DNA of 64,000 bases from Planosporangium mesophilum (GTDB lineage: Bacteria > Actinomycetota > Actinomycetes > Mycobacteriales > Micromonosporaceae), in the NCBI RefSeq assembly GCF_016863255.1, contig NZ_BOON01000043.1:1-64000 (forward strand). Direction: 5' to 3'. Below the pieces are notes generated by a model. The model made no database searches, was not told the DNA's origin, and saw nothing but the letters and a program-made list of their open reading frames with translations. Positions 1 through 64,000 of this stretch are shown one piece after another (position 1 is the first letter of the stretch; every line of letters starts with the position of its first letter). The position numbers and the translations under genes were made by a program.

Positions 1-1
1 C

Positions 2-358
2 GCCCAGGCCACGTCCAAGGCGACCGAGGACATCTCGCAGCGGGTCCAGGCCATCCAGTCCGACAGCGGCGCGGCGGTCGAGGCGATCGGGCAGATCGCC
101 GAGGTCATCGAGAAGATCAGCGGATACTCGGCGACCATCGCGTCCGCGGTGGAGGAGCAGACCGCGACCACCAGCGAGATCGGGCGCAACGTGTCGGAGG
201 CGGCCACCGGGGCCACCAGTATCGCCTCGAACATCACCGGGGTCGCCGCCGCCGCGCAGTCGACCAGTACCGGTATCACCGAAGCCAACCGGGCCGCCAC
301 CGACCTGGCCCAGATGTCGACCGAACTGCAGCAGATCGTCGGCCAGTTCCGCGTCTGA
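2..358 (+). CDS. Methyl-accepting chemotaxis protein, C-terminal part (5' end outside window)
   Basis: Only the last 118 codons are present; the reading frame is open from base 2 to a TGA at 356-358. The protein is Ala/Thr/Ser/Glu-rich and helical, with the pattern of the cytoplasmic signalling helix of chemoreceptors: AIGQIAEVIEKISGY, then VEEQTATTSEIGRN, which is the usual region after the hairpin tip where CheA/CheW-binding helices return. Chemoreceptors pass ligand signals to CheA. No membrane segment or ligand domain is visible because the 5' part lies outside. A strong terminator follows 20 bp downstream, so this is the end of a transcription unit. Confidence 0.9.
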   Translation, partial: AQATSKATEDISQRVQAIQSDSGAAVEAIGQIAEVIEKISGYSATIASAVEEQTATTSEIGRNVSEAATGATSIASNITGVAAAAQSTSTGITEANRAATDLAQMSTELQQIVGQFRV

Positions 359-378
359 TCGCAGCTCACCCATTCGCA

Positions 379-413
379 AGGGTGCCGACGTCCTGTAACG
401 ACGTCGGCACCCT
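379..413 (+). terminator. Intrinsic-type terminator after the chemoreceptor gene
   Basis: Perfect 14-bp inverted repeat (379-392 with 400-413) around a 7-base loop, followed by CTCTCTCAT. It lies 20 bp after the chemoreceptor stop. The pyrimidine run is weak in T, as is common in actinomycetes. Confidence 0.85.
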
Positions 414-564
414 CTCTCATCCCTGATGAGGAGCTGCGCCCACCGGCCGGGGCCACATCGGTGCCGGTACGGCACGTTCGCTTCGGCCTTGGCCCGAGTC
501 CTCACTGTGATACGTCACCGCCTGTCCACGCGGTCGGACGCGACAGCTGTGACCGTTGGCGCGG

Positions 565-1539
565 TTACTGGAGTTGTGGCAGGAATCTGCGCCGAGCGAG
601 GGCCGCTATGGTCTCCGCGACCAGGGCGGCGATGAACGCGGTGATCGCGAGGAGGACGATCCAGGCCCAGACCTTGTACCCGACGGGTCTTCCGTAGTTG
701 ACCCAGTGCAGCGCGAAGGTGGCCACCGCGGCGTACGGGAACGCGAACGACCAGAACGCAGGGCCGAAGGACAGCCTGCGGTACACGGGGATGAGCCGGA
801 TCTGGACGATCACGGCGAGCGCGGTGAAGCCGCCGAGAGCCAGGGCGACCAGGTCGACTCTGCCGTGGGTGATGGCCAGGTAGGCGAGGCCGGCCAGGGC
901 GGGCGGCGCGACCTCGATCGCCAAGGTGGGCGTCAGCGGCGCGGGCAGCCGAGGGCGGAACATCAGCCGGGCCATGATGGCGGAGCCGATGAGCAGCCAC
1001 GACACGACGCCCAGGCCCATGAACGCGTGGGCGATTCCGGTCCAGCCGGCGAGGGCGGCGCCGATGGAGGCGATGAGCCCTCCGGCGACCGCGGGCAGGA
1101 CGTAGCCGGAGTGCAGCCGGTCCAGGTCGAGGTCTTCAACGAGCCACTGGCCGGTCATCCACCCGGCCAGGACGGTGGTGGCGACGGCGAAGACCCCAAA
1201 CAGCCACCTACCGGTGGCGAGGGCGTGCGGCATCAGGCCGATCGCCAGGAGCATGCCGACGATCGGGATCAGCGACACGAACGGTCCCAACACCGGATCG
1301 GCCAGTTCGGCGCGCCAGCCGCCGCGCCGGCGCGGCACCTGCGAGAGGTACCCGACGACGAGCACCAGCCATACCGCGGCGGTGGCGATGAGCAGGACGC
1401 CGGCCACAATCGCGGGCGCCAGCTTCAGGAGGGCGGCGTATCCCCAGCAAGTAGCCAGGCCAGCCAGCCCGTACGGGATCGCGAACATGTTCGGAGTGAT
1501 TCGCATCTGAGGCCGAGCCATCTGCGTGGTCATCCGCAT
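565..1539 (-). CDS. SLAC1/TDT-family anion or C4-dicarboxylate transporter (TehA-like)
   Basis: A 324-residue integral membrane protein with about ten hydrophobic segments along its whole length. The N-terminal motif ITPNMFAIPYGLAGLA matches the first helix of the TehA/SLAC1 voltage-dependent anion channel family, which includes tellurite-resistance proteins, Mae1-type malate transporters and plant SLAC1. Length fits the family (about 310-350). The start chosen, MRMTTQ, leaves a short hydrophilic N-terminus before helix 1. It is a single gene on the minus strand facing the chemoreceptor terminator. The actual substrate (tellurite, sulfite, malate or chloride) cannot be read from sequence. Confidence 0.8.
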   Translation of the reverse strand: MRMTTQMARPQMRITPNMFAIPYGLAGLATCWGYAALLKLAPAIVAGVLLIATAAVWLVLVVGYLSQVPRRRGGWRAELADPVLGPFVSLIPIVGMLLAIGLMPHALATGRWLFGVFAVATTVLAGWMTGQWLVEDLDLDRLHSGYVLPAVAGGLIASIGAALAGWTGIAHAFMGLGVVSWLLIGSAIMARLMFRPRLPAPLTPTLAIEVAPPALAGLAYLAITHGRVDLVALALGGFTALAVIVQIRLIPVYRRLSFGPAFWSFAFPYAAVATFALHWVNYGRPVGYKVWAWIVLLAITAFIAALVAETIAALARRRFLPQLQ

Positions 1540-1665
1540 CCCCCACAGCGAAGGCTGGTGATCAACATGCCCTCCGCGGACTCGCCGACCGGCCGTGAGC
1601 CGGGCGAAATCATGCCCCTATCCCGCGAAGTGACCAAGTGGCCTGCTACCCCGTAGTCCCGTACG

Positions 1666-1866
1666 TTATCCGCCACGCACGCCTGTACCGTGCCAGCGCA
1701 GCTTGGTCAGGACCTTCCAGCCTTTGAGCGTGGCCACGGCGCGCTCGCCGAGGGCACGCAGCTTGGCGGCGGTCAGCCCGACCTCGCCCAGCTTGGCCGA
1801 CAGTTCGCTGAGCCCCGAGGTGGGCTTGTTGATCGTGGCTTCGTACTGCGCGGTGCTGAATCCCAT
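1666..1866 (-). pseudogene. Transposase C-terminal remnant (IS5-type DDE)
   Basis: The translated segment KLRALGERAVATLKGWKV followed by LTKLR is typical of the C-terminal end of IS5-group DDE transposases in actinomycetes, where the E of GERA is the last catalytic acid. Upstream sequence no longer reads as transposase in this frame, and after LTKLR the frame runs into unrelated residues and a stop. No terminal inverted repeats were seen. It is best read as a scar of an insertion sequence in a decayed region. Confidence 0.5.
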
Positions 1867-2052
1867 GCCGATCCTGCCCCAGGTCGGTAGAGGTTGCTGG
1901 GCATCGCCGTGCAGATCGTCGCCAAACTCGCCAGCCAGGTCGGCTTCCAGGTCCTCCCGCGTCGCGGGGTCGTCGAGCGGACCATGTCCTGAATCACCTG
2001 CTGTCGACGCACCGTCCGCGACTACGAACGCCTCCCGAACATCACGCCGCCG

Positions 2053-2468
2053 TTGTCCAACAGTCAATTGCTGAGGTACCCCGCACCGCCAGGGGTGCAG
2101 GCGGCCGAGGAACTGCTGCGGCTGGTCAACTCCGGCCAGGTGCGCCGAGCGGCCGCGCGATCCGCGCTGGTGGATAGGGCCAGCGAACATGGTGTGCGGC
2201 CGGGCGCCGACCGGGTGGTTGAGGTCGTAGCGCCACTGCGGGACTTGCTGCCCGGACGGGGGTTGCGCCGCGGGTCGCCGGTGACGGTCGCCCGTGCCAC
2301 CTCGCTGGTCATTGCGTTTCTGGCGGTGCGTCGCGGGCAGGGGTGTGGTGTGTGGTCGTCGGTTTACCGACGTTGAGCCCGGTCGCCGCGGCCGAACTCG
2401 GTGCCGATCTGGACCGGGTGCGTTCGTGCCGCATCCGGGGGCCGGACTGGCCGGAGGTGGTGGCCGCG
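2053..2468 (+). pseudogene. ImuA/RecA-like (actinobacterial SulA-like) gene remnant with frameshift
   Basis: The first segment carries VVEVVAPLRDLLPGRGLRRG, then SPVTVARATSLVIAFLA. After a frameshift near 2335 it continues as WCVVVGLPTLSPVAAAELG and GPDWPEVVAA. Read together, this matches the N-terminal two thirds of the RecA-like protein usually encoded upstream of ImuB/DnaE2 in actinobacteria. Homology ends abruptly around 2468 and no polymerase gene follows. The Walker-A-like region is degenerate. The reading as an inactivated, truncated gene is inference from two frames aligning to one family. Confidence 0.6.
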
Positions 2469-2588
2469 CCTCAGGGCGACTGTGCCGCCGGTCATCGGTT
2501 GTCTTGGCTGATCGTACTAACCCCATGGTGGACACCACGGTGACAACAACCGCCCTGGCAGCGCCGAACCAGACAGGAGGTACACATC

Positions 2589-2912
2589 ATGACCAAAATG
2601 CCCACACTGTTGGCAGACGTCAGGCAACTGCGCACCGCGCTTCGCGCCATGGACCGCTGGGAGGCCGCCGGCGGTGACCTCACCAGCGCCCACGACCGCA
2701 GACGCTTCGTCGACGACCTCGACGGCGACGCCGCGTATGAACTGTCCGGCCTGGCGCTCACACGCCTGGGACGCCTGGTGTTCGCCGAGAAGGCCCGCAC
2801 GGCCGAGACGTGCACGCCCGGCGACGACAGCTACCCAGCCGCACCGGCCATCGTGGGCATGCCACGGCAGGGACACCGGCGAGTAGCGGCTTCGCTCAGC
2901 TTCACGCCCTGA
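2589..2912 (+). CDS. Small hypothetical protein
   Basis: A 107-residue protein with a good ribosome site (AGGAGG at 2575-2580, 8 bases before ATG). Residues 1-70 form a plausible soluble alpha-helical protein (LLADVRQLRTALRAMDRW, later YELSGLALTRLGRLVFAE). The last 35 residues are less ordered and could be read-through into a decayed region. I recognise no domain. It lies between gene remnants and a response regulator, with no clear operon partner. Confidence 0.5.
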   Translation: MTKMPTLLADVRQLRTALRAMDRWEAAGGDLTSAHDRRRFVDDLDGDAAYELSGLALTRLGRLVFAEKARTAETCTPGDDSYPAAPAIVGMPRQGHRRVAASLSFTP

Positions 2913-3049
2913 CCACACCCGATGGCGCGCCGTACCGGACGACCCACCTCACATTCATCCCTCACCGCTACCGCGCCGCAACCGGCAGCAATGATCGAGG
3001 CACCTTCTCCGCAGCTACGATCGCGGATAAGAGAGGAGACCAAGGACCT

Positions 3050-3445
3050 ATGGCCACAGTGGTGATCGCTGAAGACGATGCGGACCTGCTCGCGGTGTTC
3101 GTCCGCGTGCTCACCCGCGCCGGGCACCGCGTGATCGCGTGCCCCGACGGCGGCTCCGCGCTGGCCAAGGTCCGCGCCGATCGCCCGGACCTGGTCCTCA
3201 CCGACGTCGACATGCCACCCGGCATCTCCGGGCTGGAGTTGATCGCCGCGATCAGGTCCGACCCTGAGGTCACCGGCGTCCCCGTCATCGTGGCTACCGG
3301 CGGGGGCGTCTGCGCCGAGATGGCCGAAGCCGTCGGCGCCACACTGCTGCTGCACAAGCCCCTCTCGCCACGTGCCCTGGCCACCCACGTCGAGACCGTC
3401 CTCACCGGCAATGCGGGCACCACGTCCGCGCCGGCCGCGGCGTAG
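3050..3445 (+). CDS. Single-domain response regulator (CheY-like receiver)
   Basis: A 131-residue receiver domain with no output domain. Acidic pocket E8-D9-D10, phospho-acceptor D52 in TDVDMPP, T83 and K103 (LLLHKPL) match the conserved receiver residues. The ATG at 3050 is chosen over upstream in-frame codons because GAGAGGAG (3031-3038) precedes it and the receiver fold begins here. A partner kinase is not next to it. Stand-alone receivers commonly relay to kinases or phosphatases; the STAS genes just downstream suggest a link to a sigma-factor partner-switching network, but this is only inference. Confidence 0.85.
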   Translation: MATVVIAEDDADLLAVFVRVLTRAGHRVIACPDGGSALAKVRADRPDLVLTDVDMPPGISGLELIAAIRSDPEVTGVPVIVATGGGVCAEMAEAVGATLLLHKPLSPRALATHVETVLTGNAGTTSAPAAA

Positions 3446-3916
3446 CCGGCCCGAAGGCGGAGCGACCGGAGTTGATGTCGCCGCCGGCCGCCGCAATGAT
3501 TTCGGCGGTTCGTGCAGCCGGGACCGATGATCCAATCGGCCGCCCCGCCGGATTGTGCTGATCTTCGTCCCGCGCCCGCGCCCGCGCCGCCGTCCAACCA
3601 GACACCGGCTGCGGCCGCCGCTGCCGGTACGCAGATCAGCGCCGCGCGTACGGGTGATCAATCGATGCCGCTGCCTGCGGGCGTACAGGCGCCGGCCGGG
3701 TGCAGGCGCCGATAGCCCAACCAGTGGTGTCCGTTCGGGTGGTCGCGGGTATCGGCCGCACGTCGCAGCGTCGGGGAGCCGGGCGGCCGGGTGGTTACCG
3801 TTGCGGCCCGCCCGGATGTGTTGTGCCGCGGGTTCGGCCGATAGCCGGTGGCGGGCCGACCCGGATAGCGTCGTTACCCGAACAGGGGTATCGGTCGTGA
3901 AGGCAGGCGAACAGTT
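3446..3916. other. Intergenic, no gene seen
   Basis: About 470 bases between the receiver gene and the first STAS gene. Open frames here are Pro/Arg/Ala-rich and show no family pattern or ribosome site. No clear hairpin or promoter recognised. Confidence 0.5.
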
Positions 3917-4258
3917 GTGACACTCGCGCACGCGGTCAGTCACGCCGATGGCCAGGTCACCATCGTCCTTGCCGGTGAGGCCGACATCGCCGGCCGTGAC
4001 ATGCTGCGTGACGTGCTGTTCGACGCGGTGGCCGAGCGCCCGGCGCGCATCACCGTCGACGTTAGGGGCCTGGTCTTCATCGATGCGACGAGCATCGCGG
4101 CTCTCATCGCGGCCCGACGCGCCGCCCTGCACCATGGCTGCGCCTTCGTGGTCACCAATACCCGTGGACAGGTACGCCGGGTTCTCGGCATCACCGGCGT
4201 GCTGACCACCCTGACCCGAACCCAACTACCCAGGCAGGCAACAGACCAGGCGGGGTGA
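3917..4258 (+). CDS. STAS-domain anti-sigma factor antagonist
   Basis: A 113-residue protein consisting of one STAS domain, as in SpoIIAA/RsbV, which bind anti-sigma kinases and so free a sigma factor. The signature strand-loop is LVFIDATSIAALI; the position equivalent to the phosphorylated Ser of SpoIIAA is Thr, so phospho-control is possible, while the usual following Gly is Ser. GTG start with a weak AAGGCAG site upstream. First of a group of small STAS genes between 3.9 and 6.1 kb; no anti-sigma kinase is encoded next to it. Confidence 0.85.
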   Translation: MTLAHAVSHADGQVTIVLAGEADIAGRDMLRDVLFDAVAERPARITVDVRGLVFIDATSIAALIAARRAALHHGCAFVVTNTRGQVRRVLGITGVLTTLTRTQLPRQATDQAG

Positions 4259-4326
4259 CCGTCCGCTCTGGCCGGCCGCTGGTCGGTGGTCAGGGCGGCC
4301 GGTCCGGTGGGACCGGGCCGGTGTTT

Positions 4327-4644
4327 CTAGCCGTGGGTCAGCGCGTCGTACAGGCCGGTCTGGCGAAGCTGCGCGGCGACCATGCCGGTGGCGTTGCGCA
4401 CGGCGAACCCCAGGCGCATCCGCTGGGCGGCGTTGCGGCCAGCGGCCAGCGCGCCGACGCCGGTGGAGTCGATGAACGTCACATGCAGCAGGTCCACCAT
4501 GATCCGGGTGGGCATCTGGTGCGTCGCGGCATCAACGAGGATGCCACGCAACCGGCCGGAGGCTTGGAGATCGACTTCACCGCGGACTTCGACCAGCAGG
4601 CTTCCGTCCGGCGCACGGCGTGTGTTGATCAATGTGCCTGCCAT
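4327..4644 (-). CDS. STAS-domain anti-sigma factor antagonist
   Basis: A 105-residue single STAS domain on the opposite strand from its neighbours. The signature VTFIDSTGVGALAAG carries Thr at the phosphorylation position with the normal Gly after it. ATG at 4644 (MAGTLINTRR) is preferred over upstream codons because the domain begins here and GGAGG lies upstream. It should act on a serine-kinase anti-sigma factor located elsewhere. Confidence 0.85.
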   Translation of the reverse strand: MAGTLINTRRAPDGSLLVEVRGEVDLQASGRLRGILVDAATHQMPTRIMVDLLHVTFIDSTGVGALAAGRNAAQRMRLGFAVRNATGMVAAQLRQTGLYDALTHG

Positions 4645-4803
4645 GCCGACTGCCCGCCTCCAGGTGCGCGTGTGAGGACCTCGGGCCCACCGTACGCCCC
4701 AGGCGCGCACCTGCCGAACGACCCACACAGCGGTGACCCTGTCGCCTGTTGTCCGTTACGCAGGCAGCGACCGAAGTCGGCGGGTAAGGCCGAGCAATGG
4801 AAT

Positions 4804-4992
4804 TTGAGGTGGTCGGCGTACGAGATGCACGGGGCCGCCGTCCTCGCCCTGGCCGGCGAGCTGTGCTCCTCGACGGTTCGCACGGTGGAGCCGGAGATGA
4901 CTCGGCTGCTGGCCGGCGACCGTGCGGTGCAGGTGGTCGACCTGGCCGAGGTGGGTCGCCCAACCGGGTGGAAGATCCGCTGTGACGTTTGA
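4804..4992 (+). pseudogene. Truncated STAS-domain gene
   Basis: The frame encodes WSAYEMHGAAVLALAGELC, then VEPEMTRLLAGDRAVQVVDL, which is the first half of a STAS domain (two strands and helix 1). It stops before the DSxG loop, and the last 15 residues are unrelated. Possible start TTG 4804 or ATG 4825. It lies between two intact STAS genes, consistent with decay of a duplicated copy. Confidence 0.55.
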
Positions 4993-5046
4993 AGATCTCG
5001 GCAGGTGGTTACCACCGGGCTGCCGTCGCGCAACCTGGGAGGTCAC

Positions 5047-5421
5047 ATGAGTCGTGGACAGGCGTGGATCACCTACCGCGACGATGCCCTCGTGACCATC
5101 CACGCCCACGGTGACATCGACGTGACCAGCGCGGCCCTGCTGCGCGAGGTCGCCTTCGAGGCGGTCACGCACCCGGGCGGGCAGGGTGTCGCCGTGGACC
5201 TGTCGGCGGTCACGTTCATCGACTCCGTCGGCGTGGCCGCCCTGGTCACCGCTTTCAAAACCGCCCGCGCCGCCGGCCTGCCGTTCACCGTGGCCGCCGC
5301 CAGCCCCTCGGCGACTCGGCTGCTGCGCATGACCGGCCTGGCCGGCCTGTGGGGCTTCGCCCCCGACGACCCGCCCAGCGCGCCGAATGGCCCTCTCACC
5401 GCACTTACCCCGGTCGGGTAG
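5047..5421 (+). CDS. STAS-domain protein with Val at the phospho-site
   Basis: A 124-residue STAS protein. The signature is VTFIDSVGVAALVTA: Val replaces the Ser/Thr that is phosphorylated in SpoIIAA/RsbV, so it may not be switched off by a kinase. The start ATG follows GGGAGGT directly (5037-5043). The C-terminus is Pro-rich (DDPPSAPNGP). Same strand as the flanking STAS genes but not overlapping them. Confidence 0.85.
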   Translation: MSRGQAWITYRDDALVTIHAHGDIDVTSAALLREVAFEAVTHPGGQGVAVDLSAVTFIDSVGVAALVTAFKTARAAGLPFTVAAASPSATRLLRMTGLAGLWGFAPDDPPSAPNGPLTALTPVG

Positions 5422-5723
5422 ACGCCGACGGCAGTACGGGCCGCCGTCGGCAACGCTCGTGGTCATTCGACCCGACCACCCATCGCCGAAGCGGCCGTCA
5501 CCCGGGTGTTGCGGATCGCCGGAGCCCGCCGGTGACCGCGGCGCCTGACCCCCAGCACTCGACGATCTTCTCAAGGAAGCAATCGGGCCCCGTCATGCCC
5601 GCGCGGCGAGCAAGGGCCGCGTAGGTCCGGACCGCTCCTGCCACGACCGCGCTACGGATTGGACCCCCGCCGGCTGTTCAGCTATCCCGCCATGGCCGTT
5701 CGTATGACTAGAATGACCGGACT
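5422..5723. other. Intergenic, no gene seen
   Basis: About 300 bases between two STAS genes. No frame with a family pattern and no clear terminator. The sequence just before 5724 is less GC-rich and may hold the promoter of the next gene. Confidence 0.4.
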
Positions 5724-6101
5724 ATGGACCCAGTGCCTGACGGGCAGTCGAGGCTGCGCATCGCGATCGAGGCGGCCGGGCGCGACGAGGTCGTCGTCGT
5801 GGTCACCGGCGAACTGGACTGCGCCACCGCCGACCAGCTCCGGACCGCCATCACCGCGCTCCTCAACCGCGGCGACGTCCACGCCATCGGTCTGGACCTG
5901 CGCGGCCTGGGTTTCATCGACTCCACCGGCATCGGCACCCTCGTCGTCGCCCAGCGCATCAGCGCACAGGTAGGTGTGCGGTTGCGGCTAACCGCGGTCA
6001 GCGCCTTCGCCGCCCGCGTCCTCGGCGTGCTCGGCGTGGACGTCATACTCGGCCTGCCACCCGCCCGCATCGACACCACCGCCCTGGTCGGCGCCGACTG
6101 A
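5724..6101 (+). CDS. STAS-domain anti-sigma factor antagonist
   Basis: A 125-residue single STAS domain. The loop LGFIDSTGIGTLVVA has Thr at the phospho position. Strand 1 is VVVVVTGELDCATADQLR, typical of the SpoIIAA/RsbV group. The ATG at 5724 has no clear ribosome site, so leaderless translation is possible. Downstream the sequence turns into a broken integrase. Confidence 0.85.
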   Translation: MDPVPDGQSRLRIAIEAAGRDEVVVVVTGELDCATADQLRTAITALLNRGDVHAIGLDLRGLGFIDSTGIGTLVVAQRISAQVGVRLRLTAVSAFAARVLGVLGVDVILGLPPARIDTTALVGAD

Positions 6102-6196
6102 CACCAGACGGTTCCGTCGACCATCGCGCCTCACCGGGCATCGAGATCTCCCACGTCGCGCGGAACCCGGCAGCCCGCAGCCACCAGCGACATCAA

Positions 6197-6767
6197 CCTC
6201 CAGACAAGCTGGCGGCAGTCGGGTGTCGGCGGCGACCATGCAGGCGAAGCCGTCGGCCTGCGCGACGCCGACATCGACCTCGACGCCGGCTTCGCCGTGA
6301 TCTCCCAGCAGATCACCAGCGTCGGCTACCCCGCGGTGACCAAGCCCCTCAAGACCGAAGCCGCCGGGCGCACCATTTTCCTCGACGCGGCAACCCTCGC
6401 CGCCCTCAGGGCCCACCACGCCCGCCGCGCCCGCTGGTCTCCGGACCGGACTGGCCGCACACCGGACTGTTCTTCGCCAAGCCCGACACGGTCAGCCCTG
6501 GCACCCCGAACCGGTCAGCGAACGCTTCGAACGCCTGGTCACCGACGCCGGCCTACCACCGGTCCGGCTCCACGACCTGCGCCACTGCGCGGCCACCTAC
6601 CTCAAAGCCGCCGGTGCCGACATGAAAGACATCCAGGAACCCTCGGCCACTCCTCCATGGCGATCACCGCCGACACCTACACCTCGGTCATCCACGAACT
6701 GGAGACCGAACGGGCCAAGGCCGACGCCGCCGCACTGGTCCCCCTCGCACGGCGACACGCCGGCTGA
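6197..6767 (+). pseudogene. Tyrosine recombinase (integrase) remnant with three frameshifts
   Basis: Pieces of one integrase catalytic domain appear in three frames. GEAVGLRDADIDLDAG and TKPLKTEAAGRTIFL read first; then WPHTGLFFAKPD from about 6449; then RLHDLRHCAATYLKAAGADM around 6570-6640 with the HxLRH box; then LGHSSMAITADTYTSVI with the catalytic Tyr. Frame changes fall near 6440, 6490 and 6640. The first catalytic Arg (normally in RRGEAL) is lost. The gene ends 283 bp from the 3' end of tRNA-Lys, the usual position of an integrase next to its attachment site. Confidence 0.8.
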
Positions 6768-6805
6768 CCAACCGCCCATCGCGTCACCACGACCGTGGCG
6801 AGGCC

Positions 6806-6835
6806 CGGCCGTCCATCCCTGCGGCTGGACGGCCG
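6806..6835 (+). terminator. Hairpin downstream of the integrase remnant
   Basis: Perfect 10-bp inverted repeat (6806-6815 with 6826-6835), loop of 10, no T run. It is 39 bp after the broken integrase stop and fits a GC-rich terminator. Confidence 0.5.
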
Positions 6836-7049
6836 CCGCCGTTGGTCCGGCGCCTCCCTCGGCGCTTAGCGCCGTACCAGGGCGGGGTCGACGCCTCGTC
6901 CACAACTGCGGGACGACCTCGACAGCAGACCGGTTTACCCAACCGTGCTGACCTGCGGAAACGCCGAATCGGAGCACCCACGGAGCGCCCAAGCGAACAA
7001 AAGTACCCGAAAAGGGTGCCAGATTTAATCTACGGTTGTCTATCTTCGC

Positions 7050-7124
7050 TGGTGGGCCGCCAGGGACTCGAACCCTGAACCTACGGATTAAAAGTCCGCA
7101 GCTCTGCCATTGAGCTAGCGGCCC
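7050..7124 (-). tRNA. tRNA-Lys (anticodon TTT), CCA encoded
   Basis: Read on the minus strand, the acceptor stem GGGCCGC pairs with GCGGCCC. The anticodon loop is CTTTTAA with anticodon TTT. The T arm has TTCGAGT between CAGGG and CCCTG. Discriminator A is followed by a genomic CCA (7050-7052). The 3' end points toward the integrase remnant. Confidence 0.95.
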
Positions 7125-7606
7125 GACGGGGCAAGATTACCGCCCGCGCAGTCCTAGTGGATACCGGGTCGCAAGCAGCGGTGCGTCGTCGCCCTACTGG
7201 TAGGCCGGCATTCGTAATGCGGGGATCTGACGAGCGTCGTGCCGATGAAACTCAGGTGCAACGGCCACATCCGCGCTGGTGGTGTGGGAAACGACCTCTG
7301 GGATCTGCTCGCTCGGGCTGAAGACTCGGCCGCGGACCACGCCTGCAGGCCAGATGACCCGAACAGGAAGTGATCGGAACCCTGCCGAGCGCGTCACTGC
7401 CGGTGAGGTTCTATACGGCTCCGCAGCGCGGAGACACGCATACGACCACAAGAGAATCCGACGGTTCCTTCATCGGTTCTTCATCGGCTCCGTCCTAGTT
7501 TCGTGGCGATCCGCCGCCGTCGCCGGCGGGGGACGCCAACTGGCGACCCCGTACCGGCTCGGCACCTTTCCCAGCAGTTCAGACGACCAGGCCGTGGGGG
7601 ATGGCG
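7125..7606. other. Intergenic region upstream of the efflux-type operon
   Basis: About 480 bases without a recognisable gene; frames in it have no family pattern. It contains the 11-bp-period repeat at 7463-7490 and ends in the GTGGGGG ribosome site of the lipoprotein gene. Confidence 0.5.
7463..7490 (+). promoter_or_regulatory. Candidate OmpR-type direct repeat operator
   Basis: TTCATCGG occurs at 7469-7476 and 7480-7487, exactly 11 bp apart; the wider unit GGTTC(C)TTCATC is also repeated. Tandem sites with an 11-bp period are typical of OmpR/PhoB-family regulators. It lies about 120 bp before an operon whose neighbour is an OmpR-family two-component system. Function is inferred. Confidence 0.45.
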
Positions 7607-8230
7607 ATGACAGCACGAGTACCCGCCGGACGGAGCCGCCGGCGGACGGTTCGGAACTTCAAGCGGTGGTCGCTCGCGCCACGCCTCCTCATCGGCGCGT
7701 CGGTGGTGGCCGCGCTCGCCGTATCCGGATGTGGCGGCGGCAAGGAGCCCGAGGTCGCCAGCGTGCAGCCGGGAGGTCCCACCGCCAGCGCGACGGCCGT
7801 CGCGGGTGATCTGACCTCCTACGTCAACGGGATGCGCGCGTGGGTGGCCTGCTTGCGGGCCGAGGGCGTGGACGTCAGCGACCCCGGCCCGACCGGCGAG
7901 ATCACGTTCCCCGGCGACGCCGCCGCGCTGAAGTCCGACGCGAAGTTCCAGGCCGCGCAGGCGAAGTGCCATTCCCAGGTGCCGCCCGTACCCGAGAGCG
8001 TCCTGGAGATGAGGAAACCGAAGCTCTCGCCGGAACAGATCGACACCGCGCGCCGGTACGCGAGGTGCATGCAGCAGAACGGCGCCCCCGACTTCCCCGA
8101 CCCGGGGCCGGACGGCAACACGTCGAGGAACTCCAAGTGGAACCAGACCTCGGAGGGTGCCCGCAAGGCCACCACGGCCTGCGCCGGCATCATCGGCGAC
8201 CCGACCAACCAGCCCAGCACGCGCGGATGA
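7607..8230 (+). CDS. Secreted lipoprotein of the ABC operon
   Basis: A 207-residue protein with an Arg-rich N-terminus, a hydrophobic segment and a lipobox (LAVSGC), so it should be anchored outside the membrane. Two similar Cys-containing segments follow (MRAWVACLRAEGVDVSDP and ARRYARCMQQNGAPDFPDP), an internal repeat common in actinomycete lipoproteins of this operon type. The second in-frame ATG (7607) is chosen because GTGGGGG is too close to the ATG at 7601. Its stop overlaps the next start (ATGA), so it is translationally coupled to the adaptor-like gene. Role likely in sensing or assisting the transporter; not proven. Confidence 0.75.
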   Translation: MTARVPAGRSRRRTVRNFKRWSLAPRLLIGASVVAALAVSGCGGGKEPEVASVQPGGPTASATAVAGDLTSYVNGMRAWVACLRAEGVDVSDPGPTGEITFPGDAAALKSDAKFQAAQAKCHSQVPPVPESVLEMRKPKLSPEQIDTARRYARCMQQNGAPDFPDPGPDGNTSRNSKWNQTSEGARKATTACAGIIGDPTNQPSTRG

Positions 8231-9501
8231 ACCGTGCCGCGGACCACGCCGTCCCGATGCCGGAAACGATGACCATGGACAGTACCGTCAGCACCTCCGT
8301 GTGCCCGGGTCCGGCGACGCACGTCGACAGTGACGATCCCGGGGAGCGGCCCGGTTCGGCCCGGCGGCAGCGCAGGCGAAGGGCCGTCCTGATCGGCCTG
8401 GCGGCAGCGGCGGTCATCACCGCGGCGGGTATCGGCGCGGCGGGTCTGGGCGGGTCCGGCTCTCCGCCCGCCGGTTCGGGTACGACCCGGACCGGCGGGA
8501 CCGTCCGCGTCGCCCGGACCACGTTGATCAACGCCACCACGGTGGACGGCACGCTGGACCACGGCCCGGAGATTCCGCTCGGCGTCAAGACGACCGGCAC
8601 GGTCACCTGGCTGCCGGCCGCGGGGACGGTCGTCAGGCGTGGTGAGCCCCTGCTGCGGATCGACGACCGGCCGGTGGTGCTGCTCTACGGTGACCTGCCG
8701 ATGTACCGGCGGCTGGCCGAGTCGGCGCCACCGGCCGCCGACTCGGCCCCCACGCCCGCCGCCACCGCTGAGCCGTTGCGGGGCCGGGACGTCAAGCAGT
8801 TCGAGACCAATCTGAAGGATCTGGGCTACGGCGGCTTCACCGTGGACGAGACCTACTCCAAACAGACCACCCAGGCGGTCAAGCGCTGGCAGAAGGACCT
8901 GGGCGTGCCGCAGACGGGCGCCATGGAGGTCAGCGACGTCGTCTACACGTCCGGCCCGGTCCGCATCGGGCGCACGCTGGTCCGGGTGGGCGCCCCGGCA
9001 ACGGGCGACCTGGTCGGCTACACAACCACGGACCGGATGGTGACCGTAAACGCACCGGTCGGTGAGGCGTCGTGGGCCAGCACCGGCACCGCCGTCGAGG
9101 TCGTCCTGCCCGACGGCCGGTCCGTCCCGGGCACCGTCGCCGGCGTGGGCGCCGACGCCTCGGCCCCGCCCAGCACCGGCGGCCAGACCGCCGGCGCCGA
9201 CGGATCGGCCAACCAGAACCCCACCGTGCCGGTACTGATCGAGATTCCGGACCAGAACGTCCTGGGCAACCTGAACAGCTCTCCGGTGAAGATCAGATAC
9301 GTCGTGGACAAACGCGAGAACGTCCTCGCGGTACCGGTCACCGCCCTCGTCGCCCTCGCCGAGGGTGGCTACGGGCTCGAGGTGGCCGACGGCGGATCCA
9401 GCCGCTTCGTCGCCGTTCAGACCGGTCTGTTCGCCGACGGCCAGGTCGAGGTCAGTGGCACCGACGTCCACGACGGCATGACGGTGAGGATTCCGCAGTG
9501 A
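8227..9501 (+). CDS. Membrane-fusion-type protein with peptidoglycan-binding domain
   Basis: A 424-residue protein: cytoplasmic Arg-rich start, one membrane segment at about 55-75 ([19 protein letters not shown]), then an extracytoplasmic part. Around residues 195-240 a PG_binding_1-like helical repeat is seen ([31 protein letters not shown]). The C-terminal half has beta-rich HlyD/MacA-like stretches ([18 protein letters not shown]). It overlaps the lipoprotein gene and the ATPase gene by 4 bases each. In the family this type of adaptor pairs with a MacB-like ATPase and permease for export or envelope functions. Confidence 0.8.
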
Positions 9502-10214
9502 CCGCGGTCGTCGAGCTCACCGGCGTGTCCAAGACCTACCCCGGCGGGGTCACCGCGGTGCGTAACGTCGATCTGCTCATCGGGTACGGCGAACTCGTCG
9601 GCATCGTCGGGCCGTCCGGGTCCGGAAAGTCGAGCGTGCTGCACCTCATGGGGACACTCGACCTGCCGTCGGCCGGCCGGGTTCGGGTGGACGGGTACGA
9701 CGTCGCCACGTTGTCCGATCGCGAGATCTCCGCCCTGCGCGCGCAGCGAATCGGATTCGTGTTCCAGCAGTTCCACCTGGCGACCGGGGTACCCGTACTG
9801 GACAACGTCGCGGACGGCCTGCTCTATGCGGGTGTCGGGCGGCGGCAACGCCGGCAGCGGGCACGGACCGCGCTGGACCGGGTCGGGCTCACGCACCGGC
9901 TCGACCATCTGCCGAACGAACTGTCGGGCGGCGAGCGGCAGCGCGTGGCCATCGCGCGGGCGGTGATCGGCGAGCCGGCGCTGCTGCTCGCCGACGAACC
10001 CACCGGCAATCTGGACACGGCTGCCGGGTCGGCGGTGCTGGCTCTGCTGGGCGAGTTGAACACAGCCGGCACCACCGTCGTCGTGATCACCCATGACCGC
10101 GACATCGCCGCTGCGTTGAACCGGCAGGTCGAGATGCGCGACGGGCAGGTCGTCGCCGACCGCGAGGCGGACGCGCCGCAGCGGATCGCCATGGTCGCAG
10201 GCGGGGCGCCGTGA
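9498..10214 (+). CDS. ABC transporter ATPase, MacB/LolD type
   Basis: A 238-residue ATPase with Walker [11 protein letters not shown]-loop FVFQQFHL, signature LSGGERQR, Walker [10 protein letters not shown] and switch His in VVITHD. Sequence is closest to the MacB/LolD/FtsE branch, which drives mechanotransmission rather than pore transport. The GTG start overlaps the adaptor stop. It should form a complex with the permease encoded next. Confidence 0.92.
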
Positions 10215-11404
10215 GCGGACAACTGCGCGCAGCACGGCTGAGCCCGGCCGACGTGGTACGCCTCGGCGGTGCGGGGCTGCGCTCCCGCCCGCTGCGGGTC
10301 TTCCTGTCGGCCCTGGGGATCGCGATCGGCGTGGCCGCGATGACCGCCATCATCGGCATCTCGGTATCGAGCAAGGCCGAGGTCAACCGACGGCTCGACC
10401 GCCTGGGAACCAACCTGCTACGGGTGTCTCCCGGCCAGACCCTGCAGGGCGACAAGTCCCAACTGCCCAAGGAGTCGGGGGCAATGCTGTCGCGCATCGC
10501 CCCGGTGCGGTCGGTCACGGCCACCGGCGAGGTCAACGCCCACGTGTATCGCAACGACCACATACCCTCGGGCCGGACCGGCAGCATCGCCGTGCTGGCC
10601 GTCGACGACCGGCTGCTGCCCACGGTCGGCGGGAACGTCCACATCGGAGCGTGGTTCAACGCCGCGACGACGCACTACCCCACGGTCGTGCTCGGCGCCC
10701 AGGCGGCGGCACGACTGGACATACACACCCCGGGCGTACGCCTGTGGCTGGGCGGCAGGTGGGTCGCGCTGCTGGGCGTTCTCGATCCGGTGCCCCTGAC
10801 GCCCGAACTCGACGGCGCCGCGCTGGTCGGGTGGGACGCGGCGCAGACCTATCTTCGCTTCGACGGCCGTCCGTCGACGATCTACCTGCGGGCCGTCGAG
10901 AGCCGGGTAGCCGCCGTCCGTAACGTACTCGCCGCGACGGCGAATCCCCAGCGCCCCGGCGAGGTACAGATCTCCCGGCCGTCGGACGCGCTCGCCGCTC
11001 GTACCGCCGCCAACTCCACGCTGACCGGCCTGCTCCTCGGTCTCGGCGCGGTCGCCCTGCTCGTGGGCGGCGTCGGCATCGGCAACACGATGGTGATCTC
11101 GGTGCTGGAAAGACGGTCGGAGATCGGGCTGCGACGTTCGCTGGGCGCCACCCGGGGTCAGATCCGTGGCCAGTTCGTCACCGAGTCGCTGCTCCTGTCG
11201 ACTCTGGGCGGAGCCGGGGGCGTCGTCGCCGGCACGGCCATCACCGCGATCTACGCCTCCACCCAGCGGTGGCCGACCGTCGTGCCGTTGTGGGCCACAC
11301 TGGCCGGGCTGTCGGCCACCGTCGCCATCGGTGTCCTCGCCGGACTGTACCCGGCGGTGCGGGCGAGCCGCCTGGCACCGACCGAGGCGCTGTCGGCGGC
11401 GTAA
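10211..11404 (+). CDS. ABC transporter permease, MacB/FtsX type
   Basis: A 397-residue permease. One membrane segment near the N-terminus ([19 protein letters not shown]), a large extracytoplasmic MacB-type domain, then three membrane segments in the last 130 residues. The FtsX-family motif [19 protein letters not shown] lies between TM2 and TM3. GTG start inside the ATPase stop. Together with the three upstream genes it makes one export or envelope-stress operon; the substrate is unknown. Confidence 0.9.
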
Positions 11405-11456
11405 CGGCCGACCGGGCCTGTGACCGCCAGCGGCGGCCTCCGGATGACGCGACGTC

Positions 11457-13100
11457 TCACCCGGCAGCAGCCTGGCTGGGCAGCGGCAGCCTGATGGTGA
11501 AGGCGGTACCGACGCCGACGGTGCTCGCCACGTCGATCGTTCCGGCGTGGTCGGTGACGATCTGGCGGGCGATGGCCAGCCCGAGACCGCTGCCGCCGGT
11601 GGTGCGGCCACGGGCCGCGTCGGCGCGCCAGAACCGGTCGAAGAGGTGGGGAAGGTCATCAGCCGGGATACCGGTACCGGTGTCGCGGACCCGGATCACC
11701 ACGGCCTCCTTGTCCTGGGACAGGTGCACCTCGACCCGGCCGCCGGGCGAGGTCGCCCGGACGGCGTTCGTGATCAGGTTGCCGACCACCTGGCGCAGCC
11801 GGTCCGGATCGGCGTCGACCCGTGGCTGCGCCTGTGCCCACAGGCCCAGGCCGACGCCGACGGACTCCGCCGCCCCGCGGTGCGTGGTCACACAGGTCGC
11901 CAGCAGATCGTCCAGGTCCACTTCGGTACGGTGGTACGTCAGCGCGCCGGTCTCCGCCAACGCCAGGTCCTGCAGGTCCTCGACGATCCGCTGCTGCAGC
12001 AGCACCTCCTCGTGAAGCGAGCTCACCAGCTGCGGGGTGGGCTCGACGACGCCGTCCCGTAGCGCTTCGAGGTAGCCACGCAGGTTGGCCAGCGGGGTCC
12101 GCAGCTCGTGCGCGATGTCCGCGGTCAACCGCCGCTGACGCTCCTCGCTGGCCTGAAGCGAATCGGCCATCCGGTTGAACGCTCGGCCCAGTTGCGCGAT
12201 CTCGTCCCGGCCGGAGACCGGCACCCGCCGACCGAGCTCACCGGCCCCCACCCGGCCGGAAGCATCGATCAAGGCCCGGACCGGACGCAGCACACCACGG
12301 CTCAGCAGCAGCGCACCCACGATCGCGGCCACGGCAACGGCCAGCGCGACGAGCAGCGTCGGCGCGAGGCGCAGGCTACGTACGGTGTCGCCGACCGCAC
12401 CGAGGTAAACCTGCAGCGGCGGCGGCGCGACACCGGCGACGCGATCGGCGAAGGCCCGGGCAAGACACTGCCGCACGCCGTCGGGCGCCTTCTCCACGCA
12501 GCCCAACACCTCGCTGTTGTCGTCACGGGCCTCGGCTTCCGGTGGCGGCTGCTGCGGGCATTCCCGCGCGGCGCTCGTACTGTTGCCGGCGACTGTGAAC
12601 GTCGGCACTCCGTCGGCACGCGGGCTGGCGGTGACCGGGATGCCGGCCCGGGTCAGGCACGCGGCGTACGGCGCGCCGGTGCGGTACTCGTGGATCGCGC
12701 CGATGGTCAGCCGGGCCAGGGCGGTCGGCGTACCGGACTCCGGAAGCCTCAACGTGGGCCGGGCGTCGACGAGTACCGGCACGCCGACGACCTGGCGGGC
12801 GGCCCGGCCGGACAGGAGGTCGGAGTCGGCCAGCAGCACCCCGGTGTCGGTGACGACCCGGATCCGCTGCCCGGTACGGCTGGCCAGGCCGGCGACGGTG
12901 TGCTCCAGCCCCGCCCAGGTGGCGTGGCTCTGGCCGTACGCCCGTAGCTCGGCGGTGATCGCCGCGGTCTCCTCCTGTCCTGCGGCGACCGACTCGCGGA
13001 CCTGGCGCGACACCTGGCGCAGGGTCAGCCAGGCGGTGGCGCTGGTGGCGGCCACCGCCACCAGCATGATGAGAGCCAGCGCCCGCAGCCGGAAGCTCAC
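11457..13100 (-). CDS. Sensor histidine kinase of two-component system
   Basis: A 547-residue kinase. Membrane segment at 8-27, extracytoplasmic sensor domain of about 210 residues with several Cys (C148, C181, C201, C212), second membrane segment at about 248-267, HAMP linker, HisKA box with H331 in ADIAHELRTPLANL, and an ATPase domain with DTGTGIP and GGSGLGLAI. Its GTG start overlaps the regulator stop, so the two are coupled. It converges on the ABC operon, ending 52 bp from it; such pairs in actinomycetes often control the neighbouring MacB-like transporter. Confidence 0.93.
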   Translation of the reverse strand: MSFRLRALALIMLVAVAATSATAWLTLRQVSRQVRESVAAGQEETAAITAELRAYGQSHATWAGLEHTVAGLASRTGQRIRVVTDTGVLLADSDLLSGRAARQVVGVPVLVDARPTLRLPESGTPTALARLTIGAIHEYRTGAPYAACLTRAGIPVTASPRADGVPTFTVAGNSTSAARECPQQPPPEAEARDDNSEVLGCVEKAPDGVRQCLARAFADRVAGVAPPPLQVYLGAVGDTVRSLRLAPTLLVALAVAVAAIVGALLLSRGVLRPVRALIDASGRVGAGELGRRVPVSGRDEIAQLGRAFNRMADSLQASEERQRRLTADIAHELRTPLANLRGYLEALRDGVVEPTPQLVSSLHEEVLLQQRIVEDLQDLALAETGALTYHRTEVDLDDLLATCVTTHRGAAESVGVGLGLWAQAQPRVDADPDRLRQVVGNLITNAVRATSPGGRVEVHLSQDKEAVVIRVRDTGTGIPADDLPHLFDRFWRADAARGRTTGGSGLGLAIARQIVTDHAGTIDVASTVGVGTAFTIRLPLPSQAAAG

Positions 13101-13786
13101 GCCGGTGGCTCCGCCAGCCGGTAACCGCGCCCGTGCACGGTCTCCAGGTACCGGGGTCTGGAGGGCTCCTCTTCCAGCTTTCGCCGCAGGTTCATGATGT
13201 GCGCGTCGACGGTCCGCGCGAGGACGTCGCTGTCGTAGGCGAAGGCCCGGTCGATGATCTCGGTCCGGGTGAAGACCCGGCCGGGCTCCCCCGCGAGCAC
13301 CTCCAGGATGCCGAACTCCTTGGCCGTGACCGGCACCGGCCTACCGGCGACCCGCACCTCGAAACGGGCGGTGTCGACCTCGACGTCTCCGACGGTCAGC
13401 ACCGTGGGCTTGGCCGGGACCACCTTCGCCCGCCGCAGCAGCGCCCTGACCCGGGCGGTCAACTCCCGTGGGCTGTACGGCTTGGTGAGGTAGTCGTCCG
13501 CACCGAGGTCCAGGCCCAGCAACATGTCGTTCTCGGTCGCCCGGGCGGTCAGCAACAGGATCGGGACATCCGAATCCGCCCGCAGAATTCGGCAGACGTC
13601 CAAGCCGTCGACCACCGGCATCATCACGTCGAGGACGATCAGGTGCGGACTCGACGCGCGCGCCTGTTCGATGGCCGAACGTCCGTCGGAGACGACCTGG
13701 ACACCGTGACCCTCCCGCTCGAGATAGATCCGGATCAGCTGCGCCTGCTTGGGGTCGTCCTCGGCGACGAGGATACGAACGGCCAA
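13097..13786 (-). CDS. OmpR-family response regulator
   Basis: A 229-residue regulator with receiver (EDD at 9-11, phospho-acceptor D53 in VLDVMMP, K of TKPYS) and a C-terminal winged helix (FTRTEIIDRAF, VDAHIMNLRRKLE, GRGYRLAEP). TTG start at 13786 is supported by GAGGAG six bases upstream. First gene of the regulator-kinase operon. Candidate target: the 11-bp-period repeat at 7463-7490. Confidence 0.93.
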   Translation of the reverse strand: MAVRILVAEDDPKQAQLIRIYLEREGHGVQVVSDGRSAIEQARASSPHLIVLDVMMPVVDGLDVCRILRADSDVPILLLTARATENDMLLGLDLGADDYLTKPYSPRELTARVRALLRRAKVVPAKPTVLTVGDVEVDTARFEVRVAGRPVPVTAKEFGILEVLAGEPGRVFTRTEIIDRAFAYDSDVLARTVDAHIMNLRRKLEEEPSRPRYLETVHGRGYRLAEPPA

Positions 13787-13945
13787 CGAAACTCCTCGAC
13801 GACATCGACGGCGAGACGGTGACGTTCCTGTCGGCCACGATAGCGGTCGGCCGCACCTCGCCGGACCGAACGACCGTCGGTGCGGGCCGGGCGCCGCGAG
13901 CGACCTCAGGCCGTCCGATCCGGACAGCCGGCATGGCCGTCGGGC

Positions 13946-14131
13946 CGCTGGCTCGGGTCGATCCTCGGCATCGGCTTCGCGCCGTGGAGCGGCGGTATCC
14001 TCCAGTTCATCAACTCGTGCGGGCTGACCACCTTCGTCGAGCGGGCCGACTACCTGGCCGACACGTACGGCGAGCGGTTCCGCCCGCCGGCGCTGCTGCG
14101 CGAGCTGGCCGTTCGCGGCGAGCAGTTCTGA
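13946..14131 (+). pseudogene. 3-hydroxyacyl-CoA dehydrogenase (FadB-type) C-terminal remnant
   Basis: The frame reads LGSILGIGFAPWSGGILQ, FINSCGLTTFVERADYLA and YGERFRPPALLRELAVRGE, the conserved C-terminus of the bifunctional hydratase/dehydrogenase of fatty acid oxidation. Everything before it, including the NAD-binding domain, is missing. The stop lies 14 bp before the F420 oxidoreductase start, so the two were probably once an operon. Confidence 0.7.
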
Positions 14132-14145
14132 GGAGGGGCTGGGAG

Positions 14146-15171
14146 ATGAAGCTGGGCTACCACGTCGGGTACTGGTCGACCGGAGCGCCGGCCGGCGTCG
14201 TGGAGACGATCGCCGAGGCCGAGCGGCTCGGCTTCGACTCGATCTGGACCGCCGAGGCGTACGGGTCGGACTGCCTGACCCCGCTGGCCTGGTGGGGTTC
14301 GGCCACGAGCCGGGTCAAGCTGGGTACGAACATCCTCCAGATGTCGGCCCGGACCCCGACCGCCACCGCGATGGCTGCCATGACCCTGGACCACCTGTCC
14401 GGCGGCCGGTTCGTCCTCGGGCTCGGCGCGTCGGGACCGCAGGTCGTCGAGGGCTGGTACGGCCAGCCGTACCCCCGCCCGCTGGCCCGCACCCGTGAGT
14501 ACATCGAGATCGTGCGGGCGGTCGTCGCCCGGCAGGCGCCGGTCGAGTACGGCGGGCAGTTCTTCCAGCTTCCGTACCAGGGCGGCACCGGGCTGGGTAA
14601 GCCGCTCAAGAGCACGGTGCACCCGCTCAGGACCGAGATTCCCATCTACCTGGCTGCCGAGGGGCCGAAGAACGTCGCGCTCGCCGCCGAGGTAGCCGAC
14701 GGGTGGCTGCCGCTGTTCTTCTCGCCGAAGGCCGACGGGTTCTACCGCAGCGCCCTGGCCGAGGGCTTCGCCCGGCCGTCCGCCCGCCGTACGCCCGACG
14801 ACTTCGAGGTCGCCGCGTCCGTACCGGTCGTGGTGGACGACGACGTCGAGCGGGCCGCCGACCGCATCCGTCCGCACCTCGCCCTGTACGTGGGGGGCAT
14901 GGGCGCGAAGAACGTCAACTTCCACCGCGAGGCGATCGCCCGCCTCGGCTACGAGGACGTCTGCGAGACCATCCAGGAGCTGTACGCGTCCGGGCGCAAG
15001 CAGGAGGCGGCCGCGGCGGTCCCCACCGCGATGGTCGAGGACCTCGCACTGGTCGGCCCGGTCGCGAAGATCAAGGACGAGCTGTCGAAGTGGGAGGAGA
15101 GCGTGGTCACCACCCTGCTCGTACAGGGTGACCCGGGTACCCTCCGCGCGATCGCCGAGGCCGCGGGGTAG
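14146..15171 (+). CDS. LLM-class F420-dependent oxidoreductase
   Basis: A 341-residue luciferase-like TIM-barrel protein. Start MKLGYHVGYWSTG follows AGGAGG (14131-14136). Family signs: AERLGFDSIWTAEAYG, VKLGTNILQMSARTP, LDHLSGGRFVLGLGASGPQV and VADGWLP. This subgroup uses reduced coenzyme F420 for hydride transfer, and many members are linked to lipid or acyl-CoA metabolism. A remnant of a fatty-acid oxidation gene sits directly upstream, which agrees with a lipid role, but the substrate is unknown. Confidence 0.88.
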   Translation: MKLGYHVGYWSTGAPAGVVETIAEAERLGFDSIWTAEAYGSDCLTPLAWWGSATSRVKLGTNILQMSARTPTATAMAAMTLDHLSGGRFVLGLGASGPQVVEGWYGQPYPRPLARTREYIEIVRAVVARQAPVEYGGQFFQLPYQGGTGLGKPLKSTVHPLRTEIPIYLAAEGPKNVALAAEVADGWLPLFFSPKADGFYRSALAEGFARPSARRTPDDFEVAASVPVVVDDDVERAADRIRPHLALYVGGMGAKNVNFHREAIARLGYEDVCETIQELYASGRKQEAAAAVPTAMVEDLALVGPVAKIKDELSKWEESVVTTLLVQGDPGTLRAIAEAAG

Positions 15172-15176
15172 CGCGG

Positions 15177-17567
15177 TCAGGCGGCGATGGCGCCGATGGT
15201 GGTGGTGTCGAACCTGCCGCCGGTCTTCGCCAGCAGGGTGCCGAGCTCGTCCGCGGCGATGGGCCGGGAGAAGAAGTACCCCTGCGCCAGGGTGCAGTGC
15301 ATCTGGAGCAGCCGGGACGCCTGTGCCGGCGTCTCGACCGCCTCGGCCACGGTACGCAGGCCGAGGCTGCGACCCAGCTGGACGATCGCGCGCAGGAACG
15401 CCGCCGGGTCACCGCCCCGGGCGGAGCCCTGGACGAACGCGCGGTCGATCTTGAGGACGTCCACCGGCAGCGTGCGCAGGTACGCCAGCGAGGAGTAACC
15501 GGTACCGAAGTCGTCGACCGCGATCCGTACGCCGTGCTCGCGCAGCCGGTCGAGCACCGCCAGTACCGCCGCCGCCTCCGGCCCGTCGTTGACCACCAGC
15601 ACGGACTCGGTGATCTCCACGACCAGGGCGGCGCCGGGCAGCCGCTGCGCGGCAAGCTCGTCCAGGATCAGCTGGGCGATGCCTGGCTCCCGAAGCTGCC
15701 GGGCGGAGACGTTGACCCCGACGGACATCCCGTACCGCTGGTGCCACATCCGCGCGTCGCGGAGCGCCCGCCGCAGCACCCAGGCTCCCAGCGGGCCGAT
15801 CAGCCCGGACTCCTCGGCCACCGGGATGAACTCGACCGGCGAGATCGGCGGCTGCCCCGGCGGCACCCAGCGCACCAGGGCCTCCACCGCCGTGATCCGA
15901 CCGGTGGTGAGCTCGACCACCGGCTGGTAATGCACGGTCAGCTCCTCGGCTGCCAGCGCCCGGCGCAGGTCGGTGATCAGCCGGGTCCGCCGGTCCCGGT
16001 CAGCGGCCAGGGCCGACGTGTACTCCTGTACCCGGTTCTTGCCCGCGGCCTTCGCGGCGTACAACGCCAGGTCTGCCCGGCGCAGCGCCTCCCCCTGCGG
16101 GAGCGGGGCGTCGGCGAGCAGCATGCCCACGCTGGCGGTCAGCTCGCTCTGCCGGTCGCCGGACACGAACGGCTCCCGCAGGGAGTCGACCATCGCGTCC
16201 GCCACGGCCCGGGCACCCGCCGGCTCCAGCAGTACCGCGAACTCGTCGCCGCCCAGGCGCACCAGCACACCGTCGGTGACCGTCGCCCGCAGCCGCTGGG
16301 CCACCTCGACCAGGAGCTCGTCGCCGGCCGGATGCCCGTACGCGTCGTTGATGTCCTTGAACCCGTCGAGGTCCAGCAGCAGCAGCCCGTACGGGCCGGT
16401 CACCGCGTCGAGACGTTCGTGCAGCAGCGCCCGGTTGCCCAGCCCGGTGAGGCTGTCGTGCAGGGCGCGGTACGTCAGCTCCTCGCGCAGCGCCTGCTGC
16501 TCGCTCAGCGCCGTGCTCAGCGCGAGGGCGTGCTCGTCGAGCTGGTTCGCGCGCCGGTGCGCCACCCGGGCGAGCAGCCCCAGCCGTACCACCAGCAGCA
16601 CCGCGGTGGTGGCCGCGAACACCGACGGCATGACCAGGTCCTGGGCGGGGCTTTCTCCGCCACGCGCCACCACGATGCCGATCGCGACGGCCGGCGCGAC
16701 GAGCGCGAGCAGGGCGTAGAGCGCGATCCGCAGCGGCGACGCGATCGCCTGGCTGCGCTCGACCGCCCCGGCCGATCTGGCCATCGACGGGTGCAGCGCC
16801 GCCGCGCCGAGCAGCAGGTACGTGAGGACCCACAGCGGCGCGGCGAAGTTGCTGTCCACGCCGGTCGCATCGGCCGCCGTCAGGATGTAGCCGACGCAAT
16901 CGGCGATGAGCAGGGTGAACGCCGCGGTCACCAGCAGCAGGTACGACACCGTGCGGACCCGGGCACTGAACAGCAGTCGCACCGCCATCGCGACCACGAA
17001 CAGGTCCATCACGGGGTAGATCAGGTAGCCGGGCGTCTGGTGTCCGATCGCCGCCTTCGACATCAGCGGGAACATGACGAATGTCCAGCTCAGGGCCAGC
17101 AGTCCGGAGACGACCAGCCCCGCGTCGACCACGCTCTCGTAGCCCGACCGGCGGCGGTCGCGGCGTACCCAGGTGATCAGACCGGCGATGAACAACGGGT
17201 AGGCACTGGCGAACAGGACGTCCCCGAGGGACCCGGGTCTGAGCCGGCCGGTCAGCGCCATTTCGACCACCCACCAGATCGATGCGGCGAGGGAAGCCGC
17301 CACGCCGGCGACGAACAGCCACCAGGGCCGGGCAGCGGTGGGGCGGTGCCGGCGGACTCCGATGACCAGCGCGGCAAGGGCCGACAGGCCCGTGAACCCG
17401 TACAGGCCTTGACGCCCGACGGCCGGGACCGTGGGAGCGACGGCCATGACGGCGAGGCCGACCAGCAGGTACCAGCGCCACCACGCGCGCCACTGCCCGC
17501 CCGTCACCCGGTCGCGCCGCAGTGCGGCGGGTCGGACGCCCGGCTCGCCAACCGTTGACTCCCCCAC
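15177..17567 (-). CDS. Membrane GGDEF-EAL protein (c-di-GMP turnover)
   Basis: About 796 residues: eight or nine membrane segments in the first 330, then a GGDEF domain (about 367-522) with intact RLGGDEF and a D-rich site (LLLDLDGFKDIND), then an EAL domain (about 530-785) with AVEALVRW, DDFGTGYSSL and KIDRAFV. Both synthase and phosphodiesterase motifs look intact. The start is uncertain: GTG 17567 is chosen because longer versions would overlap the upstream GTPase gene; GTG 17507 is an alternative. It lies 95 bp after the dynamin-like gene on the same strand and may share its transcript. Confidence 0.88.
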   Translation of the reverse strand: MGESTVGEPGVRPAALRRDRVTGGQWRAWWRWYLLVGLAVMAVAPTVPAVGRQGLYGFTGLSALAALVIGVRRHRPTAARPWWLFVAGVAASLAASIWWVVEMALTGRLRPGSLGDVLFASAYPLFIAGLITWVRRDRRRSGYESVVDAGLVVSGLLALSWTFVMFPLMSKAAIGHQTPGYLIYPVMDLFVVAMAVRLLFSARVRTVSYLLLVTAAFTLLIADCVGYILTAADATGVDSNFAAPLWVLTYLLLGAAALHPSMARSAGAVERSQAIASPLRIALYALLALVAPAVAIGIVVARGGESPAQDLVMPSVFAATTAVLLVVRLGLLARVAHRRANQLDEHALALSTALSEQQALREELTYRALHDSLTGLGNRALLHERLDAVTGPYGLLLLDLDGFKDINDAYGHPAGDELLVEVAQRLRATVTDGVLVRLGGDEFAVLLEPAGARAVADAMVDSLREPFVSGDRQSELTASVGMLLADAPLPQGEALRRADLALYAAKAAGKNRVQEYTSALAADRDRRTRLITDLRRALAAEELTVHYQPVVELTTGRITAVEALVRWVPPGQPPISPVEFIPVAEESGLIGPLGAWVLRRALRDARMWHQRYGMSVGVNVSARQLREPGIAQLILDELAAQRLPGAALVVEITESVLVVNDGPEAAAVLAVLDRLREHGVRIAVDDFGTGYSSLAYLRTLPVDVLKIDRAFVQGSARGGDPAAFLRAIVQLGRSLGLRTVAEAVETPAQASRLLQMHCTLAQGYFFSRPIAADELGTLLAKTGGRFDTTTIGAIAA

Positions 17568-17662
17568 CCGACCATGTCTACGGACCCACGGTTGCCTTTC
17601 CGGTTGCGGCACGGTGGCAGGCTCGGTTGCTGCCGCCGGGGCGCCGACCGGATGGGACCGGC

Positions 17663-19126
17663 TCAACGGCCGGACAACCGGGCCAGCATCCCCTCGCAAC
17701 TGCGTACGACGACGGCCGCCGCCCGCCGCTGGTCCAGGCTCGCCAGCGGGTCTTCGGCCTGGTTCTGCCAGCGGGCCAACGCCTCCGAGCCGAGTCGCCA
17801 CAGCTCGCCGGCGTCGACGTCGTCATCCGCGCCCAGCCGGGTCGCCAGCGCGGTGCCGTTCCCCCCGGCGAGGCGGAGGGCTTCCGCGGTCCGCTCGGGG
17901 TCGAACCCGAGTTGGCTGTCCTGTAGCTCCGCGAGCAGGCGCAGTTCCCGGAAGTCGTGGGTGCTGGCGAGGAGGTACTCCACCCAGGCGAGCAGGTCCA
18001 CCGACCCCGGTCGGGGTTGCCGGCGCAGGATGGACTCCAGTGCCACCAGTGCCGACCGGGCCTTGAGCACCTCGGCCCGGTCGGTGAAGTAGCGGCCGAT
18101 CGCTTCGCGAAGCTCGGTCAGCCCACTGCGCCGTACCATCTCCGCGGCCAGTTTGGCCCGGGTGTCGCAGCCGGTACGGATCAGGGTCGTGGTGAGGCGG
18201 ACCCCGAACAGGCCGATCCGCTCCAGCAGGGCGCGGCGGGCGTCGGGCGTGATCGGCGTGGTGAACTGGGTACTGACGAACCGGTCCGCCGACAGCAGGA
18301 ACTTCTCCAGCTCGGCGCGCGGAGTGGTGGCCAGGGTGGCGAGGGTGACGAAGTCCTGCTCGGTCAGTACCCGGCCGGCCACCGCCACGAGGCCACCCAG
18401 CGCCACCACGCCCAGGCACACCGAGGCGGCCCCGGGATCGCGGTTCTGGCGCCGGGCCAACTGCTTGGCCGTCACGAGGGCATCGACCCGACCGCCGCCG
18501 ATCTCGTCGGCACGGGACAGCACCATGATCACGTTCGTCGGCGCGGCCCGGGCCACGCTCCCCTCCTGGAGGGAGCGCAGGAACTCCAGGTCCGCGCCGC
18601 GCGCGTCGCGGGTCAGGTAGAGCACGGCGTCGGCGTCGCGCAGGATCCGGTCCGCGATCGCCGTACCGTCGTCGTCGGTCGCCGACGTGACGGCTGGGGT
18701 GTCCACAAGGGTTGCGTGCCGGAGGGTACGCGTCGGCCACTTCACGACGATGTCGTCGATCTGGTCGGAGCGCCACCCGTCGAGCTCGACCCGCATGCCG
18801 CTGGCCGACCTGGTGACGGCGAGCTCACGCGCCGTACCGTCGGGGGCGTACGCGATCACCTCCGGGTTCGGGCCGTCCTCGTACCAGGTGAAGACCTGCC
18901 TGCCGTCCTCGATCTCGACGGGCGCGACCTCCTCGCCCATGATCGCGTTGACCAGGGTCGACTTGCCCGACCGCCAGGAGCCGGCGACCGCGATCCGCAG
19001 CGGCTGCTCGAACCGGCTGAGATGGTGGTGCAGCCGGGCCGTGGCGTGCCGGTCGTCCCGGTACAGGTCCAGCGCCTGGTGCAGCAGTTCCCATGCCGAC
19101 TCGTCGAGCCGGACAGCGGGGCTCAT
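17663..19126 (-). CDS. Dynamin-like GTPase, IniC-like
   Basis: A 487-residue GTPase with G1 AGSWRSGKST (49-57), G3 DTPA and G4 SRAD. A hydrophobic stretch (CLGVVALGGLVAVAGRVL) lies near residue 240, then an alpha-helical C-terminal part. It overlaps the stop of the larger dynamin-like gene by 4 bases, so the pair is coupled. Order and size match the mycobacterial iniA-iniC pair, where IniA has membrane-fission activity and IniC is its partner. The link to mycobacterial function is inference by similarity and gene order. Confidence 0.8.
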   Translation of the reverse strand: MSPAVRLDESAWELLHQALDLYRDDRHATARLHHHLSRFEQPLRIAVAGSWRSGKSTLVNAIMGEEVAPVEIEDGRQVFTWYEDGPNPEVIAYAPDGTARELAVTRSASGMRVELDGWRSDQIDDIVVKWPTRTLRHATLVDTPAVTSATDDDGTAIADRILRDADAVLYLTRDARGADLEFLRSLQEGSVARAAPTNVIMVLSRADEIGGGRVDALVTAKQLARRQNRDPGAASVCLGVVALGGLVAVAGRVLTEQDFVTLATLATTPRAELEKFLLSADRFVSTQFTTPITPDARRALLERIGLFGVRLTTTLIRTGCDTRAKLAAEMVRRSGLTELREAIGRYFTDRAEVLKARSALVALESILRRQPRPGSVDLLAWVEYLLASTHDFRELRLLAELQDSQLGFDPERTAEALRLAGGNGTALATRLGADDDVDAGELWRLGSEALARWQNQAEDPLASLDQRRAAAVVVRSCEGMLARLSGR

Positions 19127-20997
19127 ATCCGGGACTCCAGCCGCGCCCGCAGCGCGCCACCCCTCCCGGCCGTGACCTCCTGCGCCTCCTCGAACAGGAT
19201 GGCGAGCTTCTGCATCGTCTGCTGGATGGCCCGCTGGCGCTGTTCGCGTACGGCCGCCTCGGCGTCGGCCTCCTGCTTCGCGGTCTTGAACGACTCGACG
19301 ATGGCCGCCTGGAGCTCCTCGGTCAGCGCGGCGAAGTGGTCACGCAGCATCCGGTGCACCTGCCGGGCGGTGTCCCGGGAGTCCTTGCTCAGCCGGAGGA
19401 AGAAGTCGTCGACGTGCCGCTGGGCCGAGTTCTTCGCGGCCGCCTGCCGCCGCTTGAGCAGCGACTTGCTCTCGTCGAAGATGCCCTTGCCGCCGAAGAT
19501 GGCACCGGCGCCGAGCGAGACCGGGTTGATCAGCGGCATGCCGGCCAGGGTCGTCGCCATACCGAACATCAGCATGCCGCCATACGAGCTACGCAGCGCC
19601 GTGAAGACCTTCTGAGTCGGCGTGAACTTCTCGATCTGCGGTTTCTCGATGAGCGGGACCCGCTCGGCCAGGTCGTCGGGGACCCTGATCGACCAGCCCG
19701 GGAGGACGTCCGCCCCGTACGAGGCCAGGTTGCTCGCGACCTGGTGGGTGATCCAGTCGAGCCGCTGAACCATCCACTCGAAGTTCGCCTCCGCCGCCTC
19801 GGTCAGGTTCTCTTCCAGCCAGTCCTGGAACGTCTCCCACCCGCTCAGCGGATCGGCCGTGTCGAACACCTCGTCCACCTTGCGCAGGATGGTGCGGGTA
19901 CGGTCGCGCAGGTCGTACTCGATGTCGGAGAGCAGGTCGCCGATCTCGTCGTTGAGCGTGTTCTGCCACTTCGTGGTGCGCCGGCGCAGGTCGTCGACGG
20001 CCCGCTGGGCCGCCTGCAGCCGCGACAGCGGACCGGAGGTCTCGGACGAGGAGGCGCCGGTCAGCTCCGCCCGCAGCGGCGCGGCCAGTTGCTCGACGAC
20101 GGTACGGGTGGCGACAGCGACGCTGGTACGGGCCAGCCTGTCCCCCTTGGCGCTCTGGTCGCTCACCAGGCGGGCGATCAGGTCGGGGAAGCCCGACTCC
20201 GCGTTGATCGCTTCGTCGTTGGTACGGGCCGCCTGAAGGCGCAGTACGGAGGAGACCGGAATCAGGGGCGCCGACGCACCCGCGATCGCGAGGTGCTTGC
20301 GGTTGCGCTCGGCCACCGCCCGCCAGTCGGGCGACATGTCAATCTTGCTCAGGACGACGATCACGTTCGTGTGGGACTGCGTCACGGAGAGGATGAGGTT
20401 CAGCTCGGTGACGGACAGTTCACGCGTCGCGTCCGAGACCACCAGAACGGTGTCGGCGCGGGCGAGTGCCGCGAAGATGCTGGCGTCACGCACCGGGTCC
20501 TGGCCGTCGGTACCCGGGGTGTCGATGAAGATCAGCCCGTTGGCGAGCAGCCCCCGCGGTACGCCGACCTCGAGGTGCATCGACGAGGCACCGGGGCGCT
20601 GCGGGTACTTGCCGGTGAGGCCCGCCAACTGGTCCATCGCGACCGGGATCCGCTCGGCCTGTTCCGGCTGCGCCGCCAGTTCGCCGCTCGCGTTCCCCTT
20701 GCGCTGGGCCGGTATCGGGTTCCGTACCAGGGTGGCGCTGGGGGCCTCGGCGTGGTGGACGATCGTCGGAATGGTCGTGGTCGTGCCGTCACCCACGGGG
20801 CACACGGGCGCGTTGACGAGCGCGTTGATGAGCTGGCTCTTGCCCTGCTTGGGCTCACCGATCACCAGTACGCGGAGCCGGGGGTCGATTAGCTGAGCCC
20901 GCTTCTGCTGCAACCACTGGATCAGGTCGCTGCGGCCGTGCGCAGCGCATACCCGAGTGGTCTCGTCGAGCAGGTCAAGCCAGATGGGCGCGGTCAC
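19123..20997 (-). CDS. Dynamin-like GTPase, IniA-like
   Basis: A 624-residue GTPase. G1 IGEPKQGKSQ (46-55), Thr-rich switch I (GDGTTTTIPTI), G3 DTPGTDG (159-165), G4 SKID. A long helical stalk follows with a hydrophobic patch near 470-505 (GGMLMFGMATTLAGM, LGAGAIFGGKG) like the membrane-binding tip of bacterial dynamins, then a charged coiled-coil end. Mycobacterial IniA is of the same build and is induced by cell-wall antibiotics. It lies 101 bp downstream of the IniB-like gene and overlaps the IniC-like gene. Confidence 0.85.
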   Translation of the reverse strand: MTAPIWLDLLDETTRVCAAHGRSDLIQWLQQKRAQLIDPRLRVLVIGEPKQGKSQLINALVNAPVCPVGDGTTTTIPTIVHHAEAPSATLVRNPIPAQRKGNASGELAAQPEQAERIPVAMDQLAGLTGKYPQRPGASSMHLEVGVPRGLLANGLIFIDTPGTDGQDPVRDASIFAALARADTVLVVSDATRELSVTELNLILSVTQSHTNVIVVLSKIDMSPDWRAVAERNRKHLAIAGASAPLIPVSSVLRLQAARTNDEAINAESGFPDLIARLVSDQSAKGDRLARTSVAVATRTVVEQLAAPLRAELTGASSSETSGPLSRLQAAQRAVDDLRRRTTKWQNTLNDEIGDLLSDIEYDLRDRTRTILRKVDEVFDTADPLSGWETFQDWLEENLTEAAEANFEWMVQRLDWITHQVASNLASYGADVLPGWSIRVPDDLAERVPLIEKPQIEKFTPTQKVFTALRSSYGGMLMFGMATTLAGMPLINPVSLGAGAIFGGKGIFDESKSLLKRRQAAAKNSAQRHVDDFFLRLSKDSRDTARQVHRMLRDHFAALTEELQAAIVESFKTAKQEADAEAAVREQRQRAIQQTMQKLAILFEEAQEVTAGRGGALRARLESRI

Positions 20998-21098
20998 CGA
21001 TACGAGTCTGCTGATTTCAGCGTAATTAGCAAGCGGTACGGAGGCCGGACCCGCCCTTCGGCAGATCCGGCCTCCGCGTCAACCCGCTTTTATGAGGG

Positions 21099-23150
21099 TC
21101 AGAGCAGGCCGTCGAGCAGGCCGTGGTGCGAGGCGTCCGTCTGCGCGTGCGCGTCGGCGCTCGCGTGGCCACCGGTCAGGCCGAGGTCGCCGGTGACGTT
21201 GCCCACACCCACGCTGTTCAGGGTGCCGCCGGCCACGCCGCTGACCACACCGCCGACGGTGCCGGTCACGCCACCGAGCAGCCCGCTGTGCGCGTCCGCA
21301 CCGGTCACGCCGCCCAGCGTGCTGCCGACGGTGCCGGTCACGCCATCGAGCAGCCCGCCGTGCGCGTCGCCACCGGTCACGCTACCGACGGTGCCGGTCA
21401 CGCCACCGAGCGTGCTGCCGACGGTGCCGTCCAGCACGCCACCCACGGTCCCGCCGACCAGGCCGTTGACGGTGCCGCCCACGGTGCCGCCGACCACGCC
21501 GTCAACCGTGCCACCGACGGTCCCGCCGACCAGGCCGTCAACCGTGCCCAGCACACCCTCGACCGGCGAGGCGCCGCCCAGCAGGCCGCTCGCCGTGCCG
21601 CCGACGGTGCCCGCGACGGTGCCGGCGACCAGGTTGTTGACGGTGCCACCGGCCACGCCGCCGACCACACCACCGACGGTCCCGCCGACCAGGCCGTTGA
21701 CGGTGCTGCCGACGGTCCCGCCGACCACACCGTTCAGCACGCCGCCGACGGTGCCGTCCAGCACGCCACCGACGGTCCCGCCGACCAGGCCGTTGACGGT
21801 GCCGCCCACGGTCCCGCCGACCACGCCGTCGAGCACGCCACCGACGGTGCCGCCGACCAGGCCATCAGCGGTGCCCAGCACGCCGCCCACGGTGCCGTCG
21901 AGCACGCCACCGGCAACGCCGTTCACGACGCCACCCACGGTCCCGCCGACCACGCCGTCGAGCACGCCACCGGCAACGCCGTTCACGACGCCACCCACGG
22001 TGCCGCCGACCAGGCCGTCAACCGTGCCCAGCACGCCCTCGACGGTGCCACCGGCAACGCCGTTGACCACGCCACCGACGGTGCCGCCAACGACGCCGCC
22101 GACCAGGCCCTCGACCGTGCCCAGCACGCCGGCAACCGGCGAGCCACCCAGCACGCCGCCGACCACACCGGTCACCGTGTTGACGACGCCACCGGCCACG
22201 CCGAGAACGCCGTCAACCGCCGAGATCCCGGTGGTCAGGCCGGTCACCGTGCCGGTGATGCCCTCAGCGGTACCCACGATGCCCGTGACCTCCTTGCCGA
22301 CCGTGCCCAGGACGGTGCCGTCGACGGTGCTGACGATGTTGTTCACTGCGGACAGGTCGACCGCCAGGCCGGTGCCGCTGACAGCGGCGCCGATGCCGGG
22401 CAGCACGGAGGCGCCCAGGCCCAGGCCACCGACGACGTTGGTGACCGTGCCGAGCACGTTCACGTCGGTGTTGTGGTTCGTGGTGGTCGTGGTGACCTGC
22501 TGCACGACCGACTGCAGCTGCGCGATGACAGCGGTCGGCTCGTCGATGATCTGCGTGACGTTCAGGACGTCGATGTCGGTGATGTTGGTGATGCCCTGCA
22601 CCGGCAGGCTGTCCAGAACCAGCGGCAGAACGTCGTGTACGTCGACCAGGCTCAGGTTGCCCAGGCCCGCGAGGCTCAGCGCACCCTGCGGGTCGAGCAG
22701 GAACGCCTCCTTGGCACCCGGGTTGACGATCAGGTTGAGCACGAAGTCGTGCAGGTTGATGTTGTCGCCGTTGATCTCGGCGCCGCCGTGGCCGTGGCCA
22801 CCGATCGCCTGCTGGCCGAGCACGTTGATGTTGTTGTCGTGCAGGTTGACCAGGCCGATGTCGCCGCCGTGCCCGCCGCCGTGGCCGCTGACCGCCTGCT
22901 GGCCACCCGCGTTGATGTTGTTGTCGTGCAGGTTGACCAGGCCGATGTCACCGGCGTGCCCGCCGTGGTGGTGCTCGTGCCCACCGTGGTGGTGGTCGCC
23001 GCCCTGGCAGCCGCAACCGCAGCCCGGACCGTGACCGTCGCCCTTGCCGTTGTCGTTGTCGTTGCCCTTGCCGCCGGGGGCGGGAGCCGGGGCGGGGGCG
23101 GGGGCGGGAGCCGGGGCCGGAAGGGTCGCGTCGGCGTTGGGGTCCAACAT
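21099..23150 (-). CDS. IniB-like glycine/valine-repeat protein with His/Cys-rich N-terminus
   Basis: A 683-residue protein. Residues 11-25 are a Pro-Ala run; 41-66 are rich in Gly, Cys and His (CGCGCQ, GGDHHHGGHEHHHGG), a likely metal-binding stretch. GLVNLHDNNIN occurs twice (70-80, 99-109). An IniB N-terminal domain follows at about 131-180 (INLHDFVLNLIVNPGAKEAF, LLDPQGALSLAGLGNLS). The rest is repeats of four-residue type (GGTV, GGVV, NGVA). No signal peptide or membrane helix. The start ATG 23150 is chosen for the AGGAG upstream; an earlier in-frame ATG lacks one. Precedes the two dynamin-like genes as iniB precedes iniA-iniC in mycobacteria. Confidence 0.82.
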   Translation of the reverse strand: MLDPNADATLPAPAPAPAPAPAPAPGGKGNDNDNGKGDGHGPGCGCGCQGGDHHHGGHEHHHGGHAGDIGLVNLHDNNINAGGQQAVSGHGGGHGGDIGLVNLHDNNINVLGQQAIGGHGHGGAEINGDNINLHDFVLNLIVNPGAKEAFLLDPQGALSLAGLGNLSLVDVHDVLPLVLDSLPVQGITNITDIDVLNVTQIIDEPTAVIAQLQSVVQQVTTTTTNHNTDVNVLGTVTNVVGGLGLGASVLPGIGAAVSGTGLAVDLSAVNNIVSTVDGTVLGTVGKEVTGIVGTAEGITGTVTGLTTGISAVDGVLGVAGGVVNTVTGVVGGVLGGSPVAGVLGTVEGLVGGVVGGTVGGVVNGVAGGTVEGVLGTVDGLVGGTVGGVVNGVAGGVLDGVVGGTVGGVVNGVAGGVLDGTVGGVLGTADGLVGGTVGGVLDGVVGGTVGGTVNGLVGGTVGGVLDGTVGGVLNGVVGGTVGSTVNGLVGGTVGGVVGGVAGGTVNNLVAGTVAGTVGGTASGLLGGASPVEGVLGTVDGLVGGTVGGTVDGVVGGTVGGTVNGLVGGTVGGVLDGTVGSTLGGVTGTVGSVTGGDAHGGLLDGVTGTVGSTLGGVTGADAHSGLLGGVTGTVGGVVSGVAGGTLNSVGVGNVTGDLGLTGGHASADAHAQTDASHHGLLDGLL
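21901..22020 (-). repeat. 60-bp tandem DNA repeat inside the IniB-like gene
   Basis: Bases 21901-21960 and 21961-22020 match at 57 of 60 positions. They encode part of the Gly/Val repeat. Shorter copies of the same units are scattered through about 21.2-22.3 kb, so copy-number variation by slippage or recombination is likely. Confidence 0.85.
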
Positions 23151-23461
23151 GGTGAGGGTCTCCTCAATACAGCTTGGCCGGGATCGCTCCGGACGTGCGG
23201 GTCCGGGTTCGGGGAGAAACATATGAGCCGATGGAGGTATCGGACATCGGGGCGCATCCCCCGTCCTGCCCTCAGCCGATTAGGGAGTGGATCACCTCTC
23301 GCGTTAGGGGATTAGGGGATTCCTGCCGCAAGATTTAGGGTCTCCGGTGACAGGCCGGTGTCTGGTACGAACGGGTGAGGCCCACACGGGTTCGCCGGAA
23401 GGGTTGATCGGCGCCGGTCGAAGTCCGGCGGGACCTACTGTCCGGTGGAGGTATGGGGCGG
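23151..23461. promoter_or_regulatory. Divergent promoter region between the IniB-like and Hsp70-like genes
   Basis: A 311-bp gap from which both arms of the locus are read. It has GAGGAG close to the IniB-like start and GGAGG close to the Hsp70-like start. In the middle (23278-23340) four TTAGGG-type motifs occur at 23280, 23304, 23312 and 23335, in a less GC-rich stretch. They are good candidates for an operator of the neighbouring LuxR-type regulator. Confidence 0.5.
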
Positions 23462-24751
23462 ATGGCATATGTCCTCGGCATTGACATAGGCGGCACCTGT
23501 ACGAGCGCCGCCGTCTCCCGACTCGTGGGTCCGACGTGGAGCCGCCCCGAGATCGTCCGGCTCGACCCGCAGTCGCCGGTAATCCCTTCGGTGCTGCACG
23601 TAACGACGAACGGTTCGCTCACCGTCGGTGACCCCGGCCGGGACGGCCCCCTGGTGGACGGCGGTCGGATCGCCCGGGGCTTCGTCCGGCGGATCGGCGA
23701 CGACGTCCCGCTGGTGGTGGCCGGAGAGGCCTGCACGCCGCAGACGCTCGTCGCGGTGCTGGCGATGTGGGTCGTCGAGCGGATCGTGGCCCAGGAGGAC
23801 AGCGACCCCGAGCACATCGTCATCACCCACCCGGCGACCTGGGGGCCGTACCGCAAGCGGCTGCTGCACGAGGCGCTCTGGGAGATCGGCCTGACCAACG
23901 TGACCCTGCTCCCCAGGCCGGTCACCGCCGCCGAGAGCCACTCCTTCCAGGGGTTTTCCGGTCGCACGCTCGCCGTGTACGCCCTGGGCGGCACCGGCTA
24001 CGAGATGTCGGTGGTCCGCCGGACGCAGCCCGCCGGCTTCCAGGTGCTCGGCTGCGCCGAGGGCGTCCAACCGCTGGGCGGAGCCGACTTCGACCAGGCG
24101 TTGACCGATCACGTCCGCTCCGCCATCACGCAGCAGATCGGCGCCGCTCAGCTCGACGACCGGCGGCTGCGGCTGGCGCTGTTCGGGCTTGGCGAGGAGT
24201 GTGCCCGCGCCAAGGAGGCGCTCAGCGTCGCGGACGAGACAGAGGTACGGGTACAGCTGCCGCAGGGCCCGGTACAGCTACGTATCACCCGTGCCGAGTT
24301 CGAGGAGCTGATCCGGCCCGCGCTGGAGCTGACGGTGGACACCCTGGACCGGACGATCCGGTCCTGCGACCTGCGTACCGACCAGGTCGACGGGATCCTG
24401 CTGGTGGGCGGGTCGGCACGGATCCCGCTCGTCGCGGAACTGATCTCCGCCCGGCTCTCCCGCCCGGTCACGGTCGAGGCCGACCCCCAGGTCACCGTCG
24501 CCGCGGGCGCGGCGCTGGCGGCGTGTCAGATCCTGGCGCTGGCGAGCCGGCGGCACGACCCGAACTGGCGGCGGCAGCCGGCCCCCATCGAGTACCCGGA
24601 CGGTCCGCCGTCGTTGCCGCAGGACAGCGCGGAAAGCGGCGACGACGAGCAGCGCGAGCCGCCGCCCCGGCCACCGGTGAGGGTCACCCCGCTCGACCTG
24701 CCCAGGCCGCGCTCCGGGTCGCGACTCGTACCCGGTCGCGGCTTCCGGTAG
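23462..24751 (+). CDS. Hsp70-like ATPase (nucleotide-binding domain only)
   Basis: A 429-residue protein with the actin/Hsp70 ATPase fold: phosphate-1 loop GIDIGGTCTSAAV, the LLPRPVTAAESHSF region, and the adenosine motif ILLVGGSARIPLV. No DnaK-type substrate-binding domain; the last 60 residues are an acidic, Pro- and Arg-rich tail. ATG 23462 is preferred since GGAGG (23447-23451) is 10 bases upstream and abuts the earlier ATG at 23453. Divergent from the IniB-like gene and followed 108 bp later by the LuxR regulator. Role unknown; perhaps a sensor or assembly factor for the locus. Confidence 0.85.
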   Translation: MAYVLGIDIGGTCTSAAVSRLVGPTWSRPEIVRLDPQSPVIPSVLHVTTNGSLTVGDPGRDGPLVDGGRIARGFVRRIGDDVPLVVAGEACTPQTLVAVLAMWVVERIVAQEDSDPEHIVITHPATWGPYRKRLLHEALWEIGLTNVTLLPRPVTAAESHSFQGFSGRTLAVYALGGTGYEMSVVRRTQPAGFQVLGCAEGVQPLGGADFDQALTDHVRSAITQQIGAAQLDDRRLRLALFGLGEECARAKEALSVADETEVRVQLPQGPVQLRITRAEFEELIRPALELTVDTLDRTIRSCDLRTDQVDGILLVGGSARIPLVAELISARLSRPVTVEADPQVTVAAGAALAACQILALASRRHDPNWRRQPAPIEYPDGPPSLPQDSAESGDDEQREPPPRPPVRVTPLDLPRPRSGSRLVPGRGFR

Positions 24752-24859
24752 TTCCGGTGGTCGTGATAGGGATGTTATCGACCATGACGTTCGATGCAGC
24801 CACATCGACCCGCGCGGGTGGGGAGCGGAGTACGGTGACCACGCCAGGCGTGCAGCTCC

Positions 24860-27478
24860 ATGACGTCAAGTGAGCAGCGGACTACAGGCCAGGCCATATT
24901 CGTGAGGACACCCTTGACGCTCCACACCGCCACCGAAGCCCGGCTCGTGCTCGACCACCAGAGCCGGGCGTTTCTCGATGCGATCGAGGCGAATCCGCAC
25001 GCTCCGATGAGCGTCGGCATTCACGCGCCGGGCGGCTACGGCAAGAGCGTCATCCTTCGCGAGCTGGCACGGATCTACCGGCGCGCCGGCGTCACCGTGA
25101 TCAACGACTGGCGCGACGGCCTGGAAACGGCGGACGAGAACTGCGTTCTGCTGGTGGACGACGCCCACCAGCTCGACGAGGCCCGGCTGAAAGAGCTGCG
25201 ACACCTGGTCGAGCTGCGGCGGCACCGGTTGGCGATCGCGTACCGGCCGTGGCCGCGTCCGTCCATCCTGGCCGAACTGTCGGAGGCGCTGAAGCGGGAC
25301 CGGGCGCCGCTGGTGCTCTGCCCGTTCACCGAGGAGCAGACCGGTACCTATCTCCGGTTGGCGCACGGCGCCGAACCGGATCCGTCGATGGTGACGTTCG
25401 TGCACGCCCAGACCGGCGGGGTGCCGCGATTCGTGGACCGGCTGGTGCGGGTCCTGGGTACCGACCCCGGTGGGCTGCCGACCGAGACCCCCCAGGCCGC
25501 GGTGATCCAGTTCGGCGCGGACCTGGACGACCTCGACGACGACGTGCGGCGGCTGTTGCTGGCCGCAGCGACCGAGGTGGATCTTCCCGTACACCTGCTC
25601 AGCACGCTGCTGTCGATGGATCCCGACGCGGTCGACGAGATCGTCCGGGCCGCCCGGGCCACGGGGCTGCTCGGACCGGGCGACCGGCTGCCCCCGATCG
25701 CGCGGCGCGCCGTCGCCGCACTCAGCCCCACGACGCACCGCATCGCGGTTTGGCAGCGGCTGGCGGAGCTCCAGACACAGCGCGGCGCGTCCGTACTCCC
25801 GCTGGCCCGTGCGCTGCTCGGGGCCGGTGCCGCCGACGCCTCTCTGGCCGCGGTGTACGAGACCGCGGGCGACGAGGCGCTGACCGAGGAGCCCGCCCTC
25901 GCGGCCGAGCTCTTCGCCATCGCCTCGGCCGCCGGCCGGCCGACCACGGCGCGCCAGGCGGTCGCGGCGGCGCTCGCCGGCGATCTCGACTCCGCGCTCC
26001 GGCTGTCGGACCGGCTGATCGCGGCACAGAGCTCACCGGAGCGCGCGGACGGGGCGGCGGTGGCGGCGGTGGCGCTGACCCACCGCGGCCAGATCGGCCG
26101 CAGCGCCGAGCTGTACCGGTGGTCGGGCACGGCATCGTCGATCGCGTTCTCGACGATCGGTTACACGGCGACCGGTCACCCCGAGGAGTTCGACCGCCTG
26201 CTCCAGAGCCGTCCGGCGGACGGGCCGCCGACCCTGCTCGCCAGCGCGGCGCTGTTGATGGCGCGGGGAGTACGGGAGACCCTGTCCGGCTCGCCGACCA
26301 CCGCGCTGTCCGCCCTCGTCCAGGCGTCCGCCCTGCTGGAGCCGGCCGGGCGGGCGGCGCTCCTGCCGGACAGCCCGGCGGCGCTGGCCGCCCTGGTGGC
26401 GCTGCACAGCGGCGAGTTCGACATCGCCGAACGGGTGCTCGACCGCGCCGTCACCGTCCGCATGGGCGGCGTCCTGATGGTGCGACGTCACCGTCTGCTG
26501 CAGGCATGGATACAGATGGTGCGGGGGCGGACCGCCGTTGCCGCGCAGATGCTGGCCTCCGTCACCTCCGGCGGCCGGCCACTCGAGTCGCGGGACCTGC
26601 TGTTCGCCACCGCTCTGGAGATGGGCATCGCGCGCCGCGACAGCGATCTGACGGCGCTGCAACGGGGCTGGGGACACGCGCACGACGCCGTCGTACGGCA
26701 CCCGGTGGACCTGTTCACGCTGCTACCGCTGGGCGAGTTCGTCATCGCCGCCGCGCGGCTCGGCGAGTTGAGCGCGCTGATGCCGTACCTGCGCGACGCC
26801 CGGCTCCTGCTGGAGCGGCTGGGGAATCCGAAGCTGTGGGCGACGCCCCTGCACTGGAGCGCCCTGCACGCGGCGATCATCGCGGAGGAGCCGACGGCGG
26901 TCGACGACCACGTCCGGATCCTGACCGCCGCCGCGGGCCACACCCGGTACGGGTCGGTGGTGGCCGCGGCCGCGGAGAGCTGGGTCGAGGTGCTGCACGG
27001 AGTCGTCGACCCGGAGCCGGTCGAGGCGGCCGCCCGTGGCCTGCACGGCGCGGGCCTGTCCTGGGACGGCGCCCGGCTCGCCGGGCAGGCCGCGATCCGC
27101 ACCTCGGACCGCCGGGCCATGACCGCGCTGCTGGACTGTGCCCGGATGCTGCAGGGCAGGCCGACCGGGCCCCGAGCGACGGTGCAACCGGCCGAGTCGG
27201 CGGCGGCCGCGGACACCGTGACCGCCCCCAACGAGGGCAGGCTCAGCGACCGCGAACAGGAAGTAGCCGATCTTGTACTCGCCGGCATGACGTACAAGCA
27301 GATCGGTGACCGGCTGTTCATCTCGGCCAAGACGGTCGAGCACCACGTGGCGCGGATGCGGCAGCGGCTGAACTGCTCCAGCCGCAGCGAGCTGCTGGCC
27401 ACGCTGCGGGCGATGGCCGCCGCGCGGACCGGGGGCGGCTCGGCCACGGTGCCCTGGCCCAGGCAACCCTCGCGGTAA
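24860..27478 (+). CDS. Large ATPase-LuxR transcriptional regulator (IniR-like)
   Basis: An 872-residue regulator: AAA/STAND-type ATPase at the N-terminus with Walker A APGGYGKSV (56-64) and Walker B CVLLVDDAHQ (about 93-102), a long alpha-helical TPR-like middle, and a LuxR HTH at about 806-860 (LSDREQEVADLVLAGM, KTVEHHVARMRQRL). Size and build match mycobacterial IniR, which controls iniBAC and is encoded beside it; here the gene is also beside an IniB/IniA/IniC-like set. The start is not fixed by a ribosome site; GTG 24902 is an alternative. Confidence 0.83.
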   Translation: MTSSEQRTTGQAIFVRTPLTLHTATEARLVLDHQSRAFLDAIEANPHAPMSVGIHAPGGYGKSVILRELARIYRRAGVTVINDWRDGLETADENCVLLVDDAHQLDEARLKELRHLVELRRHRLAIAYRPWPRPSILAELSEALKRDRAPLVLCPFTEEQTGTYLRLAHGAEPDPSMVTFVHAQTGGVPRFVDRLVRVLGTDPGGLPTETPQAAVIQFGADLDDLDDDVRRLLLAAATEVDLPVHLLSTLLSMDPDAVDEIVRAARATGLLGPGDRLPPIARRAVAALSPTTHRIAVWQRLAELQTQRGASVLPLARALLGAGAADASLAAVYETAGDEALTEEPALAAELFAIASAAGRPTTARQAVAAALAGDLDSALRLSDRLIAAQSSPERADGAAVAAVALTHRGQIGRSAELYRWSGTASSIAFSTIGYTATGHPEEFDRLLQSRPADGPPTLLASAALLMARGVRETLSGSPTTALSALVQASALLEPAGRAALLPDSPAALAALVALHSGEFDIAERVLDRAVTVRMGGVLMVRRHRLLQAWIQMVRGRTAVAAQMLASVTSGGRPLESRDLLFATALEMGIARRDSDLTALQRGWGHAHDAVVRHPVDLFTLLPLGEFVIAAARLGELSALMPYLRDARLLLERLGNPKLWATPLHWSALHAAIIAEEPTAVDDHVRILTAAAGHTRYGSVVAAAAESWVEVLHGVVDPEPVEAAARGLHGAGLSWDGARLAGQAAIRTSDRRAMTALLDCARMLQGRPTGPRATVQPAESAAAADTVTAPNEGRLSDREQEVADLVLAGMTYKQIGDRLFISAKTVEHHVARMRQRLNCSSRSELLATLRAMAAARTGGGSATVPWPRQPSR

Positions 27479-27490
27479 CGGCATCGGCGG

Positions 27491-27877
27491 CTACCGTCGT
27501 CTGATCAACTCTGGCACCAGGTTCTGGAACTCCTTCGGGAGCTGACCGAGCACGTCCTGGAACTCCCCGTCACCGACCGCCCTGTGCAGGGTCTGGAAAA
27601 CCGCCGGCACACCCCGGCTCGCGGTGTCGGAGTCCACGCCGGCCCGGATGCTGACCCGGCGGACGAACTCGTCCAGGTCGAACGCCTCGGCGGGCTCGTC
27701 GGTCGTGGTCAGGAACTCCCGTAGCTCGGTCGGCAACTGCTCCGCCAGGTCCCGCGCCTCACCACCGGTGATCCGCTCCGCGAGCGTCAGCAGGGCCGCC
27801 TGCGTCACGGCCTCCGCCTGCCCGAGGGAGCCGCCCATCCGCTCCGCGACCTTCTCGATGAACCGCGCGTACTTCAT
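27491..27877 (-). CDS. DUF2267 family protein
   Basis: A 128-residue protein with the two-helix-bundle repeat of DUF2267: AERMGGSLGQAEAVTQAALL and ITGGEARDLAEQLPTELREF, then DEFVRRVSIRAGVD and FQDVLGQLPKEFQNLVPEL. No membrane segment or signal. It converges on the LuxR gene, ending 12 bp from it. Family function is unknown. Confidence 0.85.
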   Translation of the reverse strand: MKYARFIEKVAERMGGSLGQAEAVTQAALLTLAERITGGEARDLAEQLPTELREFLTTTDEPAEAFDLDEFVRRVSIRAGVDSDTASRGVPAVFQTLHRAVGDGEFQDVLGQLPKEFQNLVPELIRRR

Positions 27878-27913
27878 GTCGAGATCGTCCCCTCGGATCG
27901 CAGCCGGGTCTGG

Positions 27914-28519
27914 CTACCCGCCTGGGAGAGGGCGAAACGACTCCGCCGCGGCGGCGCGCAGCGGGCCGGGCGCGGGCCGGCCGTCCAGCGCCATCGGATC
28001 CACGCTCCAGGCGCGGGCCATCCGCATCACGTCGTCCTCCGACACCAGTACGTCGGCCTCGTCGTCCAGCGCCGGCGGCAGGCCGATCGCGGTCTCGGTG
28101 TCGTCCGGGTCGCCCCGCCACTCGGTGACCTCGCCGGTCTCGCCCACGTACTCGAACGCGCGCACCAGGACGCCGTCGACCGCCCGCTGCCACCGGTGCA
28201 GCTCCGAGACCCGGTAGGTGGCGAAGAACTGCACCTCGGTACCGAGGGTGGCGGACAGGTGCGCGATGTGCAGGGCCGGCGCGGTGCGCAGCAGCCAGCG
28301 ACCGACGACGAGCAGCCAGCGGGTGCCGCCCACGCCGGGCAACTGCGGCGTGAGCGCCACCCGGTCGTCGGTCAGGTACGCCAGGTCCATCCCGTTGCGC
28401 CAGGAGACCGGGCCGAGGTCGCGCAGGCCCAGGGCGCCGGCCACCGCCGTCTCGTCGCCGTCGCGCACCGCGAGCCACGCCTGCTTGGGCCCGAAGCCGA
28501 CCATGGTTTCGCCGTCCAT
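27914..28519 (-). CDS. Conserved hypothetical protein
   Basis: A 201-residue soluble protein. Recognisable stretches such as VSWRNGMDLAYLTDDRVALT, WLLVVGRWLL and EVQFFATYRVSELHRWQR occur in uncharacterised actinobacterial proteins, but I cannot assign a fold. The end is Pro/Ala-rich. It lies 36 bp upstream of the DUF2267 gene on the same strand and may be co-transcribed. Confidence 0.7.
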   Translation of the reverse strand: MDGETMVGFGPKQAWLAVRDGDETAVAGALGLRDLGPVSWRNGMDLAYLTDDRVALTPQLPGVGGTRWLLVVGRWLLRTAPALHIAHLSATLGTEVQFFATYRVSELHRWQRAVDGVLVRAFEYVGETGEVTEWRGDPDDTETAIGLPPALDDEADVLVSEDDVMRMARAWSVDPMALDGRPAPGPLRAAAAESFRPLPGG

Positions 28520-28560
28520 GTCCGTACGCTACCCACCGTGACAGCGACCGGCGCGGCGGT

Positions 28561-28956
28561 TCAGGAAGATCGCGGCGGCTCGTCCCGGCCCGACTCCTCG
28601 GCCGCGTCGGCCTCCTCCTTGGTGTGGTGCACCGCCTGGTCGGCGTGCTCCGGCGGGGCGTAGACGGTGTACAGCACGAGCGGGTTGGGGCCGGCGTTCA
28701 CGAAGTTGTGCCGGGTGCCGGCGGGCACCACGACCAGCTCGCCCTGGCTCACCTTCCGCTTCTCGTCGCCGACGGTCGCCTCGGCCACGCCGCTGACGAA
28801 GGTGAGGATCTGGTCGGTGTCCTCGTGGACCTCCTCGCCGATCTCGCCACCCGGCGGGATGGTCATGATCACGAGCTGGCTGTAACGCCCGGTCCAGAGC
28901 ACCCGGCGGAAGTCCGGGCTCTGCTGGGCAACGGTGGCAATCGTGAAGTGTTCCAT
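28561..28956 (-). CDS. Cupin-domain protein
   Basis: A 131-residue small cupin. Metal site residues are seen in cupin motif 1 (GGEIGEEVHEDTDQILTFVSG, with E, H and D/E in place of the usual HxH...E) and motif 2 (VVPAGTRHNFVN, with H). Start MEHFTIAT is chosen because the domain begins here. The acidic tail (KEEADAAEESGRDE) is unusual. Substrate unknown; these small cupins include mannose isomerase-like and stress proteins. Confidence 0.82.
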   Translation of the reverse strand: MEHFTIATVAQQSPDFRRVLWTGRYSQLVIMTIPPGGEIGEEVHEDTDQILTFVSGVAEATVGDEKRKVSQGELVVVPAGTRHNFVNAGPNPLVLYTVYAPPEHADQAVHHTKEEADAAEESGRDEPPRSS

Positions 28957-29039
28957 GCCGGGTGCCTTACCCCGATGAGCACCCGGCCACTCCCGCCGGC
29001 TGGGTGCGTCCGACCACATCGGACATCCGGCCGGTGCCC

Positions 29040-30683
29040 CTACTTCGGCAGGATCATGTCCCGGGCGGGCGCGAACGTGTAGCCGAGCGCCTGAAGGCCC
29101 TCGACCAGCTTCGGCAGGTACTCGAGCCCCAGGAACGGGTGGTAGAAGAAGCTGGCGACCCCGTCCCGGACGACGAGCTGCCGGCGAGCCGAGTCCAGGA
29201 TCTGCTCCGGTGATCGGGGCTCGTTCTGGTTGAACCGCTGCGTCGCCACGTTGCCGAGCGTCTCCGGGATGACGGCGGTTCCGTAGACGTCACGCACCGG
29301 GTACGGGAAGAACTGGCTGGCGTACAGCGTGGGGTCGACCGGCCGGCCGGTGAGCACGCCGGAGAAGTAGTTGGCCCGCTCGTACCGGGCGGCGACCTCG
29401 GCCGAGATCGCCCGGTAGTCGTCGGCGCTGGCGAGGTAGTGCGGGAATTCGAAGATGTCGGGTGCCGGCAGCCCGACCGCTGCCCACTCGGCCCGCGCCG
29501 CCGCGAGCCGGCCGCTCGCCCAGCTCGGCGAGTCCTCGGGCACCGGCCCGTCGAGGACCACCCGGTTGCCGGCGTCGATGTGGGAGCGCCAGAACTCGTA
29601 GTCCTCTGCGCTGACCCCGTACGGGTTCCTGCCGCCGGTGTACCCGTGGCTGTAGCCGTGTGCGATCAGCGTGCCACCGCGCTCCGTCAGGTACCGCAGC
29701 GCCGCCACCAGGTCGGGGCGGTCGCGCAGCCGCAGGTGCACCGGCCGGCCACCGCTGTAGACGCCGGCCGGGTCGTCGTAGGAGGCGAACACCGCCACCG
29801 AGAACGGGACGCCGCGGCCGGCGAGATAGTCACCGAGAGCCCGCAGCTGCGCCGGGTCGGAGTGCGGGCCGACGTCCTCGATGCGTACCAGGGCCCGGTG
29901 CCGCTCGGGCGTGGCCGGGGCGAGGAGGTCGAAGAGCAGATCGGTGAAGGCCAGGTACCGGTCGTCCGGCGCGAGGTACGGGAACGGCAGCTCGCCGACG
30001 TACGTGAGGGTGCCGGTACGGATCGCCCAGGGCGCGCGGACGCCACCGGTGCGCACCGCCTCGGCCAGGGTCTTCACCTTCGCGGCGTCGGTGATCCGGA
30101 GGTCCATGACGCCGCCGGTGTTGGCCTCGTGACGGGTCAGCGCGGTGCCCTTGTACCGCACCTCGGTCACCGGCGACGGGTCGAACCCCGCAGCTACGAA
30201 GCCGAGCCGGGTCGCCGCGTCGGGACGCCGGGCGGCGAGCTGTCCGATGTCGTCGCCCAGCCACATCACGGGTACGCGTGCCGCGAGGACGTCGTCGAGG
30301 AAGGCGCCGGGCAGCGGCGTGCCGCCGGCGGAGCCGATGTAGACGATCGCGGTGTAGCGGGCGTCCTCGCACGCGGCGTAGCCGGCGACCGGGTGGGAGG
30401 TCCAGCCGCCGAAGTGGGAGACCAGGTTGGCGGTCTCCATGGCGTACAGCTCGGCGTACCGGTCCTCGCCGTCGTACAGGACGAGGGTCCGCGGTACGGC
30501 GGTGTTCTGAGGCGCGGCACATCCGCCGCCGCCCGCCGCCGGCCCGCGGGCAGGAGACCCGCCACCGAAAGCGTCACACCCGCCGGCCGGCGCCGCGAGC
30601 AACGCCGTCGCCACGAGTACGGCGAGCGCGCGGAAAGCGCGCCGCGACGGGGCACCGGCGCCCGGTGCGGCGGGTACGGTCAT
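29040..30683 (-). CDS. DUF2334 polysaccharide-deacetylase-like lipoprotein
   Basis: A 547-residue protein with a lipoprotein signal (LVATALLAAPAGGC). The C-terminal part is DUF2334, related to NodB deacetylases: VRIEDVGPHSDPAQLRALGD, FSVAVFASYDD, LIAHGYSHGYTGG (metal-binding His) and FEFPHYLASADDYRAIS. A start at 30683 is chosen because the signal peptide begins here; the frame is open further upstream. Acts outside the cell, probably on a glycan; substrate unknown. Confidence 0.82.
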   Translation of the reverse strand: MTVPAAPGAGAPSRRAFRALAVLVATALLAAPAGGCDAFGGGSPARGPAAGGGGCAAPQNTAVPRTLVLYDGEDRYAELYAMETANLVSHFGGWTSHPVAGYAACEDARYTAIVYIGSAGGTPLPGAFLDDVLAARVPVMWLGDDIGQLAARRPDAATRLGFVAAGFDPSPVTEVRYKGTALTRHEANTGGVMDLRITDAAKVKTLAEAVRTGGVRAPWAIRTGTLTYVGELPFPYLAPDDRYLAFTDLLFDLLAPATPERHRALVRIEDVGPHSDPAQLRALGDYLAGRGVPFSVAVFASYDDPAGVYSGGRPVHLRLRDRPDLVAALRYLTERGGTLIAHGYSHGYTGGRNPYGVSAEDYEFWRSHIDAGNRVVLDGPVPEDSPSWASGRLAAARAEWAAVGLPAPDIFEFPHYLASADDYRAISAEVAARYERANYFSGVLTGRPVDPTLYASQFFPYPVRDVYGTAVIPETLGNVATQRFNQNEPRSPEQILDSARRQLVVRDGVASFFYHPFLGLEYLPKLVEGLQALGYTFAPARDMILPK

Positions 30684-30933
30684 CCCACCGAGCGTTCGGT
30701 GGTGGCGTTGCTTGTGGGTATCGCTCGACGTTGCGGGCGGGTAGCGGACCGGAAATCGCCCGGTGCGAATGCGCAATCCAACGGCGGCCGGCAGCGATGA
30801 CGAGGAGAATGAACAACGCAACTTTCTCGCGGGATCTTGCATCATCTGGCAATCACGGTGCGGTGCGTTGCCCTTACCGATCGTGAATAGTTGAGTGGCC
30901 TTCGGTCTGGTCCGGTGCATTCACGAGGAGCTG

Positions 30934-31731
30934 ATGGATACCCACCACTTTGCCGCTCGTATGGGCAGCGCCCTTCCGTCCCTGGTGCGCTGGGGATTGT
31001 CGCCCGACGCTGACCTGGTCTACCGCACCCTGGTGTCGCTCGACACGGCGCGGGAGAGCCAACTGGCCCAGGAACTGGGGATGGCCCATGAGCGGGTCCG
31101 TGAAGCAATGCGCGAACTGGCGCACGCCGACGCTATCCGGCGGGTATCGTCCACGTCGCGACGCACCACCAAGGCGAACGGGCGGGCCGTCTGGGCCGCT
31201 CGACAGCCCAATCAGGTCGTCCGGCAACTGCATGGTCACCGCACGCACCCGAACGGGACAGCAGCGATCCGAGGCACGGTTCCCGGACAGAGCGTCCCGC
31301 CGCCGAGGAAGCCACCAGCCATGGAGACAGCCACAAGACCGGTACCGGCCGAACCGACACCATCGACCGCTCCGCTCCACCTGGGGACGGCGACCGCGCG
31401 GGGGGCCGGCCCGGACCGGGTGGCCGGCGAGGGCCGGCGCTGGATACCCCAGCAGGCTCAGCCGGCGTCGTTCGAGGCGCTGAGCGGCGGGGGCGGCCAC
31501 GACGACTGCCAGTCGGTCGCGCTCACCCCGCGCGAGCGGGCGATCGTCGAACTGCTCGCGCAGGGGCACACCGACGAGACCGCCGCGCGGGAGCTGGACC
31601 TCAGTCGGCGGACCGTCGGGTACGCCCTGGGCGGGCTGATGAGCCGGCTCGGCGTGGACAACCGGTTCCAGCTCGGGCTCGCGCTCGGCGCGATGCGGGC
31701 CGCCACCCCGGCGCCGCGGAACAAGAGCTAA
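30934..31731 (+). CDS. LuxR-type regulator with N-terminal winged-helix (TrmB-like)
   Basis: A 265-residue DNA-binding protein. Residues 15-85 resemble a TrmB-like winged helix (LSPDADLVYRTLVSLDT, LAQELGMAHERVREAMRELA), a Pro/Ala-rich linker follows, and the C-terminal 65 residues are a LuxR HTH (LTPRERAIVELLAQGHTDET, LSRRTVGYALGGLMSRLGVD). GAGGAG precedes the ATG by three bases. Actinomycete proteins of this build are often stand-alone regulators without a receiver. Its stop overlaps that of crtB, but a functional link is unproven. Confidence 0.82.
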   Translation: MDTHHFAARMGSALPSLVRWGLSPDADLVYRTLVSLDTARESQLAQELGMAHERVREAMRELAHADAIRRVSSTSRRTTKANGRAVWAARQPNQVVRQLHGHRTHPNGTAAIRGTVPGQSVPPPRKPPAMETATRPVPAEPTPSTAPLHLGTATARGAGPDRVAGEGRRWIPQQAQPASFEALSGGGGHDDCQSVALTPRERAIVELLAQGHTDETAARELDLSRRTVGYALGGLMSRLGVDNRFQLGLALGAMRAATPAPRNKS

Positions 31732-32684
31732 CCGAGTCCGCCCACCGGCTGGGCACGGCGGGCCGCACCCTGCGGTACCGCCACCCCGGCCGGGGTCAGC
31801 ACCGACGCGAGCGCCACGGCGAGCCGGCGCCCCGCCGATACCCGGGCGCGCTCGGCGAACACGTCGTACCCGAGCTTCTCGACCTCGTCCAGGATGCCGC
31901 CGTAGAGCCGGTACGCCGCGCGGATGCAGCCCTGCGAGCCCGGCGCGAGCATGGTCACGCCGGGGGCGGCGTGCCGGTAGTGCTCGCGCGCCCGCCCCAC
32001 CTCGTACGCGATCAACTCCCGGATCCGGCCGTCCACCACCCCGACGCCGAGGCCGCCGGCGGCCCGTGCCGCCTTCAGGTCGGCCGGCGTGACGCCGAAG
32101 CGGGCCAGGTCGTCCCGGGGCAGGTACACCCGCCCGAGGTCGAGGTCCTCGGCGACGTCGCGGATGAAGTTGGTGAGCTGGAACGCCAGTCCCAGCTGGC
32201 GGGCCGGCTCCCGGGCCGCCGCCGGATCCGGCGAACCCAGGATCGGCAGCATCATGGTGCCGATCACGGCCGCCGAGCCCTCCATGTACCCGAGCAGGTC
32301 GTCGTAGCTGTCGTATCCGCTGACGGTCAGGTCCATCGCCATGCTGGCCAGGAACTTGCGGAAGTCGTCGAGGTCCAGGTCGAAGACGCTGATCGTGTGC
32401 AGCACGGCGGGTAGCAGCGGGTCGTCGACGACCGCGCCCGCGAGGCCGGCCAGGAAGGCGTCCGACCACGCGGCGAGCCGGGTCGCGCGCTCGGCCGGCG
32501 GGAGCGCCTCGGTACGGTCGACGATCTCGTCGGCGTACCGGGCGAAGCCGTACAGGGCGTGCACGTGCCGGCGCTTCCACTCCGGCAGCAGGTGGGTGGC
32601 CAGGTAGTACGTGCGACCATGCCGGCGGTGCAGTTGCCGGCAGCGCTCGTACGAGGCGGCGAGCGGTTCCATCCCGGTTCCCAT
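31728..32684 (-). CDS. crtB: Phytoene synthase
   Basis: A 318-residue squalene/phytoene synthase. It condenses two geranylgeranyl-PP to phytoene, the first committed carotenoid step. The two aspartate motifs that bind Mg-diphosphate are present (YADEIVD and NFIRDVAED), as is YCRQLHRRH-like start CRQLHRRHGRTYYLATHLL. Divergent from crtI, with a tandem 12-bp repeat only 11 bp upstream of its start. A second in-frame ATG at 32672 is possible. It overlaps the LuxR gene's end by 4 bases. Confidence 0.92.
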   Translation of the reverse strand: MGTGMEPLAASYERCRQLHRRHGRTYYLATHLLPEWKRRHVHALYGFARYADEIVDRTEALPPAERATRLAAWSDAFLAGLAGAVVDDPLLPAVLHTISVFDLDLDDFRKFLASMAMDLTVSGYDSYDDLLGYMEGSAAVIGTMMLPILGSPDPAAAREPARQLGLAFQLTNFIRDVAEDLDLGRVYLPRDDLARFGVTPADLKAARAAGGLGVGVVDGRIRELIAYEVGRAREHYRHAAPGVTMLAPGSQGCIRAAYRLYGGILDEVEKLGYDVFAERARVSAGRRLAVALASVLTPAGVAVPQGAARRAQPVGGLG

Positions 32685-32694
32685 TCCTGACCCT

Positions 32695-32741
32695 GAATCG
32701 ACGCAAGAATCGACGCAACTTCAGAGCCTACGCTACGATTC
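32695..32741. promoter_or_regulatory. Tandem 12-bp repeat between crtB and crtI (candidate MerR/LitR operator)
   Basis: GAATCGACGCAA occurs twice without a gap (32695-32706, 32707-32718), and the inverse core CGATTC follows at 32736-32741. The core ATCGACGCAAC recurs at 35831-35841, just past the MerR gene. CarH/LitR-type regulators bind tandem direct repeats of about this length. Assignment is inference. Confidence 0.55.
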
Positions 32742-32804
32742 GACCCTGGGCCAGGAAAGCGACGCAGGACACCGCGTGCCGAACGGCCAGCTAGGAGGAG
32801 CGAC

Positions 32805-34292
32805 GTGCGAAGCGTTACCGGGCCGACCCGACGGGTCGTGGTCGTCGGCGCCGGACTGGGCGGCCTGGCCTGCGCGATCCGCCTTGCCGCGGCCGGTCGC
32901 GAGGTGACCGTACTGGAGCGCGAGGCCTACCCCGGCGGGCGAGCCGGCAGGCTGAGCCTCGACGGGTACGAGTTCGACACCGGTCCGACCGTGCTCACCA
33001 TGCCCGACCTGCTGGCCGACCTCGTCGGCAGCGTCGGCGAGGAGCTGGACGACTGGATCACGCTCAACCGGCTCGACCCGGCGTACCGGGCGCACTTCCC
33101 GGACGGCTCGACCCTCGACGTGATCAGCGACACCGCCCGGATGGCCGGCGAGGTGTCCCGCGTCTGCGGGCCCCGGGAGGCCGACGGCTACCTGCGCTTC
33201 GTCGACTACACCCGGGAGCTCTGGCGGCTGGAGCGCGACGACTTCATCGACCGCAACCTCGACACCCCCCGCGACCTGGTCACCGCGAACCTGCTGCGAC
33301 TGGTGGCGATGGGCGGGTTCCGCCGGCTGCAGACCAAGGTCGACCAGTTCTTCCGCGACGGCCGTACCCGGCGGATCTTCTCCTTCCAGGCCATGTACGC
33401 GGGCCTCGCACCGCGTGACGCCCTCGCCCTCTACGCGGTGATCGCCTACCTCGACACGGTCGCCGGCGTGTACTACCCGGCCGGCGGCGTCCACGCGGTC
33501 CCGAAGGCGCTCGCCGGCATCGCGGAGAAGCACGGCGTCACGATCAAATACGACACCCGCGTCACCGGCGTCGTCACGCGGGCCGGTCGGGCCACCGGCG
33601 TCACCGTGTCCGACGGGGAGTTCGTCCCGGCCGACGTGGTCGTCCTCAACCCGGACCTTCCGATCGCATACCGCGACCTGCTGCCCGGCCCGCGCCGGCG
33701 GCTGTCGAGGCTGCGTCACTCACCATCCGCCGTCGTGCTCCACATCGGCTCGATGCAGGCGTACCAACGGATCTCGCACCACAACGTCCACTTCGGGCGC
33801 GCCTGGGAGCGCACCTTCGACGAGGTGATCCGCCACGGGCGACTGATGAGCGACCCGTCGCTGCTGGTCACCAACCCGAGCCGGTCGGATCCGTCGGTCG
33901 CACCCGCCGGCCGGCACACGTACTACGTCCTCGCGCCCGCGCCCAACCTCGCCAGGTCCGCCATCGACTGGCGGGGCGGCGCCGCCGAAAGCTACCGCGA
34001 CGAACTGATCGGGACGCTCGAACAGCGCGGGTACCGCGGGTTCGGCGACGGCATCGAGGTGTGCCACACGGTGACCCCGGCCGACTGGGCCGACGCCGGC
34101 ATGGCGGCCGGCACGCCGTTCGCGGCGGCGCACACGCTGCGCCAGACCGGACCGTTCCGCCCCGGCAACCTGCACCCCGCGCTGGACAACGTCGTCTTCG
34201 TGGGCTCCGGCACCCAGCCGGGCGTCGGCGTACCGATGGTTGTCATCTCCGGTCGGCTGGCTGCCGAGCGCATCACGGGAGTGACGTCATGA
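32805..34292 (+). CDS. crtI: Phytoene desaturase
   Basis: A 495-residue FAD enzyme that desaturates phytoene toward lycopene. N-terminal dinucleotide fold VVVVGAGLGGLACAIRLAAA with a following E (VTVLERE), PGGRAGR, and the C-terminal bacterial CrtI signature GTQPGVGVPMVVISGRLAAE. GTG start with AGGAGG (32794-32799). First gene of the crtI-idi-merR operon; its stop overlaps the idi start. Divergent from crtB. No crtE or cyclase is in the window. Confidence 0.92.
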   Translation: MRSVTGPTRRVVVVGAGLGGLACAIRLAAAGREVTVLEREAYPGGRAGRLSLDGYEFDTGPTVLTMPDLLADLVGSVGEELDDWITLNRLDPAYRAHFPDGSTLDVISDTARMAGEVSRVCGPREADGYLRFVDYTRELWRLERDDFIDRNLDTPRDLVTANLLRLVAMGGFRRLQTKVDQFFRDGRTRRIFSFQAMYAGLAPRDALALYAVIAYLDTVAGVYYPAGGVHAVPKALAGIAEKHGVTIKYDTRVTGVVTRAGRATGVTVSDGEFVPADVVVLNPDLPIAYRDLLPGPRRRLSRLRHSPSAVVLHIGSMQAYQRISHHNVHFGRAWERTFDEVIRHGRLMSDPSLLVTNPSRSDPSVAPAGRHTYYVLAPAPNLARSAIDWRGGAAESYRDELIGTLEQRGYRGFGDGIEVCHTVTPADWADAGMAAGTPFAAAHTLRQTGPFRPGNLHPALDNVVFVGSGTQPGVGVPMVVISGRLAAERITGVTS

Positions 34293-34834
34293 GCCGCGAG
34301 AAGACCCTCGTCGAACTGGTGGACGCCAACGGCCTGACGATCGGCTCGACCACCGTCGCCGAGGCGCACACCGCACCCGGCCGCCTGCACCGGGCGTTCT
34401 CGGTCCTGCTCATCGACGCCGGCGGCCGACTGCTGCTACAGCAGCGCGCCGAGATCAAGACCCGGTTCCCGCTGCGCTGGGCCAACGCCTGCTGCGGCCA
34501 CCCGGCTCCGACCGGCGACCTCGTCACGGCGGCGTCACGGCGGCTGGACGAGGAGCTCGGTCTCGGCTCGATCGCCCTCAAACCCGTCGGCGTGTACGTG
34601 TACCGCGCGCTGGACCCGGTCACCGGACGGGTCGAGCACGAGTACGACCACGTCCTGGTGGGCGAGGTCGACGGTGAGGTGCCGAGCCCCGACCCGAGCG
34701 AGGTGCTCGCGCTGCGGTGGGCCGACCCGGCCGACGTGCGCCGGGCCGTCGAGGCGGAGCCGCAGTCGTACGCCCCCTGGCTGGCCGGCGTGCTGGCGGT
34801 GTGGGACGCGGCGCAGGCGGAGCCTGGCGGGTGA
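34289..34834 (+). CDS. idi: Isopentenyl-diphosphate delta-isomerase, type I
   Basis: A 181-residue Nudix-fold isomerase converting IPP to DMAPP, supplying prenyl units for the adjacent carotenoid genes. Catalytic Cys in WANACCGHP, catalytic Glu in the EHEYDHV segment, Nudix-like AASRRLDEELGL. Length fits the type I enzyme. ATG overlaps the crtI stop (ATGA), and its own stop overlaps the MerR start. Confidence 0.93.
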   Translation: MSREKTLVELVDANGLTIGSTTVAEAHTAPGRLHRAFSVLLIDAGGRLLLQQRAEIKTRFPLRWANACCGHPAPTGDLVTAASRRLDEELGLGSIALKPVGVYVYRALDPVTGRVEHEYDHVLVGEVDGEVPSPDPSEVLALRWADPADVRRAVEAEPQSYAPWLAGVLAVWDAAQAEPGG

Positions 34835-35772
34835 GCGACGAGCTGTTGAGCGCCGGGGCCGCCGCCCGCCGCCTCGGGGTTGCGGTCACGACGCTGCGCA
34901 GCTGGCACCAGCGGTACGGGCTGGGCCCGAGCGGGCACGAGCACGGCCACCATCGCCGCTACACCGGCGACGACCTCGCCCGGCTGGTACTGATGCAGCG
35001 CCTCGTCACGGCGGGCGTGGCGCCGGCCGAGGCGGCCCGGTGGGCCCGTCGGTCACCGCGGGACGCGCCGGTGCCGGCGCCGTCACCCGGGTCGGCACTG
35101 AACCCGGCCGCGCGCAGCGGTGGCGGTTACACCCTCGCCCTCGGCGACGCCGACCCTGCCGCGCGGGGGCTCGCACGCGCCGCGCTGCGGCTGGACGTGC
35201 TCGCCGTACGCGATCTCGTGGCGGCCGCCGTCGCCGACCGGGGCGTCGTCGGCGCCTGGGACGAGGTGCTGTGCCCGGTACTTGTCGCGCTCGGGGTACG
35301 GGCCGCGGCCGCGGCGGAGCTGGTGGAGGTCGAGCACGCGCTGTCGGGCTGCGTCTCGGCGGTGTTCGCGTCACTGGCGTCCGCGCCGTCTGCCCAGCCG
35401 GCGCGCGAGCGTCCGGTACGCATCCTGCTCGCCTGTGCCGACGAGGAGCAGCACAGCCTGCCGACCGAGGCGCTCGCCGCCGCGCTCGCCGAGCGCGGCA
35501 TACCGTCCCGTGTGCTCGGTGCCCGGGTACCTCCGACCGCGCTACGCGCCGCGGTACGTCGGACCGGGCCGGTCGCCGTCCTGCTCTGGGCCCATTCCAT
35601 CGCCACCGCCGACCCGGCCCAGTTGAACGGTCTGCTGTCCGGCCGCGGGCGTCCCGCCGTCGTCGCCGCGGGCGGACCCGGCTGGGACGCCGCCACCGTT
35701 CCGTCCGGTGTGGTGCTGCCCGCGACCCTCGTCGAAGCGGTCGAACTCTTCGTCGCCGCAGCTCATTCCTAG
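34831..35772 (+). CDS. MerR-family regulator with B12-binding-like domain (LitR/CarH-like)
   Basis: A 313-residue regulator: MerR HTH at the N-terminus (LLSAGAAARRLGVAVTTLRS, HHRRYTGDDLARL), then a helical and a Rossmann-like cobalamin-binding module. The EQH of CADEEQHSLP fits the ExH motif that holds B12, and VEVEHALS has the EH pair, but the Trp of the Wx9EH motif that caps adenosylcobalamin is replaced by Ala/Arg. LitR/CarH proteins repress carotenoid genes in the dark; gene order here agrees. Light and B12 dependence are unproven. GTG start inside the idi stop. Confidence 0.82.
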   Translation: MSDELLSAGAAARRLGVAVTTLRSWHQRYGLGPSGHEHGHHRRYTGDDLARLVLMQRLVTAGVAPAEAARWARRSPRDAPVPAPSPGSALNPAARSGGGYTLALGDADPAARGLARAALRLDVLAVRDLVAAAVADRGVVGAWDEVLCPVLVALGVRAAAAAELVEVEHALSGCVSAVFASLASAPSAQPARERPVRILLACADEEQHSLPTEALAAALAERGIPSRVLGARVPPTALRAAVRRTGPVAVLLWAHSIATADPAQLNGLLSGRGRPAVVAAGGPGWDAATVPSGVVLPATLVEAVELFVAAAHS

Positions 35773-35830
35773 CGTCGATCCGGGAGTAACGGCGGCCGCG
35801 AACGGCGTCTCCGGCGACCGCTTCTCCTAG

Positions 35831-35841
35831 ATCGACGCAAC
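35831..35841. promoter_or_regulatory. Third copy of the crt-region operator-like core
   Basis: ATCGACGCAAC, identical to 11 bases of the repeat between crtB and crtI. It lies 58 bp after the MerR stop and 150 bp before the deacetylase start, next to an AT-rich stretch (35880-35905) that could hold a promoter. Confidence 0.4.
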
Positions 35842-35991
35842 GGGATCAGCGCCGTGGCGCGCTCATCGGAACAGCGTGATAAATGCCTAAACCAATGTTT
35901 TAACCACCCGTACCGGGCCATAGCGCTCCTGGCCTCGCCACCCCGTACGGGATCTCTCGCGGCGGCCGCCCTCGCGTCCCTGGAGTACCGC

Positions 35992-36876
35992 ATGCCGCCT
36001 CACCGCATCCGCACATCGGCACTACTCGCCGGATTTCTCGTCGTGGTGCTCGGTACCTGGTCCGGCGACAGCTTCGGCGAACGCCCGGCCTCGAACCTGT
36101 CGAAACTTCGTGACCATTCCCAGCACCACGCGCTGAACCGGGTGGCGGTCCCGCCGACGGTCACACCGGCCGCAGCCGCGCCGGGAGCACCCCGGGCCGC
36201 GCCACCCGCCGCGATCTTCACGCCCGGCGCCGTGGCCAAGTTCACCGGTACCGAAGGGGTGGCGCTCACCTTCGACGACGGCCCCGGCGACCAGACCCTG
36301 CCCCTGCTCAACGTGCTGCGAACCTGGGGCGTGAAGGCGACCTTCTGCTTGATCGGCTCGAACGTCCGGGAGCACCCCGATCTGGTGCGGGCGATCGTGC
36401 GCGACGGGCACAGCCTGTGCAACCACACCTGGAACCACGACCTGAACCTGGGCGCGCAGCCGCCCGACGTGATCCGCTCCGACCTCCAGCGGACCAACGA
36501 CGAGATCCACCAGGCCGTGCCCGGCGTACCGATCAACTACTTCCGCCACCCGGGCGGCAACTGGACCCCGACGGCGGTGACCGTCGCCGAGGAGATGGGG
36601 ATGACCTCGATCGACTGGGACACCGATCCGACCGACTGGGACACCACCACGTACGGCGTCGGGCCGATCATGATCGATCACATCGTCTCGACCATCAAAC
36701 AAGGTGCTCAGCCCGGATCGATCGTGCTGTCCCACGACGGCGGCGGCGACCGGACCAGCACCGTCGCGGCGTACGAGGCCCTCCTGCCGTACCTGATACA
36801 GGACCGGCGTCTGCACCTGGTGCCGCTGCCGACCACGGAGTACCGGCAGGTCGAGGCGGCCCCGCGGACCAAGTAG
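35992..36876 (+). CDS. Secreted polysaccharide deacetylase (NodB domain)
   Basis: A 294-residue protein with an N-terminal signal or anchor (SALLAGFLVVVLGTW), a Pro/Ala linker, and a NodB domain. Catalytic and zinc residues are intact: TFDDGPG (base and metal Asp), HTWNH (HxxxH metal pair), RHPGGNWTP and LSHDGGG (catalytic His). It removes acetyl groups from peptidoglycan or another N-acetylated glycan. ATG 35992 is preferred, with GGAG six bases upstream; the frame extends further up but without a signal peptide. Confidence 0.9.
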   Translation: MPPHRIRTSALLAGFLVVVLGTWSGDSFGERPASNLSKLRDHSQHHALNRVAVPPTVTPAAAAPGAPRAAPPAAIFTPGAVAKFTGTEGVALTFDDGPGDQTLPLLNVLRTWGVKATFCLIGSNVREHPDLVRAIVRDGHSLCNHTWNHDLNLGAQPPDVIRSDLQRTNDEIHQAVPGVPINYFRHPGGNWTPTAVTVAEEMGMTSIDWDTDPTDWDTTTYGVGPIMIDHIVSTIKQGAQPGSIVLSHDGGGDRTSTVAAYEALLPYLIQDRRLHLVPLPTTEYRQVEAAPRTK

Positions 36877-36998
36877 CGGCAGACCGGACAGCCATTTTGC
36901 AGACGGTTGGGTGGTCACGTATGCTTCACAGGCCTCCGGCGGGGCCCGGACGGGAGCTACACCGCGCGATGTCGTACGTGTGCGATGATTGCGGGGCC

Positions 36999-37071
36999 GC
37001 CCCCATCGTCTAGCGGCCCAGGACGCCGCCCTTTCAAGGCGGTAGCACGGGTTCGAATCCCGTTGGGGGCA
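36999..37071 (+). tRNA. tRNA-Glu (anticodon TTC)
   Basis: Acceptor GCCCCCA pairs with TGGGGGC; anticodon loop CTTTCAA gives TTC; T arm GGTTCGAATCCC. CCA is not encoded (A then CGA). First of three clustered tRNAs. Confidence 0.95.
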
Positions 37072-37108
37072 CGACAGGCCGCTATGGCAACATAGCGGCT
37101 ACATACGA

Positions 37109-37182
37109 GGTCCTGTGGAGCAGTTGGAGTGCTCGCCGCCCTGTCAAGGCGGAGGTCGCGGGTTCAAGTCCCGTCAGGACCG
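37109..37182 (+). tRNA. tRNA-Asp (anticodon GTC)
   Basis: Acceptor GGTCCTG pairs with CAGGACC; anticodon loop CTGTCAA gives GTC; discriminator G. CCA not encoded. Confidence 0.95.
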
Positions 37183-37183
37183 C

Positions 37184-37226
37184 AAGCGCCGTCGCCGTGC
37201 GTGAGCCCACGCGCGGCGACTCGCTT
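37184..37226 (+). terminator. Hairpin between tRNA-Asp and tRNA-Phe
   Basis: Nested complementary arms AAGCG/CGCTT, GTCGCCG/CGGCGAC and GCGTG/CACGC close a 4-base loop. No T run, but it directly follows tRNA-Asp, so processing or termination is likely. Confidence 0.6.
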
Positions 37227-37257
37227 GTTCGGCAGGTACGATGTGCCGAGCAGACGA

Positions 37258-37334
37258 GGGCAGGTAGCTCAGTCGGTACGAGCGTCCGCCTGAAAAGCGG
37301 AAGGTCGGCGGTTCGACCCCGCCCCTGCCCACCA
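37258..37334 (+). tRNA. tRNA-Phe (anticodon GAA), CCA encoded
   Basis: Acceptor GGGCAGG pairs with CCTGCCC; anticodon loop CTGAAAA gives GAA; discriminator A at 37331 followed by CCA (37332-37334). Confidence 0.95.
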
Positions 37335-37367
37335 GGCCCTTCGCCGGGCTGACAGAGCGGTGACCAG

Positions 37368-37395
37368 CGGTGACGCAGGTCACCGTTTTTGTTTT
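37368..37395 (+). terminator. Intrinsic terminator after the tRNA cluster
   Basis: Stem CGGTGAC/GTCACCG with a GCAG loop (37368-37385), then TTTTTGTTTT. A classic rho-independent terminator, rare in such GC-rich DNA. Confidence 0.93.
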
Positions 37396-37822
37396 ACCGG
37401 TCGCCGACGCCCGGTCGGTCAACTCTTCGGCCCGCAGAGCAGTCGGTCACGATTCTTGCGCAGCCCCAGCGTCCACAACCTGTGGATAGAACGTGTGTAC
37501 GAACGCTTCACGAGGCCGCGTTCGGCCGAACGGCTCGTCACCATGGCCCGAACGGGTCCGTCCTGTCGCGGCACGTCACCAAAGGCCCTCGACGTCGTTC
37601 CAGATACCGGGATTACGGGAATTGTCCGCATCCCGAGTCGCCGGTCGGCCCGACCGCCGGCCAGCGGCAGGCCCTTCGTCTGCGTTCCCCGACGGACGTA
37701 GACGCGGAGCCGACGTTGGACCACCCACCATGACCGAACATCCGAGGGCAGCGCGTCCCGGTCGTCGTTAACGTGGGTGGCCCGGACATACCGTGCGATC
37801 TCAAATAGTAAGGACAAGATAG
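37396..37822. other. Intergenic, no gene seen
   Basis: About 430 bases between the tRNA terminator and a STAS gene. Frames here show no family pattern. One DnaA-box-like 9-mer (37481-37489) stands alone. Less GC-rich bases near 37795-37820 may hold the promoter of the STAS gene. Confidence 0.4.
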
Positions 37823-38167
37823 GTGCAAATCGAGGAAAATCGCTCTGGCGACCCCCTCGCGTTGAGCCGGCTGAACACTGACCGCGGCACGGTTCGCCTC
37901 GCCGCGTCGGGCGAGATCGACATCTGCAACGCCGGCCGGCTGCGCGCCACGATCGAGACCATCGTCAGCGAACCGGCGACGCGACGACTGACCGTGGACT
38001 TCGCCGACCTGAACTACATCGACTCCATGGGCGTGTCCGCTCTGATCATGGGCATGCGCCTGAGCCAGCACAACGGCACCGAGTTCGGGGTCGTCAACCC
38101 GCGCGGCGAAGTCCTCCGCGTCCTGCAGATCCTGGGCCTCGACCGGGCGCTGGCGCCCGCCGGGTAG
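37823..38167 (+). CDS. STAS-domain protein with Met at the phospho-site
   Basis: A 114-residue single STAS domain. The loop LNYIDSMGVSALIMG has Met where SpoIIAA has the phosphorylated Ser, so it may be a constitutively active antagonist or a scaffold type. GTG start with AAGGA eight bases upstream. It stands alone after the tRNA cluster, far from the STAS group at 4-6 kb. Confidence 0.85.
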   Translation: MQIEENRSGDPLALSRLNTDRGTVRLAASGEIDICNAGRLRATIETIVSEPATRRLTVDFADLNYIDSMGVSALIMGMRLSQHNGTEFGVVNPRGEVLRVLQILGLDRALAPAG

Positions 38168-38211
38168 CAACACACTCTGGCTGGCCTGGTGCCGAACCTC
38201 GCGCAGGGCGG

Positions 38212-38427
38212 CTACGGCGGACCGGCCGGTGTGTCGAAGTCGCCCGCTCGAACCCCGTACAGGAAGTTCGCCCACTCCTTCTGAGAAAACGCCAGCCAGG
38301 GACCGGTCGGATCTTCCGAGTCACGTAGGTAGGCCGATGTCGGATCATGGGCCATCTCCACACAGGCGCCGTTCGCACAGGAACGACTGCTCCGTCGCCA
38401 GGACAGACGGCCATCTCCGTCGAACAT
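38212..38427 (-). CDS. DUF397 protein
   Basis: A 71-residue DUF397 protein: SWRRSSRSCANGACVEMA, AYLRDSEDPTGPWLAFSQ and EWANFLYGVRAGDFD. ATG 38427 has AGAGGGG eight bases upstream and starts the domain. DUF397 proteins are usually paired with an XRE/DUF5753 regulator such as the one 467 bp upstream, and may act as its small partner. Confidence 0.85.
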   Translation of the reverse strand: MFDGDGRLSWRRSSRSCANGACVEMAHDPTSAYLRDSEDPTGPWLAFSQKEWANFLYGVRAGDFDTPAGPP

Positions 38428-38616
38428 CCAGTCACCCCTCTCACCGGGTTCCCACAGCCACCATAAGAAACCGGCGGAGGAAAGGACCAGATGTTCGTGA
38501 ATGAACTGAGTGCGTGAAGGTTTCAGTACCGGGACGTAGCGGCGCACAACGTCATAACCCGGAGCGGCACAGCGACGAGGGCGCGCCGAGGGGCGCGCCC
38601 CGCCTCGACGGGAAAA

Positions 38617-38814
38617 TTAATTGAACTCGCCGGCACGGATTCCGGCGACGAAGGCATCCCACTCGTCCTGATCGAACGTGAGGACCGGACCGTCGGGATC
38701 TTTTGAATCCCGCAGCAGTACATACGACTGGTCGACCTTAGCCACCTCTATGCATGCGCCACTGGCACAGAAGCTGCTTCTGCGCCAATCCGTTGACAGA
38801 CGGTTCAGGTCCAC
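38617..38814 (-). CDS. DUF397 protein
   Basis: A 65-residue second DUF397 copy: WRRSSFCASGACIEVAKV, VLLRDSKDPDGPVLTFDQ and EWDAFVAGIRAGEF. GTG 38814 is preferred because GAGG lies five bases upstream; a TTG at 38853 is possible. It follows the XRE/DUF5753 gene by 79 bp on the same strand. Confidence 0.83.
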   Translation of the reverse strand: MDLNRLSTDWRRSSFCASGACIEVAKVDQSYVLLRDSKDPDGPVLTFDQDEWDAFVAGIRAGEFN

Positions 38815-38893
38815 TCTGACCTCGCCTTCCTTCTGAAAGAGATGACCACACAAAGAAGGGCGCGCCAGCCGTGACGCGCCCTTTACCGGCGCG

Positions 38894-39790
38894 TCAGCCG
38901 GGATCCGTGGGACGGAACGAGGAGAGTGCGGTCTCTGCCCGCTGTTGGACGAGGCGCACGGAGTCGGCCTCGTCGTAGGCGGCTTCCCAGAGATTGTCGA
39001 AGATGACCCGATGGCGATCGATCTTCGCCCTGTCTTCCACGATCTCGTCGATGATGGAGCTTTCGCGGTACATGATCGCGTCGTCGGCGCTCAGGTTGAC
39101 GATCTCGTATGACCCGAACATCGGCGGCGGCGCGTTCTCGGCGGCAAACGGCAGGATCCGGATCCTGACCCGATTCTCGCCGGCCAGCTTGACCAGGTAC
39201 GTCAGCTGGTCGCCGGTCACCTGAGGGCCGCCCACCTGCCGGTACAGCACTGACTCGTCCAACAGCAGGAAGATCTCCGGCGGGGTCTTCCGCGCGAGAA
39301 GATCATCGTGCCGGCGTAGCCGGACCTCCAGGCGCACCTTGCGGTCGGCCTCCGCGAGCTCGTCGCCGTAGCTGCGTAGGACGGCCTCCGCATACTCCGG
39401 TGTCTGCAGACGCCCGGGAATGATGGTCATGTAGAAGTGCCGGACCGCGGTCGCGTCGGACTCGTACTGGATGAGCTGGCGCATCGCCGGAGTGATGTGG
39501 TCCCGCAGGTTCTGCGCGTCCCACCACATCTGGCGACGCCGGGAGACCCGGGCGTCGGCCACCAGATCGTCGACCCGGGCACGATCGGTTATCCCGAGAT
39601 AGGAGAGCAGCGGTCGCAGGTCGTTCGCGGTGATGGAGACCTCGCCGCTCTCGATGCGCATGACCTTGCTCAGCGACCACTCCATGGCCTCGGCCACCTG
39701 GCCCTGGGTGAAACCCAGCGCCTCGCGCGCCTCGCGGATCGCGTGGCGTACGCGACGGCGCGCGATTGCTGGCGAGTCACCCGCGACCAT
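38894..39790 (-). CDS. XRE-family regulator with DUF5753 domain
   Basis: About 298 residues. N-terminal helix-turn-helix (IREAREALGFTQGQVAEAM, LSKVMRIESGEVSITANDL), then a DUF5753 domain (IIPGRLQTPEYAEAVLRS, FLLLDESVLYRQVGG, RILPFAAENAP). Such proteins, often next to DUF397 genes, control development and antibiotic production in streptomycetes (WhiJ-type). Start ATG 39790 is chosen with AAGGTGG just before; GTG 39835 would add 15 residues. Two DUF397 genes follow. Confidence 0.88.
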   Translation of the reverse strand: MVAGDSPAIARRRVRHAIREAREALGFTQGQVAEAMEWSLSKVMRIESGEVSITANDLRPLLSYLGITDRARVDDLVADARVSRRRQMWWDAQNLRDHITPAMRQLIQYESDATAVRHFYMTIIPGRLQTPEYAEAVLRSYGDELAEADRKVRLEVRLRRHDDLLARKTPPEIFLLLDESVLYRQVGGPQVTGDQLTYLVKLAGENRVRIRILPFAAENAPPPMFGSYEIVNLSADDAIMYRESSIIDEIVEDRAKIDRHRVIFDNLWEAAYDEADSVRLVQQRAETALSSFRPTDPG

Positions 39791-39903
39791 GCCCACCTTC
39801 TCGATCTCGGTGCGGTACCGGATCCATGCCACCACGCCGTAGCCAGATCGCGATCGGGATACCGAGCGTGACGGTACGCGGTGAGCGTACTCACATCTAC
39901 CTA

Positions 39904-40203
39904 TCAGCGGTATCCCAATGTGCCATATTGCTCGTCTCGCTCGCGCCTGCCCTCAAGCGCACGGAGCAAACCTCGCCTCACCTGCCCGAACGTGCGCATG
40001 TCGGAAGACTCGAAGAGCAGCACCTCGACGCCCTGATACCTGGCCCGAACCTGACAGCTCCGCGGCGCGAACCAGCGGAGGTGACCGGGCGCGACGTGCA
40101 CGTCCTCCAGCTCGTCGATCGCGAACGTTCGAGGAGCGGGCTGGACGACCGCGAACACCTGGTCGGTGATCACAATCTCCGGCCCCCGGTAGTAGACCGT
40201 CAT
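39904..40203 (-). CDS. DUF6232 family protein
   Basis: A 99-residue protein beginning MTVYYRGPEIVITDQVF with ELEDVHVAPGH in the middle, a small beta-rich family common in actinomycetes. ATG 40203 follows GAGAGGGG. Usual membrane segments of longer family members are not seen here, so it may be a short version. It lies upstream of the XRE gene on the same strand. Confidence 0.65.
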   Translation of the reverse strand: MTVYYRGPEIVITDQVFAVVQPAPRTFAIDELEDVHVAPGHLRWFAPRSCQVRARYQGVEVLLFESSDMRTFGQVRRGLLRALEGRRERDEQYGTLGYR

Positions 40204-40676
40204 CTCCGTTGCCCCTCTCAGGTCATGCGAGGGGGATGAGGATGCGACGCCGCAGGTTCCCCGCCTCGCTTCCAGCAGAGTCGAGGGCGGCGGCGCGCCC
40301 GGTGTCAGCCGGTGCCGCCACATCTCACGCCGCAAACCCTGTTGTGTCTCACCGGTAGCGTGAGTATGCGCGGCCACATCTCTGCCTCGCCAGGCAACAA
40401 ATTGCTATATCGCAGATAGCGCTATACCTGACGGTGGTCTCTCGAAAACCGTGGCGCTGCCCCGCCCCGTCCGGCGAGGCAGCGGCTCCATCGCGACTAC
40501 CCGCCCACATCGGGGCCATTCTGGGCCGCCGGCCCGATCCTCACGCCGTCCACACATGCCCCGGCTCACCGGGCGTGCGCCGCCGCTTCATGCCTCGTGC
40601 TCACCCCGCGTGGTCGGCGCACACCCCGAGCAACGAGAATCGGTGCCGGAGACGAAAACAAGATCGGGGAGTACCG
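40204..40676. other. Intergenic upstream of purC with a small palindrome
   Basis: About 470 bases without a gene I can support. At 40404-40420 GCTAT and ATAGC flank ATCGCAG in a locally AT-richer stretch, a possible promoter or operator. GGGGAG (40666-40671) is the purC ribosome site. Confidence 0.4.
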
Positions 40677-41516
40677 GTGGAGCTGCTGCATTCGGGCAAG
40701 GTCCGGGACGTCTACGCCGACGGCGACGACCTGATCCTGGTCGCATCCGACCGGGTCAGCGTGTACGACGTCGTCCTGCCCACCCCGATCCCGGACAAGG
40801 GCGCGCTGCTCACCCGGCTCTCGCTGTGGTGGTTCGACCAGCTCGCCGACCTCGTACCCAACCACATCGTGTCCGCGACCGATGTACCCGAGCGCTGGGC
40901 CGGCCGGGCCATCCGGTGCCGGCGGCTGGACATGGTTCCGGTCGAGTGCATCGCCCGCGGCTACCTGGCCGGACTGGGCCTGCGCGAGTACACCAGCACC
41001 GGCGCAATCTCCGGCGTGTCCGTACTGGCCGGGCTGGTAGAGGGTTCGAAGCTGCCCGAGCCGATCTTCACGCCGACCACCAAGGCGCCGGTCGGCGAAC
41101 ACGACGAGTTCATCGGCTTCGACGACGTGGTCGCCCGGACCGGCGCGGAGACCGCCGAGGCGCTGCGTGACCTCACGATCCAGGTGTACCGGCGGGGCGC
41201 CGAACTGGCCGCCGAGCGCGGCATCATCATCGCCGACACCAAGCTGGAGTTCGGCCGGGCGCCGGACGGCGCGCTGATCCTGGCGGACGAGGTGCTGACC
41301 CCCGACTCGTCGCGCTTCTGGCCGGTCGGCTCCTGGCAGCCGGGGCGGGCGCAGGACTCGTACGACAAGCAGTACGTCCGCGACTGGGCCTCGGACCCGG
41401 CGCTGGGCTGGGACAAGACCGCCCCCGGCCCCGAGATCCCGCCGGAGGTCGTCGAGGCGACCCGCGCCCGCTACGTCGAGGCGTACGAGCGACTCACCGG
41501 TGAGCGCTGGGACTGA
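40677..41516 (+). CDS. purC: SAICAR synthase
   Basis: A 279-residue enzyme of de novo purine synthesis that joins CAIR and aspartate with ATP. Signatures: LLHSGKVRDVYADGDDLILV (ATP lid), SDRVSVYDVVLPTPIPDKG, ECIARGYLAGLGLREY, and IIIADTKLEFG with DEVLTPDSSRFWP. GTG start with GGGGAG five bases upstream. Not flanked by other purine genes. Confidence 0.95.
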   Translation: MELLHSGKVRDVYADGDDLILVASDRVSVYDVVLPTPIPDKGALLTRLSLWWFDQLADLVPNHIVSATDVPERWAGRAIRCRRLDMVPVECIARGYLAGLGLREYTSTGAISGVSVLAGLVEGSKLPEPIFTPTTKAPVGEHDEFIGFDDVVARTGAETAEALRDLTIQVYRRGAELAAERGIIIADTKLEFGRAPDGALILADEVLTPDSSRFWPVGSWQPGRAQDSYDKQYVRDWASDPALGWDKTAPGPEIPPEVVEATRARYVEAYERLTGERWD

Positions 41517-41536
41517 CGTGCCGTATCCTGTCGTAC

Positions 41537-42103
41537 GTGTCGACAGGGGTCGATGTAATCGTCCGGCGGCTCTGGTGGGCCGTACCGGAGCTGATCGCCG
41601 TCGCGGTGCTCGCCGCGCTGGTGTTCCGTAGCGTCCCGGCCGAGCCGGCCCTCAGCTCTGCCGCGCTGCGTGACAGCGTCGCCGGGCGCGTCGCCGCGGC
41701 GATCGAGCGGGCGTCGCCGGCCGAGCACGCGGGCCACGGCCACGCCGTCGATCCGGACGACCGGATGCTGTGCACGGTCGAGGTGTTCGGCGTCGACCCG
41801 TCGGGGACCACCCGGCCGTCCAAGGTCACCCGCGCGTACGGGTACTACCTGTGCGCGGTCGGCAGGCCCGGTACCCCGTACCTGGAGTCACGGTTGTCCA
41901 GCGGACCGGTCGTCGCGTCGATCAGCGACCGGGTACGGGTCACGATGGTGGCCTCGGGTGAGAACTACCGCGAGCAGGTCCACCTGCTGATGCCGCGGTA
42001 CGAGCGGCAGGCCGTTGCGGGGTTCAGCAGCCAGGACAAGCCGGCCCAGCTGCAGCGACGGTTCGAGCTGTCGGTGACCGCCGGGTCACCGGCGGCCCGC
42101 TGA
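41537..42103 (+). CDS. Membrane-anchored hypothetical protein
   Basis: A 188-residue protein with one N-terminal membrane segment (LIAVAVLAALVF) and an extracytoplasmic domain containing CTVEVFGVDPSG and YYLCAVGRPGTPYLES (two Cys that could bond). GTG start, 20 bp after purC; TATCCT lies 11 bases before the start, so a leaderless transcript is possible. No domain recognised. Confidence 0.65.
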   Translation: MSTGVDVIVRRLWWAVPELIAVAVLAALVFRSVPAEPALSSAALRDSVAGRVAAAIERASPAEHAGHGHAVDPDDRMLCTVEVFGVDPSGTTRPSKVTRAYGYYLCAVGRPGTPYLESRLSSGPVVASISDRVRVTMVASGENYREQVHLLMPRYERQAVAGFSSQDKPAQLQRRFELSVTAGSPAAR

Positions 42104-42126
42104 CGCGGGCTGTGGCGGCTGGCCCG

Positions 42127-42552
42127 TCAGCGCTCGCCGCCGTCGCGGCGGCGCAGCGTCGCCACCGCCGAGCCGGCGAGGGTCATCAGGCACTGGGGCA
42201 GCTTGCCGTCGGCGATGGCAGCCCCGAACAGCGCCTCCCCGCTGGCGTCGTCGGCGTTGGCGTACGCGCTCAGGAACCGCGCCACCCACCGCTTGTCGTA
42301 GGGGGCCTCTTCGATGCCGGGGAACTCCAGCCGCCACGGTCCGGCGACTATGCCGTCACCGACCGTGGCGCCAGCCAGGCTCCACGCGACCTCGTACGCG
42401 CCGGTCACGCCGGAGCGGACCGCCGCCTTGTCGAACGCGTCGACCACGCCGTCGCCGTCTCCGGCCAGCGCGGAGCGCAGCACGAGCGCGACGTCGTCGA
42501 ACACGTCGTCCGGTTGGGCTTCCACGTTGCGCAGCGTATCCGTCACCGTCAA
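42127..42552 (-). CDS. Hypothetical protein
   Basis: A 141-residue acidic helical protein (DDVFDDVALVLRSALAGDGD, KRWVARFLSAYANADD). I do not recognise the family. It converges on the purC-side gene. The acidic, soluble composition and clean start MTVTDTLRN suggest a real gene. Confidence 0.6.
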   Translation of the reverse strand: MTVTDTLRNVEAQPDDVFDDVALVLRSALAGDGDGVVDAFDKAAVRSGVTGAYEVAWSLAGATVGDGIVAGPWRLEFPGIEEAPYDKRWVARFLSAYANADDASGEALFGAAIADGKLPQCLMTLAGSAVATLRRRDGGER

Positions 42553-42590
42553 GAACGGCAGTGTGAAGCGCCTCTCCCGCGGTCGCCGGG

Positions 42591-43007
42591 TTACGGCTGG
42601 CGGATGGCGCAGGTCAGCCGGGCGGTACAGAGCCGGTCGCCGGCGGAGTTGGTCACCACCACCTCGTACGAGGCGATCGACTTCCCTAGGTGCAGCGGCG
42701 TCGCCACCCCGGTGACCACGCCGGACCGGGCGGACCTGTGGTGGGTGGCGTTGATGTCGACTCCGACCGCGATACCGCCGTGCTCCCGCGCCGCGTGCAG
42801 GGCGGCGCCGACCGAGCCGAGGGTCTCCGCCAGCACGCAGGAGGCGCCGCCGTGCAGCAACCCGTACGGCTGCTGGTTGCCCTCGACCGGCATCGTCCCC
42901 ACCACTCGCTCCGGCGACGCCTCGATCAACGTTATGCCCATCCGCGTGGCGAGCGAACCGGGCAGGTCGAGCAAGGAGGTGAGATCATCCGCCGAGAGCG
43001 TTTCCAT
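42591..43007 (-). CDS. Hotdog-fold thioesterase (PaaI family)
   Basis: A 138-residue hotdog protein: GLLHGGASCVLAETLGSVGA carries the HGG and catalytic Glu of the PaaI/YbgC-type acyl-CoA thioesterases, and VGVDINATHHRSARSGVVTG is the second conserved strand. Likely hydrolyses an aryl- or acyl-CoA; substrate unknown. Confidence 0.9.
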   Translation of the reverse strand: METLSADDLTSLLDLPGSLATRMGITLIEASPERVVGTMPVEGNQQPYGLLHGGASCVLAETLGSVGAALHAAREHGGIAVGVDINATHHRSARSGVVTGVATPLHLGKSIASYEVVVTNSAGDRLCTARLTCAIRQP

Positions 43008-43139
43008 GGTCGGGACGCTACCGGCAGATCAGGGCGGCACGTTCAGCGAACAGCCAGCGACATGAATCACACGAAGCCTCCATGATCGACGGAAAGGGCG
43101 CTAAGGTGCGCTCGGCAGGTACCCGGAGGGGAGTAGCTC

Positions 43140-44513
43140 ATGCGGCGTGTCACCCGCCCCGTATCGACTGTTGCCGCGGTGGCCGCGGTGCTGCTCGCGG
43201 CGAGTTGCGGCACCTCGAAGCAGCCCGAACGCGGAGCGAGCGGGGACAGGGGCGACGGTCAGGTCCGCCTGTACGGCTCGGACGGCAACATGAGCAGTTC
43301 GTTCGGCGACGTCCTCAAGGACCAGCAGGGCGTGCTGGCCGGCATGAAAGGGACCGCGCCGCTCTCGCCGCTCACCGAGGAGTTCAAGCGGCGGATCCGG
43401 GGCGTCGACCCGAGCGTGCCCGACTTCAACTACGCCGGTGAGGCGTACGACGCGGTCATCGTCTCGGCGCTGGCGGCCGAGGTCGCGCGCTCCACGGACG
43501 CCTCCACGATGGCGAAGAACATCGTGGGCGTGACCGTGGGCGGCACCGAATGCGCCAGCTTCCAGCAGTGCGCCGCCCTCGTACGGCAGAACCAGAACGT
43601 CCAGTACCGAGGGGTGTCCTCACTCAAGCGCAGCGGCTTCACGGACGCCGGCGAGCCGTCCACCGCCACCTACGGCACGCTCAACTTCGGCCGGGACAAC
43701 CACATCGACGACGCCAAGACCGAGTTCGTCGGTGCCGGTGACGAGTCGACCGCGAGCAGGAACGCTGCCGCGCCCGCGCCGTCCACGCCGCCCGGCAGCG
43801 GCCGCGCCCCGAAGGCGCCGCCGCTGAAGTTCGGCGGCCTGCTGCCGCACACCGGCGCACTCGCCAGTGCCGGTCCGCCGATCTTCGCCGGCGGGAAGCT
43901 CGCGGTACAGGAGATCAACGAGGCCGGCGGGGTGCTGGGCCAGCCGGTGGAGTGGGTCGACGGCGACGACGGCACCAGCGCGCAGACCGCCGTGATAACG
44001 GCCGACAGGTTCATCGCCGCCGGCGTACAGGTGTTGATCGGCCCGGCCGCCTCCACCGCCGCCGCCGCGGTAGTTCCCAAGGCGGTGGCGGCCGGGCGTA
44101 TCGTCTTCTCGCCTACGGCGACCTCGGAGGGGCTGTCCCAGCTCGACGACAAGGGCCTGTTCTTCCGTACCGCGCCCTCGGACAAGCTGCAGGCCAAGGC
44201 CCTGGCCGACGTCGTGATGCGGGACGGCGTCTCCAAGGTGGTCGTCGTCGCCCGCGACGACGAGTACGGCACCGGCCTGCGCAACGGCATCCAGGCCGAC
44301 CTGACCGGCGCGGGGATCAAGGCGAGCAACATCAAGGTGCTGTCGTACAAGGTCAAGGACAAGTACGACGTCGCCGACCAGACCGGCCAGTTCGGGCCGC
44401 TGGCCAAGGCCGTCAAGGAGTTCGGGGCGGACGCGGTGGTGATCATCGGGTTCGAGGAGTCCGCCCTCTTCGTCAAGGCGCTGCGCGACGAGCAGCTGGT
44501 CCCCGGGTCCTAG
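43140..44513 (+). CDS. Circularly permuted type I substrate-binding lipoprotein
   Basis: A 457-residue lipoprotein (lipobox LLAASC, Cys23) with GGAGGGGAG before the ATG. Family parts are in swapped order. Residues 42-199 (VRLYGSDGN, YAGEAYDAVIVSALAA, Cys138/Cys144, LNFGRDNHID) are the usual C-terminal part of a Leu/Ile/Val-type binding protein. A Pro/Ala/Ser linker (about 200-228) follows. Residues 229-457 (LKFGGLLPHTGALASAG, GLFFRTAPSDKLQAKAL, ARDDEYGTGLRNG) are the usual N-terminal part. The C-terminus ALRDEQLVPG would continue directly into VRLYGSDGN in normal members. No permease genes are adjacent. Confidence 0.85.
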   Translation: MRRVTRPVSTVAAVAAVLLAASCGTSKQPERGASGDRGDGQVRLYGSDGNMSSSFGDVLKDQQGVLAGMKGTAPLSPLTEEFKRRIRGVDPSVPDFNYAGEAYDAVIVSALAAEVARSTDASTMAKNIVGVTVGGTECASFQQCAALVRQNQNVQYRGVSSLKRSGFTDAGEPSTATYGTLNFGRDNHIDDAKTEFVGAGDESTASRNAAAPAPSTPPGSGRAPKAPPLKFGGLLPHTGALASAGPPIFAGGKLAVQEINEAGGVLGQPVEWVDGDDGTSAQTAVITADRFIAAGVQVLIGPAASTAAAAVVPKAVAAGRIVFSPTATSEGLSQLDDKGLFFRTAPSDKLQAKALADVVMRDGVSKVVVVARDDEYGTGLRNGIQADLTGAGIKASNIKVLSYKVKDKYDVADQTGQFGPLAKAVKEFGADAVVIIGFEESALFVKALRDEQLVPGS

Positions 44514-44615
44514 GGGCGTCACGACCGTGGCCTCGGGACCATACTGAGGCGCGACGTTGTGACGATCATCGTGATGGGTAAGTGTCGACCGGTGGACCCC
44601 CCGAGAGGAGTTCGG

Positions 44616-44855
44616 ATGAGCGACAGCGTGGAGACCAGGGGCGACGAGCGGAACGACCTGGTGGTGAAGGACGCCAACAACGACGGCAGGCCGGACCTGT
44701 GGGTCGTCGACACCGACGGCGACGGCAAGCCGGACGTGTTCCAGTTCGACACCGACGGCGACGGGAAGGTCGACATCACGATCGTGGACCGTACCCAGGA
44801 CGGCCAGCCCGACGAGGTGATCGACGGCGACGGCGGGATGCCACCGCGGACCTGA
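44616..44855 (+). CDS. Small Asp-rich repeat protein (putative Ca-binding)
   Basis: A 79-residue protein with four or five tandem units of type D-x-[DN]-x-D-G (DANNDGRPD, DTDGDGKPD, DTDGDGKVD, DRTQDGQPD, DGDGG), spaced about 13 residues, like thrombospondin type-3 or EF-hand-loop repeats that bind calcium. No signal peptide or membrane segment, so probably cytoplasmic. ATG 44616 follows GAGAGGAG. Function unknown. Confidence 0.72.
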   Translation: MSDSVETRGDERNDLVVKDANNDGRPDLWVVDTDGDGKPDVFQFDTDGDGKVDITIVDRTQDGQPDEVIDGDGGMPPRT

Positions 44856-44858
44856 GTC

Positions 44859-46241
44859 CTACGTCAACGCGCGCAGCATCAGCGCCAGACCGAGCGCGCC
44901 GAAGACGGTCACCCACGCACCGATCAGCCACATGACGGTGCTACCGGCGAAGGGCCGGCGGCTGGACGCCGGCCCGAGCCCGAGGGCGGCCAGGCTGTGG
45001 CGGGCGCGCAGCACTTCGCGGGCGTGGGCGGCCGCCTCCGCGGTCAGCCCACCGTCGGCGGTCGTCCCCCGGCTCAACTCCACGGCCAGCCGTGACTGCG
45101 CGTCCTGGAGCCGCCGGGCCGCCCGGTCGCCGGCCCCACCCGCCCGGGCGTACGCGGCCCGGCGCAGCCTCGCCCGCCCGCCGAGCGAGGACAGCGCGCC
45201 CAGCTCGGTGGGGGTGACGATCCGCCGGTCGGCGAGGGCCGCCAGCACGTTCGCGTAGTAGTCGCCCTCGCGTACCCGGGCCAGGTGCGCCAGGGCGAGC
45301 GCCAGCCCGAGTACCGGGCCGCCCTTGATCAGCAGCACGGCGACCTGACCCGGCGTACCCAGGCCGAACCCGCCGGCCAGCAGGGGGGAGTTCCACAGGA
45401 AGTGGCACAGCCAGGCCCCGCCGAGGCACAGTCCCGCGACACCGGCACGGGCGGCCCGGGACCGGTCGACGCGTACCACCGCGTACCCGACGCCGGCCCC
45501 CGCGAGGGCCGTGAACACGGTGTGGCTCCAGGGCCCGGCGAGGATGCCCCGCGCGATGAGCGTGGTGAACACCGGCTCGACCCGGTCACCGGTACCGGCC
45601 GCCTGGACCGCCATCGCCGCGTACGAGACGTTCTCCATCACCTGGTAGCCCAGGCCGACCATCGCCCCGTACACCATCCCGTCCACGACGCTGTTGACCT
45701 GGGCGGCGGCCAGCAGCGCGATCACCAGTACGCCCAGGAACTTGAGCGTCTCCTCGACGGTCGGCCCGGCGAGCGCCGGCCCCCACATCGCCGCGAACCG
45801 CGGCGACACCAGCTTCGCGATCAGATTGTCGGCGGCCACGTTGCCGGGTACCGCGGTGGCCGTGACCACCACCGCGCCCCAGGTGAACGCGGTCGCGAGG
45901 AGGATCGGCGGCTCGCGTTCGAGATGGTCGAGGTTCACGATGAAGAGCACGAACGGTACGGCGTACATCCCGAACACGACGAACGCGGTCGTCATGGCGA
46001 CCGGGTAGCGCCCGAACGGCAGGGCGACCATCGTGCCGAGCGCGACCGCGCAGACCAGCAGTAGCCCCGTGAGCAGCCAGAAGACCGGCATCCGTAGCGA
46101 TCCGAAGAGGTCACCGACGAGCGGCGTCGGCCGCACCGGAGCCGCGACGGCCGGTCGTGGCGAATCCGGGGCCACGCCGGTCGGCCGAGGTGACCCGGGC
46201 GGCCCCGGTGATGCGGGCGGTCCGGGCGATTCGGCCGTCAC
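44859..46241 (-). CDS. PrsW-family intramembrane protease
   Basis: A 460-residue membrane protein with about eight to ten helices. PrsW signs: GPTVEETLKFLGVL (Glu-Glu motif), YQVMENVSYA, RGILAGPWSHTVFTALAGAG and CHFLWNSP (conserved His). PrsW proteases cut anti-sigma factors in the membrane. The N-terminus is Pro-rich and cytoplasmic; the C-terminus carries an extra helical, Arg/Ala-rich region and a final membrane segment. Its start overlaps the stop of the upstream gene. Confidence 0.87.
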   Translation of the reverse strand: MTAESPGPPASPGPPGSPRPTGVAPDSPRPAVAAPVRPTPLVGDLFGSLRMPVFWLLTGLLLVCAVALGTMVALPFGRYPVAMTTAFVVFGMYAVPFVLFIVNLDHLEREPPILLATAFTWGAVVVTATAVPGNVAADNLIAKLVSPRFAAMWGPALAGPTVEETLKFLGVLVIALLAAAQVNSVVDGMVYGAMVGLGYQVMENVSYAAMAVQAAGTGDRVEPVFTTLIARGILAGPWSHTVFTALAGAGVGYAVVRVDRSRAARAGVAGLCLGGAWLCHFLWNSPLLAGGFGLGTPGQVAVLLIKGGPVLGLALALAHLARVREGDYYANVLAALADRRIVTPTELGALSSLGGRARLRRAAYARAGGAGDRAARRLQDAQSRLAVELSRGTTADGGLTAEAAAHAREVLRARHSLAALGLGPASSRRPFAGSTVMWLIGAWVTVFGALGLALMLRALT

Positions 46242-46786
46242 GCCGCCCTCGCGATGCTGGCGGCGGCCGCCTCGATCGCCGGCAGCCAGCGGGCCAACTC
46301 GTCCGGCGGTCCGCTGGCGGTGGCGTCGACGACCGTGGTCGACCCGAGGACGCGTACCGCGTACCAGCCGCCGTCCGCGCCGGCGTGGAACCGGCCGGTG
46401 AGGGCTCCGGAGGGGGTCGGACTCTCCGCGCCGGTGGTGCTCGCCCCGAGGCCGTCACGCAGCCTGGTACGGAGCCGGTCGGCGGCGGCGGCGGTGGTGA
46501 TCCGGTCCGGGGTGACCAGGATGGCGAATCGCACCCGGCCGACGAGGAACATCGCGTACCCGGAGTCCCGGCCGGGACGGGTCTGGCTGACGTCGAGCCG
46601 GGCACCGGCCGGCGGTACGACGGTCACCCCGTCGGTGACCGCGTACACCACCCCGGACGCCACCGCCCGCTCGCCCGGGAACGCCCGGTCGAGCGCGGGC
46701 AGCCCGAGGGAGATCGTCGCGATGACAGCGAGGATCGCCAGGCTGCATGCGGCGTTCCGGTGCAGCCCGCCGTGCGGGACACCCAT
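46238..46786 (-). CDS. Membrane-anchored hypothetical protein
   Basis: A 182-residue protein with one N-terminal membrane segment (LAILAVIATISLGLPAL) and an outside domain (VVYAVTDGVTVVPPAGARLD, GRFHAGADGGWYAVRVLG). It overlaps the PrsW gene by 4 bases, so the two are coupled; it could be a partner or substrate of the protease, but this is inference. Confidence 0.7.
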   Translation of the reverse strand: MGVPHGGLHRNAACSLAILAVIATISLGLPALDRAFPGERAVASGVVYAVTDGVTVVPPAGARLDVSQTRPGRDSGYAMFLVGRVRFAILVTPDRITTAAAADRLRTRLRDGLGASTTGAESPTPSGALTGRFHAGADGGWYAVRVLGSTTVVDATASGPPDELARWLPAIEAAAASIARAA

Positions 46787-46867
46787 CCCTCGACGGTATC
46801 CCGCGCCGTCGCGCCGGGGCCCTCGTACGCGCCAACGCGGATCACTGCCGCGTGACACCATGACGGG

Positions 46868-47521
46868 ATGGTGACCGTCCCCGGCGGCGCCGGCCGTCCG
46901 CTGTGCGGTCGGCGCGAGCGCAGGAAGCTCCAGACGCGCGCCGCGCTCGAGGCGGCCGCGCTGCGGCTCTTCGCGGAGCGCGGGTACGAGCGCACCACGG
47001 TCGAGGACATCGCCGACGCCGCCGACGTCGCGGTACGCACCTTCTTCCGGTACTTCTCGTCCAAGCGACACGTGCTCTTCGGGGACGTGGCCCACACGAT
47101 CGCCGGCCGGCTGCGGGCCGCCCTGGCCGAGCGGCCGGCGGGCGAGCCGCCGGTCGACGCCGTACGCGCCGCGCTGGACGCCGTGGACATCGACGAAGAC
47201 CAGTACGCCCCGATCGTGGCCCGGCTGCGGCTGGTACGGCAGCTACCGGAGCTGCTCCCCGCGTACCAGATGATCTTTCACGAGTTGCACGAGACCATCG
47301 CGGACTTCGTTGCCGACCGCACCGGCGAACCGGCCAACTCGCTCCGGCCACAGCTGCTCGCCGGGGTGGCCACGCTGTCGGTCCGGGCGACGCTGTGTGA
47401 ACTGGAGGCCGGCGAGACCAGCCCGGGGGCGCTGCGAGCGCTGAGCCACCAGACCTATGACGCGCTGGCGAACGGCCTGCGGCAGATCAGCGCAGGTACT
47501 CCGGCGGTACGTGGTCGGTGA
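46868..47521 (+). CDS. TetR-family regulator
   Basis: A 217-residue regulator with N-terminal HTH (RAALEAAALRLFAERGYERT, DIADAADVAVRTFFRYFSSK) and a helical ligand domain. Divergent from the PrsW pair (81 bp apart), so it may control it. Its 3' end overlaps the convergent kptA gene by 35 bases. Confidence 0.9.
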   Translation: MVTVPGGAGRPLCGRRERRKLQTRAALEAAALRLFAERGYERTTVEDIADAADVAVRTFFRYFSSKRHVLFGDVAHTIAGRLRAALAERPAGEPPVDAVRAALDAVDIDEDQYAPIVARLRLVRQLPELLPAYQMIFHELHETIADFVADRTGEPANSLRPQLLAGVATLSVRATLCELEAGETSPGALRALSHQTYDALANGLRQISAGTPAVRGR

Positions 47522-48047
47522 GCCACACGCCGTTCGCGCTGCGGTAGAACGGGTACCCGTCGGCGGCCATCGTCGCCGCGTCGATCTCGAGGATGCTCAC
47601 CTGTGACCGGCCGCCCCGCCTGCGGGCGCCGACACGATGGGCGGTGGCCCGGTCGCTCGAGAGGTGTACGTGGTGGCGACGCCCCTTGCGCAGCCCCTCG
47701 GCCCGGATCGCCGGTACGGTCGCGGCCGAGGTGCCGTGGAACAGGACCGGCGGCGGGGTGACCGCGTCCAGCCCCAGGTCGACCGGGATCGAGTGGCCCT
47801 GGCTGGCGCGGATCCGGTCCCGCCCGTCCGGCCCGGCCTGCACCGCGAAGCGCCGCTTGTCGTTTCCGGCCACGACCGCGTCGAGTTCGGCACGGCTGAC
47901 CGGCCGGCCGTGCGCGGCGAGGGCGGCGAGCAGGTCGTCGACCGCCACCCAGCCGTTGGGGTCGAGGGTGAGCGCGACGCTGTCCGGTCGGTGGCGCAGC
48001 ACGTACGACAGTCGCTTCGACACCGCGACGAAATCCACCCGACCCAC
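47487..48047 (-). CDS. kptA: RNA 2'-phosphotransferase (KptA/Tpt1)
   Basis: A 186-residue enzyme of the Tpt1 family, which removes a 2'-phosphate from RNA using NAD. Signatures: SKRLSYVLRHRPDSVALTLD, RRFAVQ, IRASQGHSIPVDLGL, VLFHGTS, and HHVHLSSD. Bacterial function is unsettled, as there is no 2'-phosphate-leaving tRNA ligase pathway in most bacteria. It converges on the TetR gene with a 35-base tail-to-tail overlap. Confidence 0.92.
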   Translation of the reverse strand: MGRVDFVAVSKRLSYVLRHRPDSVALTLDPNGWVAVDDLLAALAAHGRPVSRAELDAVVAGNDKRRFAVQAGPDGRDRIRASQGHSIPVDLGLDAVTPPPVLFHGTSAATVPAIRAEGLRKGRRHHVHLSSDRATAHRVGARRRGGRSQVSILEIDAATMAADGYPFYRSANGVWLTDHVPPEYLR

Positions 48048-48059
48048 GCTAGCGGCGGG

Positions 48060-49256
48060 CTACCCCAGCGTGGTCAGCGGCGTCAGGACGACGTTGGACA
48101 GCACGCCGCCGTCCCGGCGCACCTGCCGTAGGTACCACATCTGCAGCGGGGTGCGGTTCTGGTTGAACTGCCACGGACCGCGCGGGCTGTCGATCGACCC
48201 GATCTTGCCGAGGGCCAGGTTGACGGCCTGCGGTGTGAGGGTGTCCCCGTCCACCGCGGCGATCGCCTTGTCCAGTACCGAGGCGGCGTCGTAGGAGGCC
48301 ATCGCGTACGAGGTGGGGGCGGCGTTGTGCGCCTTCTGGTACGCCGAGGCGAACCGCCGGTTGGCGTCGTTGTCCAGGTCGGACGAGTAGTTCATCGAGG
48401 TGTAGATCTTCTCCGCGGCGGAGCCCTGGTCCCGCAGCACGGCGCCCTCGGTGAGGAAGCCCGGCGCGTACAGGTCCTGGGGCAGGTTCAACTGCCGGTA
48501 CTGCTTGACGAACTCGACCGCCTGTGCGCCCGCGAAGAAGCAGAGCACGGCCTTGGCACGGGAGTTCCTGATGCTGGCAAGGTAGGGCTGGAAGTTCATG
48601 GTCGGGGTCGGGGTGAACGGCGTGTAGATGGGCGCGCCCTCGACCTTGTCGCCGTACGTCGACAGGAACCCTTCGATCTCGTCGTGCCCCGCCTGGTAGT
48701 CGGGCGCGATCAGCGCGACCGAGCCGTTACCGATCTTGCTCGCCACGTACCGGCCGAGGGCCTTGCCCGGCTCGTCGTTGACGAACGAGGTGCGCCAGAT
48801 GTACCGGACGCCCTGAAGGGTGGTCGGTGAGGCGTTGGAGCCGATCAGCGGGGTCTGTGAAGCCTCGACAAGGTCGCGAACCGCGGCCATGGTGGCCGAA
48901 CTGGCCACACCGGACAGCGCCAGTACCTTCTCCTGCTTGATCAGACGCTCGACGGCGGCCTTGCCGGACTCGGCGGTCTCGCCCTCGTCGACGGTGATCA
49001 GGTTGGCCGGCCGGCCGCCCAGGCTCTTGTTGTTGAGGCTCAGGTACAGGTCGAAGCCCCGGCTCAACTCGTCGCCGATCGTCTTGTACATGCCGGACTG
49101 CGGCACGACCAGCCCGATCCTCACGGGATCCAGGGTCGTGGCCGACTGCCGGTCCCCGCTGCCGATGCCGCAGGCTGACAGGATGGGCGCCGCGGCCCCT
49201 CCGACGCCGAGCGCGGCGAGAAGTCTGAGCGCCTGCCGGCGGGTGAGCTCGGACAA
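48060..49256 (-). CDS. ABC-type substrate-binding lipoprotein (amide/branched amino acid type)
   Basis: A 398-residue type I binding protein in normal order: signal with RR and lipobox (LTRRQALRLLAALG, ILSACG), IGLVVPQSGMYKTIGDELSR, GVRYIWRTSF and YDAASVLDKAIAAVDGD. TTG 49256 is chosen as start because GGAGG lies five bases upstream; longer versions put the signal peptide too far inside. Related to UrtA/AmiC-like sensors. No transporter genes adjoin, so it may be an orphan binding protein. Confidence 0.87.
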   Translation of the reverse strand: MSELTRRQALRLLAALGVGGAAAPILSACGIGSGDRQSATTLDPVRIGLVVPQSGMYKTIGDELSRGFDLYLSLNNKSLGGRPANLITVDEGETAESGKAAVERLIKQEKVLALSGVASSATMAAVRDLVEASQTPLIGSNASPTTLQGVRYIWRTSFVNDEPGKALGRYVASKIGNGSVALIAPDYQAGHDEIEGFLSTYGDKVEGAPIYTPFTPTPTMNFQPYLASIRNSRAKAVLCFFAGAQAVEFVKQYRQLNLPQDLYAPGFLTEGAVLRDQGSAAEKIYTSMNYSSDLDNDANRRFASAYQKAHNAAPTSYAMASYDAASVLDKAIAAVDGDTLTPQAVNLALGKIGSIDSPRGPWQFNQNRTPLQMWYLRQVRRDGGVLSNVVLTPLTTLG

Positions 49257-49377
49257 GTGATCCTCCACAAGGACGGCAGGGCCCAGCCAGTACCCGACCC
49301 CGATGCGCGTTCTACCCGCTTTCTCGGTGAGCGTCAATCCGCTGCCACATGGCGGTCGTCTCGCGACCGCGTCGTGC

Positions 49378-50178
49378 TCATCGCGCGATCGTGTCGAGTG
49401 CCGCGAGTATCTGCGGCCACACCGCCGACCGGGGATCGATGACCGCGAAGTGCTCGGTGCCCGGCAGTTCGACGAGGCTCACGTCGTCGCCGGCCGCCCG
49501 GGCAGCAGCGACGTACTCCTGGCCCACCTCGATCGGCACCCGGTCGTCCTCGGTACCGTGCACGACCACGGCCGGCACCCCCGAGGGCAGCAGCCGCACC
49601 GGGTCGGCCTCCGCGTACCGCTCCGGCACCTCCTCCGGACCGCCGCCCAGCAGCGCCGCCACCGCGCCGCCGCCCAGCCCCAGCCGGTGGGCCAGGCCGA
49701 GGTCGGCCACGGGCGCGAGCGCGAGCACACCGCGTACGGGTGTCCCGGCCCGCTTCGCGGCCCACAGCGCGAGGTGGCCACCGGCCGAATGGCCGGCGAG
49801 GACCGGACGGGTCAGGTCGGGAACGGCGACGCCACGGCCGGTGAGGGCCTCCGCGATGAGGCCGGGTACGCGTGCCACCGCCTCCGCCACGTCGGTGAAG
49901 GTCCCCGGCCAGCCCCCGCCGTCCTGGCCCACCCGACGGAACTCCACCGAGGCGACGGGGTAGCCGCGGCCGGCCAGGTCGACGGCGAGCGGAGCGGTGT
50001 GCCGCCGGTCGAACTCCGCCTTCCAGAACCCGCCGTGGATGAAGATGATCAGCGGACCGCCGGACTGGCCGGCGGGCAGCCGTACGTCCGCGACGTGGTC
50101 GGGCTGGGTGCCGTAGCGCACCGTGAAGTCGGGTTCCGGTGCCCAGCGGGTGAGCACCTCGCGCGGGTCGGCCGTCAT
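49378..50178 (-). CDS. Alpha/beta-hydrolase (esterase, kynurenine-formamidase-like)
   Basis: A 266-residue hydrolase. Oxyanion HGGFW, nucleophile elbow GHSAGGH, acid in VVHGTEDDRVP, and His in ELPGTEHFAV. The HGGFW form is typical of the esterase group that includes kynurenine formamidase. Substrate not known; no kynurenine pathway genes are nearby. Confidence 0.88.
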   Translation of the reverse strand: MTADPREVLTRWAPEPDFTVRYGTQPDHVADVRLPAGQSGGPLIIFIHGGFWKAEFDRRHTAPLAVDLAGRGYPVASVEFRRVGQDGGGWPGTFTDVAEAVARVPGLIAEALTGRGVAVPDLTRPVLAGHSAGGHLALWAAKRAGTPVRGVLALAPVADLGLAHRLGLGGGAVAALLGGGPEEVPERYAEADPVRLLPSGVPAVVVHGTEDDRVPIEVGQEYVAAARAAGDDVSLVELPGTEHFAVIDPRSAVWPQILAALDTIAR

Positions 50179-50262
50179 CCCCCAAGATTCTCATGGTCGG
50201 CACTGTCATCATTGGGGGACCGGCTTGCGGATCGACCGTAGGCCTGCGTAAGGATTGGACCC

Positions 50263-50847
50263 ATGGCCGACAACGTGGAGCAGCCGGACCAGCCGGACGT
50301 CGAAGAGCGCCGCACCGTGGTGGTGGTGGGCCCGGACGGTCGTCCCGTCGGCACCGTGGATCTCGAGAACGACCAGGGTGACGAGGGTGAGGACCCCAGC
50401 AAGCTGATCGAGCAGCCGGCGAAGGTCATGCGGATCGGTAGCATGATCAAGCAGTTGCTCGAGGAGGTACGCGGAGCCCCACTGGACGAGGCGAGCCGGC
50501 AGCGGATGCGGGACATCCACAGCCGGTCGATCATCGAGCTGGCCGAGGGTCTGTCGCCCGAACTGCGCGACGAGCTGGACCGGCTGACCCTGCCGTTCGC
50601 GGAGGGCAGCACGCCCAGCGAGTCCGAGCTGCGGATCGCGCAGGCCCAGCTGGTGGGCTGGCTGGAAGGGCTCTTCCACGGCATCCAGGCCGCGCTGGTG
50701 GCCCAGCAGATGGCCGCCCGCGTGCAGTTGGAGCAGATGCGCGGCGGACGGCCGGCACTGCCCGTCGGGCCGGGCGGGCGCGTCGTGCCCGGCATGATGG
50801 CCCCGCAGCAGCCGGACGGCCCGAGCGGCACCGGCCAGTACCTCTAG
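50263..50847 (+). CDS. bpa: Bacterial proteasome activator (Bpa/PafE)
   Basis: A 194-residue protein of the DUF2587 family. Bpa forms a ring that opens the 20S proteasome without ATP. Signs: KLIEQPAKVMRIGSMIKQLL, four-helix core (LVGWLEGLFHGIQAALVAQQ), and the C-terminal GQYL that docks into the proteasome. The acidic N-terminus is disordered. Its stop overlaps the convergent HAD gene. Confidence 0.94.
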   Translation: MADNVEQPDQPDVEERRTVVVVGPDGRPVGTVDLENDQGDEGEDPSKLIEQPAKVMRIGSMIKQLLEEVRGAPLDEASRQRMRDIHSRSIIELAEGLSPELRDELDRLTLPFAEGSTPSESELRIAQAQLVGWLEGLFHGIQAALVAQQMAARVQLEQMRGGRPALPVGPGGRVVPGMMAPQQPDGPSGTGQYL

Positions 50848-51647
50848 GGCAGCAGCTTCTCCAGGTACGCACCGACCCCGTCGGCGTCGTTCGCCTCGGT
50901 CACGTCGTCCGCGGCGGCGAGCACCGACGGGTGCGCGTTGGCGACCGCGACGCCGCGGCCTGCCCAGGCGAACATGGGCAGGTCGTTGGGCATGTCACCG
51001 AATGCGACCACCTCGTGCGGCGCCACCCCGAGGCGGTCGGCCACCCAGGCCAGGCCGGCCGCCTTGGTCACCCCCGCCGCCGACACCTCGACGATGCCGC
51101 TGGACGACGAGTGGGTCGCCTCCGCGACCCCGTCCAGCAGGCCGGTGACCAGCCCGTTGAACGCCTCCGGATCCTGCGGGCCGGCGTTCACCAGCAGCTT
51201 CACCGCGGGCTGGGCGACCAACTGGTCCGGTTCCACCGGGTGCACCCCGTCGTGGTCGACCTCCCAGCCGCCGACCTGGTACGCCGGCTCGTGCAGGAGC
51301 ACCCGGCCGCCGTCGGTCTCCACCGCCAGCCGTACGCCGGGCACGGCCGCCCGCAGCCGGGCGGCTGCCTCCGCCAGCGCGGCCGGCGACAGCGGCGTGG
51401 TGTGCAGGATCTTGTCGTCGACCGGGTCGTAAACGGCCGCGCCGTTGGCGACCACGGCCAGCGGCCGGATCGGCAGGTGCGCGTACGCCGGGGGCAGCCA
51501 CCGGATCGGGCGCCCCGTGACCAGCACGACGGTGCTACCGAGGGCCTCGACCCGCACCAGCGCGGCAACGGTACGCGCCCCGATGGTGAAGTCGTTCCGT
51601 ACCAGCGTTCCGTCCAGGTCCGTGGCGACCAGGCGTGCTCTCAGCAT
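50844..51647 (-). CDS. HAD-superfamily hydrolase (Cof type)
   Basis: A 267-residue Cof-type phosphatase. Motif I DLDGTL, motif II VTGRP, motif III with K (VTKAAGLAWV), and motif IV GDMPNDLPMF. Acts on a small phosphorylated metabolite. It overlaps the next HAD gene (same strand) by 7 bases, and the two share motif IV and the end region, so they are tandem paralogues. Confidence 0.9.
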   Translation of the reverse strand: MLRARLVATDLDGTLVRNDFTIGARTVAALVRVEALGSTVVLVTGRPIRWLPPAYAHLPIRPLAVVANGAAVYDPVDDKILHTTPLSPAALAEAAARLRAAVPGVRLAVETDGGRVLLHEPAYQVGGWEVDHDGVHPVEPDQLVAQPAVKLLVNAGPQDPEAFNGLVTGLLDGVAEATHSSSSGIVEVSAAGVTKAAGLAWVADRLGVAPHEVVAFGDMPNDLPMFAWAGRGVAVANAHPSVLAAADDVTEANDADGVGAYLEKLLP

Positions 51648-52531
51648 GCGGTCATCGGCGTCGCGGTCATGGTCGTCGGGGTCAAGGTCGTCGCGGTCAT
51701 CGGAGCCAGGATCGCATCCAGGTAGACGGCTACTCCGTCGGCGTCGTTGGAGAGCGTCACCTGGTCGGCCGCGGCGAGGACGTCCACGTGGGCGTTGGCG
51801 ACGGCGACGCGCGCGAAGCCGGCCCAGGCGAACATCGGCAGGTCGTTGGGCATGTCACCGAAGACGAGGACGTCGTCGGGGTCGACGCCCAGGGTCTGCG
51901 CCACCACGGCCAGACCGCTGGCCTTGTCGACGCCGGGCGGACAGATCTCGATGTACCCGAGTCCGGCCTGGGTGACCGTGGCGACCGAGGGGTCGATCAG
52001 CCGGCGGGCGAGCGCCAGCAACTCGTCGGCGTCGTAGCTGTCGTGGTAGGCGAACCCCTTGATCACCCGACCGGTGAGCGCGTCCGCGCGTACCCTCGCC
52101 TCCACGACCTCCGGGTAGCGCCATGCCGGGTGGACGTCCCCCCACAGCGGCGCCCCCGACTCGTCACCGGCCTCGACCATGACCGAGAGGGGACCCACCT
52201 CGTGCTCCAGGGTCGCGAGCAGGTCGGCGAGGGCCTCGCCGTCGAGCCGCTCGTCGCGCAGCACCAGCGGCGTGTCCGGGTCGGTCAGGTCGACGACCCG
52301 GCTGCCGCCGCCCATCACCAGGAAGTCCGCCGCCGGGATGTCGGCGCGGACCAGTTCGATCAAACGGGGGCCGCGGCCGGTGGCGCCGACGATCGGGATG
52401 CCGGCCGCCTTGACGCGCGCCAGCACCTCATGGGTGTACGGGCCGACCGTGTCATCGCTGCGCACCAGGGTGCCATCGAGATCGGTCGCGATCAGCTTGG
52501 GCAGGCCGGGCCTGGGCTTCTGCTCGGTCAT
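51641..52531 (-). CDS. HAD-superfamily hydrolase (Cof type)
   Basis: A 296-residue paralogue of the next gene. ATDLDGTLVRSDD, GATGRGPR, VDKASGLAVVAQTLGV and GDMPNDLPMFAWAG. ATG 52531 has GGAGG five bases upstream. The last 18 residues are Thr/Met/Ala repeats (TLTPTTMTATPMT) coded by short DNA repeats, an odd tail. First gene of the two-gene operon. Confidence 0.9.
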   Translation of the reverse strand: MTEQKPRPGLPKLIATDLDGTLVRSDDTVGPYTHEVLARVKAAGIPIVGATGRGPRLIELVRADIPAADFLVMGGGSRVVDLTDPDTPLVLRDERLDGEALADLLATLEHEVGPLSVMVEAGDESGAPLWGDVHPAWRYPEVVEARVRADALTGRVIKGFAYHDSYDADELLALARRLIDPSVATVTQAGLGYIEICPPGVDKASGLAVVAQTLGVDPDDVLVFGDMPNDLPMFAWAGFARVAVANAHVDVLAAADQVTLSNDADGVAVYLDAILAPMTATTLTPTTMTATPMTAC

Positions 52532-52627
52532 GCTCGCCTCCTGGCATGGGCGGGCAGCAACCGTACCTCGCCTACCGGGGCGTCGCCCGTACTCCAAGCA
52601 AAGATCGTTCCAACAGGTCGCCACAGA

Positions 52628-52711
52628 AGATCGACCGACGTCCGCATCGGAGGTCGTGGTGTCAGGGTGGTCCCGAGGCCACGACCTCCCGTGCGGACGT
52701 TGTGACGATCT
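52628..52711. terminator. Long interrupted palindrome between serS and the HAD operon
   Basis: Arms AGATCG (52628-52633)/CGATCT, ACGTCCGCA (52638-52646)/TGCGGACGT and GGAGGTCGTGG (52649-52659)/CCACGACCTCC all pair in register around a 19-base loop. It follows the serS stop and should terminate it. It shares GTTGTG-CGATCT with the palindrome at 58.8 kb. Confidence 0.65.
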
Positions 52712-53966
52712 AGCGGGGCTCGATGACGTCCCGGCCGCCGAGGAAGGACTGAAGGGCCTTGGGTACCCGTACCGAGCCGTCCGGCTGCTGGTGGTTCTCC
52801 AGGATCGGGATCAGCCAGCGGGTCGTCGCGAGGGTGCCGTTCAGCGTCGCCGCGGTCTGCGTCCGGCCCTCGGCGTCGCGGTACCGGATGTTGAGCCGCC
52901 GGGCCTGGAACGTGGTGCAGTTCGACGTCGAGGTGACCTCGCGGTACCGCCCCTGCGACGGCACCCACGCCTCGATGTCGTACTTGCGCGCCGCACTCGA
53001 TCCGAGGTCGCCAGCGGCCACGTCGATCACCCGGTAGGGCACCTCGACCTTGGCGAGCATCTCCTCCTGCCAGGCCAGCAGCCGAAGGTGCTCGTCGTGG
53101 GCCTCCTCGGGCCGCACGTACGAGAACATCTCGATCTTGTCGAACTGGTGCACCCGCAGGATTCCGCGCACGTCCTTGCCGTACGAGCCGGCCTCCCGCC
53201 GGAAGCACGTCGACCAGCCGGCGTAGCGCATCGGGCCGTCCAGGTCGAGGATCTCGCCGCTGTGGTACGCCGCGAGCGGCACCTCGGACGTGCCGACGAG
53301 GTACAGGTCGTCAGCTTCGAGACGGTAGATCTCGCTGGCGTGCGCGCCGAGGAAGCCGGTGCCCTCCATCGACTCCGGCTTGACCAACACCGGCGGTACG
53401 ACCGGCGTCAGCCCGTGCTCGACGGCCTGTTGCATCGCGAGCTGGAGCAGCCCCATCTGCAGCAGCGCGCCGACCCCGGTCAGGTAGTAGAACCGGCTGC
53501 CGGACACCTTCGCGCCGCGCTCGACGTCGATCGCGCCCAGCGCCTCACCGAGCTCCAGGTGATCGCGAGGGTTGGCGATCTCGGGTTTCCGCCCGACCTC
53601 GCGCAGCACGACGAAGTCGTCCTCGCCGCCCGGGGGCGCACCCTCCTCCACGACGTTGGACACGGCCATCTGCGCGCGGCGAAGGGCCTCGTCCGCGGCG
53701 TTCGCCGCCGACTCGGCCTCCTTCACCTGCTGGGACAGCTGCTTGGTACGGGCCAGCAGCGCTTCCCGCTCCTCGCCCTTCGCCTTCGGCATCTGCTTGC
53801 CGAGCTGCTTCTGCTCGGCGCGCAACGCCTCGAAGCGGGACACCGCCGACCGGCGGGCCTCGTCGGCGGCGAGCAGCGCGTCGACGGCGCCCTCCGACTC
53901 ACCGCGGGCGCGCTGGCTGGCGCGCAACCGGTCCGGGTCTTCTCGCAGCAGGCGCAGGTCAATCAC
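52710..53966 (-). CDS. serS: Seryl-tRNA synthetase
   Basis: A 418-residue class II synthetase charging tRNA-Ser. N-terminal coiled coil (about 25-100), class II motif 2 ([20 protein letters not shown]), motif 3 ([20 protein letters not shown]) and [11 protein letters not shown]. Length is normal. Start [15 protein letters not shown] is the typical family N-terminus. Confidence 0.96.
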
Positions 53967-54026
53967 GATGCGTGAGCTTACCGTTCGGAGGGTCGTCCGC
54001 CCACTTCGATACCGGCCCGTGGCGCG

Positions 54027-55607
54027 TCAGGTGGACCGTCGGGTGTCGGCCAGCACCTGTCGCACCACGTTGCGCCCGGGAATGCCGGTCACCCCACCGC
54101 CGCCGTGCGTGGCCGAGCCGGCCTGGTAGAGCCCGCGTACGGGGGTGCGGAGGTCGGCGTACCCGGCGGCCGGCCGGCAGTGGAACAGTTGTCCCGGGGT
54201 CAGTTCGCCGTGGAAGATGTTGCCGCCGACCAGGCCGTACTCGCGTTCCATGGTGTCCGGACCGATGATCTGGCGACCGATGATCGAGTCGATGAACCCC
54301 GGCGCGACCGTCTCGATCCGCGCGGTCAGGCGGTCGGCGTACGCCGTCAACTCGTCCGGGTGCGGATCCGCCGCCCAGGTGTGCGGCACCCACTGGGTGA
54401 ACGCGCTGACCACGTGCTGACCGGGCGGCGCGAGCGAGTCGTCGAAGACCGAGGGGATGCAGATGTCGGCGAACGGCAGCTCGGCGGCGCGTCCCGCGAC
54501 CGCCTCCTGGTAGGCGTACTCCACGTCGTCGAGCGACTCGGCCAGCGCGATCGTGCCGCCGTAGATCGACGGGTCGTAGTCGGGGTGGGCGGTGAACGTG
54601 GGCAGCTTGTCGACCGCGAAGTTGATTTTGACCGTACCCGAGCGGGTCTGCCACGACTCGATGTCGGCGACGAAGTCGTCGGGCAGGTGCGACCGCTCGA
54701 CGAGCCGCAGGAACGAGATCTTCGGGTGGGCGGTGGTGATGACGGTGCCGGCGGAGATCTCCTCCCCGGATTCGAGCGTGACCCCGCGGACCTTGCCGTC
54801 GGCCACGTCGATGCGGGCGACCGGCGCCTCGATCCGGATCTCGGCGCCGAACGTCCTGGCCGCGCCGGCGATCGCCCGCGTCACGCCGCCCATGCCGCCA
54901 CGGGGGAAGCCCCAGGCCGTGTCGCCGACGTGGTGGTGCAGCATCACGTACGCCGTGCCGGCGCTGCGCGGACCCGCCCAGGTGCCGATCACCCCGGACA
55001 CGCTGAGCACCCCGCGCATCGCGTCGGAGGAGAACCGCTCCTCCGCCAGGTCGGCGATGCTCGCGGTGAACAGTCTGGTCAGGTCGAAGGCCGCGCGTAC
55101 GTCGACCTTGCGCAGCCCGGCCGCCAGCGCCGCCTGCCCCAGCAGGTCGCGCGGGCGCTTGGAGCCGAGCTTCGGCGGTATCGACTCCAGCAGCGGTCCG
55201 ACCAGCCCGCCGAGGTGACCCAGCCAGGCGTTCCAGCGCTCGTACGCCTCGGCGTCCTTGCTGGAGAACTTCGCGATCTCCTTGTACCGCTCCGCGGGGT
55301 CGTTCCGCAGCGACAGGTAACGGCCGTCGCGCCGGGGCGCGAAGTAGGGCCCCTGCGGGTACACGTGGTAGCCGTGCTCGGCGAGCCTCAGGTCGCGGAC
55401 CATGTCCTGGGGCAGCAGGCTGACCACGTACGACAGCGAGGTCACGGTGAAGTCGGGGCCGAACGGGTGCTCCGAGACGGCGGCACCGCCGACCGTGTGC
55501 CGGCGCTCGCAGACCAGCACCCGGCGACCCGCCTTGGCGAGGTACGCCGCGGCGACGAGGCCGTTGTGACCGCCGCCGACCACGATCACGTCGTACGTGG
55601 AGGACAT
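54027..55607 (-). CDS. CrtI-type FAD-dependent oxidoreductase
   Basis: A 526-residue flavoprotein of the phytoene desaturase/GMC-like NAD(P)/FAD family. VIVVGGGHNGLVAAAYLAKA with E (VLVCERR), VGGAAVSEHPFGPDF, GFPRGGMGGVTRAIAGA, and the end QAGSATHGGGGVTGIPGRN. It is not in the carotenoid operon and differs from crtI; members are annotated as pyridine nucleotide-disulfide oxidoreductase PYROXD2-like. ATG 55607 is chosen; GTG 55640 possible. Substrate unknown. Confidence 0.87.
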   Translation of the reverse strand: MSSTYDVIVVGGGHNGLVAAAYLAKAGRRVLVCERRHTVGGAAVSEHPFGPDFTVTSLSYVVSLLPQDMVRDLRLAEHGYHVYPQGPYFAPRRDGRYLSLRNDPAERYKEIAKFSSKDAEAYERWNAWLGHLGGLVGPLLESIPPKLGSKRPRDLLGQAALAAGLRKVDVRAAFDLTRLFTASIADLAEERFSSDAMRGVLSVSGVIGTWAGPRSAGTAYVMLHHHVGDTAWGFPRGGMGGVTRAIAGAARTFGAEIRIEAPVARIDVADGKVRGVTLESGEEISAGTVITTAHPKISFLRLVERSHLPDDFVADIESWQTRSGTVKINFAVDKLPTFTAHPDYDPSIYGGTIALAESLDDVEYAYQEAVAGRAAELPFADICIPSVFDDSLAPPGQHVVSAFTQWVPHTWAADPHPDELTAYADRLTARIETVAPGFIDSIIGRQIIGPDTMEREYGLVGGNIFHGELTPGQLFHCRPAAGYADLRTPVRGLYQAGSATHGGGGVTGIPGRNVVRQVLADTRRST

Positions 55608-55653
55608 CCTGTGATCGTGCCCGGCGGATGTGATCTTCACAACTGCGGACTGG

Positions 55654-56790
55654 TCATACGACCGGAGCCGGCACGATCCGGTTCAACTGGACGCCCAGCC
55701 GCTCACCGGTCTCGGTGGCCCGCTTGCGCAGCGTCGCGAGCTTCACCGCGACCTCCTGGGCGCGCGTCGGTCGCTCGTCCCAGAGCCGGTCCACCTCGGC
55801 CAGCAGTGGGCCGGCTGCCTCGCGCACCACTCCACGCAGCGTCGGGGCGCCGACCTGCTGGGCGAAGTCGAAGACCTTCCCGGCGTACGGCAGCGGCAGC
55901 ATCGGTACCCCGGCCATCGCGGCGAAGATCAGGAAGTGCAGTCGCATACCCACGGCCAGGTCGATGTGGCGCATCAGGCCCAGGATCTCGCTGGGCCGGT
56001 AGGTGCCGTGCAGCACCCGGCACCGGTCCGCGGCGGTCATGTACGACAGCACGCCGTGGGCATGGCCGATGTCCTGGCGCTCCATCGGAACGAACAGCAC
56101 GTGGGCGCCGAGCCGGTGGACCAGGAAGTCGCCGACGTGGGCCAGGAGCTGGTGGTACGCGTCGACGTCGAGGGTGTGCGCCGCGCGCCCCGGTTCGCGC
56201 ACGCTCATGCCGACCCACCGCCGCCCGTCGGGTAGCCACTCCCCCTCCAGCGCGTCACCGTTGAACTCCTCCGGCTTCAGCAGCAGCGCCGGATCGGCGG
56301 TCACCGCCACCGGGCACCGCACCCCGGCGTCCTCCAGCGCCAGCTTGGAGCCCTCGTCGCGCACGGTGATCTCCACGCAGCGGTGCAGGATGGAACGGGC
56401 CATCCCACGGTCGAGCTCCTCGGTCAGCGGGCCGGCGCCCAACGCGTACGCGAACACCGGCACTCCGCACTCCTGCGCCTCGGCGACGAACCGAAGGTAA
56501 CGGCGGGCCTCCGTGTCGTAGAGGATCCCGCCGCCGCCGAGGACCAGCAGGTCGACCCGGCGCACGGCCTGGCCTCTACTTTCACGGTCCATCCCCTCCC
56601 AGCCGGTCGTATCGACGTCGGGGAACGCCCGGCGGGTGTGCTCGGGGTCACGCGAGAAGACCAGGACCCGGGCGTCTGGTCGGCGGCGGCGTAGATCGGA
56701 GAGCAGGCCCGTCAGGATCGCCTCGTCGCCGAGATTCATCCCGCCGTACGAGCCGAGTACCCCCACGGTCAGGACGTGGTCGTTTGTCAT
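55654..56790 (-). CDS. Polysaccharide pyruvyltransferase family protein (CsaB-like)
   Basis: A 378-residue protein with VGVLGSYGGMNLGDEAIL, VDLLVLGGGGILYD, FAYALGAGPLTEE, ITVRDEGSKLALEDAGV, and VGMRLHFLIFAAMAGVP. Family members such as CsaB add pyruvate ketals to cell-wall polysaccharide using PEP. ATG 56790 with AGGGG upstream. Next to a flavoprotein but not overlapping it; wall target unknown. Confidence 0.88.
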   Translation of the reverse strand: MTNDHVLTVGVLGSYGGMNLGDEAILTGLLSDLRRRRPDARVLVFSRDPEHTRRAFPDVDTTGWEGMDRESRGQAVRRVDLLVLGGGGILYDTEARRYLRFVAEAQECGVPVFAYALGAGPLTEELDRGMARSILHRCVEITVRDEGSKLALEDAGVRCPVAVTADPALLLKPEEFNGDALEGEWLPDGRRWVGMSVREPGRAAHTLDVDAYHQLLAHVGDFLVHRLGAHVLFVPMERQDIGHAHGVLSYMTAADRCRVLHGTYRPSEILGLMRHIDLAVGMRLHFLIFAAMAGVPMLPLPYAGKVFDFAQQVGAPTLRGVVREAAGPLLAEVDRLWDERPTRAQEVAVKLATLRKRATETGERLGVQLNRIVPAPVV

Positions 56791-57096
56791 CACCCGGTCC
56801 CCTGGCATCAAGCGCTGCGTCGCGCGGCATATCCCCACCCGCAGCCCGCCGCTGTCACCGCCTGGCCGACCGCCACCGGCCACGATCGGCGCACAGGATC
56901 AACGCATCCGATCAACGCCAGAGGTCGACATCACCCTGCCTCGGATAAAACTGCCGGTCAGCGCGGTGTTGGCTACCCAAAGCGTTGGAGCCCACACCGA
57001 CCGAGACTCCCCTCCTCTCATGATCCTGGCGAGTTTGTGGGCTATGACCCAACAAACTCTTCAGGATCATGAAGCGGGTCGGCTAGCGTCGCAGTT
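56791..57096. other. Divergent intergenic region with a long palindrome
   Basis: About 300 bases between the pyruvyltransferase and OsmC starts. No gene. It carries the palindrome at 57018-57072 just before the OsmC gene. Confidence 0.5.
57018..57072. repeat. Palindrome upstream of the OsmC gene
   Basis: TCATGATCCTG (57018-57028) pairs with CAGGATCATGA (57062-57072), and GAGTTTGT (57031-57038) with ACAAACTC (57052-57059), then GG/CC; the centre is 13 bases. It ends 24 bp before the OsmC start, overlapping the likely leader, so it may be an operator, attenuator or REP-like element. Confidence 0.65.
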
Positions 57097-57522
57097 ATGC
57101 CAACTCGCACCTCATCCGCCCAATGGCAGGGCTCGCTGAAAGACGGCTCTGGCACCATGGCCCTCGGCTCCGGCGCCTTCGAGGGGCCGTACTCGTTCCC
57201 GTCGCGGTTCGAGAACGGTCAGGGCACCAACCCGGAGGAGCTCATCGCGGCAGCCCACGCGGGCTGTTTCTCGATGGCGTTCTCGAACATGCTGTCGCAG
57301 GCCGGCCACGTACCGACCTCGGTTGATACCAAGGCATCGGTCCACCTCGAGAAGACCGACGCCGGTTTCGGGATCACCCGCATCGATCTGGTCACCCGCG
57401 CCGACGTGCCCGGCGTCAACTCCGACGAGTTCCAGAAGCTGGCCGAGCAGGCAAAGGCCAACTGCCCCGTCTCCAAGGCGCTGGCGGCCGTCGACATCAC
57501 GCTCGACGCCACGCTCGTCTGA
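57097..57522 (+). CDS. OsmC-family peroxiredoxin
   Basis: A 141-residue OsmC/Ohr protein that reduces organic hydroperoxides. The catalytic Cys pair is C57 (AHAGCFSMAFSNML) and C123 (KANCPVSKAL). TNPEELIAAAHAGC is the OsmC form. Cytoplasmic dimer. A palindrome in the leader may regulate it. Confidence 0.93.
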   Translation: MPTRTSSAQWQGSLKDGSGTMALGSGAFEGPYSFPSRFENGQGTNPEELIAAAHAGCFSMAFSNMLSQAGHVPTSVDTKASVHLEKTDAGFGITRIDLVTRADVPGVNSDEFQKLAEQAKANCPVSKALAAVDITLDATLV

Positions 57523-57616
57523 CCGCTCCGGCTCGGTGGCGCCCCACGCGACGATCGCGTGGGGCGCCACCGTGTCTACGGTTCCCGTCCCGGCGCCGGG
57601 CGGGCACAATACGCAC

Positions 57617-57970
57617 GTGCCGGTTGAGATGACCCGCCCCCGGTTCGAGGAGCTCGTGGGTGAGGCGCTCGACGAGGTGCCCGCCGAGCTGCTCGGGCTG
57701 ATGGACAACGTCGTGATCCTGGTCGAGGACGACCCGCCCCCGGACGAGCCGGGGTTGCTGGGCATCTACGAGGGGTACGCCCTCACCGAGCGCGGCTGGG
57801 ACTACTCCGGCGTGCTCCCCGACCGCATCCTCATCTACCGCAACCCCATCCTCGCCATCTGCGAGACCGACGACGACGTCGTCGAGGAGGTCGCGGTGAC
57901 GGTGGTACACGAGATCGCCCACCACTTCGGTATCGACGACGCGCGGCTGCACGAGCTCGGCTGGGGCTGA
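57617..57970 (+). CDS. Small zinc metallopeptidase (zincin-1 family)
   Basis: A 117-residue member of the minimal metallopeptidase family PF06262: MTRPRFEELVGEALDEVP, then the zinc site TVVHEIAHHFGIDDARLHELG (HExxH plus distal His/Glu). The GTG at 57617 or ATG 57629 may be the start. Family function is unknown. It lies 58 bp before the AIM24 gene on the same strand. Confidence 0.88.
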   Translation: MPVEMTRPRFEELVGEALDEVPAELLGLMDNVVILVEDDPPPDEPGLLGIYEGYALTERGWDYSGVLPDRILIYRNPILAICETDDDVVEEVAVTVVHEIAHHFGIDDARLHELGWG

Positions 57971-58028
57971 CGGTTGACGCCGTCACCTATCGTGGCGGGC
58001 GAGGTACCCACCGGAAGGAAAGAGATCG

Positions 58029-58763
58029 ATGCGCAGCGCACTGTTTGCCGCCGAAAACATGGAGAAGGAGTCCGAGCAGCCCGGCCTACGGCTGCAGAAC
58101 TCCAAGATGCTCAAGGTCGAGCTCAACGGCGAGATCATGGCCCGGACCGGCTCGATGGTCGCCTACCAGGGACAGATGCAGTTCCAGGCGCTGGGCTCGG
58201 GTGGCATGGGCAAGTGGCTCAAGCAGAAGCTGACCGGTGAGGGCGTACCCCTGATGAAGATCGCCGGTCGCGGCGACCTCTTCCTCGCCAACCGCGCGGC
58301 CGACGTCCACCTGATCGACCTGGAGCCGGGCGACTCCGTCACGATCAACGGCTCCAACGTGCTCGCGTTCGAGCCGACGCTGAAGTACGACATCAAGATG
58401 GTCCAGGGCCTGGGCATGTTCTCCAGCGCCGGCATGTTCAACTGCGTCTTCTCGGGCCACGGTCGGATCGCCATCACGACCGAGGGCACGCCGGTGGTCC
58501 TGAACGTCGACGCGCCCACCTACGCCGACCCGCAGGCGGCGATCTGCTGGTCGACGAGTCTGCAGACCGGCTACCACCGCGCCGACCAGATCGGCATCGG
58601 CACGCTGCTGGGCCGTACCACGGGTGAGGCGTTCACGATGAGCTTCGCCGGCCAGGGCTTCGTGGTCGTACAGCCGTCGGAGGAGTTCCCCGGCGGGCTG
58701 GGCGGCAACGGCGGTGGGCAGCAGAACCAGGGCGGCGGTCTGCTCGGCGGCATCTTCGACTGA
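58029..58763 (+). CDS. AIM24 family protein
   Basis: A 244-residue beta-helix-like protein: LKVELNGEIMARTGSMVAYQ, MKIAGRGDLFLANRAADVHL, GMFNCVFSGHGRIAITTEG and YADPQAAICWSTSLQTGY. AIM24 was first named from yeast mitochondria; bacterial role unknown. A Gly/Gln-rich tail follows. GGAAGGAA ribosome site upstream. Confidence 0.9.
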   Translation: MRSALFAAENMEKESEQPGLRLQNSKMLKVELNGEIMARTGSMVAYQGQMQFQALGSGGMGKWLKQKLTGEGVPLMKIAGRGDLFLANRAADVHLIDLEPGDSVTINGSNVLAFEPTLKYDIKMVQGLGMFSSAGMFNCVFSGHGRIAITTEGTPVVLNVDAPTYADPQAAICWSTSLQTGYHRADQIGIGTLLGRTTGEAFTMSFAGQGFVVVQPSEEFPGGLGGNGGGQQNQGGGLLGGIFD

Positions 58764-58780
58764 CCCCGGCGGGACCGGCA

Positions 58781-58815
58781 GGATCGGCACAACTTCGCCG
58801 AAGTTGTGCCGATCC
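58781..58815. terminator. Perfect 17-bp-arm palindrome between AIM24 and pheA genes
   Basis: 58781-58797 and 58799-58815 are perfect inverses with one base between. A third half-arm (GTTGTGCCGATC) follows at 58819-58830. It separates two convergent genes, fitting a bidirectional terminator. Confidence 0.75.
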
Positions 58816-58834
58816 CGCGTTGTGCCGATCTTTG

Positions 58835-59776
58835 CTAGGACGGCTCGCCGGCACGGATCCGGGCCAGCCAGGCGGCGGCGTCGGCGAAGTCCGCGTCCGA
58901 GGCGCCCGGCGGCGTGGGCGCCGGGCGGTCCGCCCCGGCCCGCGGGTACGAGCCGAGGAAGCGAACTTCGGCGCAGACCCGGCGCAGGCCCTGCAGCGCC
59001 TCGCCCATCCGTACCTCGGCCACGTGACCCGAGCAGTCCAGAAAGAACACGTACCGACCGAGCCGCTCGCCGGTCGGGCGGGACTCGATCCGGGTCAGGT
59101 TGACCCCGCGTACCGCGAGCTCGGTGAGGACCGCGAGCAGCGCCCCGACCCGGTCGTGCGCGATGTACACCGCGAGGGTGGTCAGGTCGTTCCCGGTCGG
59201 CTGGGGCGGCGGGCCGGGCCGCGACACGAGCGCGAACCGGGTGACGGCGTCGGGGTGGTCGGCGATGTCCTTGGCCAGCACGGCCAACCGTTCCCGACCC
59301 GCGCCGATCGGCGCGCAGATCGCCGCGTCGTACTCCCCGGCCGCGGCGGCCTGCGCCGCCGCCCCGTTGGAGAGCGCGTCGACCACGGTGGCCGACGGTA
59401 CGTGCGCCTGCAGCCACCGCCGGCACTGCGCGCTCGCCTGCGGGTGGGCGGCGATGGACCGGATTCCGTCGAGGGCCAGCTCGGCCCGCGCGCCGAGCAC
59501 GAACTGCACCGGGATCACGACCTCGCGGGTGATCACGAGCGGCGCCCCGTCGGCCAGCTCGTCGAGGGTGACTCCGACCTGGCCGCCGATCGAGTTCTCC
59601 AGCGGTACCAGCGCCGCGTCGGCGTCACCGGCGCGGACCGCGTCCAGCGCCTCCGGCACGCTGCGCGCCGGGGTACGGGTGCCGCGCTCCGCGGCCGGGA
59701 TCGTACGCAGCGCCTGCTCGGTGAAGGTGCCCTCGGGGCCGAGATAGACGAAGCGGGTCGACGGTACGCCGGGCAT
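58835..59776 (-). CDS. pheA: Prephenate dehydratase
   Basis: A 313-residue enzyme converting prephenate to phenylpyruvate in phenylalanine synthesis. Catalytic domain: FVYLGPEGTFTEQALR, DAALVPLENSIGGQV, and the ACT regulatory domain with LTRIESRPTGERLGRY (ESRP motif for Phe feedback). No chorismate mutase domain, as usual in actinobacteria. Confidence 0.95.
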   Translation of the reverse strand: MPGVPSTRFVYLGPEGTFTEQALRTIPAAERGTRTPARSVPEALDAVRAGDADAALVPLENSIGGQVGVTLDELADGAPLVITREVVIPVQFVLGARAELALDGIRSIAAHPQASAQCRRWLQAHVPSATVVDALSNGAAAQAAAAGEYDAAICAPIGAGRERLAVLAKDIADHPDAVTRFALVSRPGPPPQPTGNDLTTLAVYIAHDRVGALLAVLTELAVRGVNLTRIESRPTGERLGRYVFFLDCSGHVAEVRMGEALQGLRRVCAEVRFLGSYPRAGADRPAPTPPGASDADFADAAAWLARIRAGEPS

Positions 59777-59820
59777 GGTGCGGTCCCTCTCTCAGTCTGA
59801 CGTCGAGGAGCGTATCCCGC

Positions 59821-60333
59821 CTACTGGCAGTGTGCGGCGGCGACGATGCCGGCCGGCGCCGCGCCCTTGACCTCCGGCGTACATACGTACGTGCCGGCCG
59901 TCACGATCGTGAGCGAGTCGGCGCCGCCGCGCGACACCACCTGTAGCCGGCCCTGGCCCGGGAAGTCCAGCAGGGTGTACTGCCATGAGCCCGCGCAGAC
60001 CGGCCCGGCGACCACGCGGGGACTCGTGCTCGGCGGCCGCAGGTCGGGGTCCCGGCGCAGCGCCGTGATCACCTGGCTGGCGCTCGGCCGGCCGGCGCAG
60101 GGCGACGCGGTGACATCCGTCGGCGCGGTGGTCGCCGGTCCGGGGTACGAAGGCTCCGGCATCGTGGGGTACGGGTTCTCGTCGCTCGGCGACATCGCCG
60201 GGCCGGGCGGCGTCGACGGACTCGCGTGCGGCCTCGGGAGGGGCTCGACCCGGCCGCAGCCGGCCGTCGCCATCACGATCGTCGCCACCGCCGCCGTGAG
60301 CGCCGCGCCGGTCGGTGCCTTCGACTCGCTCAC
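59821..60333 (-). CDS. Hypothetical lipoprotein
   Basis: A 170-residue secreted protein with a lipobox (MATAGC), a Pro/Ser linker with PEPSYPGPATT, and a small domain with four Cys (SPCAGRPSASQVITALR, GPVCAGSWQYTLLDF, GTYVCTPE, AAHCQ). GTG start after GGGGAGGG. Unknown function. Confidence 0.72.
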   Translation of the reverse strand: MSESKAPTGAALTAAVATIVMATAGCGRVEPLPRPHASPSTPPGPAMSPSDENPYPTMPEPSYPGPATTAPTDVTASPCAGRPSASQVITALRRDPDLRPPSTSPRVVAGPVCAGSWQYTLLDFPGQGRLQVVSRGGADSLTIVTAGTYVCTPEVKGAAPAGIVAAAHCQ

Positions 60334-60365
60334 GATCCCTCCCCGTCCGGCCGGTCTGAGGCCGG

Positions 60366-60755
60366 CTAGCCGGAGACGCGATGCCCCGCCGCGGTGAGGG
60401 CGGTGACCGCCTCGGCCAACCGGACCGATGGCACCAGAAGATAGTCGGTGTCGAATGTGGAGAACGCGAAGATATTGACCCGGGCGTCGGCCAGCGGGCT
60501 CACGATCGAGGCGAGGATGCCGGTGAGGGCGAGGTTGACCGGCCCGGCGACCCGGAAGCAGCGCCACGGCGTCTCCACCGCGGCGCCCTCGGGCGCGCAC
60601 GAGGCCGGGCACATGATCGACACCTCTTCGGGGGTCCACGTCACCGAGACCACCTGGTCTCGGTCCGTGTTCGCCAGGAGACTCTGCGGCAGAGGGGAGC
60701 CGGCCGGCAGGCGGCAGACGGCGTACTCCTCGCGCAGCAGCTCCAGGTGCAACAT
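60366..60755 (-). CDS. ACT-domain protein
   Basis: A 129-residue protein of the ACT_7/CASTOR-like type: LHLELLREEYAVCRLP, then CFRVAGPVNLALTGILASIV and FAFSTFDTDYLLVPSVRLAE. These bind amino acids or other small ligands. Start MLHLELLREE has no clear ribosome site. It lies 32 bp upstream of the lipoprotein gene, same strand. Confidence 0.8.
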   Translation of the reverse strand: MLHLELLREEYAVCRLPAGSPLPQSLLANTDRDQVVSVTWTPEEVSIMCPASCAPEGAAVETPWRCFRVAGPVNLALTGILASIVSPLADARVNIFAFSTFDTDYLLVPSVRLAEAVTALTAAGHRVSG

Positions 60756-60876
60756 GCAAGGAGAGTACGGGCCAACCGGTCGCGGATCCCAGCGAGAAAC
60801 CGGTTCGTGGGATCTACGCGACATATGGCGGGCTCGATTGCCCGTCGAGAGTGGACGAAAAGGACCGCGAGGAGGT

Positions 60877-61308
60877 TCAGACGGGGCAGAAGAATGTGAG
60901 CGAGCCGACCAGCTCGCTATCGGCGTCCCGCAGCGGGGTGGCGACGGCATCCACAGTGCACAACCCGTCGTCACACTGGACGCGCAGCAGACCGCGGGCC
61001 AGCCGACCGGAGTCGACGGCCAGGAGCGACGGCATCTTCCTCGCCTCGCCGTGGCTGAGCGCGCCACCCGGGCTGGAGAAGTCGAACAGGCGCAGGACGT
61101 CGAGCAGGTACCGGCCGGTGGTCGGCTCCTCCAGGTCGAACATGCTCTGGCATGCCGGGGACAGCGTGATGACCCGACCTTTCGCGTTGATGACGAGGCA
61201 CGGCTCGGCCGCGTCCTTCACCGCCTTCGCCCACCGACCCAGGGGCGACCGGTCCGACAGGCGCCGCGACTCCGCGGGCTCGGACAGCGACAGTTCGACG
61301 TGAGGCAC
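60877..61308 (-). CDS. PAS-domain protein
   Basis: A 143-residue single PAS domain (AAEPCLVINAKGRVITLSPA, QSMFDLEEPTTGRYLLDVL, ATPLRDADSELVGSLTFF). No output domain. GTG start with GAGGAGG four bases upstream. Likely a small sensor or binding partner. Confidence 0.77.
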   Translation of the reverse strand: MPHVELSLSEPAESRRLSDRSPLGRWAKAVKDAAEPCLVINAKGRVITLSPACQSMFDLEEPTTGRYLLDVLRLFDFSSPGGALSHGEARKMPSLLAVDSGRLARGLLRVQCDDGLCTVDAVATPLRDADSELVGSLTFFCPV

Positions 61309-61512
61309 GGCGCCTCCTCAGGCGGCCAGGACGCGCAGCGGTTCGCAGAGCCTGTCCATCATCGGCTCTCGATCCGGCGCCGTGCCACTGGTGACGAGGG
61401 TCCGGGTCGGATAATCGCGCACTCCGGCAATAGCGGGGCGCCGTCGGACGGTCGGGCGGGTGACACTACAGGGCGCCATGCGAACTGAGATTACCCGGCC
61501 AACGATCTCTTG

Positions 61513-62202
61513 TCAGGGTTGCTTCGCGGCGGAACTGTCACCCTCCGGGTACCACCGGTACCGCTCCGCAAGCGGAACGTACGGCGGGTTGAACCACGTC
61601 GCCGGGTCCGCCGCCAGGGCGTACAGCTTCTCGACCGTACCGGGCGCGAGCCGCTGGCCGCGCGCGTTGAGCACCCGCCCCAGCTCCTGGTACGACGAGA
61701 TGATCACACCCTTGGGCAGGCCGTACGCGGTGATCGTCCCGCTGCCGGCGAACGCCAGCACGGGGATCACCGGTACCGAGATGCCGGCGATGCGCGTCAG
61801 TGCCGTCGCCGCGCGCTTGGCGACCCGGCGGGCCTCCTGTACGTACTTGGGCCGGCGCCCGTCGATCTGCACCACGTCGCCGGCGAAGCTGACCCGGCTG
61901 CGCCCGTGATCCTTGACCGTGACCGCGAAAATGCCGCCCGGCCCGACCGCGAGGAAGTTCATCCGGTCCGAGCCGGCCGCGGCCTGGAGATCGAGTACCC
62001 GCCAGTTGTGGCCGATGGCCTCCAGTCGCTGCGCGGCCCGTTGGTGGGCGATCTCGGCGCGCCGGCTCTCCCGCTCCGCGCGTCGGCCGCGAAGCCACTC
62101 CAATGCGGACGGCCGTCCCTCCATGGTGTGCCCGGATGATGCGTACCCTTCGGCAGGAGATCGAAGGTCTGGACCATCGCTGGTATGGAGGAAACTCGTC
62201 AT
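61513..62202 (-). CDS. NERD-domain-like protein
   Basis: A 229-residue protein. After a charged, coiled N-terminus (RRAERESRRAEIAHQRAAQR), a nuclease-related domain is seen: VLDLQAAAGSDRMNFLAVGP and GGIFAVTVKDHGRSRVSFAGD, then PVIPVLAFAGSGTI. The usual catalytic Lys is replaced by a VTVKDH strand that may keep it. Role in DNA processing unproven. Confidence 0.72.
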   Translation of the reverse strand: MTSFLHTSDGPDLRSPAEGYASSGHTMEGRPSALEWLRGRRAERESRRAEIAHQRAAQRLEAIGHNWRVLDLQAAAGSDRMNFLAVGPGGIFAVTVKDHGRSRVSFAGDVVQIDGRRPKYVQEARRVAKRAATALTRIAGISVPVIPVLAFAGSGTITAYGLPKGVIISSYQELGRVLNARGQRLAPGTVEKLYALAADPATWFNPPYVPLAERYRWYPEGDSSAAKQP

Positions 62203-62298
62203 CGCGCACCTCCCACGTCGCGCCGGACTGTGCCTGTGCCATCACGTTACGTGTCAACGTACACGATCATCGATGAGTGAGACACCGATGAGTACGGA

Positions 62299-62313
62299 TG
62301 AATGCCTCATTCA
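62299..62313 (+). promoter_or_regulatory. ARG-box-like site upstream of arcA
   Basis: TGAAT and ATTCA (62299-62303, 62309-62313) flank five bases; a second ATTCA-like half (GATTCAC) follows near 62326-62332. This resembles ArgR half-sites, though the classical spacer is four. It lies about 70 bp before arcA. Confidence 0.35.
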
Positions 62314-62380
62314 CGCGAAGTTCTTGATTCACATCGTGCCCAGATGGGCGATATCGGACTACCCGATAGGGTGATTGCTT

Positions 62381-63586
62381 GTGAACCACTACGTCGACAA
62401 CGAAGTCGGCCGCCTCGGCACCGTGCTGCTCCACCGGCCGGGTCGGGAGCTCGCGCGACTGACCCCCCGCAACAACGACTCGCTCCTCTTCGACGGTATC
62501 CCGTGGGTCGGCCGGGCCCAGGAAGAGCATGATCAGTTCGCCGCCGCGCTGCGCGGCCACGGCGTCGAGGTGCTGTACCTGGCCGACTTGGTCACCGAGG
62601 TGCTCGGCATGCCGGCCGCCCGGGCCGAGTTGACCGAGGCCGTCCTCTCCGACGTCCGACTGGGCGACACCCTGCGCGCCGAGGTCGCCGCGCACCTCGA
62701 CGACCTGGACGCGGCGAGCCTCGCCGACGTCCTGATGGCCGGGCTGGCCCACGAGGAGCTACGCACCGGCAGCGGCATCGTGTACTCGCTGCTGGACCGG
62801 CACGATTTCATCATCGACCCGCTGCCCAACCTGCTGTTCACCCGCGACTCCTCGGTCTGGGTGGGCGGTGAGGCCGCGGTGACCAGCCTCGCCATGCCGG
62901 CCCGCGGCCGGGAGACGACGCTGACCCACGCGATCTACCGCCACCACCCGCGGTTCGCCGGGACCCCGCTGGTGTACGAGCCGGGGCTCGAACACCTCGA
63001 GGGCGGCGACGTGCTGCTCCTGGGCTCCGGGGTGATCGCCGTCGGGGTCGGTGAACGGACCCGCCCGGCCGGCGCCGAGCGGTTGGCCCGTCGCTGCTTC
63101 GCGCGCGGACTGGCGCACACCGTCCTGGTCGTACCGATCGCCCAGGAGCGCGCCACGATGCACCTGGACACGGTGTGCACCATGGTCGACGTCGACGCCG
63201 TCGTGATGTACCCGAACATGGCCGACACCCTGGAGGCCTGGACCGTCACCCCTGGTGACGGCGACGGCGAGGAGCTACGGCTGTTCCCGCCGGAGCCGTT
63301 CCTCACCGCGGCGGCGAAGGCGCTCGGCATCGACACGCTGCGCGTGATCGACACCGGCCTCGACCCCGTCACGGCCGAACGGGAGCAGTGGGACGACGGC
63401 AACAACACCCTCGCCATCGCGCCCCGCCTGTGCGTGGCCTACGAGCGCAACGTCGAGACCAACGCCCAGCTCGAACGGGCCGGCATCGAGGTCATCCGGA
63501 TCAGCGGCTCGGAGCTGGGGTCCGGGCGGGGTGGCCCGCGCTGCATGTCCGCCCCGGTGAACCGCGCCCCGATCAGCCTGTCCTGA
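62381..63586 (+). CDS. arcA: Arginine deiminase
   Basis: A 401-residue enzyme converting arginine to citrulline and ammonia. [30 protein letters not shown] (catalytic His/Asp) and the nucleophile Cys in [13 protein letters not shown] 62381 is preferred over TTG 62375. No arcB or arcC follows, so it may serve arginine breakdown or pH control alone. Confidence 0.95.
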
Positions 63587-63601
63587 GCGCCGTGCGGGCC
63601 G

Positions 63602-64000
63602 TCAGCGCAGGGTGAACTGGCGGCCCAGCAGGCCCTGGCGGGACCGGCGCTCGGCGGAGGTCAACGGCTCCGTCACGGCCAGCGCCTCGGCGTACCGCTT
63701 GGCGAACTCCGCCACCGGCGCCTCCCACTCCCGGCCCTCCGGCTCGACAGGCAGGTCCCACACGGGTACGAGCAGGCCGTGCGCCCGGAACATGCCGGCG
63801 AACTTCGTGCCCTCGGCCAGCGGCAGACCACCGGCCGCCGACAGCCGGGCGAGCGCGTCCAAGGCCCGGTCCTCGTCGTCGGTCAGGACCCACCGCACGT
63901 GGGCCCGGTCCGGCATCCGGCACCAGTACACGGCCGGCGCGGCCGAGAGCCGTACCGTCGGGTAGATCGCGGCGTTCGCCCGCTCCAGCGACGCCTGCAC
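63602..64000 (-). CDS. DUF5926 family protein, C-terminal part (5' end outside window)
   Basis: The last 132 codons of a soluble protein: AAIYPTVRLSAAPAVYWCRM, HVRWVLTDDEDRALDAL, FRAHGLLVPVWDLPVEPEG and SAERRSRQGLLGRQFTLR, the conserved C-terminus of actinobacterial DUF5926 proteins. The start lies beyond 64000. It converges on arcA. Confidence 0.87.
   Translation of the reverse strand: MQASLERANAAIYPTVRLSAAPAVYWCRMPDRAHVRWVLTDDEDRALDALARLSAAGGLPLAEGTKFAGMFRAHGLLVPVWDLPVEPEGREWEAPVAEFAKRYAEALAVTEPLTSAERRSRQGLLGRQFTLR

Follow-up and report, generated by a model that had tools for sequence, protein, structure and literature searches.

The question raised by the gene at positions 43140 to 44513 of the window (the whole stretch of 64,000 nucleotides of Planosporangium mesophilum DNA analysed here, from contig NZ_BOON01000043.1) is whether its product is a type I substrate-binding lipoprotein with its two parts in reversed order and, if so, by which route and how often such a swap has come about. 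Our analysis indicates that the 457-aa protein is very probably a naturally circularly permuted type I (Peripla_BP_6, LIV/HAAT-like) substrate-binding lipoprotein, the arrangement being real, old and conserved, and its relatives suggest several separate origins of the swapped order. The order that is the norm in the family, N-part followed by C-part, is absent: residues 42-199 (C-part) lie ahead of residues 228-454 (N-part), both bounded by profile, which makes the protein a permuted variant of the PF13458 family (Table 1).

Table 1. Features of the lipoprotein gene in the window
Feature	Position	Strand	Remarks
Gene of the type I substrate-binding lipoprotein, very probably circularly permuted	43140..44513	+	457 aa plus stop, ATG start, ORF open throughout
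Signal peptide, lipobox LAAS-C, lipid-anchor Cys23	43140..43208	+	Read by eye
N-terminal spacer of the mature protein, residues 24-41	43209..43262	+	
Usual C-terminal part, residues 42-199, placed first	43263..43736	+	Starts at strand VRLYGSDGN; D48 conserved
Pro/Ala/Ser linker, residues 200-227, from old C-tail to old N-terminus	43737..43820	+	Variable
Usual N-terminal part, residues 228-454, placed last	43821..44501	+	PF13458 profile 1-212
New C-terminus, PGS-stop	44502..44513	+	Cut site 1, the loop read through by canonical homologues

The original prediction of an intact signal peptide and lipobox agrees with our reading of the sequence by eye, and Cys23 is invariant in 8/8 proteins (the window protein and its relatives); the LAASC lipobox presumably deviates slightly at position -3 from the Gram-positive lipoprotein consensus. 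In its native order the protein matches Pfam PF13458 at residues 228-450 only, over profile positions 1-212 of 343 (E 8.4e-33, 114.9 bits, above the gathering cut-off of 31.7 bits), while swapping the halves in silico yields one continuous PF13458 stretch over profile positions 1-312 (E 1.8e-36, 127 bits). For annotation, this means that a profile search detects only the N-part of such permuted proteins. The same swap extends the ANF_receptor match from 7-200 (91 bits, the better of two native stretches) to 7-329 (106 bits), and the alignments to solved structures from 25-172 (68.4 bits) to 25-315 (69.6 bits) for 4mlc, from 12-211 (56.0 bits) to 12-309 (60.5 bits) for 4n0q, and from 8-166 (64.4 bits) to 8-303 (61.9 bits, a lower score) for 4gnr. 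Since the gain in score is modest, the case for permutation is not based on the scores. The Pfam and PDB matches are of the PF13458/LIV kind, with no sugar-binding family among them.

A genome search uncovered unpermuted homologues in further families belonging to the same taxonomic order, and 20 canonical loci were chosen because this search showed both halves as separate matches. In 20/20 of them, a single reading frame contains matches to both halves of the window protein, arranged in canonical order, with 35-46% identity for the N-half (best E 5e-55) and 32-47% for the C-half (best E 5e-41), which rules out chance similarity of the halves. A canonical seam reads straight through, for example '...GFEESAKIITRMHEVGIGP-SDG-MKVYGVDGNMGN', where the permuted protein ends in '...GFEESALFVKALRDEQLVPGS' followed by the stop and begins, after signal peptide and spacer, with 'QVRLYGSDGNMSS', also given as 'VRLYGSDGNMSS'. 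The canonical seam reads through the permuted end and start, so the join that had been proposed, in which the C-terminus and the mature N-terminus meet seamlessly in normal members, is correct; likewise, the unpermuted homologues and the profile boundaries bear out that the usual C-terminal part comes first and the N-terminal part second. It could be argued that two unrelated domains have been fused, or that a truncated binding protein has acquired an unrelated N-terminal domain, and the C-part taken alone does give a weak Pfam match (ANF_receptor PF01094, 232-329, E 0.004). The same C-part, however, matches that of the unpermuted homologues at the identities given above, with E down to 5e-41, and in another family, f41 (families, genera, genomes and loci are given by our own handles), the permuted C-part is up to 64% identical to canonical ones of its genus. 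Being homologous to the C-part of canonical proteins, this region leads us to reject a fusion of unrelated domains, to which we assign a negligible probability.

The window contig belongs to a draft assembly of 103 contigs and tandem copies exist at some loci, both of which would favour an artefact of assembly or annotation, with two tandem genes collapsed or wrongly joined. The permuted order is nevertheless found in 7/7 relatives' loci in Planosporangium and Dactylosporangium genomes, one of them on the complete chromosome of Dactylosporangium vinaceum, and family-wide in the Micromonosporaceae (f1), where 243 of 354 genomes match at E<=1e-40, all collinear among the matches listed. Among the matches listed, the order recurs across many genomes, quite a few of which are assembled as a single contig. 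The frame is conserved and both parts are under purifying selection, with dN/dS values (window versus three loci of its genus) of 0.22-0.36 for the C-part and 0.39-0.54 for the N-part, next to 0.30-1.17 for the linker on 25-28 codons. Because the permuted order is common to relatives, one of them a complete chromosome, and is under such selection, mis-assembly is rejected as hardly credible, and the unpermuted homologues together with the shared order in relatives confirm the circular permutation as a natural one. In one genome, G261, the permuted gene stands in two overlapping frames with the C-part first (L066/L070, G261:C76:12860-14160), as the result of either a frameshift or a natural split.

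Conservation of the pocket extends over both parts. D48 is kept in 39/39 permuted and 60/60 canonical rows, Y376 and E440 each in 39/39 and 59/60, T328 in 38/39 and 60/60, and S305 in 38/39 and 57/60; we take these residues to correspond to ligand contacts of LivJ/LivK. Since the moved part contributes D48 and the remaining part the other four residues, a site reaching across the seam is kept. AF2 models, built from a shallow 8-sequence input (the window protein plus seven Planosporangium/Dactylosporangium loci), reached a mean pLDDT of 60 and a pTM of 0.54 for the full protein, and 69 and 0.69 for the mature form, the other models of each five being lower, down to 44. Foldseek, a sequential aligner, placed Leu/LIV-type binding proteins on top for the AF2 model, over about 200-280 columns, or about one half. 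By the strand order in these moderate models, the new N-terminus precedes the fourth strand of lobe 2. In the type I fold the N-terminal ends of the strands point away from the cleft, so the anchor is expected at the far end of lobe 2. After lipidation of Cys23, both parts would come together as a single Venus-flytrap closing around a small molecule, for which an amino acid or an amide is the probable candidate, and the effect of the permutation would be that the membrane tether enters lobe 2 and not lobe 1.

The genomic setting was compared directly, using as probes at the fetched loci the neighbours of one canonical f41 locus, which by Pfam are two BPD_transp_2 permeases, two ABC ATPases (one with BCA_ABC_TP_C), an ANTAR response regulator and a pyruvate kinase; the Liv criterion was the presence of at least two of four Liv genes. 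Liv genes lie convergently downstream at 21/23 permuted loci outside f1, compared with 40/46 canonical loci, and the ANTAR gene is found upstream on the same strand at 19/23 and 28/46, respectively. Among 20 later loci, Liv genes are convergent at 3/4 permuted loci (the fourth has another layout) and at 13/16 canonical ones. Given the Liv genes at 21/23 loci, the permuted gene outside f1 occupies the binding-protein position of a Liv transporter. The permuted loci without convergent Liv genes are L155 (G411:C11) and L159 (G573:C4), second permuted copies that lie away from the Liv genes in two f16 genomes.

The Micromonosporaceae differ in this respect: Liv genes are found beside 0/11 permuted f1 loci, window included, and beside 4/4 canonical f1 loci. 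No partner permease or ATPase genes occur among the 10 window neighbours scanned, and the window genome (98.55% complete) holds three matches to the f41 Liv permease, 32-34% identical, with 32% for the best of them. When 17 permuted f1 loci were set against the window, a short ORF at 42127 proved common to 11, a small protein with DxDG repeats to 10 and a 4HBT thioesterase to 6, and five share no tested window gene. The ancestral protein would have fed the Liv importer, and the permuted protein of the Micromonosporaceae, encoded away from the Liv genes, may be an orphan that works with a different permease or in sensing. A canonical homologue stands beside Liv genes in some Micromonosporaceae of genera g16 and g41 (L110, L112, L141-L144). 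On the tree, these canonical f1 homologues group with f4/f34 proteins, apart from the permuted f1 proteins.

Set against canonical LIV/HAAT type I (Cluster B) proteins (PF13458; LivJ/LivK, 4mlc, 4gnr, 4n0q), the window protein is homologous over both parts and has the same pocket-region motifs, and in related families it is likewise a lipoprotein encoded beside Liv genes. It differs in that the order of its parts is swapped at one loop, that its tether enters before the moved part, probably in lobe 2, and that the window copy is without transporter neighbours.

How widely the two orders are spread was followed outwards from the window. An order-wide search (397 genomes, 181 with a match) found the permuted order in f1, in all 66 f16 genomes among the matches listed and in one f13 genome, and the canonical order in f8, f10, f15, f4 and the f1 genera g16 and g41; permuted and canonical copies occur together in genomes G567 and G441. 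A class-wide search (394 genomes, 155 with a match) added permuted genes in four f39, two f49 and one f41 genomes, and a phylum-wide search (296 genomes, 55 with a match) four further permuted genes outside the class. Within f49 (85 genomes, 65 with a match), a collinear permuted gene is present in 11 genomes, all of genus g203, and the other matched genera match half by half, as does one g203 genome, G1191. In family f81 (200 genomes), 115 genomes match at E<=1e-60, with some genera collinear and others matching by halves. One f81 locus has a tandem of two collinear (permuted) matches, both in the same orientation (G1526:C22:10688-13255).

In genus g160 of f41, 82 of 147 genomes match at E<=1e-30 and 9 of them (the query's own included) have the collinear permuted gene, in one case truncated at residue 401. 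The remaining matching genomes align half-wise, with up to 67% identity to the permuted query in the N-half and up to 64% in the C-half. Likewise, the permuted f41 protein L203 lies at a tree distance of 0.63 (N) and 0.72 (C) from its nearest canonical relative, and of 1.40 (N) and 1.76 (C) from the nearest permuted protein of another family. One permutation event looks to have taken place within this genus, and it looks recent since the halves are so similar to those of unpermuted copies in the same genus.

The permuted proteins are cut at two sites. At cut site 1 (f1, f13, f16, f39, f49 and f41) they end within a few residues of the canonical (G)IGP loop and, in nearly all rows shown, start with a strand ending in DGN. 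At cut site 2 (f68, f122 and f81) they end one strand and helix later, with 'GIGPSDVAVYGVDGNMGNALAENFEAGT' before the stop, and their C-part begins about 20 profile positions further on, with '..ELAGMKGTTP'. Of 128 distinct permuted ORFs, 100 end no more than 8 residues from the N-part (L211 and L237 of these at contig ends), 25 have the extra strand, and 3, with 23-residue tails, are unsorted by motif.

Trees were built with the halves put in canonical order, from rows thinned by hand, and were midpoint-rooted without an outgroup; the canonical match L114, on a very long branch (5.8), was excluded from the later ones. The 94-row tree (52 permuted, 42 canonical) needs 4 order changes, 3 of them forced by starred branches, the 79-row tree (35 and 44) needs 5, with 3 forced, and the 99-row tree (39 and 60) needs 5, with 4 forced; these counts are minima and depend on the hand-thinned trees. 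Separate quick trees of the two halves, a check for chimaeras or gene conversion between them, need 5 changes each, of which 3 are forced in the N-half and 1 in the C-half. The wider binding-protein family has the canonical order, which is therefore taken as ancestral, and on this ground and by parsimony the changes are read as gains of the permuted order. From these trees we infer that the permutation arose at least three, and probably four or more, times.

A single ancient permutation in the ancestor of the Liv-locus proteins, followed by many reversions and/or horizontal transfer, would also account for an order as widespread as this one and for the use of the same loop in all six families of cut site 1; moreover, three changes can be read as one gain and two losses, the trees have a midpoint root and lack an outgroup, and the C-half tree on its own forces a single change. 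Yet a single clade of all permuted rows is rejected (lnL 227.5 lower, p-AU 1.4e-43), the permuted f41 genes are nested among canonical f41 genes, there are two distinct cut sites, and many independent and exact reversions would be required, making one ancient event quite improbable. Narrower groupings are also rejected as single clades, namely {f41,f39,f49} (p 4.5e-5), {f1,f13,f16,f39,f49} (p 3.1e-5), {f41,f1,f13,f16} (p 3.2e-76) and {f1,f13,f16} with the cut-2 rows (p 1.75e-4), and a starred branch in the 99-row tree separates f39/f49/f41 from the cut-2 rows. Groups compatible with single events are {f1,f13,f16} (p 0.384), {f39,f49} (p 0.399) and the cut-2 rows (p 0.132). All of these group p-values are optimistic, since every group other than that of all permuted rows was named after the first tree had been seen.

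Repeated origins bring up the route by which the parts changed places. The original prediction was a tandem duplication followed by loss of the outer halves, and several observations fit it. Unpermuted tandem pairs occur at the Liv locus in f31 (L183, L184) and f49 (L267, L268), and at L253 (G1190:C374, 1056-3989) a divergent permuted gene next to the Liv genes has a canonical one directly behind it, in the same orientation. The f41 linker consists of the old C-tail ('yitgqip', canonical 'yiagqi' before the stop), about 15 residues and the old spacer preceding the N-part ('gdGVLTVG', canonical 'kgdGTLTVG'); the linker had been predicted to represent the mature N-terminal spacer, which holds in part, as in f41 it also includes the old C-terminal tail. 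In the proposed sequence of events, the gene would probably have been duplicated in tandem at the Liv locus, the copies would have fused via the old C-tail, the first N-part would have been lost behind the retained signal peptide, and the second copy would have been truncated, without signal and C-part. The loss must fall behind the signal because a lipoprotein has to keep it. No fused N-C-N-C or full C-N-C intermediate was found among 241 distinct ORFs, and on that account the duplication route, despite the fitting tandem pairs and f41 linkers, is proposed by inference. The 23 ORFs called as 'C-N-C' proved to be cut-2 proteins, in which the last 17-19 matched residues correspond to the start of the C profile (9-12 bits).

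Fission of the gene and re-fusion of the two half-genes in the other order would need no duplicated fusion, and G261, with its C-part and N-part in two overlapping frames, could be taken as a stage of this kind. That genome is, however, a single draft case, with the C-part first, and has the appearance of a permuted gene broken by a frameshift; the remaining ORFs with only one half lie at locus or contig edges or are distant binding proteins. Tandem full copies, on the other hand, are present at the locus, and the linkers include the old C-tail. We thus regard fission and re-fusion as unlikely, and tandem duplication as the preferred route.

Permuted periplasmic-binding proteins had been thought to be known mainly from engineering, a view that is contradicted by TpMglB-2 (Tp0684), a solved natural permutation of a type I binding lipoprotein ('Type Ic / Cluster Bc') that still binds its ligand (PMC4990184). 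In the sections consulted, Brautigam et al. raise tethering as a possible reason for the permutation, and describe a cut between strands 3 and 4 of the N lobe that moved the first three strands to the C-terminus, the permuted end being only 13% identical to the matching part of EcMglB; a repeated origin does not come up there (PMC4990184). The window protein is alike in being a natural permutation of a type I binding lipoprotein, but it is of the PF13458/LIV kind where TpMglB-2 belongs to the MglB sugar family (PMC4990184). Its cut, as far as the AF2 strand order suggests, falls between strands 3 and 4 of the C lobe and not of the N lobe, and unlike in TpMglB-2 its N-part (228-454, profile 1-212) stays whole, the cut coming after it. 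By our reading, the two cuts would lie at pseudo-symmetric positions.

Both duplication and fission-fusion are known routes of permutation, exemplified in a review by swaposin, DNA methyltransferases and transhydrogenases, the arrangements of the last having been fused independently and offering a precedent for repeated rearrangement (PMC3320104). As in the duplication cases treated there, the expected route leads from tandem copies through fusion to truncation (PMC3320104). Unlike in those cases, a permuted lipoprotein must retain its N-terminal signal, so that the loss of the first N-part has to fall after this signal, and it is within a single family of binding proteins, at the same operon locus, that the change occurs repeatedly. 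Our search of the open-access literature, with subscription journals mostly outside it, found neither a permuted LIV-type binding protein nor a repeated permutation of a binding protein.

Several separate swaps would be unusual, and with them the reason for such swaps becomes testable. Circular permutation is usually inferred afterwards from distant pairs. In the present case both orders occur next to the same transporter genes, the trees point to repeated origins and tandem copies lie nearby, so that nature has in effect run replicates from which one can learn how permutation comes about, which loops can be cut and whether it is the membrane tether that drives it. Tentatively, and as rather less likely than not, we put forward that a single binding lipoprotein encoded in an operon has undergone permutation in place on at least four and up to six separate occasions, across related families of bacteria and at two adjacent loops within one lobe, because tethering through lobe 2 rather than lobe 1 (or folding of the signal-proximal part first) was repeatedly favoured in lipid-anchored binding proteins.

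Two further genes of the window lie close to the permuted one. Directly after it, at 44559-44855 (+), is a gene for a 98-aa acidic protein with DTDGDGKxD-type repeats, which by eye has a calcium-binding look and which gave no Pfam match; a counterpart lies near the permuted gene at 10 of the 17 f1 loci mentioned above. About 3.5 kb downstream, at 48060-49337 (-), a second LIV-type binding lipoprotein is encoded in canonical order (PF13458 1-342 of 343), and it is weakly similar to the permuted protein, with 32 bits against the N-part profile.
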